Below are positions 1-64,000 of a stretch of DNA of 64,000 nucleotides, in pieces. Positions within the stretch are counted from its first letter, which is position 1. Every line of letters starts with the position of its first letter. The stretch is taken from contig NZ_JAUDBQ010000017.1 of assembly GCF_030372105.1 (NCBI RefSeq), positions 1 through 64,000 on the forward strand, given 5' to 3'. This DNA comes from Cellulomonas cellasea. GTDB lineage: Bacteria; Actinomycetota; Actinomycetes; Actinomycetales; Cellulomonadaceae. The notes beneath the pieces were generated by a model that worked only from the letters and a program-made list of their open reading frames with translations, was not told where the DNA came from and searched no databases. Position numbers and translations under genes: made by a program.

Positions 1-758
1 TGCGAGGTCAGGGCGCGCCGGGCGTCGTCGGGCAGGCCCGAGTCGGTCACCAGGACGTCGACCTCGTCGAGGGCGGCGATCCGGGCCAGGCCCACCACGC
101 CCCACTTGGTGTGGTCGGCGAGCACCGTGAGCTGCGTCGCGCAGGCAAGCAGGGCCTGGTTGGTGGCGGCCTCGAGCAGGTTGGGGGTCGTGAGGCCGTC
201 CTGGTCGAGGCCATGCACCCCGAGGTAGGCGGTGTCCACGCGCAGGCGCGACAGCGAGTTGTCGGCCACCGGGCCGACGAGCGCGTCGGACGGCGTGCGC
301 ACGCCACCCGTGAGGATCACGTCGAGTCCGGCGGGCGAGGTCGCGGAGTGCAGGGCCTCCGCGACGGGCAGCGAGTTGGTGACGACGGTGAGGGGCCGCA
401 GCGCTGTCGCGGCGGCGATCTCCCGGGCCAGCAGGTGCGTGGTGGTGCCCGCGGACAGCGCCACCGACTGCCCGGGCTCGATCAGGCTCGCGGCGAGCCG
501 GGCGACGGCGGCCTTCTCGGCTGCCGCCCAGCCGCGCTTCGCCTCGAAGCCGGGCTCGTCGGCGGACCGGTGGAGGGTCTCGACGCCGACGGCGCCGCCG
601 TGCACCCGCCGGACCAGCCCGGCTTGGGCGAGTTCGGCGATGTCGCGGCGGACCGTCATGTCGGAGACGCCGAGCTCGTCGACGAGGTCGGCCACGCGCA
701 CGGCGCCGTGCGCGTGGACCGCTGCCAGGATGCGCTCCTGGCGAAGGGAGGCCAGCAT
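1..758 (-). CDS. DeoR/GlpR-family transcriptional regulator (3' end cut by window edge)
   Basis: This is a DeoR-type sugar-metabolism repressor. The N-terminus (LRQERILAAVHAHG, then MTVRRDIAEL) is the winged helix-turn-helix. The rest is the DeoRC sensor domain, which binds phosphorylated sugars in this family, with a GGVRTPSDALVGP stretch. About 252 residues are visible, so only a few C-terminal residues are missing. I chose ATG 758 because a -10-like AATACT (770-765) lies exactly 6 nt upstream with TTGGTT (793-788) 17 nt before it, giving a leaderless start. An in-frame ATG at 776 is the alternative. The target operon is not visible; it may lie beyond the left edge. Confidence 0.85.
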   Translation of the reverse strand, partial: MLASLRQERILAAVHAHGAVRVADLVDELGVSDMTVRRDIAELAQAGLVRRVHGGAVGVETLHRSADEPGFEAKRGWAAAEKAAVARLAASLIEPGQSVALSAGTTTHLLAREIAAATALRPLTVVTNSLPVAEALHSATSPAGLDVILTGGVRTPSDALVGPVADNSLSRLRVDTAYLGVHGLDQDGLTTPNLLEAATNQALLACATQLTVLADHTKWGVVGLARIAALDEVDVLVTDSGLPDDARRALTS

Positions 759-811
759 CCGAACAGTATTCACCATTTCCGAACAACAACCAACAACCGG
801 TTGCTGTTCGG
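759..811 (-). promoter_or_regulatory. Promoter with three CCGAACA half-sites upstream of the DeoR gene
   Basis: CCGAACA occurs at 759-765 and 779-785, exactly 20 bp apart on one face of the helix, and in inverted form (TGTTCGG) at 805-811. The sites cover the inferred -10, the spacer and the region upstream of the -35 of the leftward DeoR promoter. This is what an autoregulated DeoR operator would look like. The repeats are seen directly; binding is inferred. Confidence 0.55.
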
Positions 812-816
812 CGACG

Positions 817-1986
817 TCAGCGCCCCGCGGGAGTCAGGCCGAGCGAGCGGCCCGCGAGCCCACGCGATCGCGAGGCCAGCGTCCGCGCCACCCCGCGCAG
901 CGCCACGGCCGCGGGGGAGTCGGGGTGGGCCAGGACCACCGGCGTGCCGGAGTCCCCGTCCTCACGCAGCGTCACGTCCAGCGGCACCTGGCCCAGCAGC
1001 GGGACCTCGGCGCCATTCGTCCGGGTGAGGTTCTCCGCCACCCGGGCGCCGCCACCGGCGCCGAACAGCTCGAGCCGGGAGCCGTCCGGCTGCTCGAGCC
1101 AGGACATGTTCTCCACGACGCCCACCACGTTCTGGCGGGTCTGCTGCGCCACCGAGCCCGCGCGCTCCGCGACCTCGGCCGCCGCGACCTGCGGAGTCGT
1201 CACCACCACGACCTCCGAGGAGGGCAGCAACTGCGCCACGGAGATCGCGATGTCGCCCGTGCCGGGCGGCAGGTCGAGCAGCAGCACGTCCAGGTCGCCC
1301 CAGAACACGTCCGCGAGGAACTGCTGCAGCGCACGGTGCAGCATCGGGCCACGCCACACCACCGGCTGCCCCGCCGGCACGAACATGCCGATCGAGACGA
1401 CCTTCACGTCGAAGGCCACCGGCGGCATCAACATGTCGTCGACCTTCGTCGGCGGCTGCGTGACACCCAGCAGGCGGGGGATCGAGAAGCCGTAGATGTC
1501 CGCGTCGATCACGCCGACCCGCAGCCCGTCGGCGGCCATCGCCACCGCCAGGTTCGCCGTCACCGAGGACTTGCCGACACCGCCCTTGCCCGACGCGATC
1601 GCGTACACCTTGGTCAGCGACGTCGGCTGCGCGAACGGGATGACCGGCTCCGCCGAGTCGCCGCGCAGCAGCGTGCGCAGCGCCGACCGCTGCTCATTCG
1701 ACATGACGCCCATGTCGACCCGCACATCGGTGACGCCCTCGACGGTGCGCGCCGCCGCCGTGACATCGGTGGTCAGCGTCGCCTTCAGCGGGCAGCCCGC
1801 AGTCGTCAGGTCGATGCCCACCACCACGAGCGGGCCGCCGTCGGTCGCGGCGCCAGGCGTCACGTCGACCGAGCGGACCATCCCGAGCTCGGTGATCGGC
1901 TTGCGGATCTCGGGGTCCAGCACCCCGACGAGGGCGCCCCGCACGGCTTCGGCGAGGACAGCAGGATCAAGGGAGGACGACGACAT
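817..1986 (-). CDS. mrp: Mrp/NBP35-family P-loop ATPase, iron-sulfur carrier type
   Basis: A 389-residue cytoplasmic ATPase of the Mrp/ApbC family, which carries and delivers Fe-S clusters to apoproteins. Residues about 8-100 form a MIP18/DUF59 domain with Cys65 in a GCPL motif. The deviant Walker A, GKGGVGKS, is at 133-140, followed by the VIDADIYG switch. The CxxC that ligates the cluster in many Mrp proteins is replaced by a Cys-free stretch (ENMSWLEQPDG), which I recall as common in actinobacterial members. ATG 1986 is supported by TACCAT (998-993 of the 1,9xx line, positions 1998-1993) exactly 6 nt upstream, implying a leaderless mRNA. It lies downstream of the DUF1003 gene on the same strand. 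Confidence 0.92.
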   Translation of the reverse strand: MSSSSLDPAVLAEAVRGALVGVLDPEIRKPITELGMVRSVDVTPGAATDGGPLVVVGIDLTTAGCPLKATLTTDVTAAARTVEGVTDVRVDMGVMSNEQRSALRTLLRGDSAEPVIPFAQPTSLTKVYAIASGKGGVGKSSVTANLAVAMAADGLRVGVIDADIYGFSIPRLLGVTQPPTKVDDMLMPPVAFDVKVVSIGMFVPAGQPVVWRGPMLHRALQQFLADVFWGDLDVLLLDLPPGTGDIAISVAQLLPSSEVVVVTTPQVAAAEVAERAGSVAQQTRQNVVGVVENMSWLEQPDGSRLELFGAGGGARVAENLTRTNGAEVPLLGQVPLDVTLREDGDSGTPVVLAHPDSPAAVALRGVARTLASRSRGLAGRSLGLTPAGR

Positions 1987-2035
1987 GGACCCATGGTAGG
2001 TCGGACCCAGGCTGGGCCCGGTGGGCCGAAGGTCG

Positions 2036-2614
2036 CTAGGGGGCTCCGTCGCGGCGTGCGTCGTCCGGAACGTCCCGCCCGTCCGTCGGATCGGCGTGCT
2101 CAGCCTCCCGCTCGGCCCGCTCTGCGGCCCGCTCCGCCTCGCGCTCCACAGCCAGCTCCTCGAGCAGGTTCCGCAGCTCGGAGCGCACGAAGTCGCGGGT
2201 CGCGACCTCGTTCAGGGCGATGCGCAGCGCCGCCATCTCCCGCGCCAGGTACTCCGTGTCGGCGAGGTTCCGCTCGGCGCGCTGCCGGTCCTGCTCCAAC
2301 GTCACGCGGTCGCGGTCCGTCTGCCGGTTCTGCGCCAGCAGGATCAGCGGCGCCGCGTACGACGCCTGCAAAGACAGCATCAGGGTCAGCGCGGTGAACC
2401 CGAGCGCCGCCTTGTCGAACTGCACGCTCGTGGGCGCCCAGGTGTTCCACGCGATCCAGGCCAGGCAGAACAAGGACAGCCACACCAGGAAGCGCGGCGT
2501 GCCCATGAAGCGGGCGATGCCCTCCGAGACCTTGCCGAAGGCGTCCTGGTCGAGCCGGACTTTGGGCAGCAGGCTGCGACGGGCGACCTTCGGGGTGTCG
2601 AGCCGGTCAGCCAC
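2036..2614 (-). CDS. DUF1003 membrane protein
   Basis: A 192-residue protein with two adjacent hydrophobic segments (around FLVWLSLFCLAWIAW and ALTLMLSLQASYAAPLILLA), the DUF1003 signature. They are followed by a conserved NRQTDRDR stretch and a charged, coiled-coil-like Glu/Arg-rich tail. Function is unknown; the family is often beside MgtE- or Mrp-type genes, as here. I chose GTG 2614 because its codon run overlaps the stop of the upstream MgtE_N/CBS gene by 8 nt and has a G-rich Shine-Dalgarno, which suggests translational coupling. ATG 2626 and ATG 2653 are possible alternatives that would overlap more. Confidence 0.85.
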   Translation of the reverse strand: MADRLDTPKVARRSLLPKVRLDQDAFGKVSEGIARFMGTPRFLVWLSLFCLAWIAWNTWAPTSVQFDKAALGFTALTLMLSLQASYAAPLILLAQNRQTDRDRVTLEQDRQRAERNLADTEYLAREMAALRIALNEVATRDFVRSELRNLLEELAVEREAERAAERAEREAEHADPTDGRDVPDDARRDGAP

Positions 2615-3917
2615 GACGCCCCACATCCCGCGCGGCAGCCGCCCGCGTCCCACTCGGCGGCGTCGGCACGTGCTCGTCGTCCGTCTCGCGCCAGTCCTCG
2701 GGCAGCAGGTGGTCCAGCACGTCGTCGACGCTCACCGCGCCCAGCAGGCGGCGCTCGGAGTCCACCACCGGCAGCGCGAGCAGGTTGTACGTCGCGAGGA
2801 GCCGGGTCACGTGCAGCAGCGGCGCGTCGGCGGACACGGCCTCGATGTCCGTGTCCACGAGCGCGCCGATCGCCTCGTGTGGGGGATCGCGCAGCATGCG
2901 CTGCAGGTGCACCACGCCGATGAACCGCCCCGTGGGGGTCTCCAACGGCGGGCGCACGACGAAGACCATCGAGGCCAGCGCGGGCGCCAGGTCCTGGCGG
3001 CGCACATGCGCGAGCGCGGCGGCCACAGGCGTCTCCGGGCCGAGGATCACCGGCTCGGTGGTCATCATGCCGCCCGCGGTGTTCTCCTCATAGGCGAGCA
3101 GGCGCCGCACGTCGCGGGCCTCCTCGGGCTCCATCAGTGCGAGCAGCTCGGCCTGCTGCGCATCCGGCAGGCCGCCCAGCAGGTCGGCGGCGTCGTCGGG
3201 CTGCATCGCCTCGAGCACGTCCGCGGCGCGGGTCCGCTCCAGGCCGGACAGGATCGCGACCTGGTCGTCCTCGGGCAGCTCCTCGAGGACGTCGGCCAGG
3301 CGCTCGTTGTCCAGCGCGGAGGCGACCTCCATCCGCCGCGTCGTCGCCAGGTCGTGCAGCACGTCGGCGAGGTCGGCGGGCTTGAGGTCGTCATAACGGG
3401 CGAGCATCAAGGCGGCGCCTTGGGCCACATCGGCGGCGGACAGGCCGGTCACCGAGTCGACGGGCACCAGCACCGTCTCCCCGCGCCGGCGCAGCAGGCC
3501 CGTCGTGGGGGAGGCGCGGCGCACGAAGAGCTGCGTGACCCGCCAGTCGCCGTCGCGCTGGCGCTCCATCGCGACATCCTCGATGGTGCCCGTGCCGGAG
3601 CCGTCCTTGAACGTCACCGTGCGGTCCAGCAGCTCGCCGACCACGAGCGTCTCGGAGGGGCGCTGCTCGAAGCGCCGCATGTTCACCAGGCCGGTGGAGA
3701 TCACCTGGCCGGGGTCGATGGCGGTGACACGGGTCAGCGGCAGGAACACGCGACGACGGCCCGGCACCTCGACCACGAGGCCCACCGCCCGTGGCGCGCC
3801 CTTCTCCCGGACGAGCGCGACGACATCGCGCACTCGACCGACCTGGTCACCGAGGGGGTCGAAGACGGTGGTGCCGGCGAGGCGCGCGATGAAGACCCGG
3901 GTCCCTGCGCTGCTCAC
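2607..3917 (-). CDS. MgtE N-domain and CBS-pair protein without a channel domain
   Basis: 436 residues. The N-terminal third looks like PRC-barrel repeats (FDPLGDQVGRVRDVVALV). The middle carries the acidic MgtE_N superhelix (PADLADVLHDL, ERLADVLEELPEDD, PDDAADLLGGLP). The end carries two CBS motifs, finishing with VVDSERRLLGAVSVDDVLDHLLP. In the MgtE magnesium channel these parts sense Mg2+, but the transmembrane domain is absent here, so this is a soluble sensor-like relative rather than a transporter. GTG 3917 has TATCCT (3930-3925) 7 nt upstream, so it is probably leaderless; ATG 3959 is less likely. It precedes and overlaps the DUF1003 gene. Confidence 0.85.
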   Translation of the reverse strand: MSSAGTRVFIARLAGTTVFDPLGDQVGRVRDVVALVREKGAPRAVGLVVEVPGRRRVFLPLTRVTAIDPGQVISTGLVNMRRFEQRPSETLVVGELLDRTVTFKDGSGTGTIEDVAMERQRDGDWRVTQLFVRRASPTTGLLRRRGETVLVPVDSVTGLSAADVAQGAALMLARYDDLKPADLADVLHDLATTRRMEVASALDNERLADVLEELPEDDQVAILSGLERTRAADVLEAMQPDDAADLLGGLPDAQQAELLALMEPEEARDVRRLLAYEENTAGGMMTTEPVILGPETPVAAALAHVRRQDLAPALASMVFVVRPPLETPTGRFIGVVHLQRMLRDPPHEAIGALVDTDIEAVSADAPLLHVTRLLATYNLLALPVVDSERRLLGAVSVDDVLDHLLPEDWRETDDEHVPTPPSGTRAAAARDVGRRG

Positions 3918-4060
3918 GCTGGTCAGGATAGACGCTGGGCCTTGATCGTCGCCCAACACGCGGCGCCGGTGGGAGGGCGGTCTCCGCGGCGTGCGCGCCC
4001 GTCGAGGCGCTGGGCGCGCTGATCCTGGCGTGCTAGGGCGCCGTGGGAGAGGATCGGAGT

Positions 4061-4720
4061 ATGTCGTTCACCCGTCAGACCCGTGTGCCCCAGGCCCCGA
4101 CGCTGCCGCAGGGCGAGCTGGTCGCGTCCTACGGCGCCTATCTCGAGGCCCAGCGCGCCGTGGACCACCTGGCCGACAAGCAGTTCCCCGTGCAGCACGT
4201 GACGATCGTCGGCACGGACCTGCGCATGGTGGAGCGGGTCACCGGCCGGCTGTCCTACCCGCGCGTCGCCCTCGCCGGGCTCGCGTCCGGCATGTGGTTC
4301 GGGCTGTTCGTCGGCCTGCTGCTGACCTGGTTCTCGTCCGGGTCGGGCTCCACTCCGCCGCTGCTCGCCGCGATCCTCATCGGCGCCGCGTTCGGCGTGC
4401 TGTTCTCCGTCATCACCTACGCGTTCACCGGCGGCAAGCGGGACTTCACCTCGTCCTCGCAGATCGTCGCCGCGCAGTACGCGGTGCTGTGCGCGGCCCA
4501 GCACGCGCATAAGGCGCGCGCGCTGCTGCAGGAGATCGGCGGCGTGCAGTCCGGCTGGCCGGCCCGGCCAGCGCCGGCGAGCCCCGCCCAGCCGCCGTCC
4601 GACCCGTCGGCCGCCTACCCCACACCGCCGGCCCAGCAGCCGCCCAGTGGCTCGCCCACCGCGCCCCCGGTGCAGCCGCCGACGTCCCCGCCCGCAGCCC
4701 CGCCCACGAACCCGCAGTAG
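4061..4720 (+). CDS. General stress protein (YflT/GSP17M-like) membrane protein
   Basis: A 219-residue protein. It opens with the YflT-like alpha/beta segment (VASYGAYLEAQRAVDHLADK) followed by QHVTIVGTDLRMVERVTGRL. Then come two transmembrane helices around residues 70-95 and 105-128, and a soluble stretch. The last 45 residues are a Pro/Ala-rich, probably disordered tail. The family is linked to stress responses, but its biochemical role is not established. ATG 4061 has a GAGAGGA Shine-Dalgarno about 9 nt upstream; an in-frame GTG at 4043 is less good. The gene is transcribed away from the MgtE_N gene and converges on pepP. Confidence 0.75.
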   Translation: MSFTRQTRVPQAPTLPQGELVASYGAYLEAQRAVDHLADKQFPVQHVTIVGTDLRMVERVTGRLSYPRVALAGLASGMWFGLFVGLLLTWFSSGSGSTPPLLAAILIGAAFGVLFSVITYAFTGGKRDFTSSSQIVAAQYAVLCAAQHAHKARALLQEIGGVQSGWPARPAPASPAQPPSDPSAAYPTPPAQQPPSGSPTAPPVQPPTSPPAAPPTNPQ

Positions 4721-4728
4721 CCGTCGGC

Positions 4729-4761
4729 CTGACGCCCGCCCTCAGGTCAGGCGGGCGTCAG
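4729..4761. terminator. Bidirectional terminator-like hairpin
   Basis: A perfect 12-bp inverted repeat (4729-4740 with 4750-4761, 9-nt loop) sits between the convergent stress-protein and aminopeptidase genes. There is no clear T-tract, as is usual for actinobacterial hairpins. Confidence 0.7.
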
Positions 4762-4775
4762 CGGCGAGCCCGCCC

Positions 4776-6308
4776 TCAGGCGGAGCGGCCGGAGATCCGC
4801 GCCATCCACGCTTCGATCTCGTCGGGGTCGCGCGGCAGCGCAGCCGAGAGGTTCTCGTTCCCGTCGGCGGTGACCAGCACGTCGTCCTCGATGCGCACCC
4901 CGATCCCGCGGTACTCCTCGGGGACCAGCAGGTCGTCGCTCTTGAAGTACAGCCCGGGCTCGATGGTGAACACCATGCCGGGCTCGAGGGTCGCGTCGAG
5001 GTACAGCTCGCGGCGGGCCAGCGCGCAGTCGTGCACGTCGAGGCCCAGGTGGTGGCTGGTGCCGTGCACCATCCAGCGGCGGTGCTGCTGGCCCTCGGGG
5101 GAGAGCGACTCCTCGACGGAGACGGGCAGCAGGCCCCACTCGCCCAGGCGGGCGGCGATGACCTCCATCGCGGCGGCGTGCACGTCGCGGAACTTGGCGC
5201 CCGGGACGGCCACCGCGAACGCGGCGTCGGCGGCGTCGAGCACCGCCTGGTACACGCGGCGCTGCACGTCGGTGAAGACGCCGTCCACCGGCAGGGTGCG
5301 GGTGATGTCGGCGGTGTACAGGGAGTCGACCTCCACGCCCGCGTCGATCAGCACGAGCTCGCCGCGCCGCACCTGGCCGTCGTTGTCGGTCCAGTGCAGC
5401 GTGGTGGCGTGGTCGCCCGCGGCGGCGATCGTCTCGTAGCCGACGTAGTTGCCCTCCAGGCGGGCGTGCCCGAGGAACGTGCCCTCGATCACGCGCTCGC
5501 CGCGCCGGTGCGCCACGGCGGCGGGCAGCTCGGAGACGATCTTCTCGAACCCGGCGATGGTGGTGGCGACGGCCTCGCGCATCTGCTCGACCTCGTAGGC
5601 GTCCTTCACGAGCCGCAGCTCGGACAACGCCTCGGCCAGGCGCGCGTCGGCCTCGCCCGCGTCCTCGGCGGCGCGGATCTCCTCGACGACGGCGTCGACG
5701 GCCTCGTCCACACCGGAGACCGCGACGAGCTGGACGCCGTCCGGGCCGACATCCTTCGCGAGGGCGTCGCGCAGGTCGTCGAGGTGGGCGGTGCGGATGC
5801 CCGTGAGCGTCTCCAAGTCCGCGAACGTGGGCCGCGCGCCGACCCAGAACTCGCCGTAACGCGCGTCGGAGAAGAACTCCTCGCTGTCGCGGCCGGCCGG
5901 CGGGCGCACGTAGAGCACCGCCTGGTGCGTGGCGCCGCCCGCGGCCTCGTCATCAGGGTGCAGCACGAGCACCGCGTCGGGCTCCTGCTCGACCCCGAGG
6001 CCGGTCAGGTGCGCGAACGCCGAGTGCGGGCGGAACCGGTAGTCGGTGTCGTTCGAGCGGACCTTGAAGGCGCCCGCGGGGATGACGAGCCTCTGGCCGG
6101 GGAACTGCGCGCCCAGCCGCTCACGGCGCACGGCCGTGTGCGGCACGGCGGCGCCCGGCTCGGTGGACACGCCCGGGCGGGGCCCCCATCCGGAGGCCAT
6201 GAACTCCTTGAACGCCGCCGAGGAGGGGCGCTGGGAGCGGTTCTCGCCGCGGCTCTCCAGTGGCTGGTCGCTCGACGGCACGGTCTCGGGGGTCACGTCC
6301 TCGCTCAT
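4776..6308 (-). CDS. pepP: Xaa-Pro aminopeptidase (aminopeptidase P, M24B)
   Basis: A 510-residue cytosolic metallopeptidase that removes an N-terminal residue preceding proline. An aminopeptidase-P N-domain spans roughly 60-210 and the pita-bread M24 catalytic domain 230-500. Metal ligands are visible in order: LIDAGVEVDSLYTADITR (two Asp), the HGTSHHLGLDVHD His, the TIEPGLYF Glu and the VRIEDDVLVT Glu. About 40 residues at the N-terminus are low-complexity. ATG 6308 is preceded at 6 nt by GAGGAT, which could serve as a weak -10 or as a Shine-Dalgarno. The gene is monocistronic and diverges from the PHP gene. Confidence 0.93.
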   Translation of the reverse strand: MSEDVTPETVPSSDQPLESRGENRSQRPSSAAFKEFMASGWGPRPGVSTEPGAAVPHTAVRRERLGAQFPGQRLVIPAGAFKVRSNDTDYRFRPHSAFAHLTGLGVEQEPDAVLVLHPDDEAAGGATHQAVLYVRPPAGRDSEEFFSDARYGEFWVGARPTFADLETLTGIRTAHLDDLRDALAKDVGPDGVQLVAVSGVDEAVDAVVEEIRAAEDAGEADARLAEALSELRLVKDAYEVEQMREAVATTIAGFEKIVSELPAAVAHRRGERVIEGTFLGHARLEGNYVGYETIAAAGDHATTLHWTDNDGQVRRGELVLIDAGVEVDSLYTADITRTLPVDGVFTDVQRRVYQAVLDAADAAFAVAVPGAKFRDVHAAAMEVIAARLGEWGLLPVSVEESLSPEGQQHRRWMVHGTSHHLGLDVHDCALARRELYLDATLEPGMVFTIEPGLYFKSDDLLVPEEYRGIGVRIEDDVLVTADGNENLSAALPRDPDEIEAWMARISGRSA

Positions 6309-6382
6309 GGTCCCATCCTCGCACCAGTGCCTGACAGGACGGTCGGCAGGGCGGCCCGAGCCCGGGCAACTAAAGTTGTGCG

Positions 6383-7225
6383 GTGCGCATCGATCTGCAT
6401 ACCCACTCCACGGCCTCGGACGGAACCGAGAGCCCGTCCGACGTCATCGCCGCAGCCACCAGCGCAGGCCTTGACGTCGTCGCCCTCACCGACCACGACA
6501 CGACCTCCGGCTGGGACGAGGCGGCAGCCGCCGCCCAACAGCACGGCATCGCCCTGGTGCGCGGCGCCGAGATCTCGGCGCGCTCCCACGGGACGAGCGT
6601 CCACCTGTTGTCCTACCTGCACGACCCCACCCACCCCGACCTGATGGCCGAGATCGGGCAGACTCGATCGGCCCGGCTCAGCCGCGCCCAGCAGATGGTC
6701 GAGCTGCTCGCCGAGGACTACCCGCTGACCTGGGAGCACGTCGTCGCCCAGTCCGGCCCCGACACCGTCGTGGGCCGCCCGCACATCGCCGACGCGCTCG
6801 TGGCGCTCGGCGTGGTGCCGAGCCGCGACGCCGCCTTCGCCGACCTGCTCACCGCGGACAGCCGTTACTACGTCCCGCACCACGCGCCCGACGCGGTGGT
6901 GGCGGTGCGCGCGATCCGCGCGGCGGGCGGCGTGCCCGTCTTCGCCCACCCCGGAGCCACGGGCCGTGGCCGGATCGTGCCCGACGAGGTGTTCGACGAG
7001 CTGGCCGAGGCCGGCCTGGCGGGCATGGAGATCGGCCACCGGGACCACTCCAAGGAGCAGGCAGTGCGGCTGCTGGGCATCGCCGCGCGGCTGGGCATGC
7101 TCGTCACGGGGTCCAGCGACTACCACGGCGCCGGCAAGCTCAACCGGCTCGGGGAGCACATGACCCCCGAGGCAGTGCTCGACGCCATCGAGGAGCAGGG
7201 ACACATCGAGGTGGTGCGCCCGTGA
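6383..7225 (+). CDS. PHP-domain phosphoesterase (RNase AM/TrpH-like)
   Basis: 280 residues of PHP domain. The metal-binding HTHSTASDG motif lies at residues 6-14, LTDHDTT at about 36-42, and later FAHPG and SSDYHG. Relatives hydrolyse 3',5'-nucleoside bisphosphates or RNA 5' ends; which of these applies cannot be told from sequence. GTG 6383 is preceded at exactly 6 nt by TAAAGT (6371-6376), so the mRNA is probably leaderless. The stop overlaps the marC-like start by 4 nt (GTGA), so the two form a coupled operon, a pairing I recall from other actinobacteria. Confidence 0.88.
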   Translation: MRIDLHTHSTASDGTESPSDVIAAATSAGLDVVALTDHDTTSGWDEAAAAAQQHGIALVRGAEISARSHGTSVHLLSYLHDPTHPDLMAEIGQTRSARLSRAQQMVELLAEDYPLTWEHVVAQSGPDTVVGRPHIADALVALGVVPSRDAAFADLLTADSRYYVPHHAPDAVVAVRAIRAAGGVPVFAHPGATGRGRIVPDEVFDELAEAGLAGMEIGHRDHSKEQAVRLLGIAARLGMLVTGSSDYHGAGKLNRLGEHMTPEAVLDAIEEQGHIEVVRP

Positions 7226-7845
7226 GCGAGTTCTTCGACCCTCGGCTGTTCAGCGAGGTCTTCATCACCCTGTTCGTGATCATGGACCCGCCCGGGGCCG
7301 TGCCGATCTTCCTGGCGCTGACCAGCACCTCGACGCGCGCCCAGCGCAATCGCGCGGCGCGCCAGGCGGTGCTGGTGGCGCTCGGCGTGATCATCGGCTT
7401 CGCGGTGTTCGGCCAGCAGCTCCTGTCCTACATGCACATCTCGCTGCCGGCGCTGCAGGCGTCCGGCGGCCTGCTGCTGCTGCTCGTGGCGATGGAGCTC
7501 CTCACCGGGAAGATGGAGGAGCCGCAGCCCTCGGGCGCGAAGGGCGTGAACGCGGCGATCGTGCCGCTCGGCACCCCGCTGCTCGCCGGGCCGGGCGCCA
7601 TCGTCGCCACGATGGTGTTCGTGCAGGGCAGCGACGGGGACACCGCGGCGTGGACGTCGATCGTCCTCGCGCTGCTCGCCGTGCACGTGTGCCTGTTCCT
7701 GGCGATGCGGTTCGCGAACGTCGTGCACCGCGTGCTCGGTGACTCCGGCACGATCCTCATCTCGCGGATCGCGGGCCTGCTGCTCGCGGCCATCGCCGTG
7801 CAGCTCGTGGCGGACGCGGTCATCGCGTTCGTGCAGAACGCCTAG
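7222..7845 (+). CDS. MarC-family (UPF0056) integral membrane protein
   Basis: A 207-residue polytopic membrane protein with six predicted helices. It has the MarC family hallmarks: a conserved FVIMDPPGAVPIFLAL helix near the N-terminus and PLGTPLLAGPGAI in the middle. Despite the name, the family is not established as a drug-resistance factor and its transport role is unknown. GTG 7222 overlaps the PHP gene stop, so translation is coupled. A strong bidirectional hairpin follows 15 nt after the stop. Confidence 0.9.
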   Translation: MSEFFDPRLFSEVFITLFVIMDPPGAVPIFLALTSTSTRAQRNRAARQAVLVALGVIIGFAVFGQQLLSYMHISLPALQASGGLLLLLVAMELLTGKMEEPQPSGAKGVNAAIVPLGTPLLAGPGAIVATMVFVQGSDGDTAAWTSIVLALLAVHVCLFLAMRFANVVHRVLGDSGTILISRIAGLLLAAIAVQLVADAVIAFVQNA

Positions 7846-7860
7846 CCGGCCCCCTCGCAG

Positions 7861-7904
7861 CATGACAAAGGCGAGCCGTCCGAGGACGGCTCGCCTTTGT
7901 CATG
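7861..7904. terminator. Strong bidirectional terminator
   Basis: A perfect 21-bp inverted repeat (7861-7881 with 7884-7904) has only two unpaired bases between the arms and a CTTTGTCAT end on both strands. It separates the rightward marC-like gene from the leftward DEAD-box helicase gene and can serve both. Confidence 0.9.
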
Positions 7905-7921
7905 CGCTCATGCGCTCCGGG

Positions 7922-9634
<1,713 letters not shown>

Positions 9635-9821
9635 ATGTGTGACTCTTCACTGCTGGGGTGGCAAGCCGCACGCTTCCCGAGGCTCGTCGCCGTCGGGAGC
9701 GGGCATCGCCACGCGAGTTGGCCGGCAGCCGATCGTGAAGGTTCAGTCGCGCGGGGCGCCAAGGCGCTGCCGGCGCGAGGCGGTCGAGACGACCGGGCAA
9801 CCGATGTACTGGGCCATCCTA
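9635..9821 (-). promoter_or_regulatory. Promoter and long structured 5' UTR of the DEAD helicase gene
   Basis: On the minus strand TAGGAT at 9821-9816 is a good -10 box. Initiation near 9809 would give a leader of about 175 nt before ATG 9634. The leader is GC-rich and contains inverted segments. Long leaders are common on cold-shock helicase mRNAs; regulation here is inferred only. Confidence 0.45.
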
Positions 9822-9856
9822 TCGGACGCGGCTCAGCGCGGAGATAAGATCCTCCG

Positions 9857-10534
9857 ATGACTCCGACGCTGCGCATGGACGCCCACCAGGTCGAACCCGG
9901 CGCGGACACGATCGACCTGCTCGGCCTCGTGGCGCAGTTCGAGCTGCAGTCCTTCGCGCGGCTGGCCGCCGACTCCGCCGCCGCCCCCGACCTGGAGCAG
10001 CGCCTGCGGCTCAGCCGGCTCGCCGCGGCGGCGGTGACACGCCGCGACCGGGTGCTGGGCCGGATCGCCGAGCTCGGCGGCGACCCCCTCCAGGCGGTCG
10101 CCCAGTTCGACGGCGTCCTCGACGACTTCGATGCCCGCACCGCGCCCAGCTCCTGGTGGGAGCGGCTGCTCACGACTTATGTGGGCTACGGCGTGGCTGA
10201 CGACTTCTGCCGCATCGCCGCGGCCGGGCTGGACGCCGAGTCCCGCGAGCTCGTCGTGGAGCTGCTCCGCGACTCCGAGCACGCGGAGCTGGCCGTCGCC
10301 GCCCTGGGCGCCGCGGGATCCGACGACGAGGTGCTGGTGTCCCGGCTCGCGCTGTGGGGGCGGCGGCTCGTCGGCGAGGCGCTCGGGGTCGTGCAGGCCC
10401 TGCTGGTCTCACGCCCGGGCCTGGTGCGGCTCGTCGAGCAGGGGTCCGCGGAGGCTGACGCGTCGGCCAAGCTCTTCGGCGAGCTCACGGCGCAGCACAC
10501 GCGGCGGATGGGACGGCTGGGCCTCACCGCCTGA
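9857..10534 (+). CDS. Ferritin-like fold protein (MiaE_2 type)
   Basis: A 225-residue all-helical protein of the ferritin-like MiaE_2 group, matching M. tuberculosis Rv3210c by position. Possible di-iron ligands include Glu in VAQFELQSF and Glu-x-x-His in LRDSEHAELAV. The name comes from tRNA hydroxylase MiaE, but activity on tRNA is not established for this branch. ATG 9857 is preceded at exactly 6 nt by TAAGAT (9845-9850), so translation is probably leaderless. Divergent from the helicase gene; a hairpin follows. Confidence 0.8.
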   Translation: MTPTLRMDAHQVEPGADTIDLLGLVAQFELQSFARLAADSAAAPDLEQRLRLSRLAAAAVTRRDRVLGRIAELGGDPLQAVAQFDGVLDDFDARTAPSSWWERLLTTYVGYGVADDFCRIAAAGLDAESRELVVELLRDSEHAELAVAALGAAGSDDEVLVSRLALWGRRLVGEALGVVQALLVSRPGLVRLVEQGSAEADASAKLFGELTAQHTRRMGRLGLTA

Positions 10535-10579
10535 GCGAGGACGCTCCCCGGGCACGACGCGCGGCCCGGGCTAGACGGG

Positions 10580-10627
10580 CGACGGGCGCGGCGCGCGGGT
10601 GTTCCCACCGGCGTGCCGCGCCCGTCG
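10580..10627. terminator. Bidirectional hairpin between convergent genes
   Basis: A perfect 13-bp stem (10580-10592 with 10615-10627) encloses a further GGTG/CACC pairing. It lies between the ferritin-like and DUF3107 genes, which converge here. Confidence 0.65.
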
Positions 10628-10648
10628 CGCGCTAGGTCAGATCGCGTT

Positions 10649-10873
10649 TCAGATGTTGCCGAAGCCCACGCGCCCCTTGGCCTCCGAGCCGATCTCCACG
10701 TACCCGATCGACGACGTCGGGATGATGACGCGACGGCCGCGGGAGTCGAGCAGCTCCAGCGCCGGCTTGCCGGCGAGGGCCTCCGTGACCAGGGCGGCGA
10801 CCTCGTCGGCGCTCTGGTCGGACTCGAGCACCAGCTCGCGCGTCTGGTTCTGTACACCGATCGTGATGTCCAC
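10649..10873 (-). CDS. DUF3107 protein
   Basis: A small 74-residue acidic protein with the DUF3107 pattern: DITIGVQNQTRELVLESDQS at the start and SSIGYVEIG near the end. It is conserved across Actinomycetota (M. tuberculosis Rv3208A, TB9.4) with unknown function. GTG 10873 has a GAGGAG Shine-Dalgarno 9 nt upstream and gives the usual family start; a TTG two codons earlier would sit too close to it. It follows the tetR gene on the same strand. Confidence 0.85.
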   Translation of the reverse strand: MDITIGVQNQTRELVLESDQSADEVAALVTEALAGKPALELLDSRGRRVIIPTSSIGYVEIGSEAKGRVGFGNI

Positions 10874-10925
10874 TGACAACGTCTCCTCGCAGCTCTGGTC
10901 GGTCCGCCGTGGGTGCCCTGGCCGG

Positions 10926-11612
10926 TCAGGCAGTGGGACCGTCCACCATCCTAGGTCGGTCCTCGTACTCGAAGTCGCTTCGGATGAGCCCGGCCACCCC
11001 GCCCCACGCGAGCCGTGAGATCAGATCGGCGGCCTCAGCGGGCCCGGGCCCGTCCGGGGAGCGGTAGCGGTGGGTCGCGGCGGCCTGCGTCATGGCGATC
11101 ATGGACGCGGCCAGCATCGCGGCGCTCGCGGCCGGCACCCCTGTGACGTCGACCAGCACCTCGGCGATGCGCCGTGCCGCCTCGGACGTCACGCGCTCGA
11201 CGTGCTCGCGCACCCCGGCGTCGCGGGTGACGTCCGACTCGAAGAGCAAGGAGGACGACTCGCCGGCCACCTCCACGAAGTCGACGTAGGCCCGCACGAT
11301 GTCGGCGACCACCGTGCGGCCCTCGCCGGGGCGCACCGGCCCGCTGACCACGGGAGCGACGGCCAACTCGACGGCGGCCAGCAGGTCCTCGCCGCGCTGG
11401 TCCACGACGGCGAGGTACAGGTCGAGCTTGGACGGGAAGTGGCGGTACAGGACCGGCTTGCTGACCTCGGCGTGGTCGGCGATGTCATCCATCGAGACGT
11501 GGTGGTACCCCTCCGTCGCGAAGAGGCCCTGGGCGATGCGGAGCACCTGGGCGCGGCGGGCGTCGCGGGGCATCCGGGCATTCCGGGGCTTTCCGGTGGT
11601 GGCGTCCATCAC
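10926..11612 (-). CDS. TetR-family transcriptional regulator
   Basis: 228 residues. The N-terminal helix-turn-helix (residues about 20-65, with DDIADHAEVSKPVLYRHFPSK) is a standard TetR domain; the C-terminal ligand domain resembles the M. tuberculosis Rv3208 group. GTG 11612 has TACGAT (11624-11619) exactly 6 nt upstream, so it is likely leaderless; ATG 11609 is the next codon. In this conserved block it is paired with DUF3107 downstream. The ligand is unknown. Confidence 0.88.
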   Translation of the reverse strand: MMDATTGKPRNARMPRDARRAQVLRIAQGLFATEGYHHVSMDDIADHAEVSKPVLYRHFPSKLDLYLAVVDQRGEDLLAAVELAVAPVVSGPVRPGEGRTVVADIVRAYVDFVEVAGESSSLLFESDVTRDAGVREHVERVTSEAARRIAEVLVDVTGVPAASAAMLAASMIAMTQAAATHRYRSPDGPGPAEAADLISRLAWGGVAGLIRSDFEYEDRPRMVDGPTA

Positions 11613-11660
11613 TCGTCGATCGTAGCCACGGGGCCCCTCCCGAGGTGCGAGGATGGGTCG

Positions 11661-12608
11661 ATGGCCGCGCGTGTGGAGTCCGGGACGAGCCGGGCGCAGA
11701 CCCGTCGCGCCGCCGCGCGCGCACGTCGCCGCCGCAGGCGCACGGCGTTCGCCGTCGGAGGGGTGGCCCTCATGCTCGGCGGGCTGGGCGGTTGGCTCGG
11801 GCCCGCTGGAGGGCTGGACCTGATCCGCCCGACGCAGGAGGCGCCCGTCCCCGCTGCCGCCGACTGGTCTGACCTGGTGCGCGACAAGTCCGCCTCGCGC
11901 GGCGACGAGCGCGCCGACCTGACTGTGGACGGGATGGCCGCGGAGGACGTGGCGGCGATCGCCGACGAGGGGGAGGCGCTCGTCGCCGAGGAGGTGCTCG
12001 GCGAGGGCGCCGTGGCGCTGCCGCAGCCCAACCTGGGGCTCGCCGACACGGACATCGCCGCCGGGCTGCTCTCACTCGACGTGCCCCGCTCGGCGGGCGG
12101 CTCGCTGGTCGTCGTGCCCGGCTCGCAGGCGGCGCCTGGGCCAGGCGCGGTCAAGACCATCCGCATCGAGGTCGAGGCCGGGCTGGACGTCGACCTCGGG
12201 CTGTTCGCGCACACCGTGATGAGCACGCTCAACGACCCGCGCGGCTGGGGCGCCGACGGCACGATCAGCTTCGCGCGCACCGACGGCGACGCGGACCTGC
12301 GGGTCGTCCTCGCCTCGCCTGCCCTCGTCGACCAGATGTGCGCGCCCCTCGAGACGGTCGGCAAGGTGTCCTGCGGGATCAAGGGCCACGCCGTCCTGAA
12401 CTACCTGCGCTGGGTCGACGGCTCGCAGGCGTGGGCCGGCGACAAGGTCGGCTACCGCCAGTACCTGGTGAACCACGAGGTGGGCCACGTGCTGGGGCAT
12501 CGGCATGAGTACTGCGGCGGCGCCGGCGAGCTCGCCCCGCTCATGCAGCAGCAGACCGGCTCGATGGCGCCGTGCAAGCCCAACCCGTGGCCCGCACAGG
12601 ACGTCTAG
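11661..12608 (+). CDS. DUF3152 secreted or membrane-anchored zincin-like protein
   Basis: 315 residues. An Arg-rich cytoplasmic start precedes a hydrophobic helix (AFAVGGVALMLGGLGGWLG), so the protein is anchored or exported. A linker of about 130 residues leads to a DUF3152 domain containing a zinc-protease motif HEVGHVLGH at 272-280, followed by the Cys-containing EYCGG. Two earlier Cys (DQMCAP, KVSCGI) may form a disulfide. Counterpart of Rv3207c. Substrates are unknown. ATG 11661 is preceded at 6 nt by GAGGAT, nearly the same sequence as upstream of pepP. Confidence 0.85.
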   Translation: MAARVESGTSRAQTRRAAARARRRRRRTAFAVGGVALMLGGLGGWLGPAGGLDLIRPTQEAPVPAAADWSDLVRDKSASRGDERADLTVDGMAAEDVAAIADEGEALVAEEVLGEGAVALPQPNLGLADTDIAAGLLSLDVPRSAGGSLVVVPGSQAAPGPGAVKTIRIEVEAGLDVDLGLFAHTVMSTLNDPRGWGADGTISFARTDGDADLRVVLASPALVDQMCAPLETVGKVSCGIKGHAVLNYLRWVDGSQAWAGDKVGYRQYLVNHEVGHVLGHRHEYCGGAGELAPLMQQQTGSMAPCKPNPWPAQDV

Positions 12609-12663
12609 GCGTGCCGAGCCGCGTGCGGCCCCGGGTGTCAGCGGCTCGTGATGTGATCGCCCG

Positions 12664-15600
12664 GTGAACCCCCGTCCCGCCTCCACCGTGCTGCGGCTCG
12701 TGCGGCCGGTGCTCGCCGAGGCCGAGGCGTCGGCGGGCCCCCGGCTCGACGCCGACCAGCAGGCCGTGGTCGACTCCGTCGCCGCTGGACAGGACCCTGC
12801 GCTGCTCGTGCTCGGGGCGCCCGGGACGGGCAAGACGACAGCGGCGGTCGAGGCGGTGGTGGCAGCGATGGCGGCCGGCGGCCTCGCCCCCGAGGACGTG
12901 CTGGTGCTCGCCGCGAGCCGCCGCGCCGCCGCCGAGCTGCGGGACCGGCTCTCGGCTCGACTGCGGCTCACCTCCGGCCAGGCGATGGTGCGGACCGCCC
13001 CCGCCGCGGCGTTCGCGGTGCTGCGCGCCCGGGCCGCGCTGCTCGGCGACCCGCCTCCCACCCTGATCTCCGGCCCCGAGCAGGACCTGCTGCTCGCCGA
13101 GCTGCTCGCCGGCCACGCCGAGGGGGAGGGCGCCCGCCTGGAGTGGCCTGCGGCGGTCCCGGCCGAGGCGCTGGGCCTGCGGGCGTTCCGCGACGAGCTG
13201 CGCGACCTGCTGATGCGGGCCGCCGAGCGTGGCCTGACCCCCGTCGACCTGGCCGAGCTGGGCGCCCGGCACGACCGTCCCGCGTGGGCCGCCGCTGCTG
13301 GCCTGTACCAGGAGTACCTCGACGTCACGCTGCTGCGGGCCGGCACACCGGACATGGGCGCCCGCCACGACCCGGCGGTGGTGGTCGACGAGGCCGCCGA
13401 GGCTCTGCTCGCTTGGGACGAGGAGGTCGCCGCCGCCCCGCGCCCGCGGTGGCGGGTGGTCGTCGTGGACGACCACCAGGAGAGCACCGCGGCGACGGCG
13501 CGGCTGCTGCGCGTGCTCGCCGACGACGGCGCCCGGCTGCTGCTGCTCGCCGACCCCGACGTCGCCGTGCAGGGCTTCCGCGGCGCGAGCCCCGCGCTGG
13601 TCGCCCGGGCCGAGGCCGACGGCGGCGGGTTGGGCGAGTTCGGGGCGCGCCGGCTCGTCCTGGGCACGGTGTGGCGCCACGGCGCGCGACTGCGGCAGGC
13701 CGCCTCCGACGTGGCCTCGCGGGTGGGGGCGCTCGGCGCCGTCGCCCATCGGCGCGCCGCCGCCGTGGAGGGCGTCGAGCCGGGGACGGCGCGCGTCGCC
13801 CTGCTGCCGAGCGCGGCCCAGGAGTCGGCGTACGTCGCGCACGCGCTGCGCAGCGCGCACCTCGAGCACGGCATCGCGTGGGAGCGCATGGCCGTGATCG
13901 CGCGGTCGGGGGCGCAGGTCACCGCGCTGCGACGCGCGCTCGCGGGCGCGGCGGTCCCGGTGGCGGTGCTGGGCAGCGATGTGCCGCTGCGCGAGGAGCC
14001 TGCGGTGCGCCCGCTGCTCGAGGCGGTGCGCTGTGTGCTGCCCGCCCCGGACGGGTCGGCGGCGCCACTCGACCCGGAGGTCGCCGCGCGCCTGCTGTGC
14101 TCCCCGTTGGGCGGCCTCGACGCCGTGGGGCTGCGCCGGGTCCGCCGCGCGCTGCGCGCCGAGGAGATCGACGGCGGCGGCGGGCGCAGCAGCGACGCGC
14201 TGCTCGCCGAGGTGCTGGCCGACCCCGCGCACGCCAGCGCCTTGCCCACCACGGTGCGGCGGCCGGTGCTGCGGCTCGCCGAGGTGCTCGCGGCGGGCCG
14301 GGCGGCAGCGCTCGCGCCGACCGCCGACCCGCAGACCGTGCTGTGGGCGCTGTGGCACGCCACGGGCCTGTCCGAGACGTGGCGCCGGTCCGCGCTCGCG
14401 GGCGGCCCCGGGAGCGCGCGCGCCGACCGCGACCTCGACGCCGTGCTCGCCCTGTTCCGGGCCGCGGAGACGTTCGTGGACCGGCTGCCGCAAGCGCCGC
14501 CCGCCGCGTTCGTCGACTGGGTGCTGTCCCAGGACCTGCCCGCCGACACCATCGCCGCGCGCGCCCACCGGGACGCCGTCGCGGTGCTCACCCCGGCGGG
14601 CGCCGCCGGGCGCGAGTGGGACGTGGTGGTCGTCGCCGGCGTGCAGGACGGCGTCTGGCCCGACCTGCGCCTGCGCGACTCGCTGCTCGGGGCGCAGACG
14701 CTCGTGGAGATCCTCGCCGGGCGCGAGCCCGACGCCGGGCAGCTCGGCGCGGGGGCCCGTGCCGCGGTGCTCGCCGACGAGCTGCGCTCGTTCGCCGTGT
14801 CCGTGTCCCGGGCACGCCGGGCGCTGCTCGTCACGGCCGTCGCCGACGCGGACACGCAGCCGTCGCCGTTCGTCGAGCTCATCGAGCCGTGTGAGGCCGA
14901 TGTGGACCCGCGCAAGGTGATGAGCCCGGCGCCGCTCGACCTGCGCGGCCTCGTCGCCCAGCTCCGCTCGCACCTCGAGGCCACCGCGGTGGGCGGCAGG
15001 CCGGACGCGGGCGCCGCCGCGCTCCTGTCCCGGCTCGCGCGCGAGGGCGTGGAGGGGGCGGACCCCGCGCAGTGGCATGGCCTGGCCGAGCCGTCGAGCG
15101 ACGCCGTGCTGTGGGCGGAGGGCGAGAAGGTGCCCGTGTCCCCGTCCAAGGTCGAGACGGCGTCGACGTGCGCGCTGCGGTGGGCGCTCGAGGCGGCGGG
15201 CGGGACGGCCGCCGAGAGCTCGGGGCAGTCGCTCGGCACCCTGGTGCACGCCATCGCGCAGACCTACCCGCACGGCTCCCACGACGAGCTGCTCGCCGAG
15301 CTGGACCGCCGTTGGCCCGAGCTGGGCCTCGGCGAGGGCTGGCCCGCGATGGTGCAGCGCCGCCGCGCCGAGGGCATGGTGCGGCGACTGGCGCAGTACG
15401 TCCGCTCCTCCGGGGAGCCGCTGCTGGTCGAGGGCAGGTTCGAGCTCGAGCTGGACCGCGCCGTCGTGCGCGGCAGCGTGGACCGGGTCGAGCTCGCGTC
15501 CGACGGGTCGTCGGACGAGCCGCCGCTGGTGCGGGTGAGCGACCTCAAGACGGGGCGCAGCGCGCCGTCGGTGGCCAAGGCCACAGAGAACGCGCAGCTC

Positions 15601-15897
15601 GGCGCGTACCAGCTCGCCGTCGACGAGGGCGCCTTCGACGGGCTGCCGCCCGGGGCCCGCAGCGCAGGCGCGCAGCTCGTCTTCGTGTCCGACGTCGGCA
15701 AGGGGCCCACGCTGCGTGTGCAGCCGCCGCTCGAACGCGAGGACGACGGGTCCACCTGGGCGCGCACGCTCATCGAGGACGTGGCCGGGCAGATGGCCGG
15801 ATCGACGTTCACCGCGTCTCCGAACGACCTGTGCTCGCGGTGCCCGGTGCGCCGCAGCTGCCCCGCGCAGGACGAGGGCGCGCAGGTGGTCGAATGA
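12664..15897 (+). CDS. adnA: AdnA-like subunit of the AdnAB helicase-nuclease
   Basis: 1,077 residues. AdnAB resects double-strand DNA breaks in actinobacteria. The N-terminal UvrD-like motor has Walker A GAPGTGKT (51-58), but its motif II is degenerate: VVVDDHQES near 268 instead of DExQ. The C-terminal RecB-type nuclease carries DLKTG at about 960. Four Cys (one near 836 and three in CSRCPVRRSC near 1057-1066) are spaced like the AddB-type Fe-S cluster. GTG 12664 starts it; the stop overlaps the next gene by ATGA. Order and content match mycobacterial adnA-adnB. Confidence 0.9.
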   Translation: MNPRPASTVLRLVRPVLAEAEASAGPRLDADQQAVVDSVAAGQDPALLVLGAPGTGKTTAAVEAVVAAMAAGGLAPEDVLVLAASRRAAAELRDRLSARLRLTSGQAMVRTAPAAAFAVLRARAALLGDPPPTLISGPEQDLLLAELLAGHAEGEGARLEWPAAVPAEALGLRAFRDELRDLLMRAAERGLTPVDLAELGARHDRPAWAAAAGLYQEYLDVTLLRAGTPDMGARHDPAVVVDEAAEALLAWDEEVAAAPRPRWRVVVVDDHQESTAATARLLRVLADDGARLLLLADPDVAVQGFRGASPALVARAEADGGGLGEFGARRLVLGTVWRHGARLRQAASDVASRVGALGAVAHRRAAAVEGVEPGTARVALLPSAAQESAYVAHALRSAHLEHGIAWERMAVIARSGAQVTALRRALAGAAVPVAVLGSDVPLREEPAVRPLLEAVRCVLPAPDGSAAPLDPEVAARLLCSPLGGLDAVGLRRVRRALRAEEIDGGGGRSSDALLAEVLADPAHASALPTTVRRPVLRLAEVLAAGRAAALAPTADPQTVLWALWHATGLSETWRRSALAGGPGSARADRDLDAVLALFRAAETFVDRLPQAPPAAFVDWVLSQDLPADTIAARAHRDAVAVLTPAGAAGREWDVVVVAGVQDGVWPDLRLRDSLLGAQTLVEILAGREPDAGQLGAGARAAVLADELRSFAVSVSRARRALLVTAVADADTQPSPFVELIEPCEADVDPRKVMSPAPLDLRGLVAQLRSHLEATAVGGRPDAGAAALLSRLAREGVEGADPAQWHGLAEPSSDAVLWAEGEKVPVSPSKVETASTCALRWALEAAGGTAAESSGQSLGTLVHAIAQTYPHGSHDELLAELDRRWPELGLGEGWPAMVQRRRAEGMVRRLAQYVRSSGEPLLVEGRFELELDRAVVRGSVDRVELASDGSSDEPPLVRVSDLKTGRSAPSVAKATENAQLGAYQLAVDEGAFDGLPPGARSAGAQLVFVSDVGKGPTLRVQPPLEREDDGSTWARTLIEDVAGQMAGSTFTASPNDLCSRCPVRRSCPAQDEGAQVVE

Positions 15898-18800
15898 GCA
15901 CCGTGCCACCCGCAGACCCCCGGCTCTCCGCCGCCGCCATCGCCGAGCTGCTCGGCAAGCCCGCGCCCACGGACGAGCAGACGGCCGTCATCGAGGCGCC
16001 GCTGCGCCCCTCGCTCGTCGTCGCCGGCGCGGGCTCCGGCAAGACGGAGACGATGGCCGGGCGCGTCGTCTGGCTGATCGCCAACGGCGTCGTCGCGCCC
16101 GAGCAGGTGCTGGGCCTGACGTTCACCCGCAAGGCCGCCGGCGAGCTCGGCGACCGGGTCCGCCACCGGCTGCGCCACCTCGCCCGGGCCGCCGCCCAGG
16201 CCGGACTCACCCTGCCCGGTCTGACGGCCGCGGAGCAGGGCGCCGGGCTGCTCGACCTGGCCCGACCCACCATCTCGACGTACAACTCCTACGCCGCGTC
16301 CCTGGTCACCGACCATGCGATGCGGCTCGGCATCGAGCCCACGTCGCGGCTGCTCGGCGAGGCCGCCCAGTGGCAGCTCGCCTCCGAGGTGGTGGAGTCC
16401 TGGACCGGGGACCTCGACACCGAGGCCGCCGTCTCCACGGTGGTGGAGGCCGTCCTCACGCTGTCCGGGGCCCTCGACGAGCACCTGCTGACCCCCGCCC
16501 AGGCGCAGGCCGGCATCGAGGACATCATCGAGGCGATCCAGGCGACGCCCTCCGGCGAGCCGCCCCGCGCGCACTACGCCGCCGTGCAGACGCTGCTCGG
16601 CTCGCTGGGCCAGCGGGTGCGGATACTCGACCTGGTCGAGGACTACCGCCGTCGAAAGCGCGCCGCCGACGCGCTCGACTTCGGCGACCAGGTGGCGCTG
16701 GCGGCGCGCCTGGCCCGTGACGTGCCCGAGGTGGGCGCGGGGGAGCGGGCCCGGTTCGCGGTGGTGCTCCTCGACGAGTACCAGGACACGTCCTACGCCC
16801 AGCTCAGCCTGCTGGCGGCGTTGTTCGGCGACGGGCACCCCGTCACGGCCGTCGGCGACCCGCACCAGTCGATCTACGGCTGGCGGGGCGCCAGCGCCGG
16901 GGGCCTCGAGCGGTTCCCCGAGACGTTCCCTGTCGTCGAGGTCGTCGAGCACGAGGCCGGCGTGGTCTCGCGGCGGCCCGCCGACGTCCACCAGCTCTCG
17001 ACGTCATGGCGCAACGACACGGCGATCCTCGCGGCGGCGAACCATGTGGCCAGCCCGCTGCGCAGGGCGAGCACCCGTGTGGAGGTCCCGCAGCTCGCGG
17101 TCCGCCCCGGCGCCGGGCCCGGCCAGGTGCTGGCCCACGTCGCGGCGACCGTCGAGGAGGAGGCAGCCACCGTCGCCCGGTTCCTCGCCCAGCGCTGGCG
17201 GCCCGCCGGGCCCGGCACGGCACGGGTGACCGCCGCGGTGCTGTGCCGCAAGCGCTCGCAGTTCACGGCCCTGCGCCGTGCGCTGCGCGAGGAGGGCCTG
17301 CCGGTCGAGGTCGTGGGGCTCGGCGGGCTGCTCTCGGCCCCCGAGGTGGTCGACCTCGTCGCCGCGCTGCAGGTCGCGCACGACCCCTCGCGCGGCGACG
17401 CCCTGATGCGGCTGCTGACCGGCGCCCGCACCCGGCTCGGCGCCGCAGACCTGCACGCCCTGGCGGCGTGGTCCGCCGAGCTCGCCGCCGGCCTCGGTCG
17501 CCGCCACGGGCCTGTGGCCGACGACCAGGCAGTGCTCGAGGGCGACGTGGTGGACGAGCGGAGCATCGTCGACGCCCTCGACCAGCTCCCACCGCCGGGC
17601 TGGCGCAGCGCCTCCGGCCGCTCGCTCACCGACACCGCCCGCGGTCGGCTGGTCGAGCTCGGCCAACTGCTGCGGGTGCTCCGCGCGCACACCTACCTCT
17701 CCCTGCCGGAGCTCGTGGGCGAGGCCGAGCGGCTGCTCGGCCTGGACATCGAGGTCGCCTCCCGGGCGGGGGTGTCCGCAGGGCGGGCGCGCGCGCACCT
17801 GGACGCGTTCCGCGACGTCGCGGTCCGGTTCTCCGACAGCGCCGACACCCCCACCCTCGGCGCGTTCCTCGCCTGGCTCGCCGCCGCGGAGTCGCATGAG
17901 CGCGGCCTGGACATGCCGGTGGCCGAGCCCGACCCCGACGCCGTGCAGCTCATCACGATCCACGCCGCCAAGGGCCTGGAGTGGGATGTGGTGGCCGTCG
18001 CCGGGATGGTCGACGGCGGCTTGCCCGCGATCCGGACCCAGGGCAAGGACGGCCCCCGTGACTCGGGGTGGCTGACCGGCCTGGGCACGCTGCCCTACCC
18101 GTTGCGCGGCGACCGCGCGGACCTGCCGGCGCTGGACTGCGCCGGCGCCGCCGACCCGAAGGACCTCGAGTCGCGCCGACGCCTGTTCGAGCAGGCCTCC
18201 GGTGACCACCAGGTCGCCGAGGAGCGCCGCCTGGCCTATGTGGCCCTCACCCGTGCGCGGTCCGCGCTGCTGCTCACCGGAGCCTGGTGGGGCGAGGCGC
18301 AGCGCCCCCGGCCACCGTCGCTCTTCCTGACCGAGCTCGCCGAGGCGGGCTTGGTCGAGGACGCCCACTGGGCCGCCGAGCCCGAGGCCGGCGCCGTGAG
18401 CCCGCGCGAGGTCGGCGAGGAGCCGCCGGTGTGGCCCGCCGACCCGTTCACGCGCGGCAGCGCCCATGCCGGGTCCCGGCGGGCCGCTGTGGAGTCCGCC
18501 GCCGACGCGGTGCGCGCCGCGATGGCGGCCTCGCCCGTGGCTCCGGCGGCTGGCGGCTCCGACCCCGCAGGCATGCGCGCTGGCGGCCTCGCCGTCGACC
18601 CCGCGACGGCTGCCACGGAGGCTGGCGCCGGCGTGAAGATCGACCTCGGGACCCGCTGGGACCGCACCGCCGAGTTGCTGCTGCGCGAGCGCGAGCGCAC
18701 GTCGCGGCCGTCGACGGACGTCGAGCTGCCCGCGCACCTGTCCGCGTCCGCCGTGGTGCGCCTGGCCTCCGACCCGCAGGAGTTCGCACGCGCGCTGCGT

Positions 18801-19415
18801 CGGCCCGTGCCGCTCGAGCCGTCGCCGCAGGCCCGCCGGGGCACCGCGTTCCACGCGTGGGTGGAGGGCTGGTTCGGCGCGTCGAGCCTTGTCGACCTGG
18901 ACGACCTGCCCGGCGCCGACGACGACTCCGTGGCCGTGGACGCCGACCAGCGCGCGCTGCGCGAGGCGTTCCTCGCCACCGAGTGGGCGCAGCGCACCCC
19001 GCTCGAGGTGGAGGTCGACATCGAGACGGTGGTCGCCGGGTACGTGCTCCGCTCCCGCGTGGACGCCGTGTTCCGCGACCCCGAGCGGCCCGACGCGGAG
19101 GACGCGGTGGTGGTCGTCGACTGGAAGACCGGCGCCCCGCCCACCGACCCGCTCGCCGCCGCCGCACGGGAGCTGCAGCTGGCCGTGTACCGGCTGGCGT
19201 GGTCGCGCTGGAAGGGCACGCCGCTGGACCGGGTCAGCGCGGCCTTCTGCTACGTGGGCGCGGGCCGCACGGTGCGACCCGAGCGGCTGCTCGACGAGGC
19301 GGAGATCACCGCTCTGCTCGAGGCCGCCGCCGCGCGCCGCGACGCTGCCGCCGACGCGCCGGGACCGGCGCCGACCCCGGTGGCGGTCGCGGCGAGCGGG
19401 CAGGACGTCAGGTGA
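15894..19415 (+). CDS. adnB: AdnB-like helicase-nuclease subunit
   Basis: 1,173 residues. This is the second, fully active-looking subunit: Walker A GAGSGKT at about 45-51, motif II DEYQDTS at about 294, and AAKGLEWD and VALTRARS late helicase motifs. A RecB-like nuclease domain has VVDWKTG near 1076. No Cys cluster is visible in its nuclease domain. ATG 15894 overlaps the adnA stop (ATGA), so the subunits are translationally coupled and probably made 1:1. Its 3' end overlaps the convergent phosphotransferase gene by 8 nt. Confidence 0.92.
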   Translation: MSTVPPADPRLSAAAIAELLGKPAPTDEQTAVIEAPLRPSLVVAGAGSGKTETMAGRVVWLIANGVVAPEQVLGLTFTRKAAGELGDRVRHRLRHLARAAAQAGLTLPGLTAAEQGAGLLDLARPTISTYNSYAASLVTDHAMRLGIEPTSRLLGEAAQWQLASEVVESWTGDLDTEAAVSTVVEAVLTLSGALDEHLLTPAQAQAGIEDIIEAIQATPSGEPPRAHYAAVQTLLGSLGQRVRILDLVEDYRRRKRAADALDFGDQVALAARLARDVPEVGAGERARFAVVLLDEYQDTSYAQLSLLAALFGDGHPVTAVGDPHQSIYGWRGASAGGLERFPETFPVVEVVEHEAGVVSRRPADVHQLSTSWRNDTAILAAANHVASPLRRASTRVEVPQLAVRPGAGPGQVLAHVAATVEEEAATVARFLAQRWRPAGPGTARVTAAVLCRKRSQFTALRRALREEGLPVEVVGLGGLLSAPEVVDLVAALQVAHDPSRGDALMRLLTGARTRLGAADLHALAAWSAELAAGLGRRHGPVADDQAVLEGDVVDERSIVDALDQLPPPGWRSASGRSLTDTARGRLVELGQLLRVLRAHTYLSLPELVGEAERLLGLDIEVASRAGVSAGRARAHLDAFRDVAVRFSDSADTPTLGAFLAWLAAAESHERGLDMPVAEPDPDAVQLITIHAAKGLEWDVVAVAGMVDGGLPAIRTQGKDGPRDSGWLTGLGTLPYPLRGDRADLPALDCAGAADPKDLESRRRLFEQASGDHQVAEERRLAYVALTRARSALLLTGAWWGEAQRPRPPSLFLTELAEAGLVEDAHWAAEPEAGAVSPREVGEEPPVWPADPFTRGSAHAGSRRAAVESAADAVRAAMAASPVAPAAGGSDPAGMRAGGLAVDPATAATEAGAGVKIDLGTRWDRTAELLLRERERTSRPSTDVELPAHLSASAVVRLASDPQEFARALRRPVPLEPSPQARRGTAFHAWVEGWFGASSLVDLDDLPGADDDSVAVDADQRALREAFLATEWAQRTPLEVEVDIETVVAGYVLRSRVDAVFRDPERPDAEDAVVVVDWKTGAPPTDPLAAAARELQLAVYRLAWSRWKGTPLDRVSAAFCYVGAGRTVRPERLLDEAEITALLEAAAARRDAAADAPGPAPTPVAVAASGQDVR

Positions 19416-20346
19416 CGGCGTCGGCCTCGTCGGCGGCCTGGGTGTGCTCGTCGAGCTCGACGAGCATCTGCACCGCGTCGGCCACCACGTCGTCCTGGCC
19501 GGACCGCACGCCGTAGAGCAGCCAGCGGGCGAGGGCCAGCTCCCCGGCGAGCAGCGCGCGCTCGGCCAGGTGCGGGTCGATGAGCTCGGTGCGCCGCAGC
19601 TGGTAGGCCTCCATGATCGAGTCCACCGCCTCCTGCGGGGCCGCGACGAGCAGCCAGGAGAGGTCGTCGGCGGGGTCGGCGACCTTCGCGTCGCTCCAGT
19701 CGAGGATCCCGGTCACCGCGCCACCGGCGGTGAGCACGTGCTCGGTGGTGAGGTCCCCGTGCACGATCGTCGGCCGGAAGCGCCACAGGGCCACGTCCTC
19801 GAGGCGCTCCTCCCACCGGCGCAGCAGCGTCGGCGGCACCTTGCCGGTGCGGGCAGCCTCGTCGACCTCTGACTGGCGGCGGCGGCGGTACGCCTCGGCG
19901 TCGTAGACGGGCAGGCCGGCGTTCTCCACGAGCGACGTCGGCAGCTCGTGCAGGGCGGCGATGGCCCGCCCGAGCGACGCCGCGAGCCCGGGGCCGGGAC
20001 CGAGCGTCTCGAGGCGCAGGGGGACGCCGGGCACCTCGGGGTAGACGACGGCCCTGCCACCCTCGGGCAGGTGCGCGAACCCGGTGGTGCGCGGCACGTC
20101 GAACGGCAGGCGCTCGGCGTCGGCCTCGGCGGCGAGGCCTTCGAGCAGCTCCACCTCCGCCTCGAGGGCGGCGCCCGCGGCGGGGTGCACGGGCGCGCGG
20201 ACGACCCAGCGGCGCTGGGTCGAGTCGATGACGATGGCGGAGTCGTAGTCGCCGCCTGAGCCTGCGGCCCTGCGGGCGTCGAAGGCGTCGAGACCGGGCA
20301 CTGCGACCGTTGCCAGGGCGGCGAGGGCAAGGGGTGAGCGTGGCAC
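19408..20346 (-). CDS. APH/choline-kinase-like phosphotransferase
   Basis: 312 residues of the aminoglycoside-phosphotransferase fold. The catalytic loop is HGDLTTEHV (His196), with His where the usual Asn sits, and ILDWSDAKVADPADDLSW supplies the metal-binding Asp. Family members phosphorylate small molecules; the macrolide phosphotransferase group has similar sequences, but the position in a conserved housekeeping block argues against a dedicated resistance gene. GTG 20346 has TAGGCT (20358-20353) exactly 6 nt upstream, so it is probably leaderless. Divergent from nudC. Confidence 0.82.
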   Translation of the reverse strand: MPRSPLALAALATVAVPGLDAFDARRAAGSGGDYDSAIVIDSTQRRWVVRAPVHPAAGAALEAEVELLEGLAAEADAERLPFDVPRTTGFAHLPEGGRAVVYPEVPGVPLRLETLGPGPGLAASLGRAIAALHELPTSLVENAGLPVYDAEAYRRRRQSEVDEAARTGKVPPTLLRRWEERLEDVALWRFRPTIVHGDLTTEHVLTAGGAVTGILDWSDAKVADPADDLSWLLVAAPQEAVDSIMEAYQLRRTELIDPHLAERALLAGELALARWLLYGVRSGQDDVVADAVQMLVELDEHTQAADEADAVT

Positions 20347-20472
20347 CCGCTCAGCCTAGGCGGCGGCCCGGCCGGGTGCTGGCACGACCACTGGCGTGTC
20401 TGGGATGTCCCGAATGTGGTGACTCGGTGGACGTGTCGTGAACCTCCTGCGAGGTCCGCGTACCGTGACGGG

Positions 20473-21453
20473 GTGAATTCCGCCGAGCTCCCCCTGGCCC
20501 GGATCCGCACTGACCGGGCAGCCGACGTCAGGTCGCGCCCCGGTCTGATGGCCTCGTTGTTGACCGATCCGGCCACCCGCGTGCTGTTGGTGCACGCCGG
20601 CTCGGTGGCGACGCGCACCGGCTCTGACGGCCGGCCCGAGCTGACGTTGTTCGGCGCCGGCGAGGCGGCGCTGCTGGCCCCGGGAGGCCGCCTGCCGGAG
20701 GGCTGGGTGTTCCTCGGGTATGACGACGCCGACGGCCTGCCGGGCCTCGCCCCGCATGAGACCCGGCCAGAGGGGGCCACGCCCTACCTGGCCCGGCTGG
20801 TCCCTGATCGCGAGACCGCTGTGCTGCTCCGCGGCGACCGCTGGACGCCGCTACGCGATGTGGGCGTCGAGTTGTCGGCCCGCGACGCGGGGCTGGCCAC
20901 CGCCGCCGTCGCCCTCGAGGGGTGGCACTCGCGCCATCCCCGCTGCCCGCGCTGCGGGGCTCCCACGCAGTCGGAGAGCGGCGGCTGGGTGCGCCGATGC
21001 GTGGAGGACGGCAGCGAGCACTACCCGCGCACCGACCCCGCGGTGATCATGGCCGTGGTCGACGAGCAGGACCGGCTGCTGCTGGGCCACGGGGCGCTGT
21101 GGCCCGAGAACCGGTTCTCGACGCTGGCCGGCTTCGTCGAGCCGGGGGAGTCGATCGAGCACGCGGTGCGCCGCGAGGTCCGCGAGGAGACGGGCGTGGT
21201 CGTGGGCGCCGTGGAGTACCGGGGCAGCCAGCCGTGGCCGTTCCCCGCCTCGCTCATGCTCGGGTTCCGGGCCACGGCGCTGTCGACGGACATCACCGTG
21301 GACGGCCTGGAGGTCACCGAGGCGCGCTGGTTCGCCCGCCTGGAGCTGCGCGCCGCGGTGCGCTCGGGCGCCGTGCAGCTCCCGAGCCGCACCTCGATCG
21401 CCCGCGCCCTGATCGAGGAGTGGTACGGCTCGGAGCTGCCCGAGCCGCTGTGA
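20473..21453 (+). CDS. nudC: NAD(+)/NADH diphosphatase, Nudix family
   Basis: 326 residues. NudC hydrolyses NADH to NMNH and AMP, and in some bacteria removes NAD caps from RNA. The Nudix box is intact (GFVEPGES to REVREETG), and the NADH-pyrophosphatase marker SQPWPFPASLM follows. The zinc ribbon is unusual: CPRCG and RRC are present, but the fourth Cys is absent (CVEDG). GTG 20473 is preceded by TACCGT (20461-20466) at exactly 6 nt, so it is probably leaderless. Position matches Rv3199c. Confidence 0.9.
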   Translation: MNSAELPLARIRTDRAADVRSRPGLMASLLTDPATRVLLVHAGSVATRTGSDGRPELTLFGAGEAALLAPGGRLPEGWVFLGYDDADGLPGLAPHETRPEGATPYLARLVPDRETAVLLRGDRWTPLRDVGVELSARDAGLATAAVALEGWHSRHPRCPRCGAPTQSESGGWVRRCVEDGSEHYPRTDPAVIMAVVDEQDRLLLGHGALWPENRFSTLAGFVEPGESIEHAVRREVREETGVVVGAVEYRGSQPWPFPASLMLGFRATALSTDITVDGLEVTEARWFARLELRAAVRSGAVQLPSRTSIARALIEEWYGSELPEPL

Positions 21454-21465
21454 CCTCGACGTGCC

Positions 21466-21495
21466 TCAGTTGCTGAGCCGTCAGTTGCTGAGCCG
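21466..21495. repeat. 15-bp tandem duplication at the mrx1 stop codon
   Basis: The same 15 bases occur at 21466-21480 and 21481-21495 without mismatch. The second copy contains the last codons and stop of mrx1, so reading through the stop would meet the same five codons and a second stop. Confidence 0.9.
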
Positions 21496-21741
21496 CGCCT
21501 GCACCTCGGCCAGCGACGGGTTCGTCGCCGAGGTGCCGTCGGGGAACAGCACCGTCGGGACCGTCTGGTTGCCGCCGTTGGCCTGCTCGACGAACGCCGC
21601 GGCGTCGGGGTGCTCCTCGATGTTGACCTCCGTGTAGCCGATCCCGACGGAGTCGAGCTGCGACTTGAGCCGCCGGCAGTACCCGCACCAGGTGGTCGAG
21701 TACATGGTGATCGTCCCGGCGTCGGGGGTCTGCGTGCTCAT
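21481..21741 (-). CDS. mrx1: Mycoredoxin (Mrx1-like glutaredoxin)
   Basis: An 86-residue glutaredoxin-fold protein with redox motif CGYC (Cys19, Cys22), TVPTVLFPDG and a short C-terminus. Mycoredoxin-1 reduces mixed disulfides with mycothiol, the actinobacterial thiol. The position between nudC and uvrD2 is the same as Rv3198A. AGAGGA lies just upstream of ATG 21741. It converges on nudC. Confidence 0.92.
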   Translation of the reverse strand: MSTQTPDAGTITMYSTTWCGYCRRLKSQLDSVGIGYTEVNIEEHPDAAAFVEQANGGNQTVPTVLFPDGTSATNPSLAEVQARLSN

Positions 21742-21908
21742 GCGTCCTCTGCTCTCTCTCGGGTGACGGCCTCGGGTGACGGCCCGCTTGGCGCGGCCAA
21801 GCCTGCCGCAGATGAACGCCCGGGGCTGCCCGTTCTCTTCCCGCGCCCGGAGCCGGGGGCTGTGGGCACGGGCCGGAGCGTCGGCGGGGGCTGAGACAAT
21901 CGGCAGCG

Positions 21909-23924
21909 ATGTCTGCTGATGAACTCCTCGAAGCCCTCGACCCCGAACAGCGTGAGGTGGCCCTCGCCCTGACCGGGCCCGTGTGCGTGCTCGCGGGCGC
22001 GGGCACCGGGAAGACCCGCGCCATCACCCACCGCATCGCATACGGCGTGCGCACCGGCGTGTACAAGCCGACGTCGGTGCTGGCCGTCACGTTCACGGCC
22101 CGGGCAGCGGGGGAGATGCGGACGCGGCTGCGCGAGCTCGGCGTGGCGGGGGTGCAGGCCCGCACCTTCCACGCCGCGGCGCTGCGGCAGCTCGGGTTCT
22201 TCTGGCCGAAGGTCGTCGGCGGGGCTCCGCCGCGCATCCTGGAGCACAAGGCGCCGGTGGTGGCGGAGGCCGCGCAGCGCCTCAACCTGTCCGTCGACCG
22301 GATCGGCGTGCGCGACCTCGCCTCCGAGATCGAGTGGTCGAAGGTCTCCCTCGTCACGCAGGACGACTACGTGCGCGCCGCGACGGCGCTGGACCGCCCG
22401 GCCCCGGCGGGCTTCGACCGGCAGGCCGTGGCGCGGCTGCTGGACGTCTACGAGCAGGTCAAGACCGAGCGTGGCGTCATCGACTTCGAGGACGTGCTGC
22501 TGCTGCTCGCCGCCCTGTTGGAGAGCCGGGGCGACGTGGCCGCCGAGGTCCGGGCCCAGTACAAGCACTTCGTGGTCGACGAGTACCAGGACGTCTCGCC
22601 GCTGCAGCAGTTCCTGCTCGACCAGTGGCTGGGCGGGCGCCAGGAGATCTGCGTCGTGGGCGACCCCAGCCAGACCATCTACTCGTTCACCGGCGCCACG
22701 CCCCACCACCTGCTCACGTTCTCCCACACCCGGCCCACGGCGCAGGTCGTGCGGCTCGTGCGCGACTACCGCTCCACGCCGCAGGTCGTCGGGCTCGCGA
22801 ACCGGCTCCTGTCCAAGGCGTCACGCGGCCAGTCGGGCGTCCACGCGCCGCTCGAGCTGGTGGCGCACCGCCCCGCGGGCCCGCCTGTGGGGTACACGGC
22901 GTACGACGATGACGACGCCGAGGCCGCGGGGATCGCCGCCCGGATCGGACGGTTGATCGCCGCGGGCACGCGCCCGAGCGAGATCGCTGTGCTGTACCGC
23001 ACGAACGCCCAGTCGGAGCCCTTCGAGCAGGCGCTCGCGTCCGCCGGCATCGGCTACCTGGTGCGCGGCGGCGACAGGTTCTTCGCCCGCCGCGACGTGC
23101 GGGACGCGATCCTGCTGCTGCGCGGCGCGGGGCGCGCGGCCGGGGCCGACGAGCCGATGCCGCAGCTCGTGCGGGATGTGCTGCTCGCCGTCGGCTGGGC
23201 GCCTGAGCCACCGGCGGCCCGCGGCGCCGCCCGCGAGCGGTGGGACGCGATGCAGGCGCTCGTGGCGCTCGCGGACGACCTCGCGGCCACCGCTGAGCGG
23301 GAGGGCCGGCAGGCGATGCTGCCCGACCTCGTCGCTGAGCTCGACGAGCGCGCGGCGACGCAGCACGCGCCCACCGTCGAGGGCGTCACCCTGGCCTCGT
23401 TGCACGCCGCCAAGGGGTTGGAGTGGGACGCGGTGTTCCTCGCGGGCATGAGCGAGGGGCTCATGCCGATCTCGCTCGCGGAGACGGACGCCGCGATCGC
23501 CGAGGAGCGCCGCCTGCTGTACGTCGGCATCACCCGGGCCCGCGAGCACCTCGAGCTGTCCTATGCCCGTGCCCGGAACCCCGGCGGGCGCGCGTCCCGT
23601 CGGCGCACCCGATTCCTGGACGGGCTGTGGCCGCAGGACGACCGGCCTGCGACGCGGACGGGCCGGCCCTCGCGCGGCACGGCCGTCCCCGCCGACGTCG
23701 ACCCCGAGCTGCTGTCCCGGCTGATGGAGTGGCGCGCGCAGGTCGCCACGGAGACCTCGAAGCCCACGTACACGGTGCTGAACGAGGCCGCGCTGATGGG
23801 CATCGCCGCCCAACGGCCGTCGACGGTGGCCGAGCTCGCACGGGTCAATGGCATCGGGCCAGCGAAGATCGACAGGTTCGGGGCGACGCTCCTGGCCATC
23901 GTCGCGGGTGATTCGCCCGGGTGA
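21909..23924 (+). CDS. uvrD2: UvrD2-like ATP-dependent DNA helicase with HRDC domain
   Basis: 671 residues of superfamily 1A helicase: Walker A AGAGTGKT (29-36), motif II DEYQD (224-228), AAKGLEWD and VGITRARE later. The last 80 residues form an HRDC domain (LLSRLMEWRAQVA to GIGPAKIDRFG). In M. tuberculosis UvrD2 a tetracysteine zinc module joins motor and HRDC; here the linker is short, Arg-rich and has no Cys. ATG 21909 is 8 nt after GACAAT, so the leader may be very short. It lies next to whiB7, as in mycobacteria. Confidence 0.9.
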   Translation: MSADELLEALDPEQREVALALTGPVCVLAGAGTGKTRAITHRIAYGVRTGVYKPTSVLAVTFTARAAGEMRTRLRELGVAGVQARTFHAAALRQLGFFWPKVVGGAPPRILEHKAPVVAEAAQRLNLSVDRIGVRDLASEIEWSKVSLVTQDDYVRAATALDRPAPAGFDRQAVARLLDVYEQVKTERGVIDFEDVLLLLAALLESRGDVAAEVRAQYKHFVVDEYQDVSPLQQFLLDQWLGGRQEICVVGDPSQTIYSFTGATPHHLLTFSHTRPTAQVVRLVRDYRSTPQVVGLANRLLSKASRGQSGVHAPLELVAHRPAGPPVGYTAYDDDDAEAAGIAARIGRLIAAGTRPSEIAVLYRTNAQSEPFEQALASAGIGYLVRGGDRFFARRDVRDAILLLRGAGRAAGADEPMPQLVRDVLLAVGWAPEPPAARGAARERWDAMQALVALADDLAATAEREGRQAMLPDLVAELDERAATQHAPTVEGVTLASLHAAKGLEWDAVFLAGMSEGLMPISLAETDAAIAEERRLLYVGITRAREHLELSYARARNPGGRASRRRTRFLDGLWPQDDRPATRTGRPSRGTAVPADVDPELLSRLMEWRAQVATETSKPTYTVLNEAALMGIAAQRPSTVAELARVNGIGPAKIDRFGATLLAIVAGDSPG

Positions 23925-23980
23925 GGACGCCTTCCTCCCGGCCGGGCGGAGGCAGCGGAGCCGCGATGAGAAACTCGTCC

Positions 23981-24031
23981 AAGAATTCGCGAATAAAAGA
24001 GTTGTGCCGCTTGATGAGCGACGCATAACCT
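23981..24031 (+). promoter_or_regulatory. whiB7 promoter with AT-rich upstream element
   Basis: An AT-rich block at 23981-24001 (with GAATAAAAGAG), striking in this GC-rich DNA, directly abuts a weak -35 TTGTGC (24002-24007), followed after 18 nt by -10 TAACCT (24026-24031). WhiB7 family proteins activate promoters carrying an AT-rich element just upstream of the -35, bound by their AT-hook. An autoregulated promoter is therefore inferred. Transcription would begin near 24038, leaving a leader of about 450 nt. Confidence 0.7.
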
Positions 24032-24101
24032 GTCTGTCGTCCCTGTAGGAGGGCCGTGCCGAAGAGGCGCTGGCCCGAGTTGAGAGGAGGTGGGTGCACT
24101 G

Positions 24102-24344
24102 ATGGAGACCAAGAAGCGCAACGTGATCAGCACGATCGCGTACACGCCGCGTCCCGCTGCGCCCATCTCCGGCATGCGCCAGGGCTGGTCGGTGTTTGGC
24201 GCCACGACGTCCGTCATTCCGGCGGCCGGCAAGACGGCAGGCGGCTTCCCGGCGCCTGCTGCCCGTGGCGCTCGGCTCCGCCTTGGGGCTCTCGCGGCTG
24301 CTGTCGGCGGCCCACCCGACTCCGCATCACACCTGACGGTCTGA
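24102..24344 (+). CDS. whiB7 leader ORF (upstream ORF)
   Basis: An 80-residue ORF beginning METKKRNVIST, lying between the whiB7 promoter and its terminator. AGGAGG (24085-24090) lies 11 nt before ATG 24102; an in-frame GTG at 24090 overlaps that Shine-Dalgarno. I recognise no domain. Position, and the stop only 13 nt before a terminator stem, fit a regulatory leader peptide whose translation controls attenuation, as known for whiB7/wblC leaders. It could still make a functional small protein. Confidence 0.65.
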   Translation: METKKRNVISTIAYTPRPAAPISGMRQGWSVFGATTSVIPAAGKTAGGFPAPAARGARLRLGALAAAVGGPPDSASHLTV

Positions 24345-24400
24345 CCGACCGAATCCAGGCCGCGGAGTCCTCACTCGGACACCGCGGCCTTCGTCTTTCC
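24318..24400 (+). terminator. whiB7 attenuator with competing antiterminator pairing
   Basis: Terminator stem: GGCCGCGG (24358-24365) pairs with CCGCGGCC (24382-24389), extended by GTCC/GGAC inside, followed by the T-rich TTCGTCTTTCC. Competing pairing: GACTCCGC at 24318-24325, inside the end of the leader ORF, is exactly complementary to GCGGAGTC at 24362-24369 in the 5' arm. Ribosomes over 24318-24325 would favour termination; stalling upstream would favour read-through into whiB7. Confidence 0.7.
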
Positions 24401-24487
24401 ACCTGAAGTCACAGGGGAGCGGCGTAGGTCCCGGAAGCTCCGGAACCTCGCATCACGCTCACCAGCTCGACACTTCAGGAGGACATC

Positions 24488-24841
24488 GTGCGGCTCACGA
24501 CGCTGCTCGACACGGTGAACCAGGGCGGATCCGGCCCTTGGCCCCTCGCACCCGCGCCCACCACCGCCGACGACCAGCAGCAGTTCGACCAGATGGTCGC
24601 GGGCCTCATCCCGTGCCGCTCCAACGACCCCGAGCTCTGGTTCGCCGAGCAGACCGCCCAGGTCGAGCAGGCCAAGGCCATGTGCCGCGGCTGCCCGATC
24701 ATCGAGGGCTGTCTCGCCGGCGCCCTTGAGCGCGGGGAGCCGTGGGGCGTTTGGGGCGGGGAGGTCTTCGTCGCGGGGGCAGTGGTCGCGGTCAAGCGTG
24801 GCCGGGGGCGCCCGCGCAAGGACGCGGCCCCGGCCGCCTGA
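24488..24841 (+). CDS. whiB7: WhiB7-type transcriptional regulator
   Basis: 117 residues with an Fe-S cluster domain: Cys43, Cys66, Cys69 and Cys75, then GVWGG at 87-91. A C-terminal AT-hook (RGRGRPRK, 104-111) distinguishes WhiB7 from other Wbl proteins. WhiB7 binds the primary sigma factor and activates intrinsic antibiotic-resistance genes. GTG 24488 has AGGAGG 5-6 nt upstream. Controlled by the AT-rich promoter and the attenuator just before it. Adjacent to uvrD2, as in mycobacteria. Confidence 0.95.
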   Translation: MRLTTLLDTVNQGGSGPWPLAPAPTTADDQQQFDQMVAGLIPCRSNDPELWFAEQTAQVEQAKAMCRGCPIIEGCLAGALERGEPWGVWGGEVFVAGAVVAVKRGRGRPRKDAAPAA

Positions 24842-24882
24842 CACCACGACTCCCGCACTGCGCAGTGCCCGGCCTGTCCCCC

Positions 24883-25989
24883 TCAGTGGCGGTCAGCCAC
24901 CGGGCTCCGCGCGGAGGCGGGCGCAGGGGGCGACGCAGGGGGCGACGCAGGGGGCAGGGAGGTGCATCCGCAGTGCGGGTGCACCTCCCATCTGCGAGTC
25001 TGCGGCAGCACATCGGGCATCGCGATCTCAATGGTGGTCCCACGGGTGCGCGGTGTCCGCCCATCGAGGTGGGCCAGCACCTCGGCGGCGGCGAGCGCGG
25101 CGCAGACTCCGGCCAGCACCCCGGGCTCGCCCGTCGGCAGCGTCCCTCGGCGTGGTGTGGCGCCGAGCGGCGGCGCGGTGACGAGTTGCGCGGCCACTGT
25201 GGGCCAGGCGTCGTCCAGGTCGGTGCGGTGCAGGTCCAGGCAGCGCAGGCACGGGCCGGAGCCGGGCACGACGAACGGCCCGACGCAGGCGTCCGCCTCG
25301 CGGAGCACCACCGACAGGTGGGCGGCGCCGCTCGCGACGAGCGCCACACCTGTCGCGGGATCGGCGGCGCCGCGCTCCACATGCAGGATGACGTCCGGCC
25401 GGTGCCCGGGCGGCAGTGACACCTCGACCTCGGGGGCGATGTCGCGGAGCGCGCGGGCGGCGGCGGCCAAGCGGGGACCGCCGACGTCGCCGACCCGGTA
25501 CCCGGAGGCGCCGACGTCCAGCGACGTCACCCAGGTGTCGTCGTCGAGCAGGATCGTCCCCACCCCGGAGGCAGCGAGCGTCAGGGCCGCGCCCAGCCCG
25601 GTGCGCCCCAAGCCGACGATGCCCACCGACCGGTTCGCGCGAGCCCGCACCTGTGCCGCGCCGTCGCCGTCGTCCCGCAGCAGCGTCCACGCTTCCACCT
25701 CCGCGCCGGCCCCGGGGCGCAGCGGCGGACCGTTGCGGCGCGCGCCGTCGCAGGCGACTCGGGCGGATCGCAGCGCGGCCGCCAGCTCGCCCGCCCGCGC
25801 GGCGGTGACCCCGTGCCGGCTCGCCTCGCGGGCCAACACGTCCAGGTCCCCGCCGTGGTCCAGCTCGAGGAGCAGGTCTGCCTCGCCCGCGCGGAGGTCC
25901 ACCAGCCGCACCGCCCAACGCGGGTCGGCGCCCACCTGCACCTCGGAGGGGCCGCGGCGCAGCACCCGCAGTCCGGGACGCAGCCGCAT
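24883..25989 (-). CDS. ThiF/E1-like adenylyltransferase-fold protein
   Basis: 368 residues. A Rossmann segment (SVGIVGLGRTGLGAALTLA, then ILLDDDTWVTSLDVG) gives the ThiF/MoeB fold. Cys pairs CLRC (near 275) and HCGC near the end could bind zinc as in E1 enzymes, although the canonical nucleotide-binding Arg/Asp set is hard to verify. The first 120 residues resemble the peptide-recognition part of RiPP cyclodehydratase partners, but no precursor peptide or YcaO gene is nearby. The C-terminal tail repeats PPAS, encoded by a 12-bp tandem repeat near 24931-24954. Function unknown. Confidence 0.7.
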   Translation of the reverse strand: MRLRPGLRVLRRGPSEVQVGADPRWAVRLVDLRAGEADLLLELDHGGDLDVLAREASRHGVTAARAGELAAALRSARVACDGARRNGPPLRPGAGAEVEAWTLLRDDGDGAAQVRARANRSVGIVGLGRTGLGAALTLAASGVGTILLDDDTWVTSLDVGASGYRVGDVGGPRLAAAARALRDIAPEVEVSLPPGHRPDVILHVERGAADPATGVALVASGAAHLSVVLREADACVGPFVVPGSGPCLRCLDLHRTDLDDAWPTVAAQLVTAPPLGATPRRGTLPTGEPGVLAGVCAALAAAEVLAHLDGRTPRTRGTTIEIAMPDVLPQTRRWEVHPHCGCTSLPPASPPASPPAPASARSPVADRH

Positions 25990-26125
25990 GCGCTCTCCTC
26001 AGATGTCGTCCCCTGCCGGCGGGCGTGGCCCGCGCCGGGCCCGCCGTCGGGCCGGGCCCACCCTGGCATGGGGGACGGCCCCGCAACCGTCATCCACAGG
26101 GACTGCCGCCCGGGCCCGGACGCGA

Positions 26126-26157
26126 ACGGGGCGCCGTCCCGAAGGACGGCGCCCCGT
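26126..26157 (-). terminator. Terminator hairpin after the DUF5679 gene
   Basis: A perfect 14-bp stem (26126-26139 with 26144-26157) with a CGAA loop lies 20 nt beyond the DUF5679 stop codon and insulates it from the ThiF-like gene. Confidence 0.8.
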
Positions 26158-26176
26158 GAAGGCGCAGGGGTGGTGC

Positions 26177-26335
26177 TCAGGCCTTGCCGAGGATCCGGTT
26201 CAGCTTGGTGCCGCACACCGGGCAGATGCCCTTGGCCATCTTGCGGCCCGACTCGGAGACGACGACGTCCCCCTCGGTCTCGCGCTTCTCCTTGCACTTC
26301 ACGCAGTAGAACTCGCCCGTGTACTTCTCGGCCAT
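26177..26335 (-). CDS. DUF5679 small zinc-ribbon protein
   Basis: A 52-residue basic protein. Two Cys pairs (FYCVKCKEK and ICPVCGTKL) form a zinc-ribbon, with a Lys-rich start and end. It matches the actinobacterial DUF5679 family; function is unknown, and nucleic-acid binding is only a guess from charge. GAGGAGACC-type purines lie just upstream of ATG 26335, and a perfect hairpin follows the stop. Confidence 0.8.
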   Translation of the reverse strand: MAEKYTGEFYCVKCKEKRETEGDVVVSESGRKMAKGICPVCGTKLNRILGKA

Positions 26336-26588
26336 GACAGGTCTCCTCGCGATGTCTGGTCACCGGTGGCGGTAGGCGCAGGCCCGGCGGCCCGGCCGGT
26401 ACTTGGGGGAACCCTCGGCGCGAGCAGGGCCACAGTAAACCGTCACGTTGCCCCAGAAAGGCTGTTCCCGGAGGCGCGCCGCGCGCATCGCCCACCTGGA
26501 GTGTGACGAACCGCCTATCAGTGCCCGCAACGGGCAGAACATGGTGAGTAAGGGCGCCCGGGGCGTCGCAACGGCTACGGTGCTGGTC

Positions 26589-27266
26589 GTGCAGCCGTCC
26601 AGCGAGCACCCCGCAGAGCAGGTGCGTCCCCGCGCCGGCCGCGCACCCGATGTCGGGCCTGCAGCGGCCGCGCTCTTCGACGCCCACGGCCCGGTGGAGG
26701 TGCGGCGCTCGCGCAAGCGGCTGCGGACGGTCACCGCGTACCGGGAGGGCGACCGCACCATCGTGGCGATCCCGGCGCGGTTCACGCGCGCGCAGGAGCG
26801 GGAGTGGGTCGGGCGGATGCTCGCCCGGTTGGCGAACCAGGAGCGCCGCCGCCGGCCGTCGGACGAGGAGCTGATGCAGCGCGCCGTCGAGCTGTCCACC
26901 CGCTACCTGTCCGGGCTCGCGGAGCCGGCCAGCGTCGTGTGGTCCTCGAACCAGGGCCGCCGATGGGGCTCGTGCACGCCGTCCGACAGGTCGATCCGGA
27001 TCTCCGACCGGCTGCGCGGCATGCCGAGCTGGGTGCTCGACTACGTGCTGCTGCACGAGCTGGCGCATCTGCTGCATGCCGGTCACGGGCCGGAGTTCTG
27101 GGCCGAGCTCGACGCCTACCCGCGGACGGCTCGGGCGCGTGGGTTCCTGGAGGGGTACTCGTTCGGCGAGGAGCACGCCGAGGACCTCCGCGAGGGGCGG
27201 CCCACGGCGGTGCCGGTCGTGGACGACGAGGCGCCCGCCGACGTCGGGCCGCACGAGCAGAACTGA
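26589..27266 (+). CDS. YgjP-like metallopeptidase-fold protein (DUF45)
   Basis: About 225 residues. The YgjP/DUF45 domain has WGSCTPSDRSIRIS followed by zinc motif HELAH (156-160) and HAGHGPEFW. This group includes a metallopeptidase related to the SprT/WSS1 type; the substrate here is unknown. GTG 26589 is chosen because TACGGT (26576-26581) is 7 nt upstream, a leaderless layout; ATG 26541 in frame would add 16 residues. The stop lies in a 14-bp tandem repeat. Confidence 0.8.
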   Translation: MQPSSEHPAEQVRPRAGRAPDVGPAAAALFDAHGPVEVRRSRKRLRTVTAYREGDRTIVAIPARFTRAQEREWVGRMLARLANQERRRRPSDEELMQRAVELSTRYLSGLAEPASVVWSSNQGRRWGSCTPSDRSIRISDRLRGMPSWVLDYVLLHELAHLLHAGHGPEFWAELDAYPRTARARGFLEGYSFGEEHAEDLREGRPTAVPVVDDEAPADVGPHEQN

Positions 27267-27299
27267 CGCGCCAGAACTGACGCGCCAGGGCTGACGCGC
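27258..27299. repeat. Three tandem 14-bp repeats over the YgjP-like stop codon
   Basis: CAGAACTGACGCGC occurs at 27258-27271 and 27272-27285; the third copy, 27286-27299, has GG for AA. The first copy contains the last codons and stop of the YgjP-like gene. The repeats end 3 bases before the stop of the converging protease gene. Confidence 0.85.
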
Positions 27300-27302
27300 C
27301 GC

Positions 27303-28793
27303 TCAGGCGCCCTGCGGTCCCCGGTCGTCCCGCGCGTCCGGGTCCTGGGTGTCGTCTGCGTCGGGCTCCGCGTCGGAGGCGGCCTCCGACTGGGCGGCGG
27401 CCTCCCCGAAGATCTCCGCGAGCGCGCGGTCCACGTCGGCGTGCTCGTCGGTGCGCTCGGCCCGGCGCCGGGTGTACCCCTGCGGGTCGTCGAGGTCGTC
27501 GGTGGTCGGCATCAGGTCCGGGTGCTCCCAGACCGCGTCACGTGCCTCGGGGCCGCCGTCGGCGGAGATCGCGGCCCACAGCGCTGCCGCGTCCCGCGAG
27601 CGACGGGGGCGCAGCTCGAGGCCGACCAGCGTCGCGAAGGTCTGCTCGGCGGGGCCGCCCGCGGCGCGGCGGCGGCGGATCATCTCGCGCAGCGCCATCG
27701 CGTGGGGCAGGTGCGGCAGGGCGGCGACGGACGTCACCTCGTCGACCCAGCCCTCGACGAGCGCGAGCGCCGTCTCGAGGCGGGCCAGGGCGGCCTGCTG
27801 CTCGGGGGTGGTCTGCGGGGCGAACACGCCGCGTGAGATCGCGGCCTGCAGCGCGGCGGGGTCGGTGGGGTCGATCGAGCGGACGGCCTCGTCGAGGCTC
27901 TCCACGTCGATGCTGATGCCGCGCGCGTAGGCCTCGACGGCGCTGAGCAGGTGGCCGCGCAGCCAGGAGACGTGCGTGAACAGCCGGGCGTGGGCGGCCT
28001 CGCGCAGCGCGAGGAACAGCCGCACCTCCTCCACGGGGGCGTCGAGCCCCTCCGCGAAGGCGTCCACGTTGCTGGGGACGAGCGCTGTGGAGGGCTCGCG
28101 CACCAGCGGCACGCCGATGTCGGTCAGCCCGAAGACCTCGCGGGAGAGCGTGCCGGAGGCCTGGCCGACCTGCATGCCGAACACCGCCGAGCCGAGCTGG
28201 TGGATGATCTGGCGCGGTCCGGCGGCGTCGCCGAGCGGGCCGAGGGCGCGGGGCATGCCCGGCTCAGGGTCCTCGGGCAGCGAGTCCGCCAGCGCGCCGA
28301 CGAGGGCCTCGGTCAGCGAGGACGCGATGGGCTCGGTGAGGTTGCGCCACGCCGGCAGGGTCAGCTCGACCCACTCGGAGCGGCTCAGGGCGCGGGCCGG
28401 GCCGCCGGAGGGCGGCAGCTCGGTGGCCGCGTCGAGCCACAGCTCGGCGACGGACAGGGCCTCCGTGGCCTGCCGGGTCTGCTGCGTGGTCAGCGACGGG
28501 TCGCCCTCCGCGACGGCCGCCTGGCGGGCGACGTCATGCGCGAGGTCCCAGTTCACCGGGCCGTCGCCGGACGCGGCGAGCAGGCGCTGCACCTGGGCGA
28601 GGACCTGGCCGAGGAGCTGTGGGTCGTTCGGCAGCCCGGAGGCGGCGGCCAGCGCGGCCGGGTCCATGCCCTGGGCGCGGAGTTGGCGCAGGGCCTCCTC
28701 GGAGTCGGACCCGAACATCTGGCGCAGGAGCTGTTCCCACTCGGGCGCGCCCTCGCCTTCGGGGAAGGGACCGGCGGGGCGTTCGCTGCTCAT
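27303..28793 (-). CDS. Zinc-dependent metalloprotease of the DUF2342 (zincin_2) family
   Basis: 496 residues. The N-terminus contains PFPEGEG and WEQLLRQMFG; the middle holds QIIHQLGSAVFGMQVGQASG; and the family core includes LREAAHARLFTHVSW and a later ALREMIRRRRAAGGPAEQTF. This is the DUF2342/zincin_2 family, counterpart of Rv3195, with unknown substrate. ATG 28793 has AGGAG 8 nt upstream, and TATCGT (28814-28809) gives a -10 for a short leader. The acidic C-terminal tail is low-complexity. Confidence 0.85.
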   Translation of the reverse strand: MSSERPAGPFPEGEGAPEWEQLLRQMFGSDSEEALRQLRAQGMDPAALAAASGLPNDPQLLGQVLAQVQRLLAASGDGPVNWDLAHDVARQAAVAEGDPSLTTQQTRQATEALSVAELWLDAATELPPSGGPARALSRSEWVELTLPAWRNLTEPIASSLTEALVGALADSLPEDPEPGMPRALGPLGDAAGPRQIIHQLGSAVFGMQVGQASGTLSREVFGLTDIGVPLVREPSTALVPSNVDAFAEGLDAPVEEVRLFLALREAAHARLFTHVSWLRGHLLSAVEAYARGISIDVESLDEAVRSIDPTDPAALQAAISRGVFAPQTTPEQQAALARLETALALVEGWVDEVTSVAALPHLPHAMALREMIRRRRAAGGPAEQTFATLVGLELRPRRSRDAAALWAAISADGGPEARDAVWEHPDLMPTTDDLDDPQGYTRRRAERTDEHADVDRALAEIFGEAAAQSEAASDAEPDADDTQDPDARDDRGPQGA

Positions 28794-28864
28794 CGGCGTG
28801 CTCCTGGGACGATAGGCCGAGGTGTCCGTCAACGGTAACCACACCCCGCAGGGATCGAGGGACG

Positions 28865-29946
28865 GTGCAGGCACAGGTTCGCTCAGGGCGCAGCCTCGCC
28901 GGCGAGGATCGGCAGGGGCCGCGCGACGTCGTCGTCGTGGGCCAGGGACCGGTGGCCGTCGGTGTCGCAGCGGTGCTCTCGGAGCGGCTCTCGGCGCGCT
29001 CGGGCGGTGTGGTCCGGATGCTCGACGCCGCCCCCGAGAGGGATCCCGGCGACGCGTTCGAGGGCGCGGACGCGGTCGTCCTGGTCGCGCACACGGGCGA
29101 TTTCGGCGCGGTGCTGGCCCAGCCGCCGGCACGGCGTCGCGCCGCCGCCGTGCCGATGTCGAGCGGGTGCTGGCCGGCGCCCGTGCCGCCCGCGTCCCGC
29201 ACGTCGTGGCGATCACCTCCGCGATGGTCCACGGCGCCGCCCCGCGGCAGGCGCCCCTGGCGGATGACGCGCCGCTGATCAGCGCGGCCGAGGCCGGTGA
29301 CGGCGTGGTGGGCGATCTGCTGGCCGTCGAGGCGCTGCTGGGCCGGGCTGCGCGGCGCCGCAGCGGGCCGCTGGTGACGGTGCTGCGCCCGGCGGCGGTC
29401 GTCGGGCCCGCGGTCGACACCATGCTCACCCGCCACTTCGAGGCGCCCCGGCTGCTGACGGTGCGCGGCGTCGAGCGCGAGTGGCAGTTCACGCATGTGG
29501 ACGACGTGGGATCGGCGGTGGCGCTGGTGCTCGATCAGCGACTGCGCGGGCAGTTCACCGTCGGACACCCCGACGTGCTCACCGCGCGTGAGGTCGAGGC
29601 CGCCGCCGGGATGCGCCGCATCGAGCTGGCCGCGGTCACAGCCTTCGGCGCCGCCGAGCGGCTGCACCGGGTGGGCGCGCTGCCGGCGCCCGCCTCCGAG
29701 CTCGCCTACACCGTCTACCCGTGGACCGTCACCGGCGCCGGCCTGCTCGCCGCCGGGTGGGAGCCCCGCTGGTCGGCGACGCAGTGCCTCGACGTGCTGC
29801 TCGAGGGGGTGCAGGGCCGCACCGCGCTCGCGGGCCGCAGGCTCGGCGCCCGGGACGCGGCGGCCGTCGGCGCGGCGGGGGCAGCCGTCGCCATGATCGG
29901 CACTGCGGCGGTCTGGCGCAGGGCCCGTGCGCGCCGCCGCCCCTGA
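28865..29946 (+). pseudogene. SDR-type NAD(P)-dependent epimerase/dehydratase, frameshifted
   Basis: Two parts of one extended-SDR protein lie in different frames. From GTG 28865 to about 29140 the Rossmann start is read (DVVVVGQGPVAVG, then DAVVLVAHTGDFGAV). From about 29136 to 29946 the rest continues one base back (DVERVLAGARAARVPHVVAI, VTVLRPAAVVGP, TRHFEAPRLLTVRG). The junction is in a GCC-rich run at 29136-29150. A one-base loss (or two-base gain), a sequencing error or programmed slippage would all explain it. Neither half alone encodes a full SDR fold. The stop is 53 nt before the PDZ/Lon gene. Confidence 0.75.
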
Positions 29947-29999
29947 GCCAGATCGCGGCCAGCACCCCGGCTCTCGGGAGCGTGGGGGATGATGTGCCG

Positions 30000-31112
30000 G
30001 TGCACGACGAGCCCACTCCCGCATCGGACGGCCTGACCGACCCGGCGATCAACGCTCCGGCCGCGCCCAGCAACCGATCGCTCACCTTGTCGGTGGCGAT
30101 GCTGGCCTCCGCTGTCCTGCTGGCGGTGCTGGCCCTGCTGCCCGCGCCCTACGCCGTGAGCTCGCCCGGGCCCACCCGCGACACGCTGGGCGAGCACGCG
30201 GGCGAGCCGCTCATCACCATCACGGGCGCGCAGACCTACGACGCGACCGGCGAGCTGCTGCTGACGACCGTGTCCACCACGGGCCGGCCGGACTACCCGT
30301 CCAACCTGTTGAGCGTCATCACGGGGTGGTTCCAGGGCGCGACGGCGGTGCGCCCCGCCGAGCTGGTGTTCCCGCCCGACATCACCCAGGACGAGTTCGA
30401 CCAGAGCAACGAGGCCGCGATGGTCTCCTCCCAGGAGAACGCCACGGTCTCCGCCCTCGAGGAGCTCGGCTACGAGGTGCCCGCCACCATGACGATCGCC
30501 GGCGCCACGGAGGACAGCGGCGCCGCGGGGATCGTGCAGGAGGGCGACGTGCTGGTCTCGATGGACGGCGAGCCGCTGACCACGTACTCGCAGCTCGTGG
30601 ACCGGCTCTTCGAGACGGAGCCGGGCTCCACGGTGCGGCTCGGCGTGCTGCGCGACGGCCAGCCGCTCGACCTCGACGTCGTCACCTCGGAGCGCGAGGG
30701 CGGCGGCAGCCAGCTCGGGGTGTACATCGACCCGCAGTTCGACCTGCCGGTGGACGTGTCCATCAAGATCGACGACATCGGCGGATCGAGCGCCGGCATG
30801 ATGTTCGCGCTGGGGATCATCGACAAGCTCACGCCCGAGGACGAGGCGAACGGCGCCGTGATCGCGGGCACCGGCACCATGGACGCGGTGGGCCGGGTCG
30901 GCGCCATCGGCGGGATCCAGCAGAAGCTCGCGGGCGCCCGCCGCGACGGCGCGGAGTGGTTCCTGGCGCCCGCCGCGAACTGCGACGAGGTGGTCGGGCA
31001 TGTGCCGGACGGCCTGCGGGTGGTCAAGGTCGAGACCCTGCACGAGGCGCGCGAGGCGGTCGTCGCCATCGGCGCCGGGCAGGGCGACGACCTGCCGACG
31101 TGCGGCTCCTGA
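30000..31112 (+). CDS. Membrane-anchored PDZ and Lon-protease domain protein (YlbL-like)
   Basis: 370 residues. One N-terminal transmembrane helix (about 30-50) is followed by a PDZ domain (GIVQEGDVLVSMDGEPL) and a Lon-type serine protease domain. The dyad is visible: Ser264 in GGSSAGM and Lys309 in QQKLAGA, about 45 residues apart as in Lon. It probably acts outside the membrane in protein quality control or signalling; no substrate is known. Counterpart of Rv3194c. GTG 30000 has GATGAT 6 nt upstream, a weak -10 in the leaderless position. Confidence 0.9.
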   Translation: MHDEPTPASDGLTDPAINAPAAPSNRSLTLSVAMLASAVLLAVLALLPAPYAVSSPGPTRDTLGEHAGEPLITITGAQTYDATGELLLTTVSTTGRPDYPSNLLSVITGWFQGATAVRPAELVFPPDITQDEFDQSNEAAMVSSQENATVSALEELGYEVPATMTIAGATEDSGAAGIVQEGDVLVSMDGEPLTTYSQLVDRLFETEPGSTVRLGVLRDGQPLDLDVVTSEREGGGSQLGVYIDPQFDLPVDVSIKIDDIGGSSAGMMFALGIIDKLTPEDEANGAVIAGTGTMDAVGRVGAIGGIQQKLAGARRDGAEWFLAPAANCDEVVGHVPDGLRVVKVETLHEAREAVVAIGAGQGDDLPTCGS

Positions 31113-31147
31113 GCTGAGGCCGCGGCCCACGCGCGCGGGCGGCTAGC

Positions 31148-31699
31148 TCACTCCAGCGTGGAGCGCAGCGCCTCCACCAGGCCGGGCACCACGTCGGAGC
31201 CCTCGCCGACCGCGTCATCGGAGTCGTTCGCGCGGGTGCGCACCGCGCACCAGGACGGGCCGTCGCGCAGCACGCCCACGGCGATGCGCACGTCCTGGCG
31301 GTCCGGGTGGCCCATCAGGTAGGCGAGCGCCTCGTCGGGGTCTGCGGGCATGCCCTCCTCGGCCGCCGGGGGCAGCACGACGCGCTCGACGGTCACCGCG
31401 GCGCCGTCCACCGTCGGCGGCCAGGTGATCCCGCCGAGCAGCTCCTCGAGGTCCTCGGCGGCGGGCAGGCCCTCCTGCTCCACCGACGTCAGGTGCTGCG
31501 GCTCGTCGGCCGCACGGGCCACGACCTCGGCGGGGAGCTGCTCCGCGAGGCCCGGCTCCGCCTCCAGGGCCCGGGCCGTGCGAACGAGCGCGAAGACGCG
31601 GGCGGGCCCGTCCCACCCACCGGTGGCGACGTGGCGCTCGATCTCGCGGACGGCGTCGGCGAGCGCGAGCTGGGCAGCGACGGGAGAGGCGTCAGTCAT
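31148..31699 (-). CDS. PPA1309-family protein
   Basis: 183 residues, acidic and soluble. The family is restricted to Actinomycetota and has no assigned function; recognisable stretches are WDGPARVFALVRTA, LTSVEQEGLPAA and HPDRQDVRIAVGVLRDG. It converges on the PDZ/Lon gene and diverges from the UPF0182 gene. ATG 31699 follows a GAAGATGGGAC element, similar to the -10-like sequence before pepP and the DUF3152 gene. Confidence 0.8.
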   Translation of the reverse strand: MTDASPVAAQLALADAVREIERHVATGGWDGPARVFALVRTARALEAEPGLAEQLPAEVVARAADEPQHLTSVEQEGLPAAEDLEELLGGITWPPTVDGAAVTVERVVLPPAAEEGMPADPDEALAYLMGHPDRQDVRIAVGVLRDGPSWCAVRTRANDSDDAVGEGSDVVPGLVEALRSTLE

Positions 31700-31823
31700 A
31701 CCGCCATCGTCCCATCTTCGCGTGGGAGCCTAGGAGCGGGCCCATGGGAACCTGTGGGCCGCCTGGGTCGTTCACGGAGCAACGTGCACACCCGACTCAG
31801 CTGACGACGAGGACCCTGATCCA

Positions 31824-34823
31824 GTGACTTTCGCTCATCCGCCCACCCGTCCGGGCCGACCTCAACCACCACGGGAACGCCGTGGGCCGCTGGTGCCCAC
31901 GATCATCGTGCTGGCTGTTCTGGTGGTCCTCCTGCTGATCGCCGCCAACGTCTGGACCGAGTTCCTCTGGTTCCAGCAGCTCGGGTACGTCGAGGTCATC
32001 CGCACCGAGTGGGGCTCGCGCCTGGTGCTGTTCCTGCTCGGCTTCCTGGTGATGGGCGGAGCGGTCTTCGCGAGCCTGCGGTTCGCCTACCGCTCGCGCC
32101 CGGTGTACGCGCCGTCCACGCAGGAGCAGGCGAACCTCGACCAGTACCGCGAGGCCATCGAGCCGCTGCGCCGCGTCGTGATGATCGCCGCGCCCGCCGT
32201 GCTCGGGCTGTTCGCGGGCGGCGCCGCCTCGCAGCAGTGGGCCACCATCCAGCTCTGGATGAACAGCGTCCACGTCGGCAAGTCGGACCCGCAGTACGGG
32301 ATGGACCTGTCGTTCTACCTGTTCACGCTGCCGGGCCTGCGGTTCATCGTGTCGTTCCTGATGGCCGTGGTCATCCTGTCCGGCATCGCGGGCGTCGCCA
32401 CGCAGTACCTCTACGGCGGCCTGCGCATCGGCGGGGCGGGGCACGGCGCCCGCACCACGCGCGCGGCGCGCATCCAGGTCTCGGTGACCGGCGCGGCGCT
32501 CATGCTGCTCATCGCCGCGAACTACTGGCTCGACCGGTACTCCGTGCTGACCCGTGAGGGCGACAAGTTCGAGGGCGCGTCGTTCACGGACGTCAACGCC
32601 GTCATCCCCGCTAAGGGCATCCTCGCGGGCGTCGCCGTGTTCGTGGCGATCCTGTTCATCGTGACGGCGGTGCGCGGCACGTGGCGCCTGCCGGCGATCG
32701 GCGTCGGGCTGATGGTCGTGTCCGCGATCGCCGTGGGCGGCGTCTACCCGGCCATCGTCCAGCGCTTCCAGGTGACCCCGAACCAGCAGGACGCCGAGGC
32801 GGAGTTCATCCAGCGCAACATCGACGCGACGCTCGACGCCTTCGCGCTCGACGGCGTGGAGGTCGCGGAGTACGACGCCGAGGTCACCGCCGAGAAGGGC
32901 GCGCTGCGCTCCGACGCGGACACGACGGCGTCCATCCGACTCCTGGACCCGCAGATCGTCAGCCCGTCGTTCAAGCAGCTCCAGCAGAACAAGGGCTACT
33001 ACTCCTTCGCGGACACGCTGTCCGTGGACCGCTACACGATCAACGACGAGAGCCGCGACACCGTGATCGCCGTCCGCGAGCTCGAGCTCAGCGGCATCAA
33101 CGACGCGCAGCGCAACTGGATCAACGACCACACCGTGTACACGCACGGCTTCGGCGTGGTGGCCGCCTACGGCAACACGACCGGCGCCCGTGGCGCCCCC
33201 GCGTTCTGGGAGGGCGGCATCCCGTCCTCCGGCGAGATGGGGGAGTACGAGGAGCGGATCTACTTCAGCCCGAAGTCGCCCGACTACTCCATCGTCGGCT
33301 CGCCCGACAACCAGGAGTGGGAGCTCGACTACCCGGACGACTCGGCGCCCGGCGGCCAGGTGAACACCAGCTTCCCGACGGATGAGGTCGACGCCGGCCC
33401 GAGCATCGGCACCCCGCTCAACCAGCTCCTGTACGCGATCAAGTTCGGTTCCGAGCAGATCGTCTTCTCCGACCGAGTGACCGACGAGTCGCAGATCCTC
33501 TACGACCGTGACCCGCGCACCCGTGTGGAGAAGGTCGCCCCGTACCTGACGATCGACGGCCGGGTGTACCCCGCCGTGGTCGACGGGCGCGTGGTGTGGA
33601 TCGTGGACGGCTACACGACCTCCGACCAGTATCCGTATGCCGCGTCGCGCTCCCTCGAGGACGCGACCACGGACTCGCTGACCGCGCGCTCCGCGTCCAT
33701 CGAGGCGCTCGAGCCGGCCAAGGTCAACTACATCCGCAACTCGGTGAAGGCCACCGTCGACGCCTACGACGGCTCGGTGAAGCTGTACGCGTGGGACACC
33801 GAGGACCCGGTGCTGCAGGCCTGGAACAAGGTGTTCCCGACGTCGCTGTCCTCCGTCGAGGACATCAGCAGCCAGCTGATGAGTCACATCCGGTACCCCG
33901 AGGACCTGTTCAAGGTGCAGCGGAACCTGCTCACCCGGTACCACGTGCAGGACGCCACGCAGTTCTTCTCCGGTGGCGACTTCTGGGCCAACCCGAACGA
34001 CCCGACGCTGGGCGACCAGCAGGTCGCCCAGCCGCCGTACTACCTGACGCTGAAGATGCCGGACCAGGACGAGGCGACGTTCTCGCTGATGTCCACGTTC
34101 ATCCCGGCCGGCACCAACCAGCGCAACGTGCTCACCGGCTTCTTGGCGGTCGACGCGGAGGCGGGATCCGAGGCCGGGAAGGTCGCGGAGGGCTACGGCA
34201 AGCTGCGGCTCCTTGAGCTGCCGCGTGACTCGACGGTCCCGGGCCCCGGTCAGGTGAACAACAACTTCAACTCCGACCCGACCGTCTCCCGCGAGCTCAA
34301 CCTGCTGCAGCAGGCGAACTCCGCAGTGGTGCGCGGCAACCTGCTGACCCTGCCCGTCGGTGGCGGCCTGCTGTACGTGCAGCCCGTGTACGTGCAGTCC
34401 TCCAGCGGCACGCAGTTCCCGCTGCTGCAGCGGGTGCTCGTGGCCTTCGGCGACCAGATCGGGTTCGCCCCGACGCTCGACGAGGCGCTGGACCAGGTGT
34501 TCGGCGGCGACTCCGGCACCAACGCCGGCGACGTGGGCACCGACCCCGAGGCCGGCGTCGAGCAGCCCGTGCCCGACGACGGCGCCACCGAGGCTCCGGC
34601 CCCGGCGCCGACGGACACCCCGGCGCCCGAGCCGACGGACGCTCCGACCGGGGATGCGCGGGCGGCGCTCGACAAGGCGCTCGCCGACGCGAGCCAGGCC
34701 ATGAAGGACGGTCAGGCGGCTCTGGCCGCAGGCGACTTCGCGGCATACGGTGAGGCGCAGAAGCGGCTCGACACCGCGCTCTCGGCGGCCATCGCCGCAG
34801 AGCAGCAGCTCGACCAGGGCTAA
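31824..34823 (+). CDS. UPF0182 large membrane protein
   Basis: 999 residues, matching Rv3193c. Seven hydrophobic helices occupy the first 330 residues, starting with VPTIIVLAVLVVLLLIAANVW. A large, probably external domain follows (IYFSPKSPDYSIVGSPD, FDRVTDESQILYDRDPRTR-like segments). The end is a Pro/Glu/Ala linker plus a short helical segment. Function is unknown. GTG 31824 has a weak ACGAGGAC about 12 nt upstream. A 12-bp hairpin follows the stop. Confidence 0.92.
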   Translation: MTFAHPPTRPGRPQPPRERRGPLVPTIIVLAVLVVLLLIAANVWTEFLWFQQLGYVEVIRTEWGSRLVLFLLGFLVMGGAVFASLRFAYRSRPVYAPSTQEQANLDQYREAIEPLRRVVMIAAPAVLGLFAGGAASQQWATIQLWMNSVHVGKSDPQYGMDLSFYLFTLPGLRFIVSFLMAVVILSGIAGVATQYLYGGLRIGGAGHGARTTRAARIQVSVTGAALMLLIAANYWLDRYSVLTREGDKFEGASFTDVNAVIPAKGILAGVAVFVAILFIVTAVRGTWRLPAIGVGLMVVSAIAVGGVYPAIVQRFQVTPNQQDAEAEFIQRNIDATLDAFALDGVEVAEYDAEVTAEKGALRSDADTTASIRLLDPQIVSPSFKQLQQNKGYYSFADTLSVDRYTINDESRDTVIAVRELELSGINDAQRNWINDHTVYTHGFGVVAAYGNTTGARGAPAFWEGGIPSSGEMGEYEERIYFSPKSPDYSIVGSPDNQEWELDYPDDSAPGGQVNTSFPTDEVDAGPSIGTPLNQLLYAIKFGSEQIVFSDRVTDESQILYDRDPRTRVEKVAPYLTIDGRVYPAVVDGRVVWIVDGYTTSDQYPYAASRSLEDATTDSLTARSASIEALEPAKVNYIRNSVKATVDAYDGSVKLYAWDTEDPVLQAWNKVFPTSLSSVEDISSQLMSHIRYPEDLFKVQRNLLTRYHVQDATQFFSGGDFWANPNDPTLGDQQVAQPPYYLTLKMPDQDEATFSLMSTFIPAGTNQRNVLTGFLAVDAEAGSEAGKVAEGYGKLRLLELPRDSTVPGPGQVNNNFNSDPTVSRELNLLQQANSAVVRGNLLTLPVGGGLLYVQPVYVQSSSGTQFPLLQRVLVAFGDQIGFAPTLDEALDQVFGGDSGTNAGDVGTDPEAGVEQPVPDDGATEAPAPAPTDTPAPEPTDAPTGDARAALDKALADASQAMKDGQAALAAGDFAAYGEAQKRLDTALSAAIAAEQQLDQG

Positions 34824-34842
34824 GGCCCGAACGATGGGCGGC

Positions 34843-34875
34843 GCGGGGCGGTGGACATATGAGCCACCGCCCCGC
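34843..34875 (+). terminator. Terminator hairpin after UPF0182
   Basis: A perfect 12-bp stem (34843-34854 with 34864-34875) with a 9-nt loop, 20 nt after the UPF0182 stop. No T-tract. Confidence 0.7.
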
Positions 34876-34922
34876 GGTGCGTCCGGGTGCGGTGCGTCCG
34901 AGGCAGGGGCGCAGAGCCCGAT

Positions 34923-34952
34923 TTGGCTGTCGTCCCACCTGTGCCGTACTGT
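34923..34952 (+). promoter_or_regulatory. Promoter of the initiator tRNA gene
   Basis: TTGGCT (34923-34928) and TACTGT (34947-34952), spaced 18 nt, would start transcription about 5 nt before the tRNA. Confidence 0.6.
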
Positions 34953-34963
34953 GAAGACACCGA

Positions 34964-35037
34964 CGCGGGGTGGAGCAGCTCGGTAGCTCGCTGGGCTCAT
35001 AACCCAGAGGTCGCAGGTTCAAATCCTGCCCCCGCTA
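34964..35037 (+). tRNA. Initiator tRNA-fMet (CAT anticodon)
   Basis: The cloverleaf folds fully. The acceptor arms are 34964-34970 and 35030-35036 with an unpaired first position (C against T), a mark of initiator tRNA. The D arm is GAGC/GCTC. The anticodon stem CTGGG/CCCAG carries the three consecutive G-C pairs of initiators, with anticodon CAT at 34998-35000. The T arm is GCAGG/CCTGC around TTCAAAT. The discriminator is A35037. CCA is not encoded. Confidence 0.97.
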
Positions 35038-35054
35038 CTTGTGAAGTGGCAGTA

Positions 35055-35092
35055 CAGAGGCCCTCTCGATCATCAGATCGAGAGGGCCTCTG
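35055..35092. terminator. Terminator after tRNA-fMet
   Basis: A perfect 17-bp inverted repeat (35055-35071 with 35076-35092) with a 4-nt loop. It sits between the tRNA and the converging VOC gene and can end both transcripts. Confidence 0.85.
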
Positions 35093-35105
35093 CCGTTGGC
35101 CTTGG

Positions 35106-35531
35106 TCAGCTCGCGTCCCACTGGGCCTCGACGTCGAGGACCCACGTGACCCCGAAGCGGTCGGTGAGCATCCCGTACAGCGGCGCCCACGCGGCCGGGG
35201 CGAGCGGCACGGCGATGGTCGAGCCCTCGGCGAGCTTCTTCCAGTAGCCGGTGACCTCCTCGGCGTCGGCGCCCCGGACGGAGACGAAGAACGGGATGGT
35301 GCCGGGCTCCCAGGCGGTGTGGGAGGGCACGTCGTAGGCCATGACGCGGACGCCGGCGTCGGAGGCGACCTGGCCCCACATGACCTGGTCGGCCTCCTCG
35401 GCTGCGGTGACGGCCCCCGTGTCGGCGTAGGTGACGGCGGCCAGGTCGCCGCCGAAGACGGACTGGTAGAACTCCAGCGCGGCACGGGCCTGGCCGCGGA
35501 AGTTCAGGTGCGGCGTGACGTTGACGGACAT
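35106..35531 (-). CDS. VOC-superfamily (PhnB-like) protein
   Basis: 141 residues of the glyoxalase/VOC fold in the PhnB-like branch: NVTPHLNFRGQARAALEFYQ at the start, EEADQVMWGQVAS in the middle, and LTDRFGVTWVLDVE at the end. Members bind metal or small hydrophobic ligands; enzymatic activity cannot be assigned. GGAG lies about 6 nt before ATG 35531. Divergent from the WYL regulator, a pairing often seen for these genes, so the regulator may have controlled it. Confidence 0.85.
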   Translation of the reverse strand: MSVNVTPHLNFRGQARAALEFYQSVFGGDLAAVTYADTGAVTAAEEADQVMWGQVASDAGVRVMAYDVPSHTAWEPGTIPFFVSVRGADAEEVTGYWKKLAEGSTIAVPLAPAAWAPLYGMLTDRFGVTWVLDVEAQWDAS

Positions 35532-35645
35532 GGGTGGCTCCTTCGGTGGATGGGCTGATGGCCTCCGAGGCTCTCGGGGCATGCCACCGAGACTTCCAGG
35601 AGTAGCGGCCAGATCGTGGCCTCTACTTCGACTACTTTGGCGACC

Positions 35646-36601
35646 ATGACGACGCCCACCTCCCGGCTGCTGCGACTGCTGTCGCTGCTGCAGACCCGGC
35701 GCGACTGGCCCGGCCAGGTGCTGGCAGAGCGCCTGGAGATCAGCCCGCGCACCGTGCGCCGGGACGTCGAGCACCTGCGCGAGCTGGGCTACCGGGTCAC
35801 CGCCGTCAAGGGGCCCGACGGCGGGTACCGGCTCGACGCGGGCTCGGAGCTGCCCCCGATGCTGTTCGACGACGAGCAGGCCGTCGCCCTGGCGGTGGCG
35901 CTCCAGGCGACCTCGGTCAGTGGGATCGGCGTCGACGAGGCGGCCGCCCGGGCGCTGGCCACCGTGCGGCAGGTGATGCCGGCCAGGCTGCGGCGGCGCA
36001 TCGACTCCCTCGACGTCACAGCGGTGCCCGCCACCGGGGCGGCGCCGACCCCGACGGTCTCCCCGGACGTGCTGGTGGCCGTCAGCACCGCCATCCGCCA
36101 GCAGGAGGTCCTCGCCTTCGACTACGCGTCTGACGCTGACGACCATCCCGGGCGGCGGGTCGAGCCGCACCACGTGGTGACCTCGTCGGGGCGGTGGCAC
36201 CTCGTGGCCTGGGACCTGGGCAAGGACGAGTGGCGGATCTTCCGCCTCGACGGCGGGAAGTGCCGGGCGGCGACGTCGCCGAGTACGTGGCCGCCAGGTT
36301 CAAGGGCTCCGACCAGGCGAACACGTGGCCGTGCGTCGGCGAGGCGACACTGGCCCTGCCCGTCGGCGACGTGGCGCCGTTCATCGGAGACGGCGTCGTG
36401 ACCGACCTGGGCCACGGCCGCTGCCGGCTCACGGCCGGGTCGTGGTCGTGGGTGGCGCTCGCCGCCTCCCTCGGCAGGTTCGACGCCGACATCGAGGACG
36501 TCGCGCCGGCTGAGCTCGCCGACGCGTTCACGGTGCTCGCCGACCGCTACGCCCGAGCACGCCCCGCCCCGTCGGGCGGACGCCGTCAGAACACCCGGTA
36601 G
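35646..36601 (+). pseudogene. HTH-WYL transcriptional regulator, disrupted by a small deletion
   Basis: The N-terminal HTH (SRLLRLLSLLQ, then ISPRTVRRDVEHLRELGY) and WYL domain (AFDYASDADDHPGRRVEPHH, RWHLVAWDLGKDEWRIFRLD) are read from ATG 35646 to about 36255. The C-terminal part (EVPGGDVAEYVAARFKG to LADAFTVLADRYA) continues in another frame up to 36601. Normal WYL proteins have about 12-16 more residues between RIFRLD and the PGGD-like segment, so a deletion of 3n+1 bases is inferred near 36255. TACTTT lies 7 nt before ATG 35646. Probably inactive. Confidence 0.75.
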
Positions 36602-36611
36602 GCGACCTCCG
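36585..36611. repeat. Direct repeat, left copy (27 bp)
   Basis: Pairs with 36818-36844; 25 of 27 bases are identical. This copy covers the stop codon of the WYL gene. The two copies bracket the HepT remnant. Confidence 0.85.
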
Positions 36612-36637
36612 GCCCCGCAGCCGAGGCCCCTGGGCGT

Positions 36638-36790
36638 CATCGTGACGTCCCCTGGTCTGATGTCGCGCGAATGCGTGACTTGATCGGCCATCACTACGAC
36701 AAGCTCGACCCACAGATCGTGCGCGCGACCATGGGCCACCCCGTCGCGCGGTTGCGGGCACGGTGTGAGGCGATTCTCGCGGAGCCCTGA
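36638..36790 (+). pseudogene. HepT (HEPN toxin) C-terminal remnant
   Basis: About 50 codons ending at TGA 36790 encode DVPWSDVARMRDLIGHHYDK and DPQIVRATMGHPVARLRA, the C-terminal end of a HepT/DUF86 toxin. The HEPN motif R-x4-H-x-Y is intact (RDLIGHHY). The N-terminal half and any MntA antitoxin are absent. An internal ATG (36671) could at most give 39 residues. It lies between imperfect 27-bp direct repeats. Confidence 0.65.
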
Positions 36791-36817
36791 CGTGGCAGTC
36801 GATGGCTTCGAGCGGGA

Positions 36818-36844
36818 GTCAGAACACCCGGTGGGCGACTTCCG
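36818..36844. repeat. Direct repeat, right copy (27 bp)
   Basis: Partner of 36585-36611 with two mismatches; 233 bp separate the copy starts. It lies just beyond the stop of the chemoreceptor gene, which is on the other strand. Confidence 0.85.
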
Positions 36845-36850
36845 CGCGGC

Positions 36851-37771
36851 TCAGGCGCGGACGAACGCCTGGATCTCCTGGCGGAGCTCGCCGGCGAGCG
36901 CGGCCAGCCCGCCGTCATGCCGCCCGTTCCCGCCGGCCGCCGCGTAGATCCGGGCGACCTGCTCGTCCATCTCGGCGGTGCGCGCCCTGATCTGCTCGAG
37001 CGCGGCCACCGACTGCGCCGCCGCGGCCTGCACGGCCTCGACCTGCACGCTGATCAGCTCCGAGCTTGCCGCCGACTCGTCCGCGAGGTTCTTGACCTCG
37101 TTCGCCACGACGGCGAAGCCCTTGCCGGCGGCCCCGGCGCGCGCGGCCTCGATCGTCGCGTTGAGCGCGAGCAGCCGAGTCTGCGACGCGATCCGCGTGA
37201 TGACCTCGACCGCGTGCTGGATCTCGACCGACGAGCGTTCGAGTGAGGCGACGATCTCCATCGAGTTCTGCGCGGCCGTCGCAGTCTCGCGCGATGCCGC
37301 GGTGAGCGCGCCGGCGGCGTCGGCGAGGCCGCCCGACTCGCTGGCGACGCTCGTGGCCACCTCGGTGATCCGGTCGCCGAGCGACTCGCGGGCCGACTGC
37401 TCCTGGGCGACGCGCGCGGCTGAGGCTGCCAGGGCCTCGCGCGCGGCGTCGATCCGCCCGGCGTCTCCGCGCAGCCGCCCCGGCATGCCCCGCACCAGGA
37501 ACCGGCGGTGGAAGCGCTGCTGCTCGGCCGCGGCCAGCACGCCGGTCGCCTCCCGCACGTAGGCGTCCATGACATCGACGGTGCGGTTGATCGACGTGCG
37601 CAGGGCCACGGCCTGCGGGGCGCCAGCCAGGGCGGGCAGGCGGTCCTCCAAGTTGCCCTCGGCGACGCCGTCGAGGAAGGCGGCGATGGTGGTGAGCGAC
37701 TCGAGGGTGCCCGCGGGCACCTGCTCGGTTGCGGTCTCGACGGTCGGCTCGGGGCGCGGGCGGCGCCTCAC
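36851..37771 (-). CDS. Soluble methyl-accepting chemotaxis signalling domain protein
   Basis: 306 residues without a transmembrane helix. Residues about 25-110 form an N-terminal helical region ([17 protein letters not shown]). The rest is an MCP signalling coiled coil with the hairpin tip [20 protein letters not shown] and [14 protein letters not shown], the site that contacts CheA and CheW. GTG 37771 overlaps the stop of the PAS gene by GTGA, so translation is coupled. Together the two genes correspond to one Aer-like PAS-MCP receptor. No other chemotaxis gene is in the window. Confidence 0.85.
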
Positions 37772-38391
37772 CGAGCGCCGGCCATCTGGCGCCCGGCCGT
37801 CTGGTTCCCGGCCATGTCCCTGCCAGCCAGTGCCCACACCCACGTGTCGAGGGTGTGGCCCGCCGAGGCCAGCTCGTCGGTGAGCGCCGCCACCCCGGCG
37901 GCGATCGCGTCCGACGTCCTCCGCTGCGCGGCTTCGGTGTGCAGGACCCGCGCGTACACGGCGGCGACCTCGTCGCGGATCTCCGGCTCGACCCAGCGGC
38001 GGTTCGAGTGGTAGCCGACGATGGCGCCCGTCGTGTCGAACGTCGGGGTGACGTGTGCGAGCACCCAGTAGTGCCCGCCGTCGGCGGCGAGGTTGACGAC
38101 ATAGGCGAACAGCTCCTCGCCGGCGCTGATGGTGTTCCACATGACCTGGAAGACGGCGCGCGGCATCCCGGGATGCCGAATCACGTTGTGGGGCATTCCG
38201 ATGATCTCGGACTCGTCATATCCGGCCACCCGCAGGAATATGTCGTTGGCGTACCGGATCACCCCTTTGGTGTCGGTCTTGGAGACGATGATCTCCTCGC
38301 GCCCGTAGGGGCGTTCCACGCCGGTGGGGACCACGCGCGAGGTTCCGCGCGGCGATGTCGCGGCTCGGGCGATGGGGGGTGTGACCAGCAT
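37768..38391 (-). CDS. Aer-like PAS sensor protein
   Basis: 207 residues. A PAS domain of the Aer/energy-taxis type covers about 30-130 ([40 protein letters not shown], then [14 protein letters not shown]), which in Aer binds FAD. A helical C-terminal segment follows. ATG 38391 is used; a -10-like TAGGAT at 38444-38439 implies a leader of about 40 nt. Its stop overlaps the start of the MCP gene, so the pair likely form one receptor complex from two polypeptides. Confidence 0.8.
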
Positions 38392-38538
38392 GGATGTCCC
38401 TACGAGGAAAAGTGCCCGATGTGGCTTTGTCTCGACAAATCCTATCGAGGCGCAGTCCCATCCCGTGCACGCGTCCAGTGTTTCCACCGCGATCCGCGCA
38501 TTGTCGGTGGGCGGTGGCCGCGGACGGTCGGCCGGGCG

Positions 38539-40101
38539 TCACCGCGCAGCGGCGCCGCGCTCCACGCGCGGGCATTCTGGCGTGGACTCGACAAGCGCGC
38601 GCAGGGCCGCCCGGTCGATCTTCCCGGTCGCGTTGCGGGGCAGCTCGGCGACGGCCACGACACGGGTCGGCAGCTTGAACCGCGCGATGGCGCGGGCGGC
38701 GAGCTCGCGCACCTGATCGAGCGGGGGGCATGCGCCGGTGGTCTCGAGCACCGCGACGACCGTCTCGCCCCACTCCGGGTCCGGCAGGCCGAGCACCGCG
38801 AGATCGTGCACGTCGGGGCCCAGCAGCTCGGACAGCGCGCGCTCGACCTCGCAGGGGAAGACCTTCTCCCCGCCGGTGTTGATCATCTGCGTCAACCGTC
38901 CGACCACCGTGAGGCAGCCGTCCTCGTCCCGGACGGCGAGGTCGCCGGTGCGCAGCCAGCCGTCGGGGGTGGTGGCGGCGCGCGTCAGTTCCGGGGCGCG
39001 CCAGTAGCCCGGGGTCACATGGGGGCCACGGACGACGATCTCGCCGGGTGCGCCGGGAATTGTCACGCTGGCGCCTGTCGCGGGGTCGTCCAGCCGGATG
39101 TCGGTCCACGGGAGCGGCAGGCCGCAGGAGCCGGCCTTCTCCACGGTCCAGCGGCGCGGCAGGTAGGTGGCGCTCGGCGCGGTCTCGGTCATGCCCCAGG
39201 ACTGCTGCAGGTGCAGGCCCCGCTCGACATAGGCCCGCAGCAGCGATGGGGGAGCGGCTGATCCGGCGATGGTCGCGGCCCGCACGCCCGACAGGTCAGC
39301 GGTGGCGAACCCCGGGCAGCGTGCGATGGCCGCGAACATGGCGGGGACGCCGAACAGGCAGGTCACGCCGGCGGACAGGTCGGTGAGGGTGCGCGCGGCG
39401 TCGAACGCCCGCCGTGACAGCACGGTGCCGCCGCGGAGCAGCGTGCGGAGGGTGAAGGCGTTCAGGCCGCCGATGTGGGACATCGGCGCGACGGCCAGGG
39501 CGACGTCGTCGTCGCGCGTGTCGAGCACCTGGTCGATGTTGCGGGCGCTCCACCACAGGTTGCCGTGGGTCAGCATGACGCCCTTGGGGGTTCCGGAGGT
39601 GCCGGAGGTGTACATGATGACGGCGAGGTCGTCGGCGGAGAGCCGGACGGGCTCCAGGTCCCCGGACCGCTCGGCACCGGTCGGGTCGGCCAGCGGCATG
39701 GCGATGCGCGCGTCGAGCCAGTTCCGATGGGCATGGTCGGCCACGAGGCGGGCGTAGGCGGCCGCGAGCTCGCTGTCGACCACGACGGTGTGCGGGTCGC
39801 AGTGGCCCAGCAGCGTGCGCACCTCGGCGGGCGCGAGCCGGAAGCTCACGGGAACGAAGACCGCGCCCACGCACGCGGCGCCGAGCAGGGTGACCAGGAA
39901 CGCCGCGCTGTTGCGGCCGGCGAAGGCCACCCGGTCGCCGGGGCGGACGCCGTCGGCGAGGAGCCGGACGGCGAGGTCCGACGCGGCGCGCTGCACCTCG
40001 GCAGACGTGTGCGCGGTGCGCTCGTCGACGATCGAGGTGGCCTGCGGATCGCGGCGCACCAGGTGCCAGAAGGCGCTGGCCGGGCTCAGGTCCGGTCCCA
40101 T
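38539..40101 (-). CDS. AMP-forming acyl-CoA synthetase
   Basis: 520 residues of the ANL family. The phosphate-binding loop MYTSGTSGTPKGV is at about 163-175; WGMTETAPS, WLRTGDLAV and a C-terminal PRNATGKIDR with catalytic Lys are visible. It ligates a carboxylic acid to CoA; the substrate is not determinable. ATG 40101 has GAGG upstream. It is third in a leftward group (CoA-transferase, transporter, synthetase), but a hairpin at 40156-40196 separates it from the transporter, so expression may differ. Confidence 0.9.
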   Translation of the reverse strand: MGPDLSPASAFWHLVRRDPQATSIVDERTAHTSAEVQRAASDLAVRLLADGVRPGDRVAFAGRNSAAFLVTLLGAACVGAVFVPVSFRLAPAEVRTLLGHCDPHTVVVDSELAAAYARLVADHAHRNWLDARIAMPLADPTGAERSGDLEPVRLSADDLAVIMYTSGTSGTPKGVMLTHGNLWWSARNIDQVLDTRDDDVALAVAPMSHIGGLNAFTLRTLLRGGTVLSRRAFDAARTLTDLSAGVTCLFGVPAMFAAIARCPGFATADLSGVRAATIAGSAAPPSLLRAYVERGLHLQQSWGMTETAPSATYLPRRWTVEKAGSCGLPLPWTDIRLDDPATGASVTIPGAPGEIVVRGPHVTPGYWRAPELTRAATTPDGWLRTGDLAVRDEDGCLTVVGRLTQMINTGGEKVFPCEVERALSELLGPDVHDLAVLGLPDPEWGETVVAVLETTGACPPLDQVRELAARAIARFKLPTRVVAVAELPRNATGKIDRAALRALVESTPECPRVERGAAAR

Positions 40102-40155
40102 CAATGCCTCACCCCTCGTGTGGGGCCGCGGGTGGCGGCGCCACCCGGGTGGTGG

Positions 40156-40196
40156 GCCGTGGTGCGCGGCGGCAGGGGCCTGCCGCGCACCACGGC
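40156..40196 (-). terminator. Intercistronic hairpin between transporter and synthetase genes
   Basis: A 15-bp inverted repeat (40156-40170 with 40182-40196) with alternative inner pairing. It may attenuate transcription or stabilise the upstream message 3' end. Confidence 0.6.
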
Positions 40197-40210
40197 TGTC
40201 GAGCGGAAGG

Positions 40211-41470
40211 TCAGGCCTTCGAGTCCGCGGCGACCGGCGCCTCCGCGGGGACGCGGCTGCCCGTGTGCTTGGCGGGAAGCCGGGTGAAGCCGAGCGTCAG
40301 CACGAGACCGACGACGGCGGCGCCGATCGCGATGACGAACGGCTTGGTGTAGTCGCCCTCGGCGCCCATGCTGGCGGCGATCCGGGGGGCGAAGAACGCA
40401 GCGATCGAGTACGCGGTGAACACGATGCCGTAGTTGATGCCCTGGAACCTGGGACCGAAGTTCTTCATCGTCAGCGCCGGGAAGATGCCCATGACGCCGC
40501 CGAAGCACAGGCCCAGGCCGATGATGCCGATGGCGAAGCCCACCGTCGACGAGACGAGCACCAGCACGAGCATCGACAGCGCGACGGTGCCGTAGATCAT
40601 CATCAGCGCGTTGGTGTAGCCAAGCCGGTCGGAGACCGCGCCCCACACGATGCGGCCCAGCATGTTGCACGCGGCGTAGATCGAGACGAACACCGCCGCG
40701 GTTCCGGCGCTGAGGCCGAACATGGCGCTCTGCCCGATGCCGGAGGCCTGCGAGGCGATCATGAGGCCCGAGAACGCGCCGACGCCCATCATCAGGAAGA
40801 TGAGGAAGAACTGCGGGGTCTTGACCATGCCCGTCCAGGGCAGGTTGACCGCCGGGCCCGCGCCCGCGGGCGGGGTCCAGCCGGCGGGCGTGAAGCCGAC
40901 CGGCGCGGCGCGCAGGAAGAGCGACGCGACGACCACGACGCCCGCGTAGACGGCGCCCATGGTCAGGAACGCGCGGTCGACGCCCGAGCTCTTGATGAGC
41001 GCCTGCGCGACAGGCGCGGCGATGACCGAGGCGGCGCCCATGCCACCTGTGATCAGGCCCGCGGCCATGCCCCGCTTGTCCGGGAACAGCTTCATCGTGT
41101 TGTTGAGGCAGCCGGAGTACGCCAGGCCCTGCCCGAGGCCGGCCAGCAGGCCGTAGCTCAGGTACAGCATGGTCGTGCTGGTCGCGACCCCGGCGAGCAC
41201 GAAGCCGCCGGCGAACATGAGGCCGCCGACGAGGATGGAGATCCGCGCGCCGCCCTTGTCGACGATCCAGCCGCCCAGGATCATCGGGATCGGCCCGATG
41301 GCCGCGTTGATGGTGAACGCCATCATGACCTCGGGCATCGTCCAGCCGCGCAGCCCGCTGAGCGGGCCCGCGAAGACGGAGAACGAGTAGATCGCGCCCG
41401 TGCACATGAGGATCGCGACGGACCCCCACAGCACCGCCCACCTGTTGATCGTCGTGCTCGGTGTGGACAT
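40211..41470 (-). CDS. MFS transporter of the oxalate/formate antiporter (OFA) type
   Basis: 419 residues with 12 predicted helices. OFA-like stretches include CTGAIYSFSVFAGPLSGLRG near the start, GLGQGLAYSGCLNNTMKLFP and GMAAGLITGGMGAASVIAAP. The family exchanges carboxylates such as oxalate/formate or imports monocarboxylates. ATG 41470 is 2 nt after the CoA-transferase stop, so the two are co-transcribed. By context it carries the acid that is CoA-activated and oxidised or reduced by this cluster. Confidence 0.88.
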   Translation of the reverse strand: MSTPSTTINRWAVLWGSVAILMCTGAIYSFSVFAGPLSGLRGWTMPEVMMAFTINAAIGPIPMILGGWIVDKGGARISILVGGLMFAGGFVLAGVATSTTMLYLSYGLLAGLGQGLAYSGCLNNTMKLFPDKRGMAAGLITGGMGAASVIAAPVAQALIKSSGVDRAFLTMGAVYAGVVVVASLFLRAAPVGFTPAGWTPPAGAGPAVNLPWTGMVKTPQFFLIFLMMGVGAFSGLMIASQASGIGQSAMFGLSAGTAAVFVSIYAACNMLGRIVWGAVSDRLGYTNALMMIYGTVALSMLVLVLVSSTVGFAIGIIGLGLCFGGVMGIFPALTMKNFGPRFQGINYGIVFTAYSIAAFFAPRIAASMGAEGDYTKPFVIAIGAAVVGLVLTLGFTRLPAKHTGSRVPAEAPVAADSKA

Positions 41471-41472
41471 GG

Positions 41473-43083
41473 TCAGGCCTTTCCGACAGGCGCGGGCGTC
41501 GTCGTCCGCGCGGTGGGGGTGTGGGTGGTGCTCAGGTGCGAGGCGAGCTCGCCCCAGGTCTGACGGAAGATCCCCGCGGGCATGAGCCGCAGGTCGGGGG
41601 AGATGGCGGGGGTGAAGTCCATCTGGTCCAGGACGTCGGCCTGCAAGTCGATCCCGGGCGCGATCTCGATGAGGGTCATGGCGTCCGGGCTGAGCTCGAA
41701 CACGGCCCGCTCGGTGACGTACAGGACCCGCTGCCCGCGCGCGGCGGAGAACGGGCCGCTGAAGGTGATCTGCTGGACCTGGTCGAGGAACTTGCGCGCG
41801 CGGCCCTCGTTGGTGATCCGCAGCGCCCCGTCGACGACCTCGACCTCGAGGCCGCCAGCGGTGAAGGTGCCCGCGAAGACCAGCGTCTTGGCGGACTGGC
41901 AGATGTTGATGAACCCGCCGCAGCCGGCGACCCGTGAGCCGAACTTCGACACGTTGACGTTGCCGGCGGCGTCGGTCTGGGCCAGGCCCAGCACCGCCAC
42001 GTCCAGGCCGCCGCCGTCGTAGAAGTCGAACTGCGCGTGCATGTCCATCAGGGCTTGCGGGTTGTAGGCGTGCCCGAAGTCCTTGAGCCCGGCCGGGACG
42101 CCGCCGATGGCGCCCGCCTCGGTGGTGAGCATGATCTGGTCGCTCACGCCCTCCTCAGCGACGACGGTGCCCACGTCGGCGGGGATGCCGACGCCCAGGT
42201 TCAGCACCGTGTGCAGGGCGAGCTCCATCGCGCAGCGCCGGGCGATGATCTTGCGCTCGCTGAGCGGGATGGGCGCGACGTCGGAGAGCGGGATCCGCAG
42301 CTGGCCGGAGAACGACGGGTTGTAGTGGGTGTTCTCCGTCTGGAAGTGGTTCTCGGGCTCGGAGACCACCAGGTAGTCCACGAGGATGCCGGGGACCTTG
42401 ACGTCGTTGGGGTCCAGCGTGCCGCGGGCGGCGATGGACTCGACCTGGGCGATGACAATGCCGCCGCAGTTGTGGACGGCCTGCGCGATGGGCAGCACCT
42501 CCATCTTGAGGCCCTCGTGGGTGAGGGTGAGGTTGCCGTCCTCGTCGGCGACGGTGCCGCGGATCAGCGCGACGTTGAGCGGGAATGAGGGGTAGAACAG
42601 CCACTCCTGCCCGGCGAGCTCGACGACCTGCACGATGTCGTCCACCGAGGACGGCGACATCCGGGCGCCCTCGACGCGTGGGTCGACGAACGTGCCGAGG
42701 CCGACCTTGGTGATGACGCCGGGTCGCTTGGCGGCGATCTCGCGGTAGAGCTGGGTGATGACGCCCTGCGGCAGGTTGTACGCCTCGCAGCCGTCGGCCT
42801 CGATGAGCTTGGCCAGGGCGGGGGAGGCGATGGCGATGCCGCCGATCCAGCGCTTGATCAGGCCCTCGTGCCCGAGGTGGCTCATGCCCTTGTCGCGGCG
42901 GTTGCCGACGGCGCTGGCGTGCATGACCGTGAGGTCGCGCGGGGCGCCGTGCTCGAGGAACCGCCGCTCGATCGCAGCGAGAGCCTCCTCGTTGACGCAG
43001 GACAGCCCGAATCCGCTCAGGGCGACCGCGTCACCGTCCTTGACGAGTTCTGCGGCCTGGGCCGCGGTGATCACGTGGGCCAT
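41473..43083 (-). CDS. Family I CoA-transferase (acetate/propionate type, YdiF-like)
   Basis: 536 residues with fused alpha and beta halves, as in YdiF and propionate CoA-transferases. The active-site Glu is in TTEAGAIGGVPAG at about residue 322. Other marks are LSGFGLSCVNEEAL near the start and VPGILVDYLVV. It moves CoA between a donor acyl-CoA and a free acid. ATG 43083 has GAGGGAGA upstream. First gene of the leftward arm, divergent from the acyl-CoA dehydrogenase gene. Confidence 0.9.
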   Translation of the reverse strand: MAHVITAAQAAELVKDGDAVALSGFGLSCVNEEALAAIERRFLEHGAPRDLTVMHASAVGNRRDKGMSHLGHEGLIKRWIGGIAIASPALAKLIEADGCEAYNLPQGVITQLYREIAAKRPGVITKVGLGTFVDPRVEGARMSPSSVDDIVQVVELAGQEWLFYPSFPLNVALIRGTVADEDGNLTLTHEGLKMEVLPIAQAVHNCGGIVIAQVESIAARGTLDPNDVKVPGILVDYLVVSEPENHFQTENTHYNPSFSGQLRIPLSDVAPIPLSERKIIARRCAMELALHTVLNLGVGIPADVGTVVAEEGVSDQIMLTTEAGAIGGVPAGLKDFGHAYNPQALMDMHAQFDFYDGGGLDVAVLGLAQTDAAGNVNVSKFGSRVAGCGGFINICQSAKTLVFAGTFTAGGLEVEVVDGALRITNEGRARKFLDQVQQITFSGPFSAARGQRVLYVTERAVFELSPDAMTLIEIAPGIDLQADVLDQMDFTPAISPDLRLMPAGIFRQTWGELASHLSTTHTPTARTTTPAPVGKA

Positions 43084-43286
43084 CTGCTGGTCTCCCTCGA
43101 CGCAACTGTCGGCTGGTCCGCCGAACAACCGCAACGATTGCGGACGGCATGCGTCGGGAATCAGGACCATCGTCCTGAGATCCGGGCGGTGCCCAGCCCC
43201 CACGATGGTGCGCAGCGGCCAGCAGAGCCGCCGTCGCACACACCTCACGCAGGTGGTGGCGAGCCCCGATGGAGAGGCGTACGACC
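43084..43286. promoter_or_regulatory. Divergent control region with two palindromes
   Basis: This 203-bp gap separates the two arms of the acyl-CoA module. It contains CCGCAA-CGA-TTGCGG at 43129-43143 and TCAGGAC-CATC-GTCCTGA at 43161-43178, both perfect inverted repeats. Either could be the operator of the TetR gene at the far end of the cluster. No convincing -10/-35 pair stood out. Confidence 0.5.
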
Positions 43287-44429
43287 ATGGACTTCGGACT
43301 GACCGACGAGCAGCAGCTCCTGCTCGAGAGCCTTGACGAGCTGCTCGAGCGCGACTGTCCCGAGTCGTACATCGCCGAGCTCGACCTGACCCACCAGCCG
43401 CCCACGACGTTCCGCAAGGCCATGAACGAGGCCGGCTTCGGGTCGCTCGGATTCCCCGAGGAGTTCGGCGGCACGCCCAGCGACGCCCTGACCCTCGTGA
43501 TGCTGGCCGAGCGCGTCGCCCGCCAGGGCCTCAACAACGGCTACGGGCTCGAGCTCCTCCAGGCCATGGACATCCTCGAGTTCGGCTCCGACGAGCAGAA
43601 GCAGGAGATCCTCGGCCTGCTCGCGGCCGGCGAGGTGCCCTTCGCCCTCGGCTTCACCGAGCCCGGGGCCGGCTCCGACAACGCGGCCATGGCGACCACC
43701 GCCGTCCACCACGACGGGATGGTGACGTTCAACGGCACCAAGACGCTCATCACGAACGCGCTCCAGTCGAAGTACCTGCTGCTCATGGCGAAGAACCCCG
43801 GCGGCGACGACCCGCGCCGGGCCATCTCGATGTACCTGGTGCCGATGGACGCGCCGGGGGTCACCACCAACCGGCTCGACAAGATCGTGTGGCACATCTC
43901 CGACTCCTGCGAGATCTTCCTCGACGACGTCACGCTCCCCGAGAGCTGCCTGGTCGGCGTCCAGGGCAACGGCTTCAAGCAGCTCATGCGCAACTTCGAG
44001 CTCGAGCGCCTGGTCATCGCCGCCAACTGCCTGGGCATGGCCCAGTGCGCCTTCGACGACGCGGCCACGTACGCCGCCCAGCGGGTCCAGTTCGGCAAGC
44101 CGATCGGCTCGTTCCAGCTCATCCAGCTCAAGCTCACCGACATGGCGATCAAGCTCGAGAACATCCGCAACTTCGTCTACAAGACGGCGTGGATGGTCGA
44201 CCAGGACCTGCCGCTCAAGAGCCAGGGCGCGCTGTGCAAGCGCTACTCCGCGATGGCGGCCTTCGAGGTCGCGGACGAGGCCATGCAGATCTTCGGCGGC
44301 GTCGGCGTGACCGTCGGCACCCGCGTCTCACGGCTCTGGCGCGACCTGCGCGGCCACCGGTTCGGCGGGGGGACCGACGAGATCATGGTCCACATCGCGG
44401 GGCGCCAGATCGTCAAGGACCACAGCTGA
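43287..44429 (+). CDS. Acyl-CoA dehydrogenase of the CaiA/YdiO group
   Basis: 380 residues of acyl-CoA dehydrogenase fold (FTEPGAGSDNAAM, QRVQFGKPIGSFQLIQ, FGGVGVTVGTRVSRLWRD). Its closest known relatives by sequence are CaiA (crotonobetainyl-CoA reductase) and YdiO, which use FixAB-type electron partners. The YEGT-type catalytic Glu is replaced (RFGGGTDE), as I recall for CaiA. ATG 43287 has GGAGAGG about 10 nt upstream. fixA follows after 29 nt, strongly implying electron exchange with FixAB. Confidence 0.88.
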   Translation: MDFGLTDEQQLLLESLDELLERDCPESYIAELDLTHQPPTTFRKAMNEAGFGSLGFPEEFGGTPSDALTLVMLAERVARQGLNNGYGLELLQAMDILEFGSDEQKQEILGLLAAGEVPFALGFTEPGAGSDNAAMATTAVHHDGMVTFNGTKTLITNALQSKYLLLMAKNPGGDDPRRAISMYLVPMDAPGVTTNRLDKIVWHISDSCEIFLDDVTLPESCLVGVQGNGFKQLMRNFELERLVIAANCLGMAQCAFDDAATYAAQRVQFGKPIGSFQLIQLKLTDMAIKLENIRNFVYKTAWMVDQDLPLKSQGALCKRYSAMAAFEVADEAMQIFGGVGVTVGTRVSRLWRDLRGHRFGGGTDEIMVHIAGRQIVKDHS

Positions 44430-44458
44430 GCCGTCCGTCCGGAGAAGGAGAACCCCCG

Positions 44459-45232
44459 ATGAAGATCGTCGTCGCCTACAAGTGGGCAGCGAACCCCCAG
44501 GACGCGGAGGTCCGCCCCGACGGAACCGTCGACCTGTCCCGCGCCAAGGCAGCCGTCAGCGAGTACGACCCGGTCGCGTTCGAGCTGGCCCGCCGGCTCG
44601 CCGACGCCACGGGCGGGGAGGTGGTCGGCCTCACTGTCGGCGACCGCTCGATCGACACGCCCCTGGCCCGCAAGGCCGCGCTGTCGCGGGGCCTGGACCG
44701 GCTGGTGATGGTGGCCGACGACGCCCTGGCCGGCGCCGACGGGACCCGTCTCGCGGCAGTGCTCGCCGCGGCGGTCACCGCGATCGGCGACGTGGGACTG
44801 GTGCTCACCGGCGACTCGTCGGTCGACGTGGCGCAGGGCCAGGTGTCGATGACCCTCGCGGGCCGGCTCGGCTGGCTCGCGCTCGGCGCCGTCTCGTCCG
44901 TGGCGCCCGCCGAGGGCGGGCTCGTCGTCGAGCGGGACCTGCCGACCGGCATGACCACCCTGCTGCTCACCGGCCCCGCGGTGCTCGCCGCCACCAGCGA
45001 CGCCGCCGTGCCGCGGGTGCCCGGGATGAAGGACATCCTGGGCGCCGCGAAGAAGCCGGTCGAGGTGCTGGCCCTGGCCGACCTCGCCGTCGAGCCCGCC
45101 GGGGTCGCCCTCAGCACGCTGGGCACATCGCGTCCGGCCGAGCCCACCCGTGGCGCCGTCCTGTTCGACGGGGACGCCGCCACCGCCGCAACCGAGCTGG
45201 TGGGCGCGCTGCGCCTGGCCGGCGTTCTGTAG
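44459..45232 (+). CDS. fixA: Electron transfer flavoprotein beta subunit (FixA)
   Basis: 257 residues beginning MKIVVAYKWAANPQDAEV, an ETF-beta domain of the FixA branch. With FixB it carries the flavin that splits electrons between quinone and ferredoxin in the FixABCX complex. Conserved LTGDSSVDVAQGQVSMTLA and VPGMKDILGAAKKPVE are visible. GGAGAAGGAG provides a Shine-Dalgarno before ATG 44459. 12 nt separate it from fixB. Confidence 0.92.
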   Translation: MKIVVAYKWAANPQDAEVRPDGTVDLSRAKAAVSEYDPVAFELARRLADATGGEVVGLTVGDRSIDTPLARKAALSRGLDRLVMVADDALAGADGTRLAAVLAAAVTAIGDVGLVLTGDSSVDVAQGQVSMTLAGRLGWLALGAVSSVAPAEGGLVVERDLPTGMTTLLLTGPAVLAATSDAAVPRVPGMKDILGAAKKPVEVLALADLAVEPAGVALSTLGTSRPAEPTRGAVLFDGDAATAATELVGALRLAGVL

Positions 45233-45244
45233 AGAGAAGGAACC

Positions 45245-46171
45245 ATGGACGTCTCAACCCAGGCCTTCGTCCTGGTCGCCGGCGACCCGGCTGTCAGCGG
45301 GCTGGTCGACGTGGCCCGGGCGCTCGGCACGGAGGTCGTGGCAGTCGTCGCGGGAGGCCAGGGCGTGGCCGCTGCCGTCGCCCCGGCCGTCGACCGGGTG
45401 CTGTGGCTCGGCGACCCGGGCGAGAACCCGGTCGAGGCGTTCGCGCCCGACGTCGCGCGGCTCGTCGCCGATGCTGCTCCCCGGGCCGTCGTGGGCGCCA
45501 CGACAGCCGCTGGCCGCGCCCTGCTCGGGGCCGTGGCCGCACGGCTCGGCGCCCCGGTGCTCGGCGGGATCGCCGCCGTGGAGCTCGACGGCGGGGCCGT
45601 CGTGGTCACGCACGGCGTCCTGGGCGGCATCGCCGAGCACCGGACCGCCGTGAGCGGCGGGCCGGCGGTCCTCGCGGTGCTGCCGGGTGCGAGCGTCCCC
45701 GCCGGCGCCGGATGCGCGATCGAGGAGGTCCTGTCCCAGCCATTGCCGGGCGCCCGGACCACCGAGGTGCGCGCCAAGGAGCAGGTCGGTGTCGACCTGG
45801 GCGAGGCTTCGACGGTGGTCGGCATCGGGCGCGGGCTCAAGGCGCGCGAGGACCTGGCCCTCATCGAGGACCTGGCCCGCGCCGTCGGGGGAGAGGTCGC
45901 CTGCTCGCGGCCCCTCGCCGAAGGGGTCGACTGGGTGCCGAAGGAGCGCTACATCGGCATCTCGGGCCAGCACATCGCCCCCGCGCTCTACGTCGCCATC
46001 GGCATCTCCGGCCAGCTGCAGCACATGGTCGGCGTCCGGGACGCCACGACTGTGGTCGCGATCAACAGCGACGCGGCGGCGCCCGTGTTCGCCCAGTGCG
46101 ACTACGGCATCGTCGGCGACTTGTACGACGTGGTGCCGGCGCTCGCCGCCGCGCTGCGGGCCGGGGCATGA
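45245..46171 (+). CDS. fixB: Electron transfer flavoprotein alpha subunit (FixB)
   Basis: 308 residues. The C-terminal FAD-binding ETF-alpha motif is clear (RYIGISGQHIAPALYVAIG, SGQLQHMVG, VAINSDAAAPVFAQCDYG-type end). The N-terminal half is an ETF domain. Shine-Dalgarno AGAAGGAA precedes ATG 45245. The stop overlaps the fixC start by ATGA. It should pair with FixA and hand electrons to FixC/FixX and the dehydrogenase. Confidence 0.93.
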   Translation: MDVSTQAFVLVAGDPAVSGLVDVARALGTEVVAVVAGGQGVAAAVAPAVDRVLWLGDPGENPVEAFAPDVARLVADAAPRAVVGATTAAGRALLGAVAARLGAPVLGGIAAVELDGGAVVVTHGVLGGIAEHRTAVSGGPAVLAVLPGASVPAGAGCAIEEVLSQPLPGARTTEVRAKEQVGVDLGEASTVVGIGRGLKAREDLALIEDLARAVGGEVACSRPLAEGVDWVPKERYIGISGQHIAPALYVAIGISGQLQHMVGVRDATTVVAINSDAAAPVFAQCDYGIVGDLYDVVPALAAALRAGA

Positions 46172-47487
46172 GCGCCGAGGCCGTCGAGCCGGACTTCGAC
46201 GTTGTCGTCGTCGGGGCCGGCCCGGCGGGCGCGGTGACCGCGTACCGGCTGGCCCGGGCCGGGCTGTCGGTGGCGATGATCGAGCGCGGGGAGGCGCCCG
46301 GGACCAAGAACCTCTCGGGCGGCGTCCTGTACGGGCGGGTGCTCGACGGCCTCTTCCCCGGCTTCGCCGACCAGGCGCCGGTGGAGCGCCGCATCACCCG
46401 GCACGTCACGACCTTCCTCACCGCCGACTCGGCCGTCGGCATCGACTACTCCGGCCGGGGTCTGGCCGACCCGGTCAACGCCGTGACAGTGCTGCGGGCG
46501 AAGTTCGACCCGTGGCTGGCCGCGCAGGCCGAGGAGGCCGGGGCCTACCTGATGGCCGGCGTGCGCGTGGACGGGCTCCTCACCGAGCCCGGCCCGGACG
46601 GCAGGACGCGGGTGGTCGGCGTGCAGGCGGGCGAGGACCAGCTCCGGGCGCGCGTGGTGGTCGCGGCCGACGGCGTGAACTCGTTCCTGGCGCGCAGCAT
46701 CGGCCTGCGCCACCAGGAGCCCACGAACCACATGGCCGTGGGGGTCAAGGCCGTCATGGCCCTGCCGCGCACGGTGATCGAGGACCGGTTCGGGGTGAGC
46801 GGCGACCAGGGCGCGGCCCACGCGATCGTCGGCGACTGCACCGCGGGCATCGGCGGAGGCGGCTTCCTGTACACCAACACCGAGTCGCTCTCCGTGGGCG
46901 TCGTGCTGCGGCTCGACGACCTGCTGCGCTCGGGGCGCACGGCCGCCGACGTGTTCGAGCGCTACCTCGCGCACCCCGGGCTTGCGCCCTACCTGCGGGA
47001 CGCGAAGGTCATCGAGTACGGCTCCCACCTGGTCGCCGAGGGTGGCTACGACATGTTCGGCGAGGTCGCCACCGACGGGCTGGTCGTGGTGGGCGAGGCC
47101 GCGGGCCTGACCATCAACAGCGGCCTGACGGTGCGCGGCATGGACCTGGCGATCGGATCGGGCATCGCGGCGGCGGACGCCATCGTCGAGGCCGTGGCGG
47201 CGGGCGACCTGTCCCGCGCGGGGCTCGCCGGGTACCGGCGGCGGCTCGAGGAGGGCTTCGTCTTGCAGGACATGAAGACCTACGCCCGCGCGCCGAGGTT
47301 CCTGGAGCGGACGGGCATGTACGGGGCGTACGGGGAGCTCGCCGCGAGCGTGTTCCACGACGTCTTCTCCCTCGACGGCGCCCCTCGGCGGCACCTGGTC
47401 TCGACGGCCCGGGCCGCGCTGAAGAAGTCCCCGGTGGGCATCCGCCAGCTGGTCAGTGATGGATGGGCGGGAGTGAGAGCGCTGTGA
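46168..47487 (+). CDS. fixC: FixC flavoprotein (ETF-quinone oxidoreductase-like)
   Basis: 439 residues. The FAD-binding dinucleotide motif VVVVGAGPAGAVTAYRLARAG is at about 11-31, followed by GTKNLSGGVLYGR, VVVAADGVNSFLA and VVVGEAAGLTINSG. FixC passes electrons between ETF FixAB and the quinone pool at the membrane. ATG 46168 overlaps the fixB stop, and its own stop overlaps the fixX start (GTGA). Confidence 0.93.
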   Translation: MSAEAVEPDFDVVVVGAGPAGAVTAYRLARAGLSVAMIERGEAPGTKNLSGGVLYGRVLDGLFPGFADQAPVERRITRHVTTFLTADSAVGIDYSGRGLADPVNAVTVLRAKFDPWLAAQAEEAGAYLMAGVRVDGLLTEPGPDGRTRVVGVQAGEDQLRARVVVAADGVNSFLARSIGLRHQEPTNHMAVGVKAVMALPRTVIEDRFGVSGDQGAAHAIVGDCTAGIGGGGFLYTNTESLSVGVVLRLDDLLRSGRTAADVFERYLAHPGLAPYLRDAKVIEYGSHLVAEGGYDMFGEVATDGLVVVGEAAGLTINSGLTVRGMDLAIGSGIAAADAIVEAVAAGDLSRAGLAGYRRRLEEGFVLQDMKTYARAPRFLERTGMYGAYGELAASVFHDVFSLDGAPRRHLVSTARAALKKSPVGIRQLVSDGWAGVRAL

Positions 47488-47765
47488 GCACCACGGTTCC
47501 CGAGCGGCTGGCCCGCAATCGGTTCGTCCTCGACGAGGAGGAGTCGCACATCGTCATCGACCAGGAGGCCTGCCGGGCGACAGGCGCCGGCAAGGCGCTG
47601 ATCGCGGTGTGCCCCGCCGGGGTGTACCGCGAGCAGGACGGCGAGATCTTGGCCGACTACGCCGCGTGCCTGGAGTGCGGCACCTGCCTGGCGGTCGCCC
47701 CGCCCGGCGCCCTGACGTGGCGCTACCCGCGCGGCGGGTTCGGCGTCAGCTTCCGGGAGGGGTGA
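47484..47765 (+). CDS. fixX: FixX ferredoxin-like protein
   Basis: 93 residues, the small Fe-S partner of FixC. Cys are placed as in FixX: CPAGVY, then CLECGTC, plus one at QEAC. The end YPRGGFGVSFREG matches the E. coli FixX tail as I remember it. It completes fixABCX. GTG 47484 overlaps the fixC stop. The last 20 nt overlap the converging tetR gene. Confidence 0.92.
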   Translation: MSTTVPERLARNRFVLDEEESHIVIDQEACRATGAGKALIAVCPAGVYREQDGEILADYAACLECGTCLAVAPPGALTWRYPRGGFGVSFREG

Positions 47766-48483
47766 GATCGGGCTCGACGGGCGCCCCGGGTGACTCGGGC
47801 GCCCGGCGGGCGTAGCCCTCGGCCGCGAGCTGGCGGTCGACCATCTCCTCGATGTACCGGGGCACCGTCTGGCGTACCCGGTCCACCAGGTGCGGGGGCG
47901 TGACCAGCACGTGCATGAGCACCGAGCCCTCGACCGCGTCCAGGAGCTGGATCGCCGACGCCCCCGGGGGGAGCTCGCCGGACTGCACCGCCGCCTCCAC
48001 GCGCCGACGCTGCGAGAGCACGAAGTCGGTGATGGCCTCCCGCCGGATGTCCGAGAACACCTCGGGGTAGGCCCGCGACTCGACGTACAGGCGGAGCATG
48101 GCCAGCCCGTACGGGCCGAGGTAGAGCTCGGCGCGCTCATTGGCGTGCGTGATGAGGTAGTCGCGCAGCGACGGGGGCGGGCTCGGCTCGGCGTCCTGGT
48201 CGTCGGGGGCGGCTGTCGGCGCGGTCAGCTCGTCGCCGCCCTGAATGCGACGCAGGGCTGAGGTGAGGAGCTTCTCCTTGTCGGGCCACCGCAGGTACAC
48301 CGACGACTTGCCGACCCGCGAGCGGCTGGCCACCTCGTCGATCGTGAGGCCCGACCAGCCCTTCTCGCCGTACACGTCGAGGGTGGCGCGCAGCGCGCGG
48401 TCCTCGAGCTCTGGGTCGCGGGGGCGCCCTCGGCGTCGAGGGGGTGCGGCGGCGGCGTCGTCCTCGGGCTCGCGCGTCGTCAC
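47746..48483 (-). CDS. TetR-family regulator next to fixX
   Basis: 245 residues. An Arg/Pro-rich start (PPRRRGRPRDPELEDRAL) precedes a TetR HTH (IDEVASRSRVGKSSVYLRWPDK); a ligand domain with LITHANERAELYLGP follows. GTG 48483 is used because TAATGT (48496-48491) is 7 nt upstream; GTG 48492 is an alternative. It converges on fixX with a 20-nt overlap and is the best candidate regulator of the acyl-CoA/fix module. Confidence 0.85.
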   Translation of the reverse strand: MTTREPEDDAAAAPPRRRGRPRDPELEDRALRATLDVYGEKGWSGLTIDEVASRSRVGKSSVYLRWPDKEKLLTSALRRIQGGDELTAPTAAPDDQDAEPSPPPSLRDYLITHANERAELYLGPYGLAMLRLYVESRAYPEVFSDIRREAITDFVLSQRRRVEAAVQSGELPPGASAIQLLDAVEGSVLMHVLVTPPHLVDRVRQTVPRYIEEMVDRQLAAEGYARRAPESPGAPVEPDLTPPGS

Positions 48484-48493
48484 GCCCCCCACA

Positions 48494-49099
48494 TTAGTCG
48501 GCGCGCGGAGCGGCCCCGTCCCACTCGGCGACCTGGCCGAGCGCCGCCTCGAGCGTCTCGACGGCGCCGGACGTGCTGGTGCGCGCCACGACGAGCGCTG
48601 TGACGCTCAGTGACGTGAGGACCCGCGCGCGCCGCAGCGCCTCGGCGCCGTCGAGCGCGGGGTAGCGCGTGGAGAGGCCGTGCCGGAACGCGTCGACGAG
48701 CTCCGCGCGGTAGGCGTCGACGACCGCCCGCTGCGCGTCGTCGCGCGCCGCGAGGCCCGCGGTGCTGTCGATCAGCAGGCAGCCGCGCCGCGCGGCGTCC
48801 TCGGTGCGCCGCGCGAGCGCGTCGGCGAGCCCGCGCAGGTAGACGAGCACGGCGTCAGGGTTGCCGGGCTCGGCGGTGAGGACCCGCAGGCGTGGCCGGA
48901 CGACGGTGTCGAGGTAGTCGCGCACCGCCGCGTCGAACACCCCGCGCTTGTTCTCGAACGCGTGGTACAGGCTCGAGCGGGCAAGGCCTGTCGCCTGCTC
49001 GAGGTCGGGCACCGAGGCGCCGTCGTAGCCCTTGTCCCAGAAGACGTCGCGGGCGGCCTGGACCACCTGTGTGGTATCGAAGCCCGGATGCCGTCCCAT
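48494..49099 (-). CDS. TetR-family regulator
   Basis: 201 residues with HTH near the N-terminus (TTQVVQAARDVFWDKGYDGA, then TGLARSSLYHAFENKRG) and a TetR_C domain with RRGCLLIDSTAGLA. It belongs to the branch that often regulates an adjacent oxidoreductase. ATG 49099 diverges from the DUF1304 gene. Its stop TAA forms part of the -10 inferred for the next tetR gene downstream. The 88-nt gap upstream contains a palindromic CTATAG usable as a -10 on both strands. Confidence 0.85.
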   Translation of the reverse strand: MGRHPGFDTTQVVQAARDVFWDKGYDGASVPDLEQATGLARSSLYHAFENKRGVFDAAVRDYLDTVVRPRLRVLTAEPGNPDAVLVYLRGLADALARRTEDAARRGCLLIDSTAGLAARDDAQRAVVDAYRAELVDAFRHGLSTRYPALDGAEALRRARVLTSLSVTALVVARTSTSGAVETLEAALGQVAEWDGAAPRAD

Positions 49100-49187
49100 G
49101 ACCACCGCCGATCGTGTGCGTTGAGGCTTCCACCCTATAGTGGAACGACTGGTCCAGAAAATCTGGGCATCGGCGAGGGGCAGTGGC

Positions 49188-49574
49188 ATGACAGTGGCAG
49201 GGCTCGTGCTGGCGGCAGTGGCCGCCCTCATCCACGTCTACATCTTCACGATGGAGTCGCTCACCTGGACGTCTGAGCGCACGCGCCGGACGTTCGGCGC
49301 CTCACCCCAGGAGGCGGCCGCCACGCGGGAGATGGCCTTCAACCAGGGCTTCTACAACCTGTTCCTCGCGGTGGCGGTGATCGTCGGCATCGTCGTGACC
49401 GCCGCCGGCGCCCCGACGGTCGGCCTGACGCTCGTCCTGACTGGCACGGGGTCCATGGCCCTGGCCGGCGTCGTCCTGCTGGCGTCCTCACCCGACAAGG
49501 CGCGTTCCGCGCTCATCCAGCTCATCCCACCCGCGCTCGCGGTCGTGGCGATCGTGGCCGCGCTCATCGCCTAG
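49188..49574 (+). CDS. DUF1304 membrane protein
   Basis: 128 residues with four hydrophobic helices. DUF1304 hallmarks are LIHVYIFTMESLTWTS and ATREMAFNQGFYNLFLA. Function is unknown. ATG 49188 has GAGGGG 7-8 nt upstream. It lies 45 nt before the oxidoreductase gene and diverges from tetR. TATAGT at 49136-49141 can be its -10, and TGGA-N8-TCCA nearby at 49141-49156 may be a TetR site. All three genes likely form one regulated unit. Confidence 0.85.
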   Translation: MTVAGLVLAAVAALIHVYIFTMESLTWTSERTRRTFGASPQEAAATREMAFNQGFYNLFLAVAVIVGIVVTAAGAPTVGLTLVLTGTGSMALAGVVLLASSPDKARSALIQLIPPALAVVAIVAALIA

Positions 49575-49619
49575 GCCCAGCCGGCACCCCCCCTGCACCA
49601 CCTGAATCGGAGACCCCCC

Positions 49620-50654
49620 ATGACCACTCGCACCACCCCCACGCGCAGCACCCAGGTCCAGCTCGTCGCCCGGCCGCAGGGCTGGCCCACCCACGACGAC
49701 TTCCGCACCGTCATCGTCGACCTGCCGGAGCTTGGCCCAGGCGAGGTGCGCGTCCAGAACGAGTTCGTCTCCGTCGACCCGTACATGCGCGGACGCATGA
49801 ATGACGTGAAGAGCTACACCCCGCCGTACCCCCTCGGCGAGACCATGGCCGGCGGCGCCGTCGGCCGCGTCGTCGCCTCGACGGCCGAGGGCATCGCGGT
49901 CGGCGACGTGGTGCTGCACCAGCTCGGCTGGCGCGACGTCGCCCAGGGGCCGGCCGCCGCGTTCCGCGTCGTGCCCGAGCTCCCCGGCGTGCCGCTGTCG
50001 GCGCACCTCGGCATCCTCGGCATGACGGGCTTCACCGCGTACGTGGGCCTGCTCGAGATCGCGCAGATGCAGCCCGGCGACACCGTGCTCATCTCGGGCG
50101 CCGCGGGCGCCGTCGGCACGGCCGCCGGGCAGATCGCCCGGCTCAAGGGCGCCGGCCGGGTCGTCGGATCGGCCGGCTCCGCCGAGAAGGTCGCCCTGGT
50201 CACCCAGCGTTTCGGCTACGACGCGGCGCTCTGCTACAAGGACGCCCCCGTCCGCGAGCAACTTCCCGCCCTGGTGCCCGACGGCGTGGACGTCTACTTC
50301 GACAACGTGGGCGGCGACCACCTCGAGGCCGCCCTCGACGTGATGAACCGCGGCGGGCGCATCGCCCTGTGCGGCGCGATCGCCGGGTACAACACCACCG
50401 ACCGGGTCCCCGGCCCCGACAACATGGCGAAGGTCATCACGCAGGGCCTCACGCTGCGCGGGTTCACGCTCGGCGACCACATGCGGCATTACGCGGACTT
50501 CGCGCGCGACATGGGGGAGTGGTTCGCCGCCGGACAGATCGACCACGACGAGACGGTGGTGGACGGCATCGACCACGCCGTCGACGCGTTCCTCGACCTC
50601 ATGCGCGGGGCGAGCACCGGCAAGATGGTCGTCCGCACTGGCCCCCGCGGCTAG
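49620..50654 (+). CDS. Zinc-independent MDR NADP-dependent oxidoreductase (CurA/leukotriene reductase type)
   Basis: 344 residues. The N-terminus QVQLVARPQGWPTHDDF and VDPYMRGRM, and the NADP motif GAAGAVGTAAGQIA, mark the 2-alkenal/prostaglandin reductase branch. It reduces carbon-carbon double bonds of enals or enones with NADPH, probably as detoxification. No zinc-binding Cys. ATG 49620 lies 45 nt after the DUF1304 gene in the same orientation and probably shares TetR control. Confidence 0.9.
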   Translation: MTTRTTPTRSTQVQLVARPQGWPTHDDFRTVIVDLPELGPGEVRVQNEFVSVDPYMRGRMNDVKSYTPPYPLGETMAGGAVGRVVASTAEGIAVGDVVLHQLGWRDVAQGPAAAFRVVPELPGVPLSAHLGILGMTGFTAYVGLLEIAQMQPGDTVLISGAAGAVGTAAGQIARLKGAGRVVGSAGSAEKVALVTQRFGYDAALCYKDAPVREQLPALVPDGVDVYFDNVGGDHLEAALDVMNRGGRIALCGAIAGYNTTDRVPGPDNMAKVITQGLTLRGFTLGDHMRHYADFARDMGEWFAAGQIDHDETVVDGIDHAVDAFLDLMRGASTGKMVVRTGPRG

Positions 50655-50727
50655 CCTGGAGCGTTCATGGTGCCCCAGCGGGCCCTGCGGTCTGCGCGAA
50701 CCACTGGCAGTGACGGAGGGCTCGATG

Positions 50728-51162
50728 ATGGACGTCGTGAACGCGCTGCTGGACGCGCAGCCCGAGGCAGCGGTGGTGGGCCTCGTCGTCATCGCCGGCG
50801 CGATCCTGGCAGGCCTCCGCCGGTGGCTGCGCCCCGGCCCACGGCCCCGTCCCGGCGAGGTCTGGTTCGCAGACGTGCCGTTCGAGGACCGTCCCGGGAG
50901 CAAGGACCGGCCCGTGCTGGTCCTCGCCGTCGCGGGGCGCACGTGCACGGTGGCCGCGTTCACCTCGCAGGACCGCAGCGCGCGACGTGACCACGTGCGC
51001 CTCCCGAGCGGAGTGCCCGGGATGGGGAAGGCGAGCTGGATCCGGCTCCGGCCGATCCTGCTGCGACGCTCGGCCCTTCGTCGGCGGATCAGCGACCCGG
51101 GACCCGCGCTGGTGGTCTGGTACGACAGCGTCGCGCAGCCAGCCGCCACCCGTTCGCGCTGA
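50728..51162 (+). CDS. MazF/PemK-like protein with an N-terminal membrane anchor
   Basis: 144 residues. A hydrophobic helix (about 14-30, VVGLVVIAGAILAG) is followed by Arg-rich residues, then a PemK-like fold: RPGEVWFADVPFEDRPGSKD, RPVLVLA, TSQDRSARRDH. Typical PemK/MazF toxins are soluble RNases of about 110 residues; this one would be tethered to the membrane. No antitoxin gene is adjacent. ATG 50728 has GGAGGG at a spacing of 7; ATG 50725 is possible. The toxic activity is uncertain. Confidence 0.7.
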   Translation: MDVVNALLDAQPEAAVVGLVVIAGAILAGLRRWLRPGPRPRPGEVWFADVPFEDRPGSKDRPVLVLAVAGRTCTVAAFTSQDRSARRDHVRLPSGVPGMGKASWIRLRPILLRRSALRRRISDPGPALVVWYDSVAQPAATRSR

Positions 51163-51181
51163 TCCGCGGCGTGAGTGCCGC

Positions 51182-51730
51182 TCAGCCGTCGATCACTGCC
51201 TGGAGCAGCGCGCCATACCGGCGCACCAGGCCGTCGCGGTCGGCGGTGAGAGCGGCGCCGTCGTCGACGACCCACAGCGAGTAGAGCAGCCCGGCGAGCA
51301 GCGCTCCCGCCGTCCGGGCGCGCGCGTCGACCTCCGTCCCGGTGAGCCGGGCACGCAAGGGCGCGACGAAATTCGCGTCGTGGAGCTCGGCCAGGCGGGC
51401 GGCGACCGCGGGCTCGCCGCTCGCCTGGATGAGGGCCAGGAACACCCGCCGGGTGTCGTCATCCGTCGCCAGGAGCGCCTCGACGAACCGCTCCCCGAGG
51501 GCGCCGAGCGGGACGTCGCGCAGGCGATCGTCGTCGAAGGACAACTGCATCGTCTCCAGGAACAGCAGCTCCTTGGAGCCGAAGTGGCGGATCACCAGCG
51601 CCGGGTCGCTCGACGCCGCCGCGGCGATGTCCCGCACCGACGAGCCGGTGAACCCGCGCTCGCGGAACAGGCGCGTCGCGGCGGCGCGGATCTCCTCGCG
51701 GGTCGCCGCGGCGGAACGTCTGGCGGCCAT
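51182..51730 (-). CDS. TetR-family regulator of the adjacent alcohol dehydrogenase (likely)
   Basis: 182 residues. HTH: REEIRAAATRLFRERGFTGS, then SSDPALVIRHFGSKE, a TetR pattern. The C-terminal domain resembles the TetR_C group that senses small hydrophobic ligands. ATG 51730 has AGGAGG just upstream. It starts 24 nt after the dehydrogenase gene stop on the same strand, so it is probably the last gene of that operon. Confidence 0.85.
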   Translation of the reverse strand: MAARRSAAATREEIRAAATRLFRERGFTGSSVRDIAAAASSDPALVIRHFGSKELLFLETMQLSFDDDRLRDVPLGALGERFVEALLATDDDTRRVFLALIQASGEPAVAARLAELHDANFVAPLRARLTGTEVDARARTAGALLAGLLYSLWVVDDGAALTADRDGLVRRYGALLQAVIDG

Positions 51731-51754
51731 CACGCCTCCTGCGGGGTCATGGCC

Positions 51755-52768
51755 TCAGCCCATGGTGATGACGACCTTGTCGGCCGCCCCCGGGGTGGAG
51801 GCGAGTTTGATGCCCTCGAGCACGTCCTCGAAGGGCACCGGGTGGCTGATGATCTTCGCGTACTTGTCCTGGTTGGCGATGATGTCCTCGGTGACCTCGA
51901 AGATCTCGGTGGGGTAGCCCATCGCCATGACGATGGTGATCTCCGAGGTCAGCAGGGCCCCGAAGTCCACCTCCACGGGCTTCTTGTGCACGGCCGGGAT
52001 GCTGAGCGTCGCGCCGTGCTTGGCGTTGGCGAGCACGGTGTCGATGACCGACGGGACGCCCGCGGCGTCGAGGTAGATGTCGGTGCCGGGCTTGGTGCCG
52101 TGGTACCCGCCGCCGGTCTCGCCGTGCAGCTCGAGCAGGCGCTCGCGGACGTCCTCCTCGGCGGAGTTGATGACGGCGTCCGCGCCGATGGCCAGGGCCC
52201 GCTCGAGCCGGGAGGCGACGACGTCCACGACGACGACATGCGAGGCGCCGAGGGACTTGAAGCCGATCGCGGCCCCCAGCCCGATGGGTCCGGCGCCGAA
52301 GACGACGACCTTGTCGCCGGCCTTCGGGTTGGCGCGGTTGACGGCGTGCCGGGCGACGGCCATCGGCTCGTTGAGCGCGGCGACCTCCCATGGCAGGTCC
52401 TTCGGGACGACGGCGAAGCTCTTGCCGGCGACGGCGTCGTGCAGCACGAGCAGCTCGGCGAGCGCGCCACTGGCGCCTCCGTTGCCGATGATCCCGGTGG
52501 GCTCGGCCATCGGGTTGACGACGACGTGGTCGCCGACGGACACGCCCTCGACCTCGGCGCCGACCTCCACGACCTCGCCGGCCGCCTCATGGCCGAGGAT
52601 CGTGGCGCCCTGGCGCGGTGGGATCCCGCCGATGGAGATGTAGAACCCGTCGGATCCGCACACGCCGCACGCCCGGGGTCGGACGAGGATGTCGCGGGGG
52701 CCCGCTGTCGGCTCGGGGACGTCCGCGATCTCCACCTGACCGGGACCTGTCACCATGACTGCCTTCAT
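51755..52768 (-). CDS. Zinc-type medium-chain alcohol/polyol dehydrogenase
   Basis: 337 residues. Catalytic zinc ligands are visible: Cys37 in CGVCGSD, and His60-Glu61 in GHEAAGE. The NAD motif is FGAGPIGLGAAIGF. The four-Cys structural zinc lobe found in many alcohol dehydrogenases is absent; that region reads NPMAEPTGIIGNGG. It oxidises an alcohol or polyol; the substrate is unknown. ATG 52768 has GGAGG upstream. Controlled possibly by the palindrome at 52879-52897 and the downstream TetR. Confidence 0.88.
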   Translation of the reverse strand: MKAVMVTGPGQVEIADVPEPTAGPRDILVRPRACGVCGSDGFYISIGGIPPRQGATILGHEAAGEVVEVGAEVEGVSVGDHVVVNPMAEPTGIIGNGGASGALAELLVLHDAVAGKSFAVVPKDLPWEVAALNEPMAVARHAVNRANPKAGDKVVVFGAGPIGLGAAIGFKSLGASHVVVVDVVASRLERALAIGADAVINSAEEDVRERLLELHGETGGGYHGTKPGTDIYLDAAGVPSVIDTVLANAKHGATLSIPAVHKKPVEVDFGALLTSEITIVMAMGYPTEIFEVTEDIIANQDKYAKIISHPVPFEDVLEGIKLASTPGAADKVVITMG

Positions 52769-52878
52769 CGCCTGTGCCTCCAGACCGTGTCAACGGCTCC
52801 GGCGGGCGGGCGCCCGCCGGGTCAGCGTCTGGCCGGTGGCGGGGCGGGCGTGACGGGCTCCCTTGCCCGCCGCGTACC

Positions 52879-52897
52879 AAGTCAACGCTGTTGACTT
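52879..52897. promoter_or_regulatory. Perfect palindromic operator upstream of the dehydrogenase gene
   Basis: AAGTCAAC-GCT-GTTGACTT is a perfect 8-bp inverted repeat. Two further half-sites lie nearby: CAAGTCAAC at 52921-52929 and TGTCAAC at 52788-52794. A TetR operator is the natural reading. The 190-bp gap (52769-52958) also holds a GC hairpin at 52799-52820. Confidence 0.65.
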
Positions 52898-52958
52898 CGA
52901 CCATGGCCCACCTCGCGGGGCAAGTCAACCGCGGTGCCGGGGGCGGCCAGGGGTGGGC

Positions 52959-53546
52959 TCAGGGGATCGCCGTGACGAGGACGATCGCGACCGCCAGCAG
53001 CGCGTCCAGCACCATGCAGAACTCGGCGAGCGAGCGGGAGACGACACGCTCGGTGCGGTAGTGATGCCAGTCCCAGGCTGAGTGGGCGAGCAGTCCGGCG
53101 GCGACCAGGTACCCGGCGGGGTCGTTCGGCAGGGACGGTGCGACGGCGGCGACGGCCCCGAGCACCAGCAGGGCGAGGCCCTGCAGCGGCAGTCCGTGCG
53201 CCGGGCGCTGGGCGTCGCGGAAGGCCAGGCCGTAGGCGGCGAGCAGGGCCCCGACGCCGATCAGGACCCACGTCGGGTCGACGCCGTCGAAGAGGAGCCT
53301 GACCAGGAAGACCACCACGAACATGACGAAGAACAGGGGCCATGCGGCGGCCCGGCTCCGCAGCGCCGCGGAGCCGAGGTAGATCACCGCCAAGGCCGCC
53401 AGCATGGGGGCCAGGTCGACCCCGTGCATCAGGTCGGCGGCGACGAGGGCGGCGAAGCCGACCCCGACCAGCGCTCCCCAGTGGCGGCGCGCCACCTCGA
53501 GCGGCGTCGCGGTCCTCGGTGGGGGTGTGGCAGTCATCTCCGGCAT
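52959..53546 (-). CDS. Polytopic membrane protein of unknown function
   Basis: 195 residues with five to six hydrophobic helices (VGFAALVAADLMHGVDLAPM, FFVMFVVVFLVRLLF and others) and a cytoplasmic-looking PPPRTATPLEVARRHWG start. I do not recognise the family. HHYRTERVVSRSLAEFCMVL near the end is charged. ATG 53546 has GAGGGAG 9 nt upstream. Its promoter carries a palindrome, and the divergent tetR gene is 142 bp away, so this gene is the likely TetR target. Confidence 0.7.
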   Translation of the reverse strand: MPEMTATPPPRTATPLEVARRHWGALVGVGFAALVAADLMHGVDLAPMLAALAVIYLGSAALRSRAAAWPLFFVMFVVVFLVRLLFDGVDPTWVLIGVGALLAAYGLAFRDAQRPAHGLPLQGLALLVLGAVAAVAPSLPNDPAGYLVAAGLLAHSAWDWHHYRTERVVSRSLAEFCMVLDALLAVAIVLVTAIP

Positions 53547-53577
53547 GTCCAGCTCCCTCGGGGCGGTCCTCACCTGA

Positions 53578-53633
53578 ACCCATACATGGGTGTCTGACTT
53601 ATGGAAGTTAGCATCCTGAACACTGCTGTTCAA
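53578..53633 (-). promoter_or_regulatory. TetR-controlled promoter of the membrane-protein gene
   Basis: On the minus strand, TTGAAC (53633-53628) and TAACTT (53610-53605) are spaced exactly 17 nt. The palindrome TGAACA-CTGC-TGTTCA (53617-53632) covers the -35, so bound repressor would block polymerase. A second palindrome, ACCCAT-AC-ATGGGT (53578-53591), lies in the leader. Confidence 0.65.
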
Positions 53634-53688
53634 GATGAGCGGGTCAATCAAGTCGTACTACGGTGTCTGTGAACGACGAGGAGGGTCG

Positions 53689-54273
53689 ATGACCAGCGAC
53701 GCGGGGATCGAGCGGGCACAGCGGGCCGACGCCCGGCGCAACGTCGAGCGGATCCTCGACGCCGCCGAGGCGTGCCTGGCGCGCGACCCCGACGCGAGCA
53801 TGGCGGACATCGCGGCGGCGGCCGGGCTCGGGCGCGTCACCGTGTACGGGCACTTCGCCTCACGTCCCGCGCTGGTGGAGGCCGTGGTCCGGCGCGTGCT
53901 CGCCAAGGCCGACGCGGCGCTCGAGGCCGTCAACCTCAGCGGCGACGCCGCGCCCGCGTTCACCCGGCTCGTCCAGGCGACGTGGCAGGTGACCATGCGA
54001 TCCGGCCGGCTGCTCGTCGCCGCCGAGCGGGCGCTGCCCGCGGAGACGGTCCTCCAGGCCCACACGGGCCGCCTGGAGGAGCGGGTCCGCGACTTCATCG
54101 CCACCGCGCAGGATCAGGGCGCCTTCCGCCGTGACCTCTCCGCCGCATGGCTCATGACCGTCTTCCACGCCGTGCTGCACGCCGCCGCCAACGAGATCGA
54201 CAACGGGCGGCTCGACGCCGCCGAGGCCCCGGACGTGATCGCGCGCACGATGCTGTCGGTGCTGCAGGCGTAG
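53689..54273 (+). CDS. TetR-family regulator
   Basis: 194 residues. HTH region: RRNVERILDAAEACLARDPD, then IAAAAGLGRVTVYGHFASR. This N-terminal pattern belongs to TetR proteins that repress efflux or membrane genes. ATG 53689 has GAGGAGGG 5 nt upstream. The gene sits between a divergent membrane-protein gene and the downstream MFS exporter, which begins 91 nt after its stop; it may control both. Confidence 0.88.
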   Translation: MTSDAGIERAQRADARRNVERILDAAEACLARDPDASMADIAAAAGLGRVTVYGHFASRPALVEAVVRRVLAKADAALEAVNLSGDAAPAFTRLVQATWQVTMRSGRLLVAAERALPAETVLQAHTGRLEERVRDFIATAQDQGAFRRDLSAAWLMTVFHAVLHAAANEIDNGRLDAAEAPDVIARTMLSVLQA

Positions 54274-54364
54274 CAGCCCGACGCGCCCAGCCGGCGCCCA
54301 GGAATGCCCGCGGCCCCCGGCGGGTTGGCCCTGCTGACATCCCGATGCGAGGAAAGGCCCGACC

Positions 54365-55816
54365 CTGAGCGCCACATCACCCACCCGGGCGAGCATCGGC
54401 TTCCGCTCCGAGCGCGGACCCGTCCTCATCGCGGTCATGGTCACCACCGGGCTCGTCGCGATCGACTCGACGATCCTGGCGACGGCCATCCCGACCATCG
54501 TCGCCGACCTGGGCGGCTTCTCGAGCTTCCCGTGGCTGTTCTCCATCTACCTGCTCACCCAGGCTGTGAGCGTCCCGATCTACTCCAAGCTCGCGGACAC
54601 CGTGGGCCGCAAGCCCATCATCCTGATCGGCGTCGGGCTGTTCCTGCTCGGCTCGGTGCTGTGCGGGCTGGCCTGGTCGATGCCCGCGCTCATCGCGTTC
54701 CGAGCCGTCCAAGGCCTCGGCGCGGGCGCCGTGCAGCCCATGGCCATCACCATCGTCGGTGACATCTACACCCTGGCCGAGCGGGCCAAGGTGCAGGGCT
54801 ACCTCGCGAGCGTGTGGGCGGTGTCGGCGGTGGTGGGGCCGACGCTCGGCGGCCTGTTCGCCGAGTACCTGACCTGGAACTGGATCTTCTTCGTCAACAT
54901 CCCGCTGAGCATCGCCGCCGGCTGGCTGCTGGTGCGGCACTTCCACGAGACGGTGCCCAGTCACTCGCACCGCATCGACTGGGCGGGCGGCGCGCTGCTC
55001 ACCGTCTCCACGAGCCTGATCATCCTGGCGCTGCTCGAGGGTGGGAACGCGTGGGCGTGGGCGTCGCCGCAGAGCCTCGGCGCGCTCGGGCTCGGAGTGG
55101 CCCTGCTCGCGGTGTTCGTGGCGGTGGAGCGGCGGGCCGCCGAGCCGGTGCTGGCGCCCTGGGTGCTGTCCCGCCGGCTGCTGGGCGTCACAGCGCTCAT
55201 CGCCGTGGGGGTCGGCGTCATCCTCATGGGTGTGACGACGTATGTGCCGACGTTCCTGGAGGCGCTGCTCGGCACGTCGCCGCTGGTCTCCGGGCTCACA
55301 CTCGCCATGCTGACGATCGGCTGGCCCATCTCGGCCTCGCAGGCCGGGCGGCTCTACCTGCGGTGGGGGTTCCGCACCACGGTGCTGATCGGCGTGGTGA
55401 TCGTCGTGCTCTCCACGGCGGCGCTGGCGTGGACCTCGACGACTCCGTCCGTCCTGGCCGTCGGGTTGTCGTGCTTCTTCATCGGCCTGGGCCTGGGCCT
55501 GGTCGCGGCGCCGAGCCTCATCGCGGCGCAGGCCAGCGTCGGGTGGGGGGAGCGCGGCGTGGTGACCGGCGCCAACATGTTCGCCCGGTCGATGGGCAGC
55601 GCCGTGGGCGTGGCCGCGCTCGGCGCGCTGGTCAACTCCCGCATGGGCGGGGCTGACGCGTCAGCCGACCCGCAGGCGTTCGGCGGCGCGTCGACGGCGG
55701 TGTTCGCCGCAGTCGCGATCGCGGCCCTGGCGATGGCGTTCGTCTCGCTGGCGATGCCGCGCACCGGGCGCCCGGCGCCGCACACCGCGTCGGATGTGGA
55801 GGCCGCCGCGTCGTGA
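54365..55816 (+). CDS. MFS drug/solute exporter (DHA2-like) with probable CTG start
   Basis: 483 residues from CTG 54365. MFS motifs are clear: STILATAIPTI in helix 1, KLADTVGRKPI in the 2-3 loop, and PTLGGLFAEYLTWNWIFFVN. The in-frame ATG 54437 would remove about 24 residues, including the RSERGPVLIA stretch that is a standard family beginning. No ATG, GTG or TTG lies between the preceding in-frame stop and the CTG, and GAGGAAAGG sits 7 nt before it. Export of a toxic compound or metabolite under TetR control is likely. Confidence 0.82.
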   Translation: MSATSPTRASIGFRSERGPVLIAVMVTTGLVAIDSTILATAIPTIVADLGGFSSFPWLFSIYLLTQAVSVPIYSKLADTVGRKPIILIGVGLFLLGSVLCGLAWSMPALIAFRAVQGLGAGAVQPMAITIVGDIYTLAERAKVQGYLASVWAVSAVVGPTLGGLFAEYLTWNWIFFVNIPLSIAAGWLLVRHFHETVPSHSHRIDWAGGALLTVSTSLIILALLEGGNAWAWASPQSLGALGLGVALLAVFVAVERRAAEPVLAPWVLSRRLLGVTALIAVGVGVILMGVTTYVPTFLEALLGTSPLVSGLTLAMLTIGWPISASQAGRLYLRWGFRTTVLIGVVIVVLSTAALAWTSTTPSVLAVGLSCFFIGLGLGLVAAPSLIAAQASVGWGERGVVTGANMFARSMGSAVGVAALGALVNSRMGGADASADPQAFGGASTAVFAAVAIAALAMAFVSLAMPRTGRPAPHTASDVEAAAS

Positions 55817-55831
55817 GCGGCCCGCGCCCCG

Positions 55832-56590
55832 TCAGGCGTCGACGGGTGTGGCGCGGATGACGGGGACCGGGAACCGGGCCGCGCGGATCGGGTCGAGCGT
55901 CGCGTCGGTGATGCCGGCGGTGAAGTCCTCGAAGCCGAAGACGCGGAACAGCGCCTCGCGTCCGAACTTGGTGCTGTCGGCGACGAAGAACGCCTCGGAG
56001 GCGATCGAGCGCATCTTGCGCTTGAGCTCGATCGAGTAGCTCGAGCTCGCGTAGATGCCGTCGTCCATGACGGTGCCGACGCCGAAGACGGCGACGTTGA
56101 CCCGCATGTTCTCGAGCTGCTGGATCGACGTGGGCCCCCACATGGACGTGCTGGTGGGGAGCAGCTCGCCGCCGATGAACACGAGGTTGATCTGCGGCTT
56201 CGTCGAGATCTCGAGGCCCACGTGCAGGTCGTGGGTGACGACCGTCAGGCGTGAGTGGTCGAGGTGGCGGGCGACTTCGAGGCAGGTGGTGCCGCCGTCG
56301 ATGAGGATCGTCTGGCCCTCGTGGATGCGCTCGGCCATCGCGGCGCCGATGGCGCGCTTCTCGGGCAGGCGGGGGTCGTTCGTGTCCGGGCCCACGGCCG
56401 ACTCGGCGTGCCTGTCGGCGACCACGGCGGCGGCGCCGCCATGCGTGCGGACCACCTGGCCCTCGGCGGCGAGTTTGTCCAGGTCACGGCGGATCGTGGA
56501 GGCGTCGACGGCGAAGTGGCGCGCGAGAGCGGCCACGCTGCTGAATCCACGCTGCTCTATGAGCTTGACGATCTGCTGGTGTCGCGACAT
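55832..56590 (-). CDS. DeoR-family regulator of the sugar/polyol operon
   Basis: 252 residues: HTH SRHQQIVKLIEQRGFSSVAAL with DASTIRRDLDKLAAEGQV, then the DeoRC sugar-phosphate domain (LIDGGTTCLEVARHL, FIGGELL, FFVADSTKFGREALFRV). It diverges from the binding-protein gene across a 217-bp gap that contains repeated TTCGC elements. Likely a repressor released by a phosphorylated intermediate made by the DhaKL kinase. ATG 56590 has GGAAGGG upstream. Confidence 0.9.
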   Translation of the reverse strand: MSRHQQIVKLIEQRGFSSVAALARHFAVDASTIRRDLDKLAAEGQVVRTHGGAAAVVADRHAESAVGPDTNDPRLPEKRAIGAAMAERIHEGQTILIDGGTTCLEVARHLDHSRLTVVTHDLHVGLEISTKPQINLVFIGGELLPTSTSMWGPTSIQQLENMRVNVAVFGVGTVMDDGIYASSSYSIELKRKMRSIASEAFFVADSTKFGREALFRVFGFEDFTAGITDATLDPIRAARFPVPVIRATPVDA

Positions 56591-56685
56591 CCGGGACCCT
56601 TCCGCTGATTCTGGGCAAGGCTAGCAGGGGTTCATGCGCGAAAACGTGCATCGATGTGCCTTATCGCAGGCAGATTGTTGCACGG

Positions 56686-56719
56686 TTCGCTAGACATTCG
56701 CGCGTTCGCGCCCTAGTGT
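56686..56719 (+). promoter_or_regulatory. Promoter and DeoR-type operator of the ABC/dha operon
   Basis: TAGACA (56691-56696) and TAGTGT (56714-56719) are spaced 17 nt. TTCGC repeats lie at 56686, 56697 and 56705, two inside the spacer. A reverse copy in GCGCGAAAA (56636-56644) faces the regulator gene. Initiation near 56726 would give an 82-nt leader. Confidence 0.6.
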
Positions 56720-56807
56720 GTGCGCAGCCAGAGACACTGACGCACGGACGTGGGAGTCCGATGCACATAACCAGGCGTCTTGGCGCACGATCACGAGGGA
56801 GTGACGT

Positions 56808-57854
56808 ATGAAGAACACGCGTGCAGCGGCGGTCGTGGCCTCGGGCCTGGCAGCGCTGCTCTTGGCTGGCTGTGGCTCGGTCAATGACGGCGGCTCGGCC
56901 GCCGGAGGCGAGAGCACCGCAGGTGGCTCGTCCTCGTCCGACCGCACGATGGTGACGGTCGTCAAGGTCAAGGGCATCGCCTGGTTCGACCGCATGGACG
57001 TCGGCGTCGTCGCCTACGGCGAGCGCACCGGCATCGACACCCGCACCGAGGGCGGCGACGACGTCTCGCCCGAGAAGCAGATCCAAATCATCCAGGACCT
57101 CATCGCGCAGAAGCCGACCGCGATCACCGTCGTCCCGAACTCGCCGAAGGCCCTCTCCGCCGTGCTGGCGCAGGCCAAGGCGCAGGGCATCATCGTCGTC
57201 GCTCACGAGGCCACCGGCATCGAGAACGTCGACATCGACATCGAGGCCTTCGACAACGCCGACTACGGCGTCTCCATCATGGAGAACCTCGGCGAGTGCA
57301 TGGGCGGCGAGGGCGACTACGTGCAGTTCGTCGGCGGCCTCACGGCCAAGACGCACATGGAGTGGGTCGAGGCGGCCCACGAGTTCCAGACGGCGGAGTT
57401 CCCGAACATGAAGCGGGTCGAGGACCCGATCGAGAGCACCGACAACGAGACCGCGGCCTACGAGAAGGCCAAGGAGATCCTCGCGAAGCACCCCAACATC
57501 AAGGGCTTCCAGGGCTCGGCCGGCAACGACGTCCCGGGCATCGCGCGGGCCATCGAGGAGGCAGGCCTCGAGGACCAGGTGTGCGTCATGGGCACCTCGA
57601 TCCCGTCGGCCGCCGCGAAGTACCTCGCGACCGGCTCGATCGACAAGATCTTCTTCTGGGACCCGGCCCTCGCGGGTGAGGCCCAGCTCGAGATCGCCCG
57701 CATCCTCGCGGACGGCGGCAAGATCGAGGCGGGCACCGACCTCGGCATCGAGGGCTACAACAGCCTCGTCAAGGTCGACGGTTACGACAACGTCTACGCG
57801 GGCAACGCCGCCATCGCAGCGGACGCCAAGGCCGCCAGCTCGTACGACTTCTGA
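56808..57854 (+). CDS. Sugar ABC transporter substrate-binding lipoprotein
   Basis: 348 residues. Lipoprotein signal peptide with lipobox LLAGC (Cys22). A Peripla_BP_4 fold follows, with IIQDLIAQKPTAITVVPNSP and YEKAKEILAKHPNIKGFQGS, nearest in style to LsrB/RhaS-type binding proteins of CUT2 importers. Ligand not determinable; the linked kinase suggests a small ketose or polyol. ATG 56808 has GAGGGAG upstream. A 14-bp hairpin after the stop probably raises its expression over the downstream genes. Confidence 0.9.
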   Translation: MKNTRAAAVVASGLAALLLAGCGSVNDGGSAAGGESTAGGSSSSDRTMVTVVKVKGIAWFDRMDVGVVAYGERTGIDTRTEGGDDVSPEKQIQIIQDLIAQKPTAITVVPNSPKALSAVLAQAKAQGIIVVAHEATGIENVDIDIEAFDNADYGVSIMENLGECMGGEGDYVQFVGGLTAKTHMEWVEAAHEFQTAEFPNMKRVEDPIESTDNETAAYEKAKEILAKHPNIKGFQGSAGNDVPGIARAIEEAGLEDQVCVMGTSIPSAAAKYLATGSIDKIFFWDPALAGEAQLEIARILADGGKIEAGTDLGIEGYNSLVKVDGYDNVYAGNAAIAADAKAASSYDF

Positions 57855-57860
57855 CCGGTC

Positions 57861-57898
57861 CCGGTGCGGGGCGGCGCGTTGAGCCCGCCCCGCACCGG
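57861..57898 (+). terminator. Hairpin between binding-protein and ATPase genes
   Basis: A perfect 14-bp stem (57861-57874 with 57885-57898) with a 10-nt loop and no T-tract. Such intercistronic hairpins commonly keep binding-protein mRNA more abundant than the transporter mRNA. Confidence 0.65.
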
Positions 57899-57916
57899 CG
57901 CTGAAAGGCGCCCGAC

Positions 57917-59431
57917 ATGACACACCCTGCCCCTGTGGGCACCCCTGCTCCTCTCCTCGAGGTGCGCGACATCGTCAAGCGGTTCGGCGGCGTCACCGCT
58001 CTCGGGGGCGTCTCGCTCAACCTGCTCCCCGGCGAAGTGCTCTGCCTCGCGGGTGAGAACGGCTGCGGCAAGTCCACGCTGATCAAGATCATCTCCGGAG
58101 CGGAGAAGCCCGACTCGGGCACGATCCTGGTCGACGGCCAGCCGTTCACCTCCATGAACACGACCGATGCCATCAAGAGCGGCATCCAGGTCATCTACCA
58201 GGACTTCTCGCTCTTCCCGAACCTCACGGTCGCCGAGAACGTGGTCCTCACCTCCGCCATCGCCTCCCGGCGCAAGCTCTACGACCAGGGCGCCGCCCGG
58301 CCCGCCGCGCAGGCGATCATCGACGACCTCGGCCTCACGCTCGACGTGGACGCCCGCGTCGAGAACCTCTCGGTCGCCGACAAGCAGCTCACCGCGATCT
58401 GCCGGGCCCTGGTCGACGACGCGCGCGTCATCATCATGGACGAGCCGACCACGGCGCTGACCCGCACCGAGGTCGACCGCCTCTTCATCATCGTCGAACG
58501 CCTGCGAGCCCGCGGCGTCGGCCTCATCTTCGTGTCCCACAAGCTCGACGAGGTCCTGACGATCTCGCAGCGCGTGGCGATCCTGCGCTCCGGCAAGAAC
58601 GTCGTGACGAGCCCGGCCTCCGAGCTCGACCCCCGATCCATCGCCGAGCACATGACCGGCAAGGTCCTCGACGAGTCGCGCCACGTCGCGCCCCTCGACC
58701 CGGACAGCCCCGCCGTCCTCGAGGTCGAGCAGATGGACCTCCCCGGCGCCTACCACGACGTCTCGTTCACGGTGCGCCGCGGCGAGATCGTCGGCGTCAC
58801 GGGCCTGCTCGGCTCGGGCCGCACCGAGATCGCCGAGTCGCTGTTCGGCGTCCTGCCGCCCCAGAGCGGCACGGTCAAGGTCGACGGCAAGCCCGTGCGG
58901 CTCCGCAGCATCGGCGACGCGATCGCCGCCGGCATCGGGTACGTCCCCGAGGACCGCCTGACCCAGGGCCTGTTCCTGGAGAAGTCGATCGCCGACAACA
59001 TGATCGCGGCCTCGATGGACGGGCACCGCGCACGCCTGGGCACGCTCGACAAGAACGCCGTCCGGGAGACCATCCAGCGGCTGTTCGCGCGGCTGCGGGT
59101 CAAGGCCCCGAACGTCCAGGCGCCCGTGCGCTCGCTGTCGGGCGGCAACGCCCAGCGCGTGGTGCTCGCCAAGTGGCTGGCCCGCCGCCCCAAGGTCCTC
59201 ATGCTCAACGGCCCGACCGTCGGGGTGGACGTCGGCTCCAAGTCGGAGATCCTCGACATCCTGCGGGCAGAGGCCGCCGACGGCATGGGCATCCTCGTCA
59301 TCTCCGACGACGCCCCCGAGCTCGTCGCCTGCTGCCACCGGGTCCTCGTCGTGCGGCACGGCCGCGTCGTCGACGTCCTCGAGGGTGACGACGTCGACGT
59401 CGACAACATCCGGAAGAAGGTGGCCGCATGA
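57917..59431 (+). CDS. CUT2-type sugar ABC transporter ATPase (two domains)
   Basis: 504 residues, two fused ABC domains as in RbsA/LsrA. The first has Walker A GENGCGKST and IIMDEPTTALT. The second has the usual degenerate Walker A (GLLGSGRTE) and signature LSGGNAQRVVLAKWL. It powers import of the sugar captured by the upstream lipoprotein. The stop overlaps the next gene by ATGA. Confidence 0.93.
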   Translation: MTHPAPVGTPAPLLEVRDIVKRFGGVTALGGVSLNLLPGEVLCLAGENGCGKSTLIKIISGAEKPDSGTILVDGQPFTSMNTTDAIKSGIQVIYQDFSLFPNLTVAENVVLTSAIASRRKLYDQGAARPAAQAIIDDLGLTLDVDARVENLSVADKQLTAICRALVDDARVIIMDEPTTALTRTEVDRLFIIVERLRARGVGLIFVSHKLDEVLTISQRVAILRSGKNVVTSPASELDPRSIAEHMTGKVLDESRHVAPLDPDSPAVLEVEQMDLPGAYHDVSFTVRRGEIVGVTGLLGSGRTEIAESLFGVLPPQSGTVKVDGKPVRLRSIGDAIAAGIGYVPEDRLTQGLFLEKSIADNMIAASMDGHRARLGTLDKNAVRETIQRLFARLRVKAPNVQAPVRSLSGGNAQRVVLAKWLARRPKVLMLNGPTVGVDVGSKSEILDILRAEAADGMGILVISDDAPELVACCHRVLVVRHGRVVDVLEGDDVDVDNIRKKVAA

Positions 59432-60474
59432 GCGCGGGTCGCTCGGACCTCGCAGACCGGCTCCGCCGCCTGCGCGGGCCCAACAACGAGGGGGTGCTCG
59501 CCCTCATCCTGCTGGTCCTGATCATCGGGATGTCGATCGCCAACCCCGTGTTCTTCACGCTCCCAACGGCGTTCAGCATCATGCGCAGCGCGATCGTGCC
59601 GCTGATCTTCGCGCTCGGCGTGCTGCTGGTGATCATCTCCGGCGGGATCGACGTGTCGTTCGCCGCGATCGCGGTGTTCGCCGCCTACACCACAGTGCGG
59701 GTGTACGGAAGCGGGGCGATCGACCTCGGCCTCATCGGGGCGTTCGTGATGGCGCTGGTCATCGGCGCGCTGCTCGGGGCCATCAACGGGTTCCTGATCG
59801 CCAGGTTCCGGCTGCCGACGCTGATCGTCACGCTCGGCACGCAGGGCATCTTCAAGGGCGTGCTGCTCACGTACGTCGGCTCGCGGTACATCGCCGACCT
59901 GCCCGACGCGATGTCGTGGGTCTCCACCACCAACCTCATCGAGGTCACCACCGACACCGGGCGCGCGTACCTGCACGTCATGGTGGTGCCCGCGATCGCG
60001 CTGACCCTGCTGCTCGCCTGGGTGCTGCGCCGCACGATGTTCGGGCGCAGCATCTACGCGATCGGCGGCGACGCCGAGGCGGCCCGTCGGGCCGGCATCC
60101 GCGTGGTGCGGACCCAGGTCTGGCTGTACGTGATCGTCGGGATGATGGCGTCCATCGGCGGAATGATCTACATGATCATGGGCCGGTCCGCGAGCCCCCA
60201 GGAGCTCGTCGGCGGCGAGCTCGACATCATCGCGGCCGTCGTCCTCGGCGGCGCGTCGATCTTCGGCGGGCGCGGCTCGGTCCTCGGGACCGTCCTCGGC
60301 GTCTTCCTCGTCCAGGTCATCAACAACAGCCTCATCCTCGCCGGCGTCCCCAGCGCGTGGCAGCGGGCCGCCGTCGGCGTGCTCCTGCTCGTCGGTGTCG
60401 GCATCCAGGCGGTGACGGCCCGTGGCTCCGGACGAGCCGCGCTCGTCCATGACGCGCAGGAGGTGACGGCATGA
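59428..60474 (+). CDS. CUT2 sugar ABC transporter permease 1
   Basis: 348 residues, BPD_transp_2 family with about nine helices. Conserved stretches: VIISGGIDVSFAAIAVFAAY, then LGAINGFLIARFRLPTLIVT and AAVVLGGASIFGGRGSVLGT. ATG 59428 and the stop both overlap neighbours by ATGA, so all three transporter genes are translationally coupled. Confidence 0.92.
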   Translation: MSAGRSDLADRLRRLRGPNNEGVLALILLVLIIGMSIANPVFFTLPTAFSIMRSAIVPLIFALGVLLVIISGGIDVSFAAIAVFAAYTTVRVYGSGAIDLGLIGAFVMALVIGALLGAINGFLIARFRLPTLIVTLGTQGIFKGVLLTYVGSRYIADLPDAMSWVSTTNLIEVTTDTGRAYLHVMVVPAIALTLLLAWVLRRTMFGRSIYAIGGDAEAARRAGIRVVRTQVWLYVIVGMMASIGGMIYMIMGRSASPQELVGGELDIIAAVVLGGASIFGGRGSVLGTVLGVFLVQVINNSLILAGVPSAWQRAAVGVLLLVGVGIQAVTARGSGRAALVHDAQEVTA

Positions 60475-61541
60475 ACGCCGTCCAGGAGAAGAACCCGCTG
60501 AAGCGCGTCAACGCCGAGGTCGACTCGCGCTGGACGGGGCTCGTCGAGCGGCTGCACGTGGACCGCAGCGCGCGCCGCATGCTGCTGCTCGTCGTGGTGG
60601 CGTTCGCGATCTTCGCGGCGCTCAAGCCGTCGGTGTTCCTGAGCGGCATCAACCTGCAGAACATCGCGATCTCCTCGCCGGAGATCGGCGTCATCGCCAT
60701 CGCCATGATGCTCGCGATGCTGACCGGCGGCATCGACCTGTCGCTGGTGTCGATCGCGAACCTGTCGGCGATCACCATGTCGACGATGTTCACGGCCATC
60801 GCGGTGAACAACCCGGACCAGGCCGAGCAGCTCTTCCCGCTGATCGTCCTCGTCGGGCTCGTGGTGGGCCTGCTGGGCGGCGCGGTGAACGGGCTGCTCG
60901 TCTCCCGGCTCGGCATCACGCCGATCCTCGCGACCCTCGGCACCATGCAGATCTACAACGGCATCGCCGTGGCGTGGACGGGCGGCAAGACGCTGTACGG
61001 CTCGCCGGCGGCGCTGACCTCGATCGGCCAGTCGACCGTCGGGGGAGTGCCCACGCTGTTCGTCCTGTTCGTCATCGTGGCGGTCCTGGTGGGCATCGTC
61101 GTCAAGCGCACCCCGCTGGGCCTGAAGGTCACGCTGCAGGGCGCCAACCCCACGGCCGCCCGCTACTCGGGGATCAACAGCCGCGCGGTGCTCATGAGCA
61201 CCTACCTGCTGACGGGCACGCTCGGCGGCATCGCCGGTGTGCTGTTCCTGGCCCGGAACCCCACCGCCTCGGCGGACTACGGCGCCTCGTACGTGCTGCT
61301 CGTCATCGTCATCGCCGTCCTCGGCGGCACCAACCCCAACGGCGGGTTCGCGACGGTGTTCGGCGTGGTGCTCGCGACGCTGACGCTGCAGATCGTCTCC
61401 AGCGGCTTCACAGCCCTGCGGCTGTCGGCCTTCCAGTACTCGATCGCACAGGGGGTCATCCTCATCGCGGTCATGGTCATCGACCAGGTCCAGTGGCGAT
61501 GGCGACCTCGGGCGCGGCGTGCCGCCGCCGTGAGCTCCTGA
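60471..61541 (+). CDS. CUT2 sugar ABC transporter permease 2
   Basis: 356 residues, second membrane subunit of the importer: IAMMLAMLTGGIDLSLVSIA, GGAVNGLLVSRLGITPILAT and VLGGTNPNGGFATVFGVVLA mark the family. The two permeases form a heterodimer. A gap of 34 nt with AAAGGA precedes dhaK. Confidence 0.92.
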   Translation: MNAVQEKNPLKRVNAEVDSRWTGLVERLHVDRSARRMLLLVVVAFAIFAALKPSVFLSGINLQNIAISSPEIGVIAIAMMLAMLTGGIDLSLVSIANLSAITMSTMFTAIAVNNPDQAEQLFPLIVLVGLVVGLLGGAVNGLLVSRLGITPILATLGTMQIYNGIAVAWTGGKTLYGSPAALTSIGQSTVGGVPTLFVLFVIVAVLVGIVVKRTPLGLKVTLQGANPTAARYSGINSRAVLMSTYLLTGTLGGIAGVLFLARNPTASADYGASYVLLVIVIAVLGGTNPNGGFATVFGVVLATLTLQIVSSGFTALRLSAFQYSIAQGVILIAVMVIDQVQWRWRPRARRAAAVSS

Positions 61542-61575
61542 CGCCCACCCCCTGGATTTTCACGAAAGGAACGTC

Positions 61576-62577
<1,002 letters not shown>

Positions 62578-62580
62578 CCC

Positions 62581-63195
62581 ATGCACTCAGCAGAGCTTGT
62601 CGGCGCGATCCAGCGCGGACTCTCGGAGCTCGTCACGCACGCGGACGAGCTGCGCGACCTCGACCAGGCGCTCGGTGACGGCGACCTCGGCATCACGGTC
62701 TCCCTCGGCGCGAACGCCGTGATCGAGGCCCTCGACGCGATCCCGGCGGAGTCCACCCCCGCCGAGATCGCCCGGGCCGCGGCCAAGGCCTTCGCCAACG
62801 CGAACCCGTCCACCATGGCGGCGCTCGTCGCGGGCGGCCTGCTCGCCGGCTCGAAGTCCTGGGCCGACGTGGAGGACGTCGACGTCTCGGCCGTGGCGCG
62901 CTTCGTGCAGGCGGCGGGCGACAACATCGCCCAGCGTGGCAAGACGCAGCTTGGGGACAAGACGATCCTCGACGCGATCATGCCGGCCGCCGACGCGTTC
63001 GCCGCGGCTCCCGACGGGACCGCCGGGCTGGCCTCGGCGATCGACGCCGCCGAGAAGGCCGTCGTGGAGACCCGTGACCTGCAGTCCCGCCGGGGCCGCG
63101 CGTCCTGGCTGCAGGAGCGCAGCATCGGCCTGCAGGACCCGGGCGCCACCGCGATGTGGCGGTTCCTGCAGTCCTGGCAGAAGGCCAACGCGTGA
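62581..63195 (+). CDS. dhaL: DhaL-type kinase subunit
   Basis: 204 residues of the all-helical nucleotide-binding subunit. Metal-chelating Asp are in DLDQALGDGDLGI; GDKTILDAI and the C-terminal GRASWLQERSIGLQDPGA are standard. In PTS-linked systems DhaM rephosphorylates DhaL-ADP; no dhaM gene is visible, so it may use ATP directly or dhaM may lie elsewhere. It starts 3 nt after dhaK; the stop overlaps the next gene (GTGA). Confidence 0.92.
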   Translation: MHSAELVGAIQRGLSELVTHADELRDLDQALGDGDLGITVSLGANAVIEALDAIPAESTPAEIARAAAKAFANANPSTMAALVAGGLLAGSKSWADVEDVDVSAVARFVQAAGDNIAQRGKTQLGDKTILDAIMPAADAFAAAPDGTAGLASAIDAAEKAVVETRDLQSRRGRASWLQERSIGLQDPGATAMWRFLQSWQKANA

Positions 63196-64000
63196 CCCAC
63201 GTGGCCTCCGTCGCCGTCCTCGGGCTCGGCACGATGGGGCGCGGCATGGCCGCCAACCTCATCCGTGCCGGGTTCGAGGTGACGGTGTGGAACCGCACCG
63301 GCGGCCCAACCGCCGAGGTCGCGGGCGCGCGCACGGCGTCGTCGATCGACGACGCCGTGCGCGGCCGCGACGTGGTCCTGTACTGCCTGTCTGACGATGC
63401 GGCCGTGCGGGCCGTGGCCCTCGGCGACGGCGGTGTGCTCGAGCACGTCGAGGACTCCACGGTCGTGGTCGACATGTCGACCATCAGCGTCGCGCTGAGC
63501 GACGAGGAGCACGCCGCCTTCGCCGCCCGCGGGGTCGCGATGCTCGACGCCCCCGTCTTCGGCTCGAAGGGCGAGGCGGAGGCCGGTGGCCTGTGGGTCG
63601 TCGTCGGCGGGGACGACGCGACGGTCGAGCGGGTGCGCCCAATGCTCGACGCCGTGAGCGAGTCGGTGCACCACATGGGGCCCGCCGGCTCCGGGGCGCG
63701 CACCAAGCTCGTCGGCAACCTGCTCGTGGCGGCGCAGCTCCAGTCCCTCGGGGAGGCGCTGACCCTCGCCGGGGCGGCCGGGCTCGACCTGCACAAGGTG
63801 CTCGACGTCGTCGCCGTGACCGATTTCCGCACCCCGATCTACACGGGTGTCGGCCCGGCGGTGCTCGCCGGCGACTACTCGAAGGCGTTCGCGCTGCACC
63901 TCATGCGCAAGGACGTCGGCTTGATCGGACAGCTCGCCGGGCAGCTCGGCGTGCACCTGCCCGCCACCGACGCCGTGGCGCGCAACCTCGACGCGGCGAT
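63192..64000 (+). CDS. Beta-hydroxyacid dehydrogenase (6PGDH/3-HIBADH-like), cut by right edge
   Basis: Partial; about 269 residues are visible. Rossmann start VAVLGLGTMGRGMAANLI, VVVDMSTISV, APVFGSKGEAEAGGL, and catalytic KLVGNLL mark the NAD(P)-dependent 3-hydroxyisobutyrate/tartronate semialdehyde reductase family. GTG 63192 overlaps the dhaL stop. It probably oxidises or reduces a hydroxyacid or sugar-acid intermediate of this operon. Its 3' end lies beyond the window. Confidence 0.88.
   Translation, partial: MTHVASVAVLGLGTMGRGMAANLIRAGFEVTVWNRTGGPTAEVAGARTASSIDDAVRGRDVVLYCLSDDAAVRAVALGDGGVLEHVEDSTVVVDMSTISVALSDEEHAAFAARGVAMLDAPVFGSKGEAEAGGLWVVVGGDDATVERVRPMLDAVSESVHHMGPAGSGARTKLVGNLLVAAQLQSLGEALTLAGAAGLDLHKVLDVVAVTDFRTPIYTGVGPAVLAGDYSKAFALHLMRKDVGLIGQLAGQLGVHLPATDAVARNLDAA

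Follow-up and report, generated by a model that had tools for sequence, protein, structure and literature searches.

Here we show that a 64-kb window (the whole stretch of DNA analysed) from Cellulomonas cellasea carries an acyl-CoA redox module that, on balance, we read as a respiratory system, complete in itself, that works on a 2-enoic acid and in which FixABCX would serve as a non-bifurcating electron-transfer flavoprotein (ETF) joined to an ETF:menaquinone oxidoreductase. Nine module genes, all intact frames, were identified between positions 38539 and 48492 using open reading frame translations and profile scans. The initial annotation had named a ligase, a carrier and a CoA-transferase on one strand and a dehydrogenase with fixABCX on the other, in an actinobacterium; both the genes and the nature of the host were confirmed. 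The features are:

38539..40104, minus strand: AMP-forming acyl-CoA synthetase (ligase, possible CoA primer; PF00501)
40211..41470, minus strand: MFS monocarboxylate carrier of the OFA/SfMCT kind (NCBIfam NF049980; PDB 6g9x)
41473..43083, minus strand: YdiF-type CoA-transferase (PF01144; PDB 2ahu)
43141..43175, no strand: candidate operator in the divergent promoter (repeat conservation)
43287..44429, plus strand: CaiA/YdiO-type acyl-CoA dehydrogenase, putative enoyl-CoA reductase (PRK12341, tree)
44459..45232, plus strand: fixA, ETF beta-type (profile scans, alignment)
45245..46171, plus strand: fixB, ETF alpha-type (profile scans, alignment)
46168..47487, plus strand: fixC, ETF:quinone oxidoreductase flavoprotein (PDB 7koe_C, 2gmh)
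47463..47765, plus strand: fixX, ferredoxin-like subunit (PDB 7koe_D; alternative start GTG 47484)
47746..48492, minus strand: TetR-type regulator, last gene of the module (PF00440)

The CoA-transferase frame is open up to 43248, and the first ATG of the dehydrogenase frame is at 43269. The fixABCX-type genes lie directly behind the dehydrogenase on the same strand. They had been described as overlapping, which is true of fixB/fixC (4 bases) and fixC/fixX (25 bases, or 4 if fixX starts at the GTG) but not of fixA and fixB, which are separated by a 12-base gap; fixX and the TetR gene are convergent and overlap by 20 bases. PAS/MCP gene pieces adjoining the ligase gave no tblastn match (E 1e-5) in the loci of 11 relatives and were excluded from the module. 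Recent transfer, as judged by base composition, was considered and rejected, the G+C content of the module (72.2%) being not unusual beside that of the window (73.1%).

That the module is not a chance assembly is argued by the match of its dehydrogenase to the YdiO model (E 1.9e-155), by the recurring gene order, and by dN/dS, which stays below 0.6 in every computed comparison of the nine genes with five relatives (or four in the case of the fix genes, since L037 has none). A search of other genomes recovered the full gene order in six other members of the family (Cellulomonas kin), so that the gene set is indeed conserved, with the caution that the dehydrogenase is patchy within the family (11 of 150 genomes) and rare across the phylum (7 of 396 genomes, from its own family and one other); one of the genome surveys scored no more than the four top first-look candidates of each genome and may thus have missed some. 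In one genome (G076) the linked fix genes are lost, which counts against our preferred reading. A ligase occupies the equivalent position in L031-L037 and also in L055, L058 and L060; its conservation (52-63% in five relatives) is lower than that of any other enzyme in the module. Among the best 80 of 552 loci, a YdiF-type CoA-transferase was present in 15, comprising cellulomonad-like and Enterobacterales loci together with L068 and L072, both from actinobacterial MAGs.

The proposed kinship of the dehydrogenase was borne out by phylogeny, which groups it with CaiA and YdiO and not with the sampled general acyl-CoA dehydrogenases. It falls inside a CaiA/YdiO group of 62 rows (SH-aLRT 100), where it forms its own branch outside that of CaiA; the tree is a quick one, built without bootstrap from 86 rows out of 126, after near-copies had been removed and the outgroup cut by two thirds, and drew a long-branch warning from the program. 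The protein is 46% to E. coli YdiO and 39% to CaiA, scores 517.6 bits against PRK12341 (below the cut-off of 537), and has Glu240, while the canonical catalytic Glu is replaced by Gly361. Across the best 80 of 552 loci, at least one fix gene was present in the fetched stretches of 39 of 46 CaiA/YdiO-group loci (L054-L098, L132) versus 6 of 34 others, and all four in 31 versus one (the copies L125/L126 are counted among the 50 outside rows of the residue and locus comparison).

An early likening to the E. coli ydi and cai clusters could be sharpened: nearly the full ydi set (YdiF, YdiO, YdiQRST and ligase) is represented, but CaiB, CaiD and CaiT are without a match among the ten locus proteins scanned. 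The correspondence extends to YdiF (42% over 504 aa), YdiO (46%), YdiQ/R/S/T (35/38/43/38%) and, less clearly, the ligase (only 30% to FadK), and bifurcation motifs are missing in both systems. The E. coli genes lie on one strand except for ydiP, set within them and presumably encoding an AraC-like regulator, whereas the C. cellasea module is divergent, has a TetR-type gene at its end in place of YdiP, and includes a carrier and a shared promoter repeat. The best PDB match of the CoA-transferase is YdiF itself (2ahu, E 1.2e-130), and its Glu322 aligns with YdiF Glu333, which we take to be catalytic. None of the 25 NCBIfam models listed was matched by the ligase above its cut-off.

We propose that the carrier swaps an outside unsaturated monocarboxylate for an inside saturated one, as its residues suggest; that the transferase would pass CoA to the enoate from the saturated product or from acetyl-CoA, while the ligase would start or replenish the pool of CoA esters, as family knowledge would have it; that the dehydrogenase, a member of the CaiA/YdiO family, probably runs in the direction of enoyl-CoA reduction; that electrons would flow from menaquinol through FixC and a single-cluster FixX to FixB/FixA acting as an ordinary non-bifurcating ETF, a route consistent with the absence of bifurcation motifs; and that TetR, sitting on paired inverted repeats, may switch both operons together. 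This scheme is preferred because, with the ligase as a candidate counterpart of FadK, the genes correspond to E. coli ydiF-O-QRST-fadK with a carrier added; because ligase, transferase, carrier, reductase and FixABCX together repeat the logic of cai; because enoyl-CoA respiration that relies on a non-bifurcating ETF together with a quinone oxidoreductase in the membrane is reported for Syntrophus in the available part of PMC8805022; and because one relative (G037) keeps the dehydrogenase and fixABCX with no thiolase or 3HCDH match in its assembly (about 90% complete, 200 contigs). The path proposed for S. aciditrophicus likewise runs from quinol through a non-bifurcating ETF to the dehydrogenase, but its quinone enzyme is EMO (ETF:methylmenaquinone oxidoreductase) rather than FixCX (PMC8805022, same part), and C. 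cellasea has its carrier and CoA enzymes within one module.

It is possible, if less probable, that the system runs in reverse, with a saturated short acid (butyrate or similar) taken up, converted to its CoA ester by the transferase at the expense of acetyl-CoA and oxidised by the dehydrogenase, electrons passing through FixABCX to menaquinone, and FadB and thiolase completing the oxidation. The accessible text of PMC6249985 links Salmonella ydiQRSTD to butyrate use, and that of PMC10318755, a review which calls the effect of YdiQRST in E. coli unclear, places YdiO/YdiQRST in anaerobic beta-oxidation. A FadAB-like pair (C3:65574-67786) and a second thiolase in the C. cellasea genome make oxidation possible, and an ETF-QO-type Fe-S domain was found nowhere in that genome except for a sub-threshold hit to FixX, an observation that speaks for both readings. 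Against it, 3HCDH was found in 22 of the 24 family genomes searched irrespective of whether they have the module, and so is not tied to it; menaquinone, moreover, is judging by potentials a poor acceptor for electrons from acyl-CoA.

The carrier also bears on direction. It matches NCBIfam NF049980 (393.7 bits, cut-off 320) and PDB 6g9x (SfMCT, the nearest relative of solved structure, E 1.2e-51), and shares the carboxylate site of that L-lactate/H+ symporter: Tyr119, Asn276 and Arg280 of SfMCT are kept in 12 of 12 cellulomonad carriers (Y118, N269 and R273 in C. cellasea). The proton-coupling residues His250, Asp257 and Asp378, by contrast, are kept in none of the 12, while Tyr383, which pairs with His250, is found in C. 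cellasea and in 7 of the 12 overall. Lactate transport by SfMCT is abolished or reduced when His250, Asp257 or Asp378 is replaced, as reported in the portion of PMC6573034 available to us, so the residues needed there for proton-driven uptake are gone here. In the alignment, the antiporter OxlT has Asn at the place of His250. The proton-coupling residues thus appear to have been lost as they might be in an antiporter, and while such a loss alone is no proof of antiport, it tilts the predicted direction toward reduction.

Cellulomonads live on plant matter, a habitat that would suit one substrate reading compatible with enoate respiration, albeit one we hold to be unlikely: that a hydroxycinnamate from plant cell walls (ferulate, p-coumarate or caffeate) serves as the acid, as with FarA of Weissella. 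According to excerpts of PMC13101492, the YdiF-like FarA produces feruloyl-CoA as part of a pathway that acts as an anaerobic electron sink, and the SfMCT site binds the aromatic monocarboxylate thiosalicylate (PMC6573034, in part); the former excerpts, however, describe YdiF as a short-chain acyl-CoA enzyme. Enzymes of aromatic-acid metabolism were represented by none of the ten locus proteins scanned, which also speaks against this substrate.

Bifurcation is the activity for which FixABCX is best known, and the initial annotation, applying knowledge from nitrogen fixation, had invoked it as the coupling mechanism; with RPxFGG, RxGV and SPTxV all missing, this part is not supported. As set out in the consulted part of PMC10734219, the small subunit of group-2 (bifurcating) proteins carries RXGV and GXXSPTXV, the large subunit carries RPXFGG with an essential Arg, and changing that Arg to Gln or Met in Thermotoga abolishes ferredoxin reduction. 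C. cellasea FixB reads THGVLGG where TRPTFGG is expected, so that the motif Arg is a His, and RxGV and SPTxV are absent at the aligned places of FixA. In our motif survey, from which rows failing length limits or with unreadable frames were removed, RPxFGG was found in 4 of 4 nif-linked FixB rows, 0 of 3 mycofactocin-linked rows and 0 of 65 others; RxGV was present in 3 of 4 nif-linked FixA rows and, at the aligned place, in none of the 72 others, and the core SPTxV was distributed identically (3/4 and 0/72). The literal GXXSPTXV is missing from the nif controls too (0 of 4 rows, which read GxxGSPTVV), and it is therefore the core that separates the groups. The other rows include fix sets with no nearby dehydrogenase (e.g. 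L162, L164-L166) and five loci counted twice (L036=L054, L038=L057, L039=L066, L040=L064, L041=L075); with the duplicates and L042 removed, the non-nif rows number 67 FixA and 60 FixB and the motif counts are still 0. This survey suggests that a bifurcating annotation is unwarranted for many gene sets named fixABCX.

Two simpler tests were dropped. Taken by itself, the motif Arg is retained by 27 of the 65 non-nif FixB rows (including 8 of 11 from cellulomonads) and by human ETF, so the whole motif was used instead. Cluster number in FixX was also set aside; C. cellasea FixX (E 1.1e-17 to PDB 7koe_D) has ligands for one [4Fe-4S] cluster (VCP and CLECGTC), keeping one of two cluster sites, and the nif-linked FixX of L050 and L171 also lose the distal ligands. 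FixC matches Thermotoga EtfC (7koe_C, E 7.4e-68) and ETF-QO (2gmh, E 1.7e-17), and is 43-45% to E. coli YdiS/FixC. Considering these motifs, it is more likely that FixABCX acts as an ETF with an ETF:menaquinone oxidoreductase than that it bifurcates. Bifurcation as in Azotobacter or Thermotoga, by which NADH would reduce enoyl-CoA, or quinone, and ferredoxin together, has in its favour the common name and subunit make-up, the EtfC match and the Arg retained in cellulomonad FixB rows, but we consider it improbable given the motifs missing from the window and, at the aligned places, from every FixB and FixA row surveyed that is linked to neither nif nor mycofactocin, the His in C. cellasea FixB and, weakly, the single FixX cluster. 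The module shares four subunits with nif FixABCX (Azotobacter, rhizobia) and Thermotoga EtfABCX (FixC is 34% to rhizobial FixC); it differs from them in these motifs, in its one FixX cluster and in having no nif genes at the locus. Mycofactocin-linked FixABCX of Streptomyces plasmids is closer in FixC and FixX (47% each; the best FixC matches in the plasmid collection), but is located among mft genes and OYE-type oxidoreductases, with no such dehydrogenase annotated in the stretch.

A carnitine system, which the initial annotation had already held to be improbable for want of a CaiB/CaiC/CaiD set, can be rejected as extremely improbable: the module has in common with E. coli caiTABCDE/fixABCX a divergent layout and a CaiA-type dehydrogenase with transferase, ligase, carrier and fixABCX, but none of the ten locus proteins scanned is CaiB-, CaiD- or CaiT-like or matches CaiE, a YdiF-type transferase and an MFS carrier stand in place of CaiB and CaiT, the dehydrogenase is nearer YdiO than CaiA and outside the CaiA branch, and one relative (G128) has a separate CaiA-like locus (L163, 70% to E. 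coli CaiA) beside its ydi-type locus.

Returning to the favoured respiratory module, its divergent promoter holds a double inverted repeat, CGGAC-N7-GTCSG-N6-GGACSATSGTCC, with an exact match in the window at 43141..43175. The repeat was seen in 12 of 12 aligned intergenic regions (a set without L014, L054 and loci lacking the transferase) and, at 0-1 mismatch among 24 genomes, in all eight searched genomes with the divergent promoter and nowhere else. The TetR gene adjoins the module in 7 of 7 loci (L031-L037) and also in L055, L056 and L060; in L038 it is not beside the module. The TetR protein is the probable switch of the module, and the paired inverted repeats, conserved as a site, are a candidate operator to which it may bind.

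Fragments of PMC7650540 report that two Propionibacterium species have homologues of fixABCX and of caiABC. Literature searches on Cellulomonas and fixABCX found no description of the module in the portions of the sources available; those on FixABCX, actinobacteria and acyl-CoA dehydrogenase surfaced only Chloroflexi work, judged by title, and those on Cellulomonas with crotonate or acrylate as acceptors yielded, again by title, none on the subject. More speculatively, all CaiA/YdiO-type dehydrogenases with linked FixABCX might form one widespread enoyl-CoA respiration machine, with a non-bifurcating quinol:ETF module and a relocated catalytic base, to which cellulomonads would have added an antiporter and a TetR switch in order to respire enoates from plants, either short ones or hydroxycinnamates, during anoxic cellulose breakdown. 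If the reductive reading is true, facultative cellulose degraders would own an electron sink for which no report was found in the literature searched, and this compact actinobacterial version of ydi, with its own carrier and likely switch, offers a clean system for studying substrate, direction and electron path.

The genes of the divergent acyl-CoA redox module claimed in the initial annotation are all present. Their positions and strands follow, together with a promoter repeat pair and a TetR gene:

38539-40104, minus strand: ligase
40211-41470, minus strand: MFS carrier
41473-43083, minus strand: CoA-transferase
43141-43175: pair of inverted repeats in the divergent promoter
43287-44429, plus strand: acyl-CoA dehydrogenase
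44459-47765, plus strand: fixA, fixB, fixC and fixX
47746-48492, minus strand: TetR gene, end of the module

Pairwise comparison with annotated E. coli records narrows the proposed ydi/cai kinship to ydi: the dehydrogenase is 46% identical to YdiO and 39% to CaiA, the transferase matches YdiF (E 1.2e-130; 42% identity), the Fix subunits match YdiQRST (FixA-YdiQ 35%, FixB-YdiR 38%, FixC-YdiS 43%, FixX-YdiT 38%), and the ligase is 30% identical to FadK. The gene set is therefore that of E. coli ydiF-O-QRST-fadK, to which the window adds the carrier. Among NCBIfam models, the dehydrogenase scored highest with YdiO (517.6 bits, under the cut-off of 537), followed by CaiA (354.4). The TetR gene lies back to back with a second one (48494-49231); in relatives' loci, matches next to the module were limited to the former. 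Adjoining the ligase, PAS-domain and MCP-signalling pieces in two overlapping minus-strand frames (36851-38487) look as if they were a single redox-taxis receptor gene with a frameshift; they had no match at E 1e-5 in the loci of 11 relatives.

In a tree of 86 sequences (quick search, no bootstrap; long branches in other parts drew a program warning), the window dehydrogenase falls, as had been anticipated, within a group of 62 containing CaiA and YdiO (SH-aLRT 100), where it forms its own branch with cellulomonad enzymes and one enzyme from an Acidimicrobiaceae metagenome-assembled genome (MAG; SH-aLRT 99). All 49 group sequences aligned (46 loci, window, YdiO, and CaiA) carry Glu240 and none Glu361, while the 50 sequences outside the group have Glu361 in 40 cases and Glu240 in 2. 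Position 361 corresponds to the catalytic Glu of butyryl-CoA dehydrogenase (compare 4l1f), and isovaleryl- and long-chain acyl-CoA dehydrogenases presumably have their base on the helix of position 240. The group is also marked by fix-gene linkage: at least one fix gene is linked in 39/46 group loci versus 6/34 outside, and all four in 31 versus 1. Of the seven group loci that lack fix genes, some (L063, L077, L090) are cut off by a contig edge.

Related loci of other types were also encountered. One cellulomonad genome with a ydi-type module (G128) has in addition a cai-like locus (L163, G128:C24:145500-163500) encoding proteins 70%, 46%, and 43% identical to E. coli CaiA, CaiB, and CaiC, plus a fixABCX set. 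A cluster of OYE-type reductase, CaiD-type hydratase, CaiC-type ligase, and YdiO-type dehydrogenase, in most copies also with a CaiB-type transferase and fix genes, is common to Actinotalea (L039/L066), Cellulomonas, Ancrocorticia, Propionibacteriaceae, and Eggerthellaceae (further loci L061, L062, L064, L065, and L069). Mycofactocin genes contain or adjoin FixABCX-like sets on Streptomyces (L051, L052) and Haloterrigena (L172) plasmids. The second fixC of genome G029 (L166, G029:C2:2561310-2562600) was matched in two frames, so this gene may be broken.

Electron bifurcation by FixABCX, as initially proposed, is unsupported. According to PMC10734219, group-2 (bifurcating-type) electron transfer flavoproteins (ETFs) conserve RXGV and GXXSPTXV within one subunit and RPXFGG within its partner, and the RPXFGG Arg is required for ferredoxin reduction, other tested residues less so. 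Guided by the alpha chain of PDB 7koe and by rhizobial proteins, we assigned the first two motifs to FixA and the third to FixB (the subunit letters in PMC10734219 are reversed relative to this). Nitrogen-fixation-linked FixABCX controls have RPxFGG in 4/4 cases (0/65 other FixB), and RxGV and the core SPTxV in 3/4 each (0/72 other FixA, where five RxGV text matches sit elsewhere in the protein), the fourth control FixA (L171), which lacks RxGV, appearing frame-shifted; literal GXXSPTXV occurs in none of these sequences, the controls reading GxxGSPTVV. In contrast, window FixA and FixB have none of the three motifs, and the motif Arg is His. E. coli FixAB and YdiQR are likewise motif-less, and the Arg alone is retained in 27 of the 65 sequences without RPxFGG. 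Window FixX has the four cysteines of a single cluster (VCP, CLECGTC) but not the second-cluster cysteines of Thermotoga, in which both FixX-type clusters are placed on the quinone branch (PMC10734219). Since the motifs are absent, FixC matches both Thermotoga EtfC and ETF-quinone oxidoreductase (ETF-QO), and the genome yielded no ETF-QO-type iron-sulphur match besides FixX itself (sub-threshold), we consider the window FixABCX most likely to be an ETF equipped with a quinone oxidoreductase of its own.

The carrier scored 393.7 with the model of the lactate/H+ carrier SfMCT, its closest solved relative (cut-off 320), and 187.2 with the oxalate/formate antiporter model, well under the cut-off of 335. 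In SfMCT, Tyr119 and Arg280 bind carboxylate, Arg280 being oriented by Asn276; D257A, D378A, and H250F are inactive and H250A drops to about 12%; and lactate is transported, while propionate and butyrate compete but are not (PMC6573034). By alignment, Tyr119, Asn276, Arg280, and Phe359 are retained in 12/12 cellulomonad carriers, whereas the proton-coupling His250, Asp257, and Asp378 are found in 0/12; Tyr383 is Tyr in seven and Phe in five. The antiporter OxlT has Asn in place of the SfMCT His. A kept carboxylate site with lost proton coupling would be the pattern expected of an exchanger of two monocarboxylates.

At an E-value of 1e-90 or lower, the dehydrogenase matched in 11 of 150 family genomes, counting the window's own 3.8 Mb genome (ten at 83-100% identity, one at 54%). 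Phylum-wide, 7/396 genomes matched, six from a single family (f35) besides the window's own, with only four candidates scored per genome. The best 80 of 552 relatives in named genomes include an Acidimicrobiaceae MAG enzyme (62%) and more distant matches in, among others, Ancrocorticia, Propionibacteriaceae, Winkia, Trueperella, Coriobacteria, and Enterobacterales. Six other family genomes (L031-L036) show the complete arrangement unchanged (TetR/fixXCBA/dehydrogenase, divergent from transferase/carrier/ligase), and it recurs in named loci L055, where the transferase was matched in two frames, and L060. In all pairwise comparisons computed, dN/dS stayed under 0.6 for each gene (dehydrogenase 0.06-0.23). 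Two relatives differ: G037 keeps the dehydrogenase and fixABCX without the opposite-strand and TetR genes, and G076 has all module genes except linked fix genes, with a fixABCX set (FixC 61%) 2 Mb away. Just upstream of this distant fixA, eight residues identical to the dehydrogenase end (E 0.41) are suggestive, perhaps, of a dehydrogenase relic. Outside cellulomonads, a Coriobacteriales MAG (L072:392-6536) links carrier and transferase, with MFS carrier, YdiF-type transferase, YdiO-type dehydrogenase, and the fixA start consecutive; upstream of them lies what may be a ferredoxin-like protein (Fer4_11, sub-threshold).

Twelve loci have the inverted-repeat pair in common in their divergent promoter regions, and the window copy has a chance expectation of 0.05 at up to three mismatches. 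In a search of 24 genomes allowing 0-1 mismatch, the pattern marks only this promoter, in 8/8 genomes having that promoter (two copies in G048); at up to two mismatches it is found in 14/24, with seven two-mismatch matches elsewhere versus three for the reversed control. It is retained in G076 despite the missing linked fix genes, whereas the TetR gene's own promoter shows none even when two mismatches are allowed. The TetR protein is the natural candidate to act on these putative operators.

Both directions are chemically possible, as the initial annotation had it. The module may oxidise a saturated acid: Salmonella ydiQRSTD is reported to have a role in butyrate use (PMC6249985), E. coli ydiO/ydiQRST has been assigned a beta-oxidation role (PMC10318755), and the window's genome has FadAB-like genes; however, 3HCDH occurs in 22/24 family genomes searched, with or without the module. 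We lean towards reduction because the carrier is exchanger-like, ligase and transferase are paired as in cai, the dehydrogenase is kin to CaiA, which works as a reductase when carnitine is respired anaerobically (PMC3680233), and G037 (about 90% complete) keeps dehydrogenase and fixABCX with no thiolase or 3HCDH match. In Syntrophus, enoyl-CoA respiration is described as proceeding via an ETF that does not bifurcate and an ETF:methylmenaquinone oxidoreductase in the membrane (PMC8805022). Because FarA, a YdiF-like enzyme of Weissella, uses ferulate in a pathway serving as an electron sink (PMC13101492), hydroxycinnamates may be considered candidate substrates of the module beside crotonate and acrylate.
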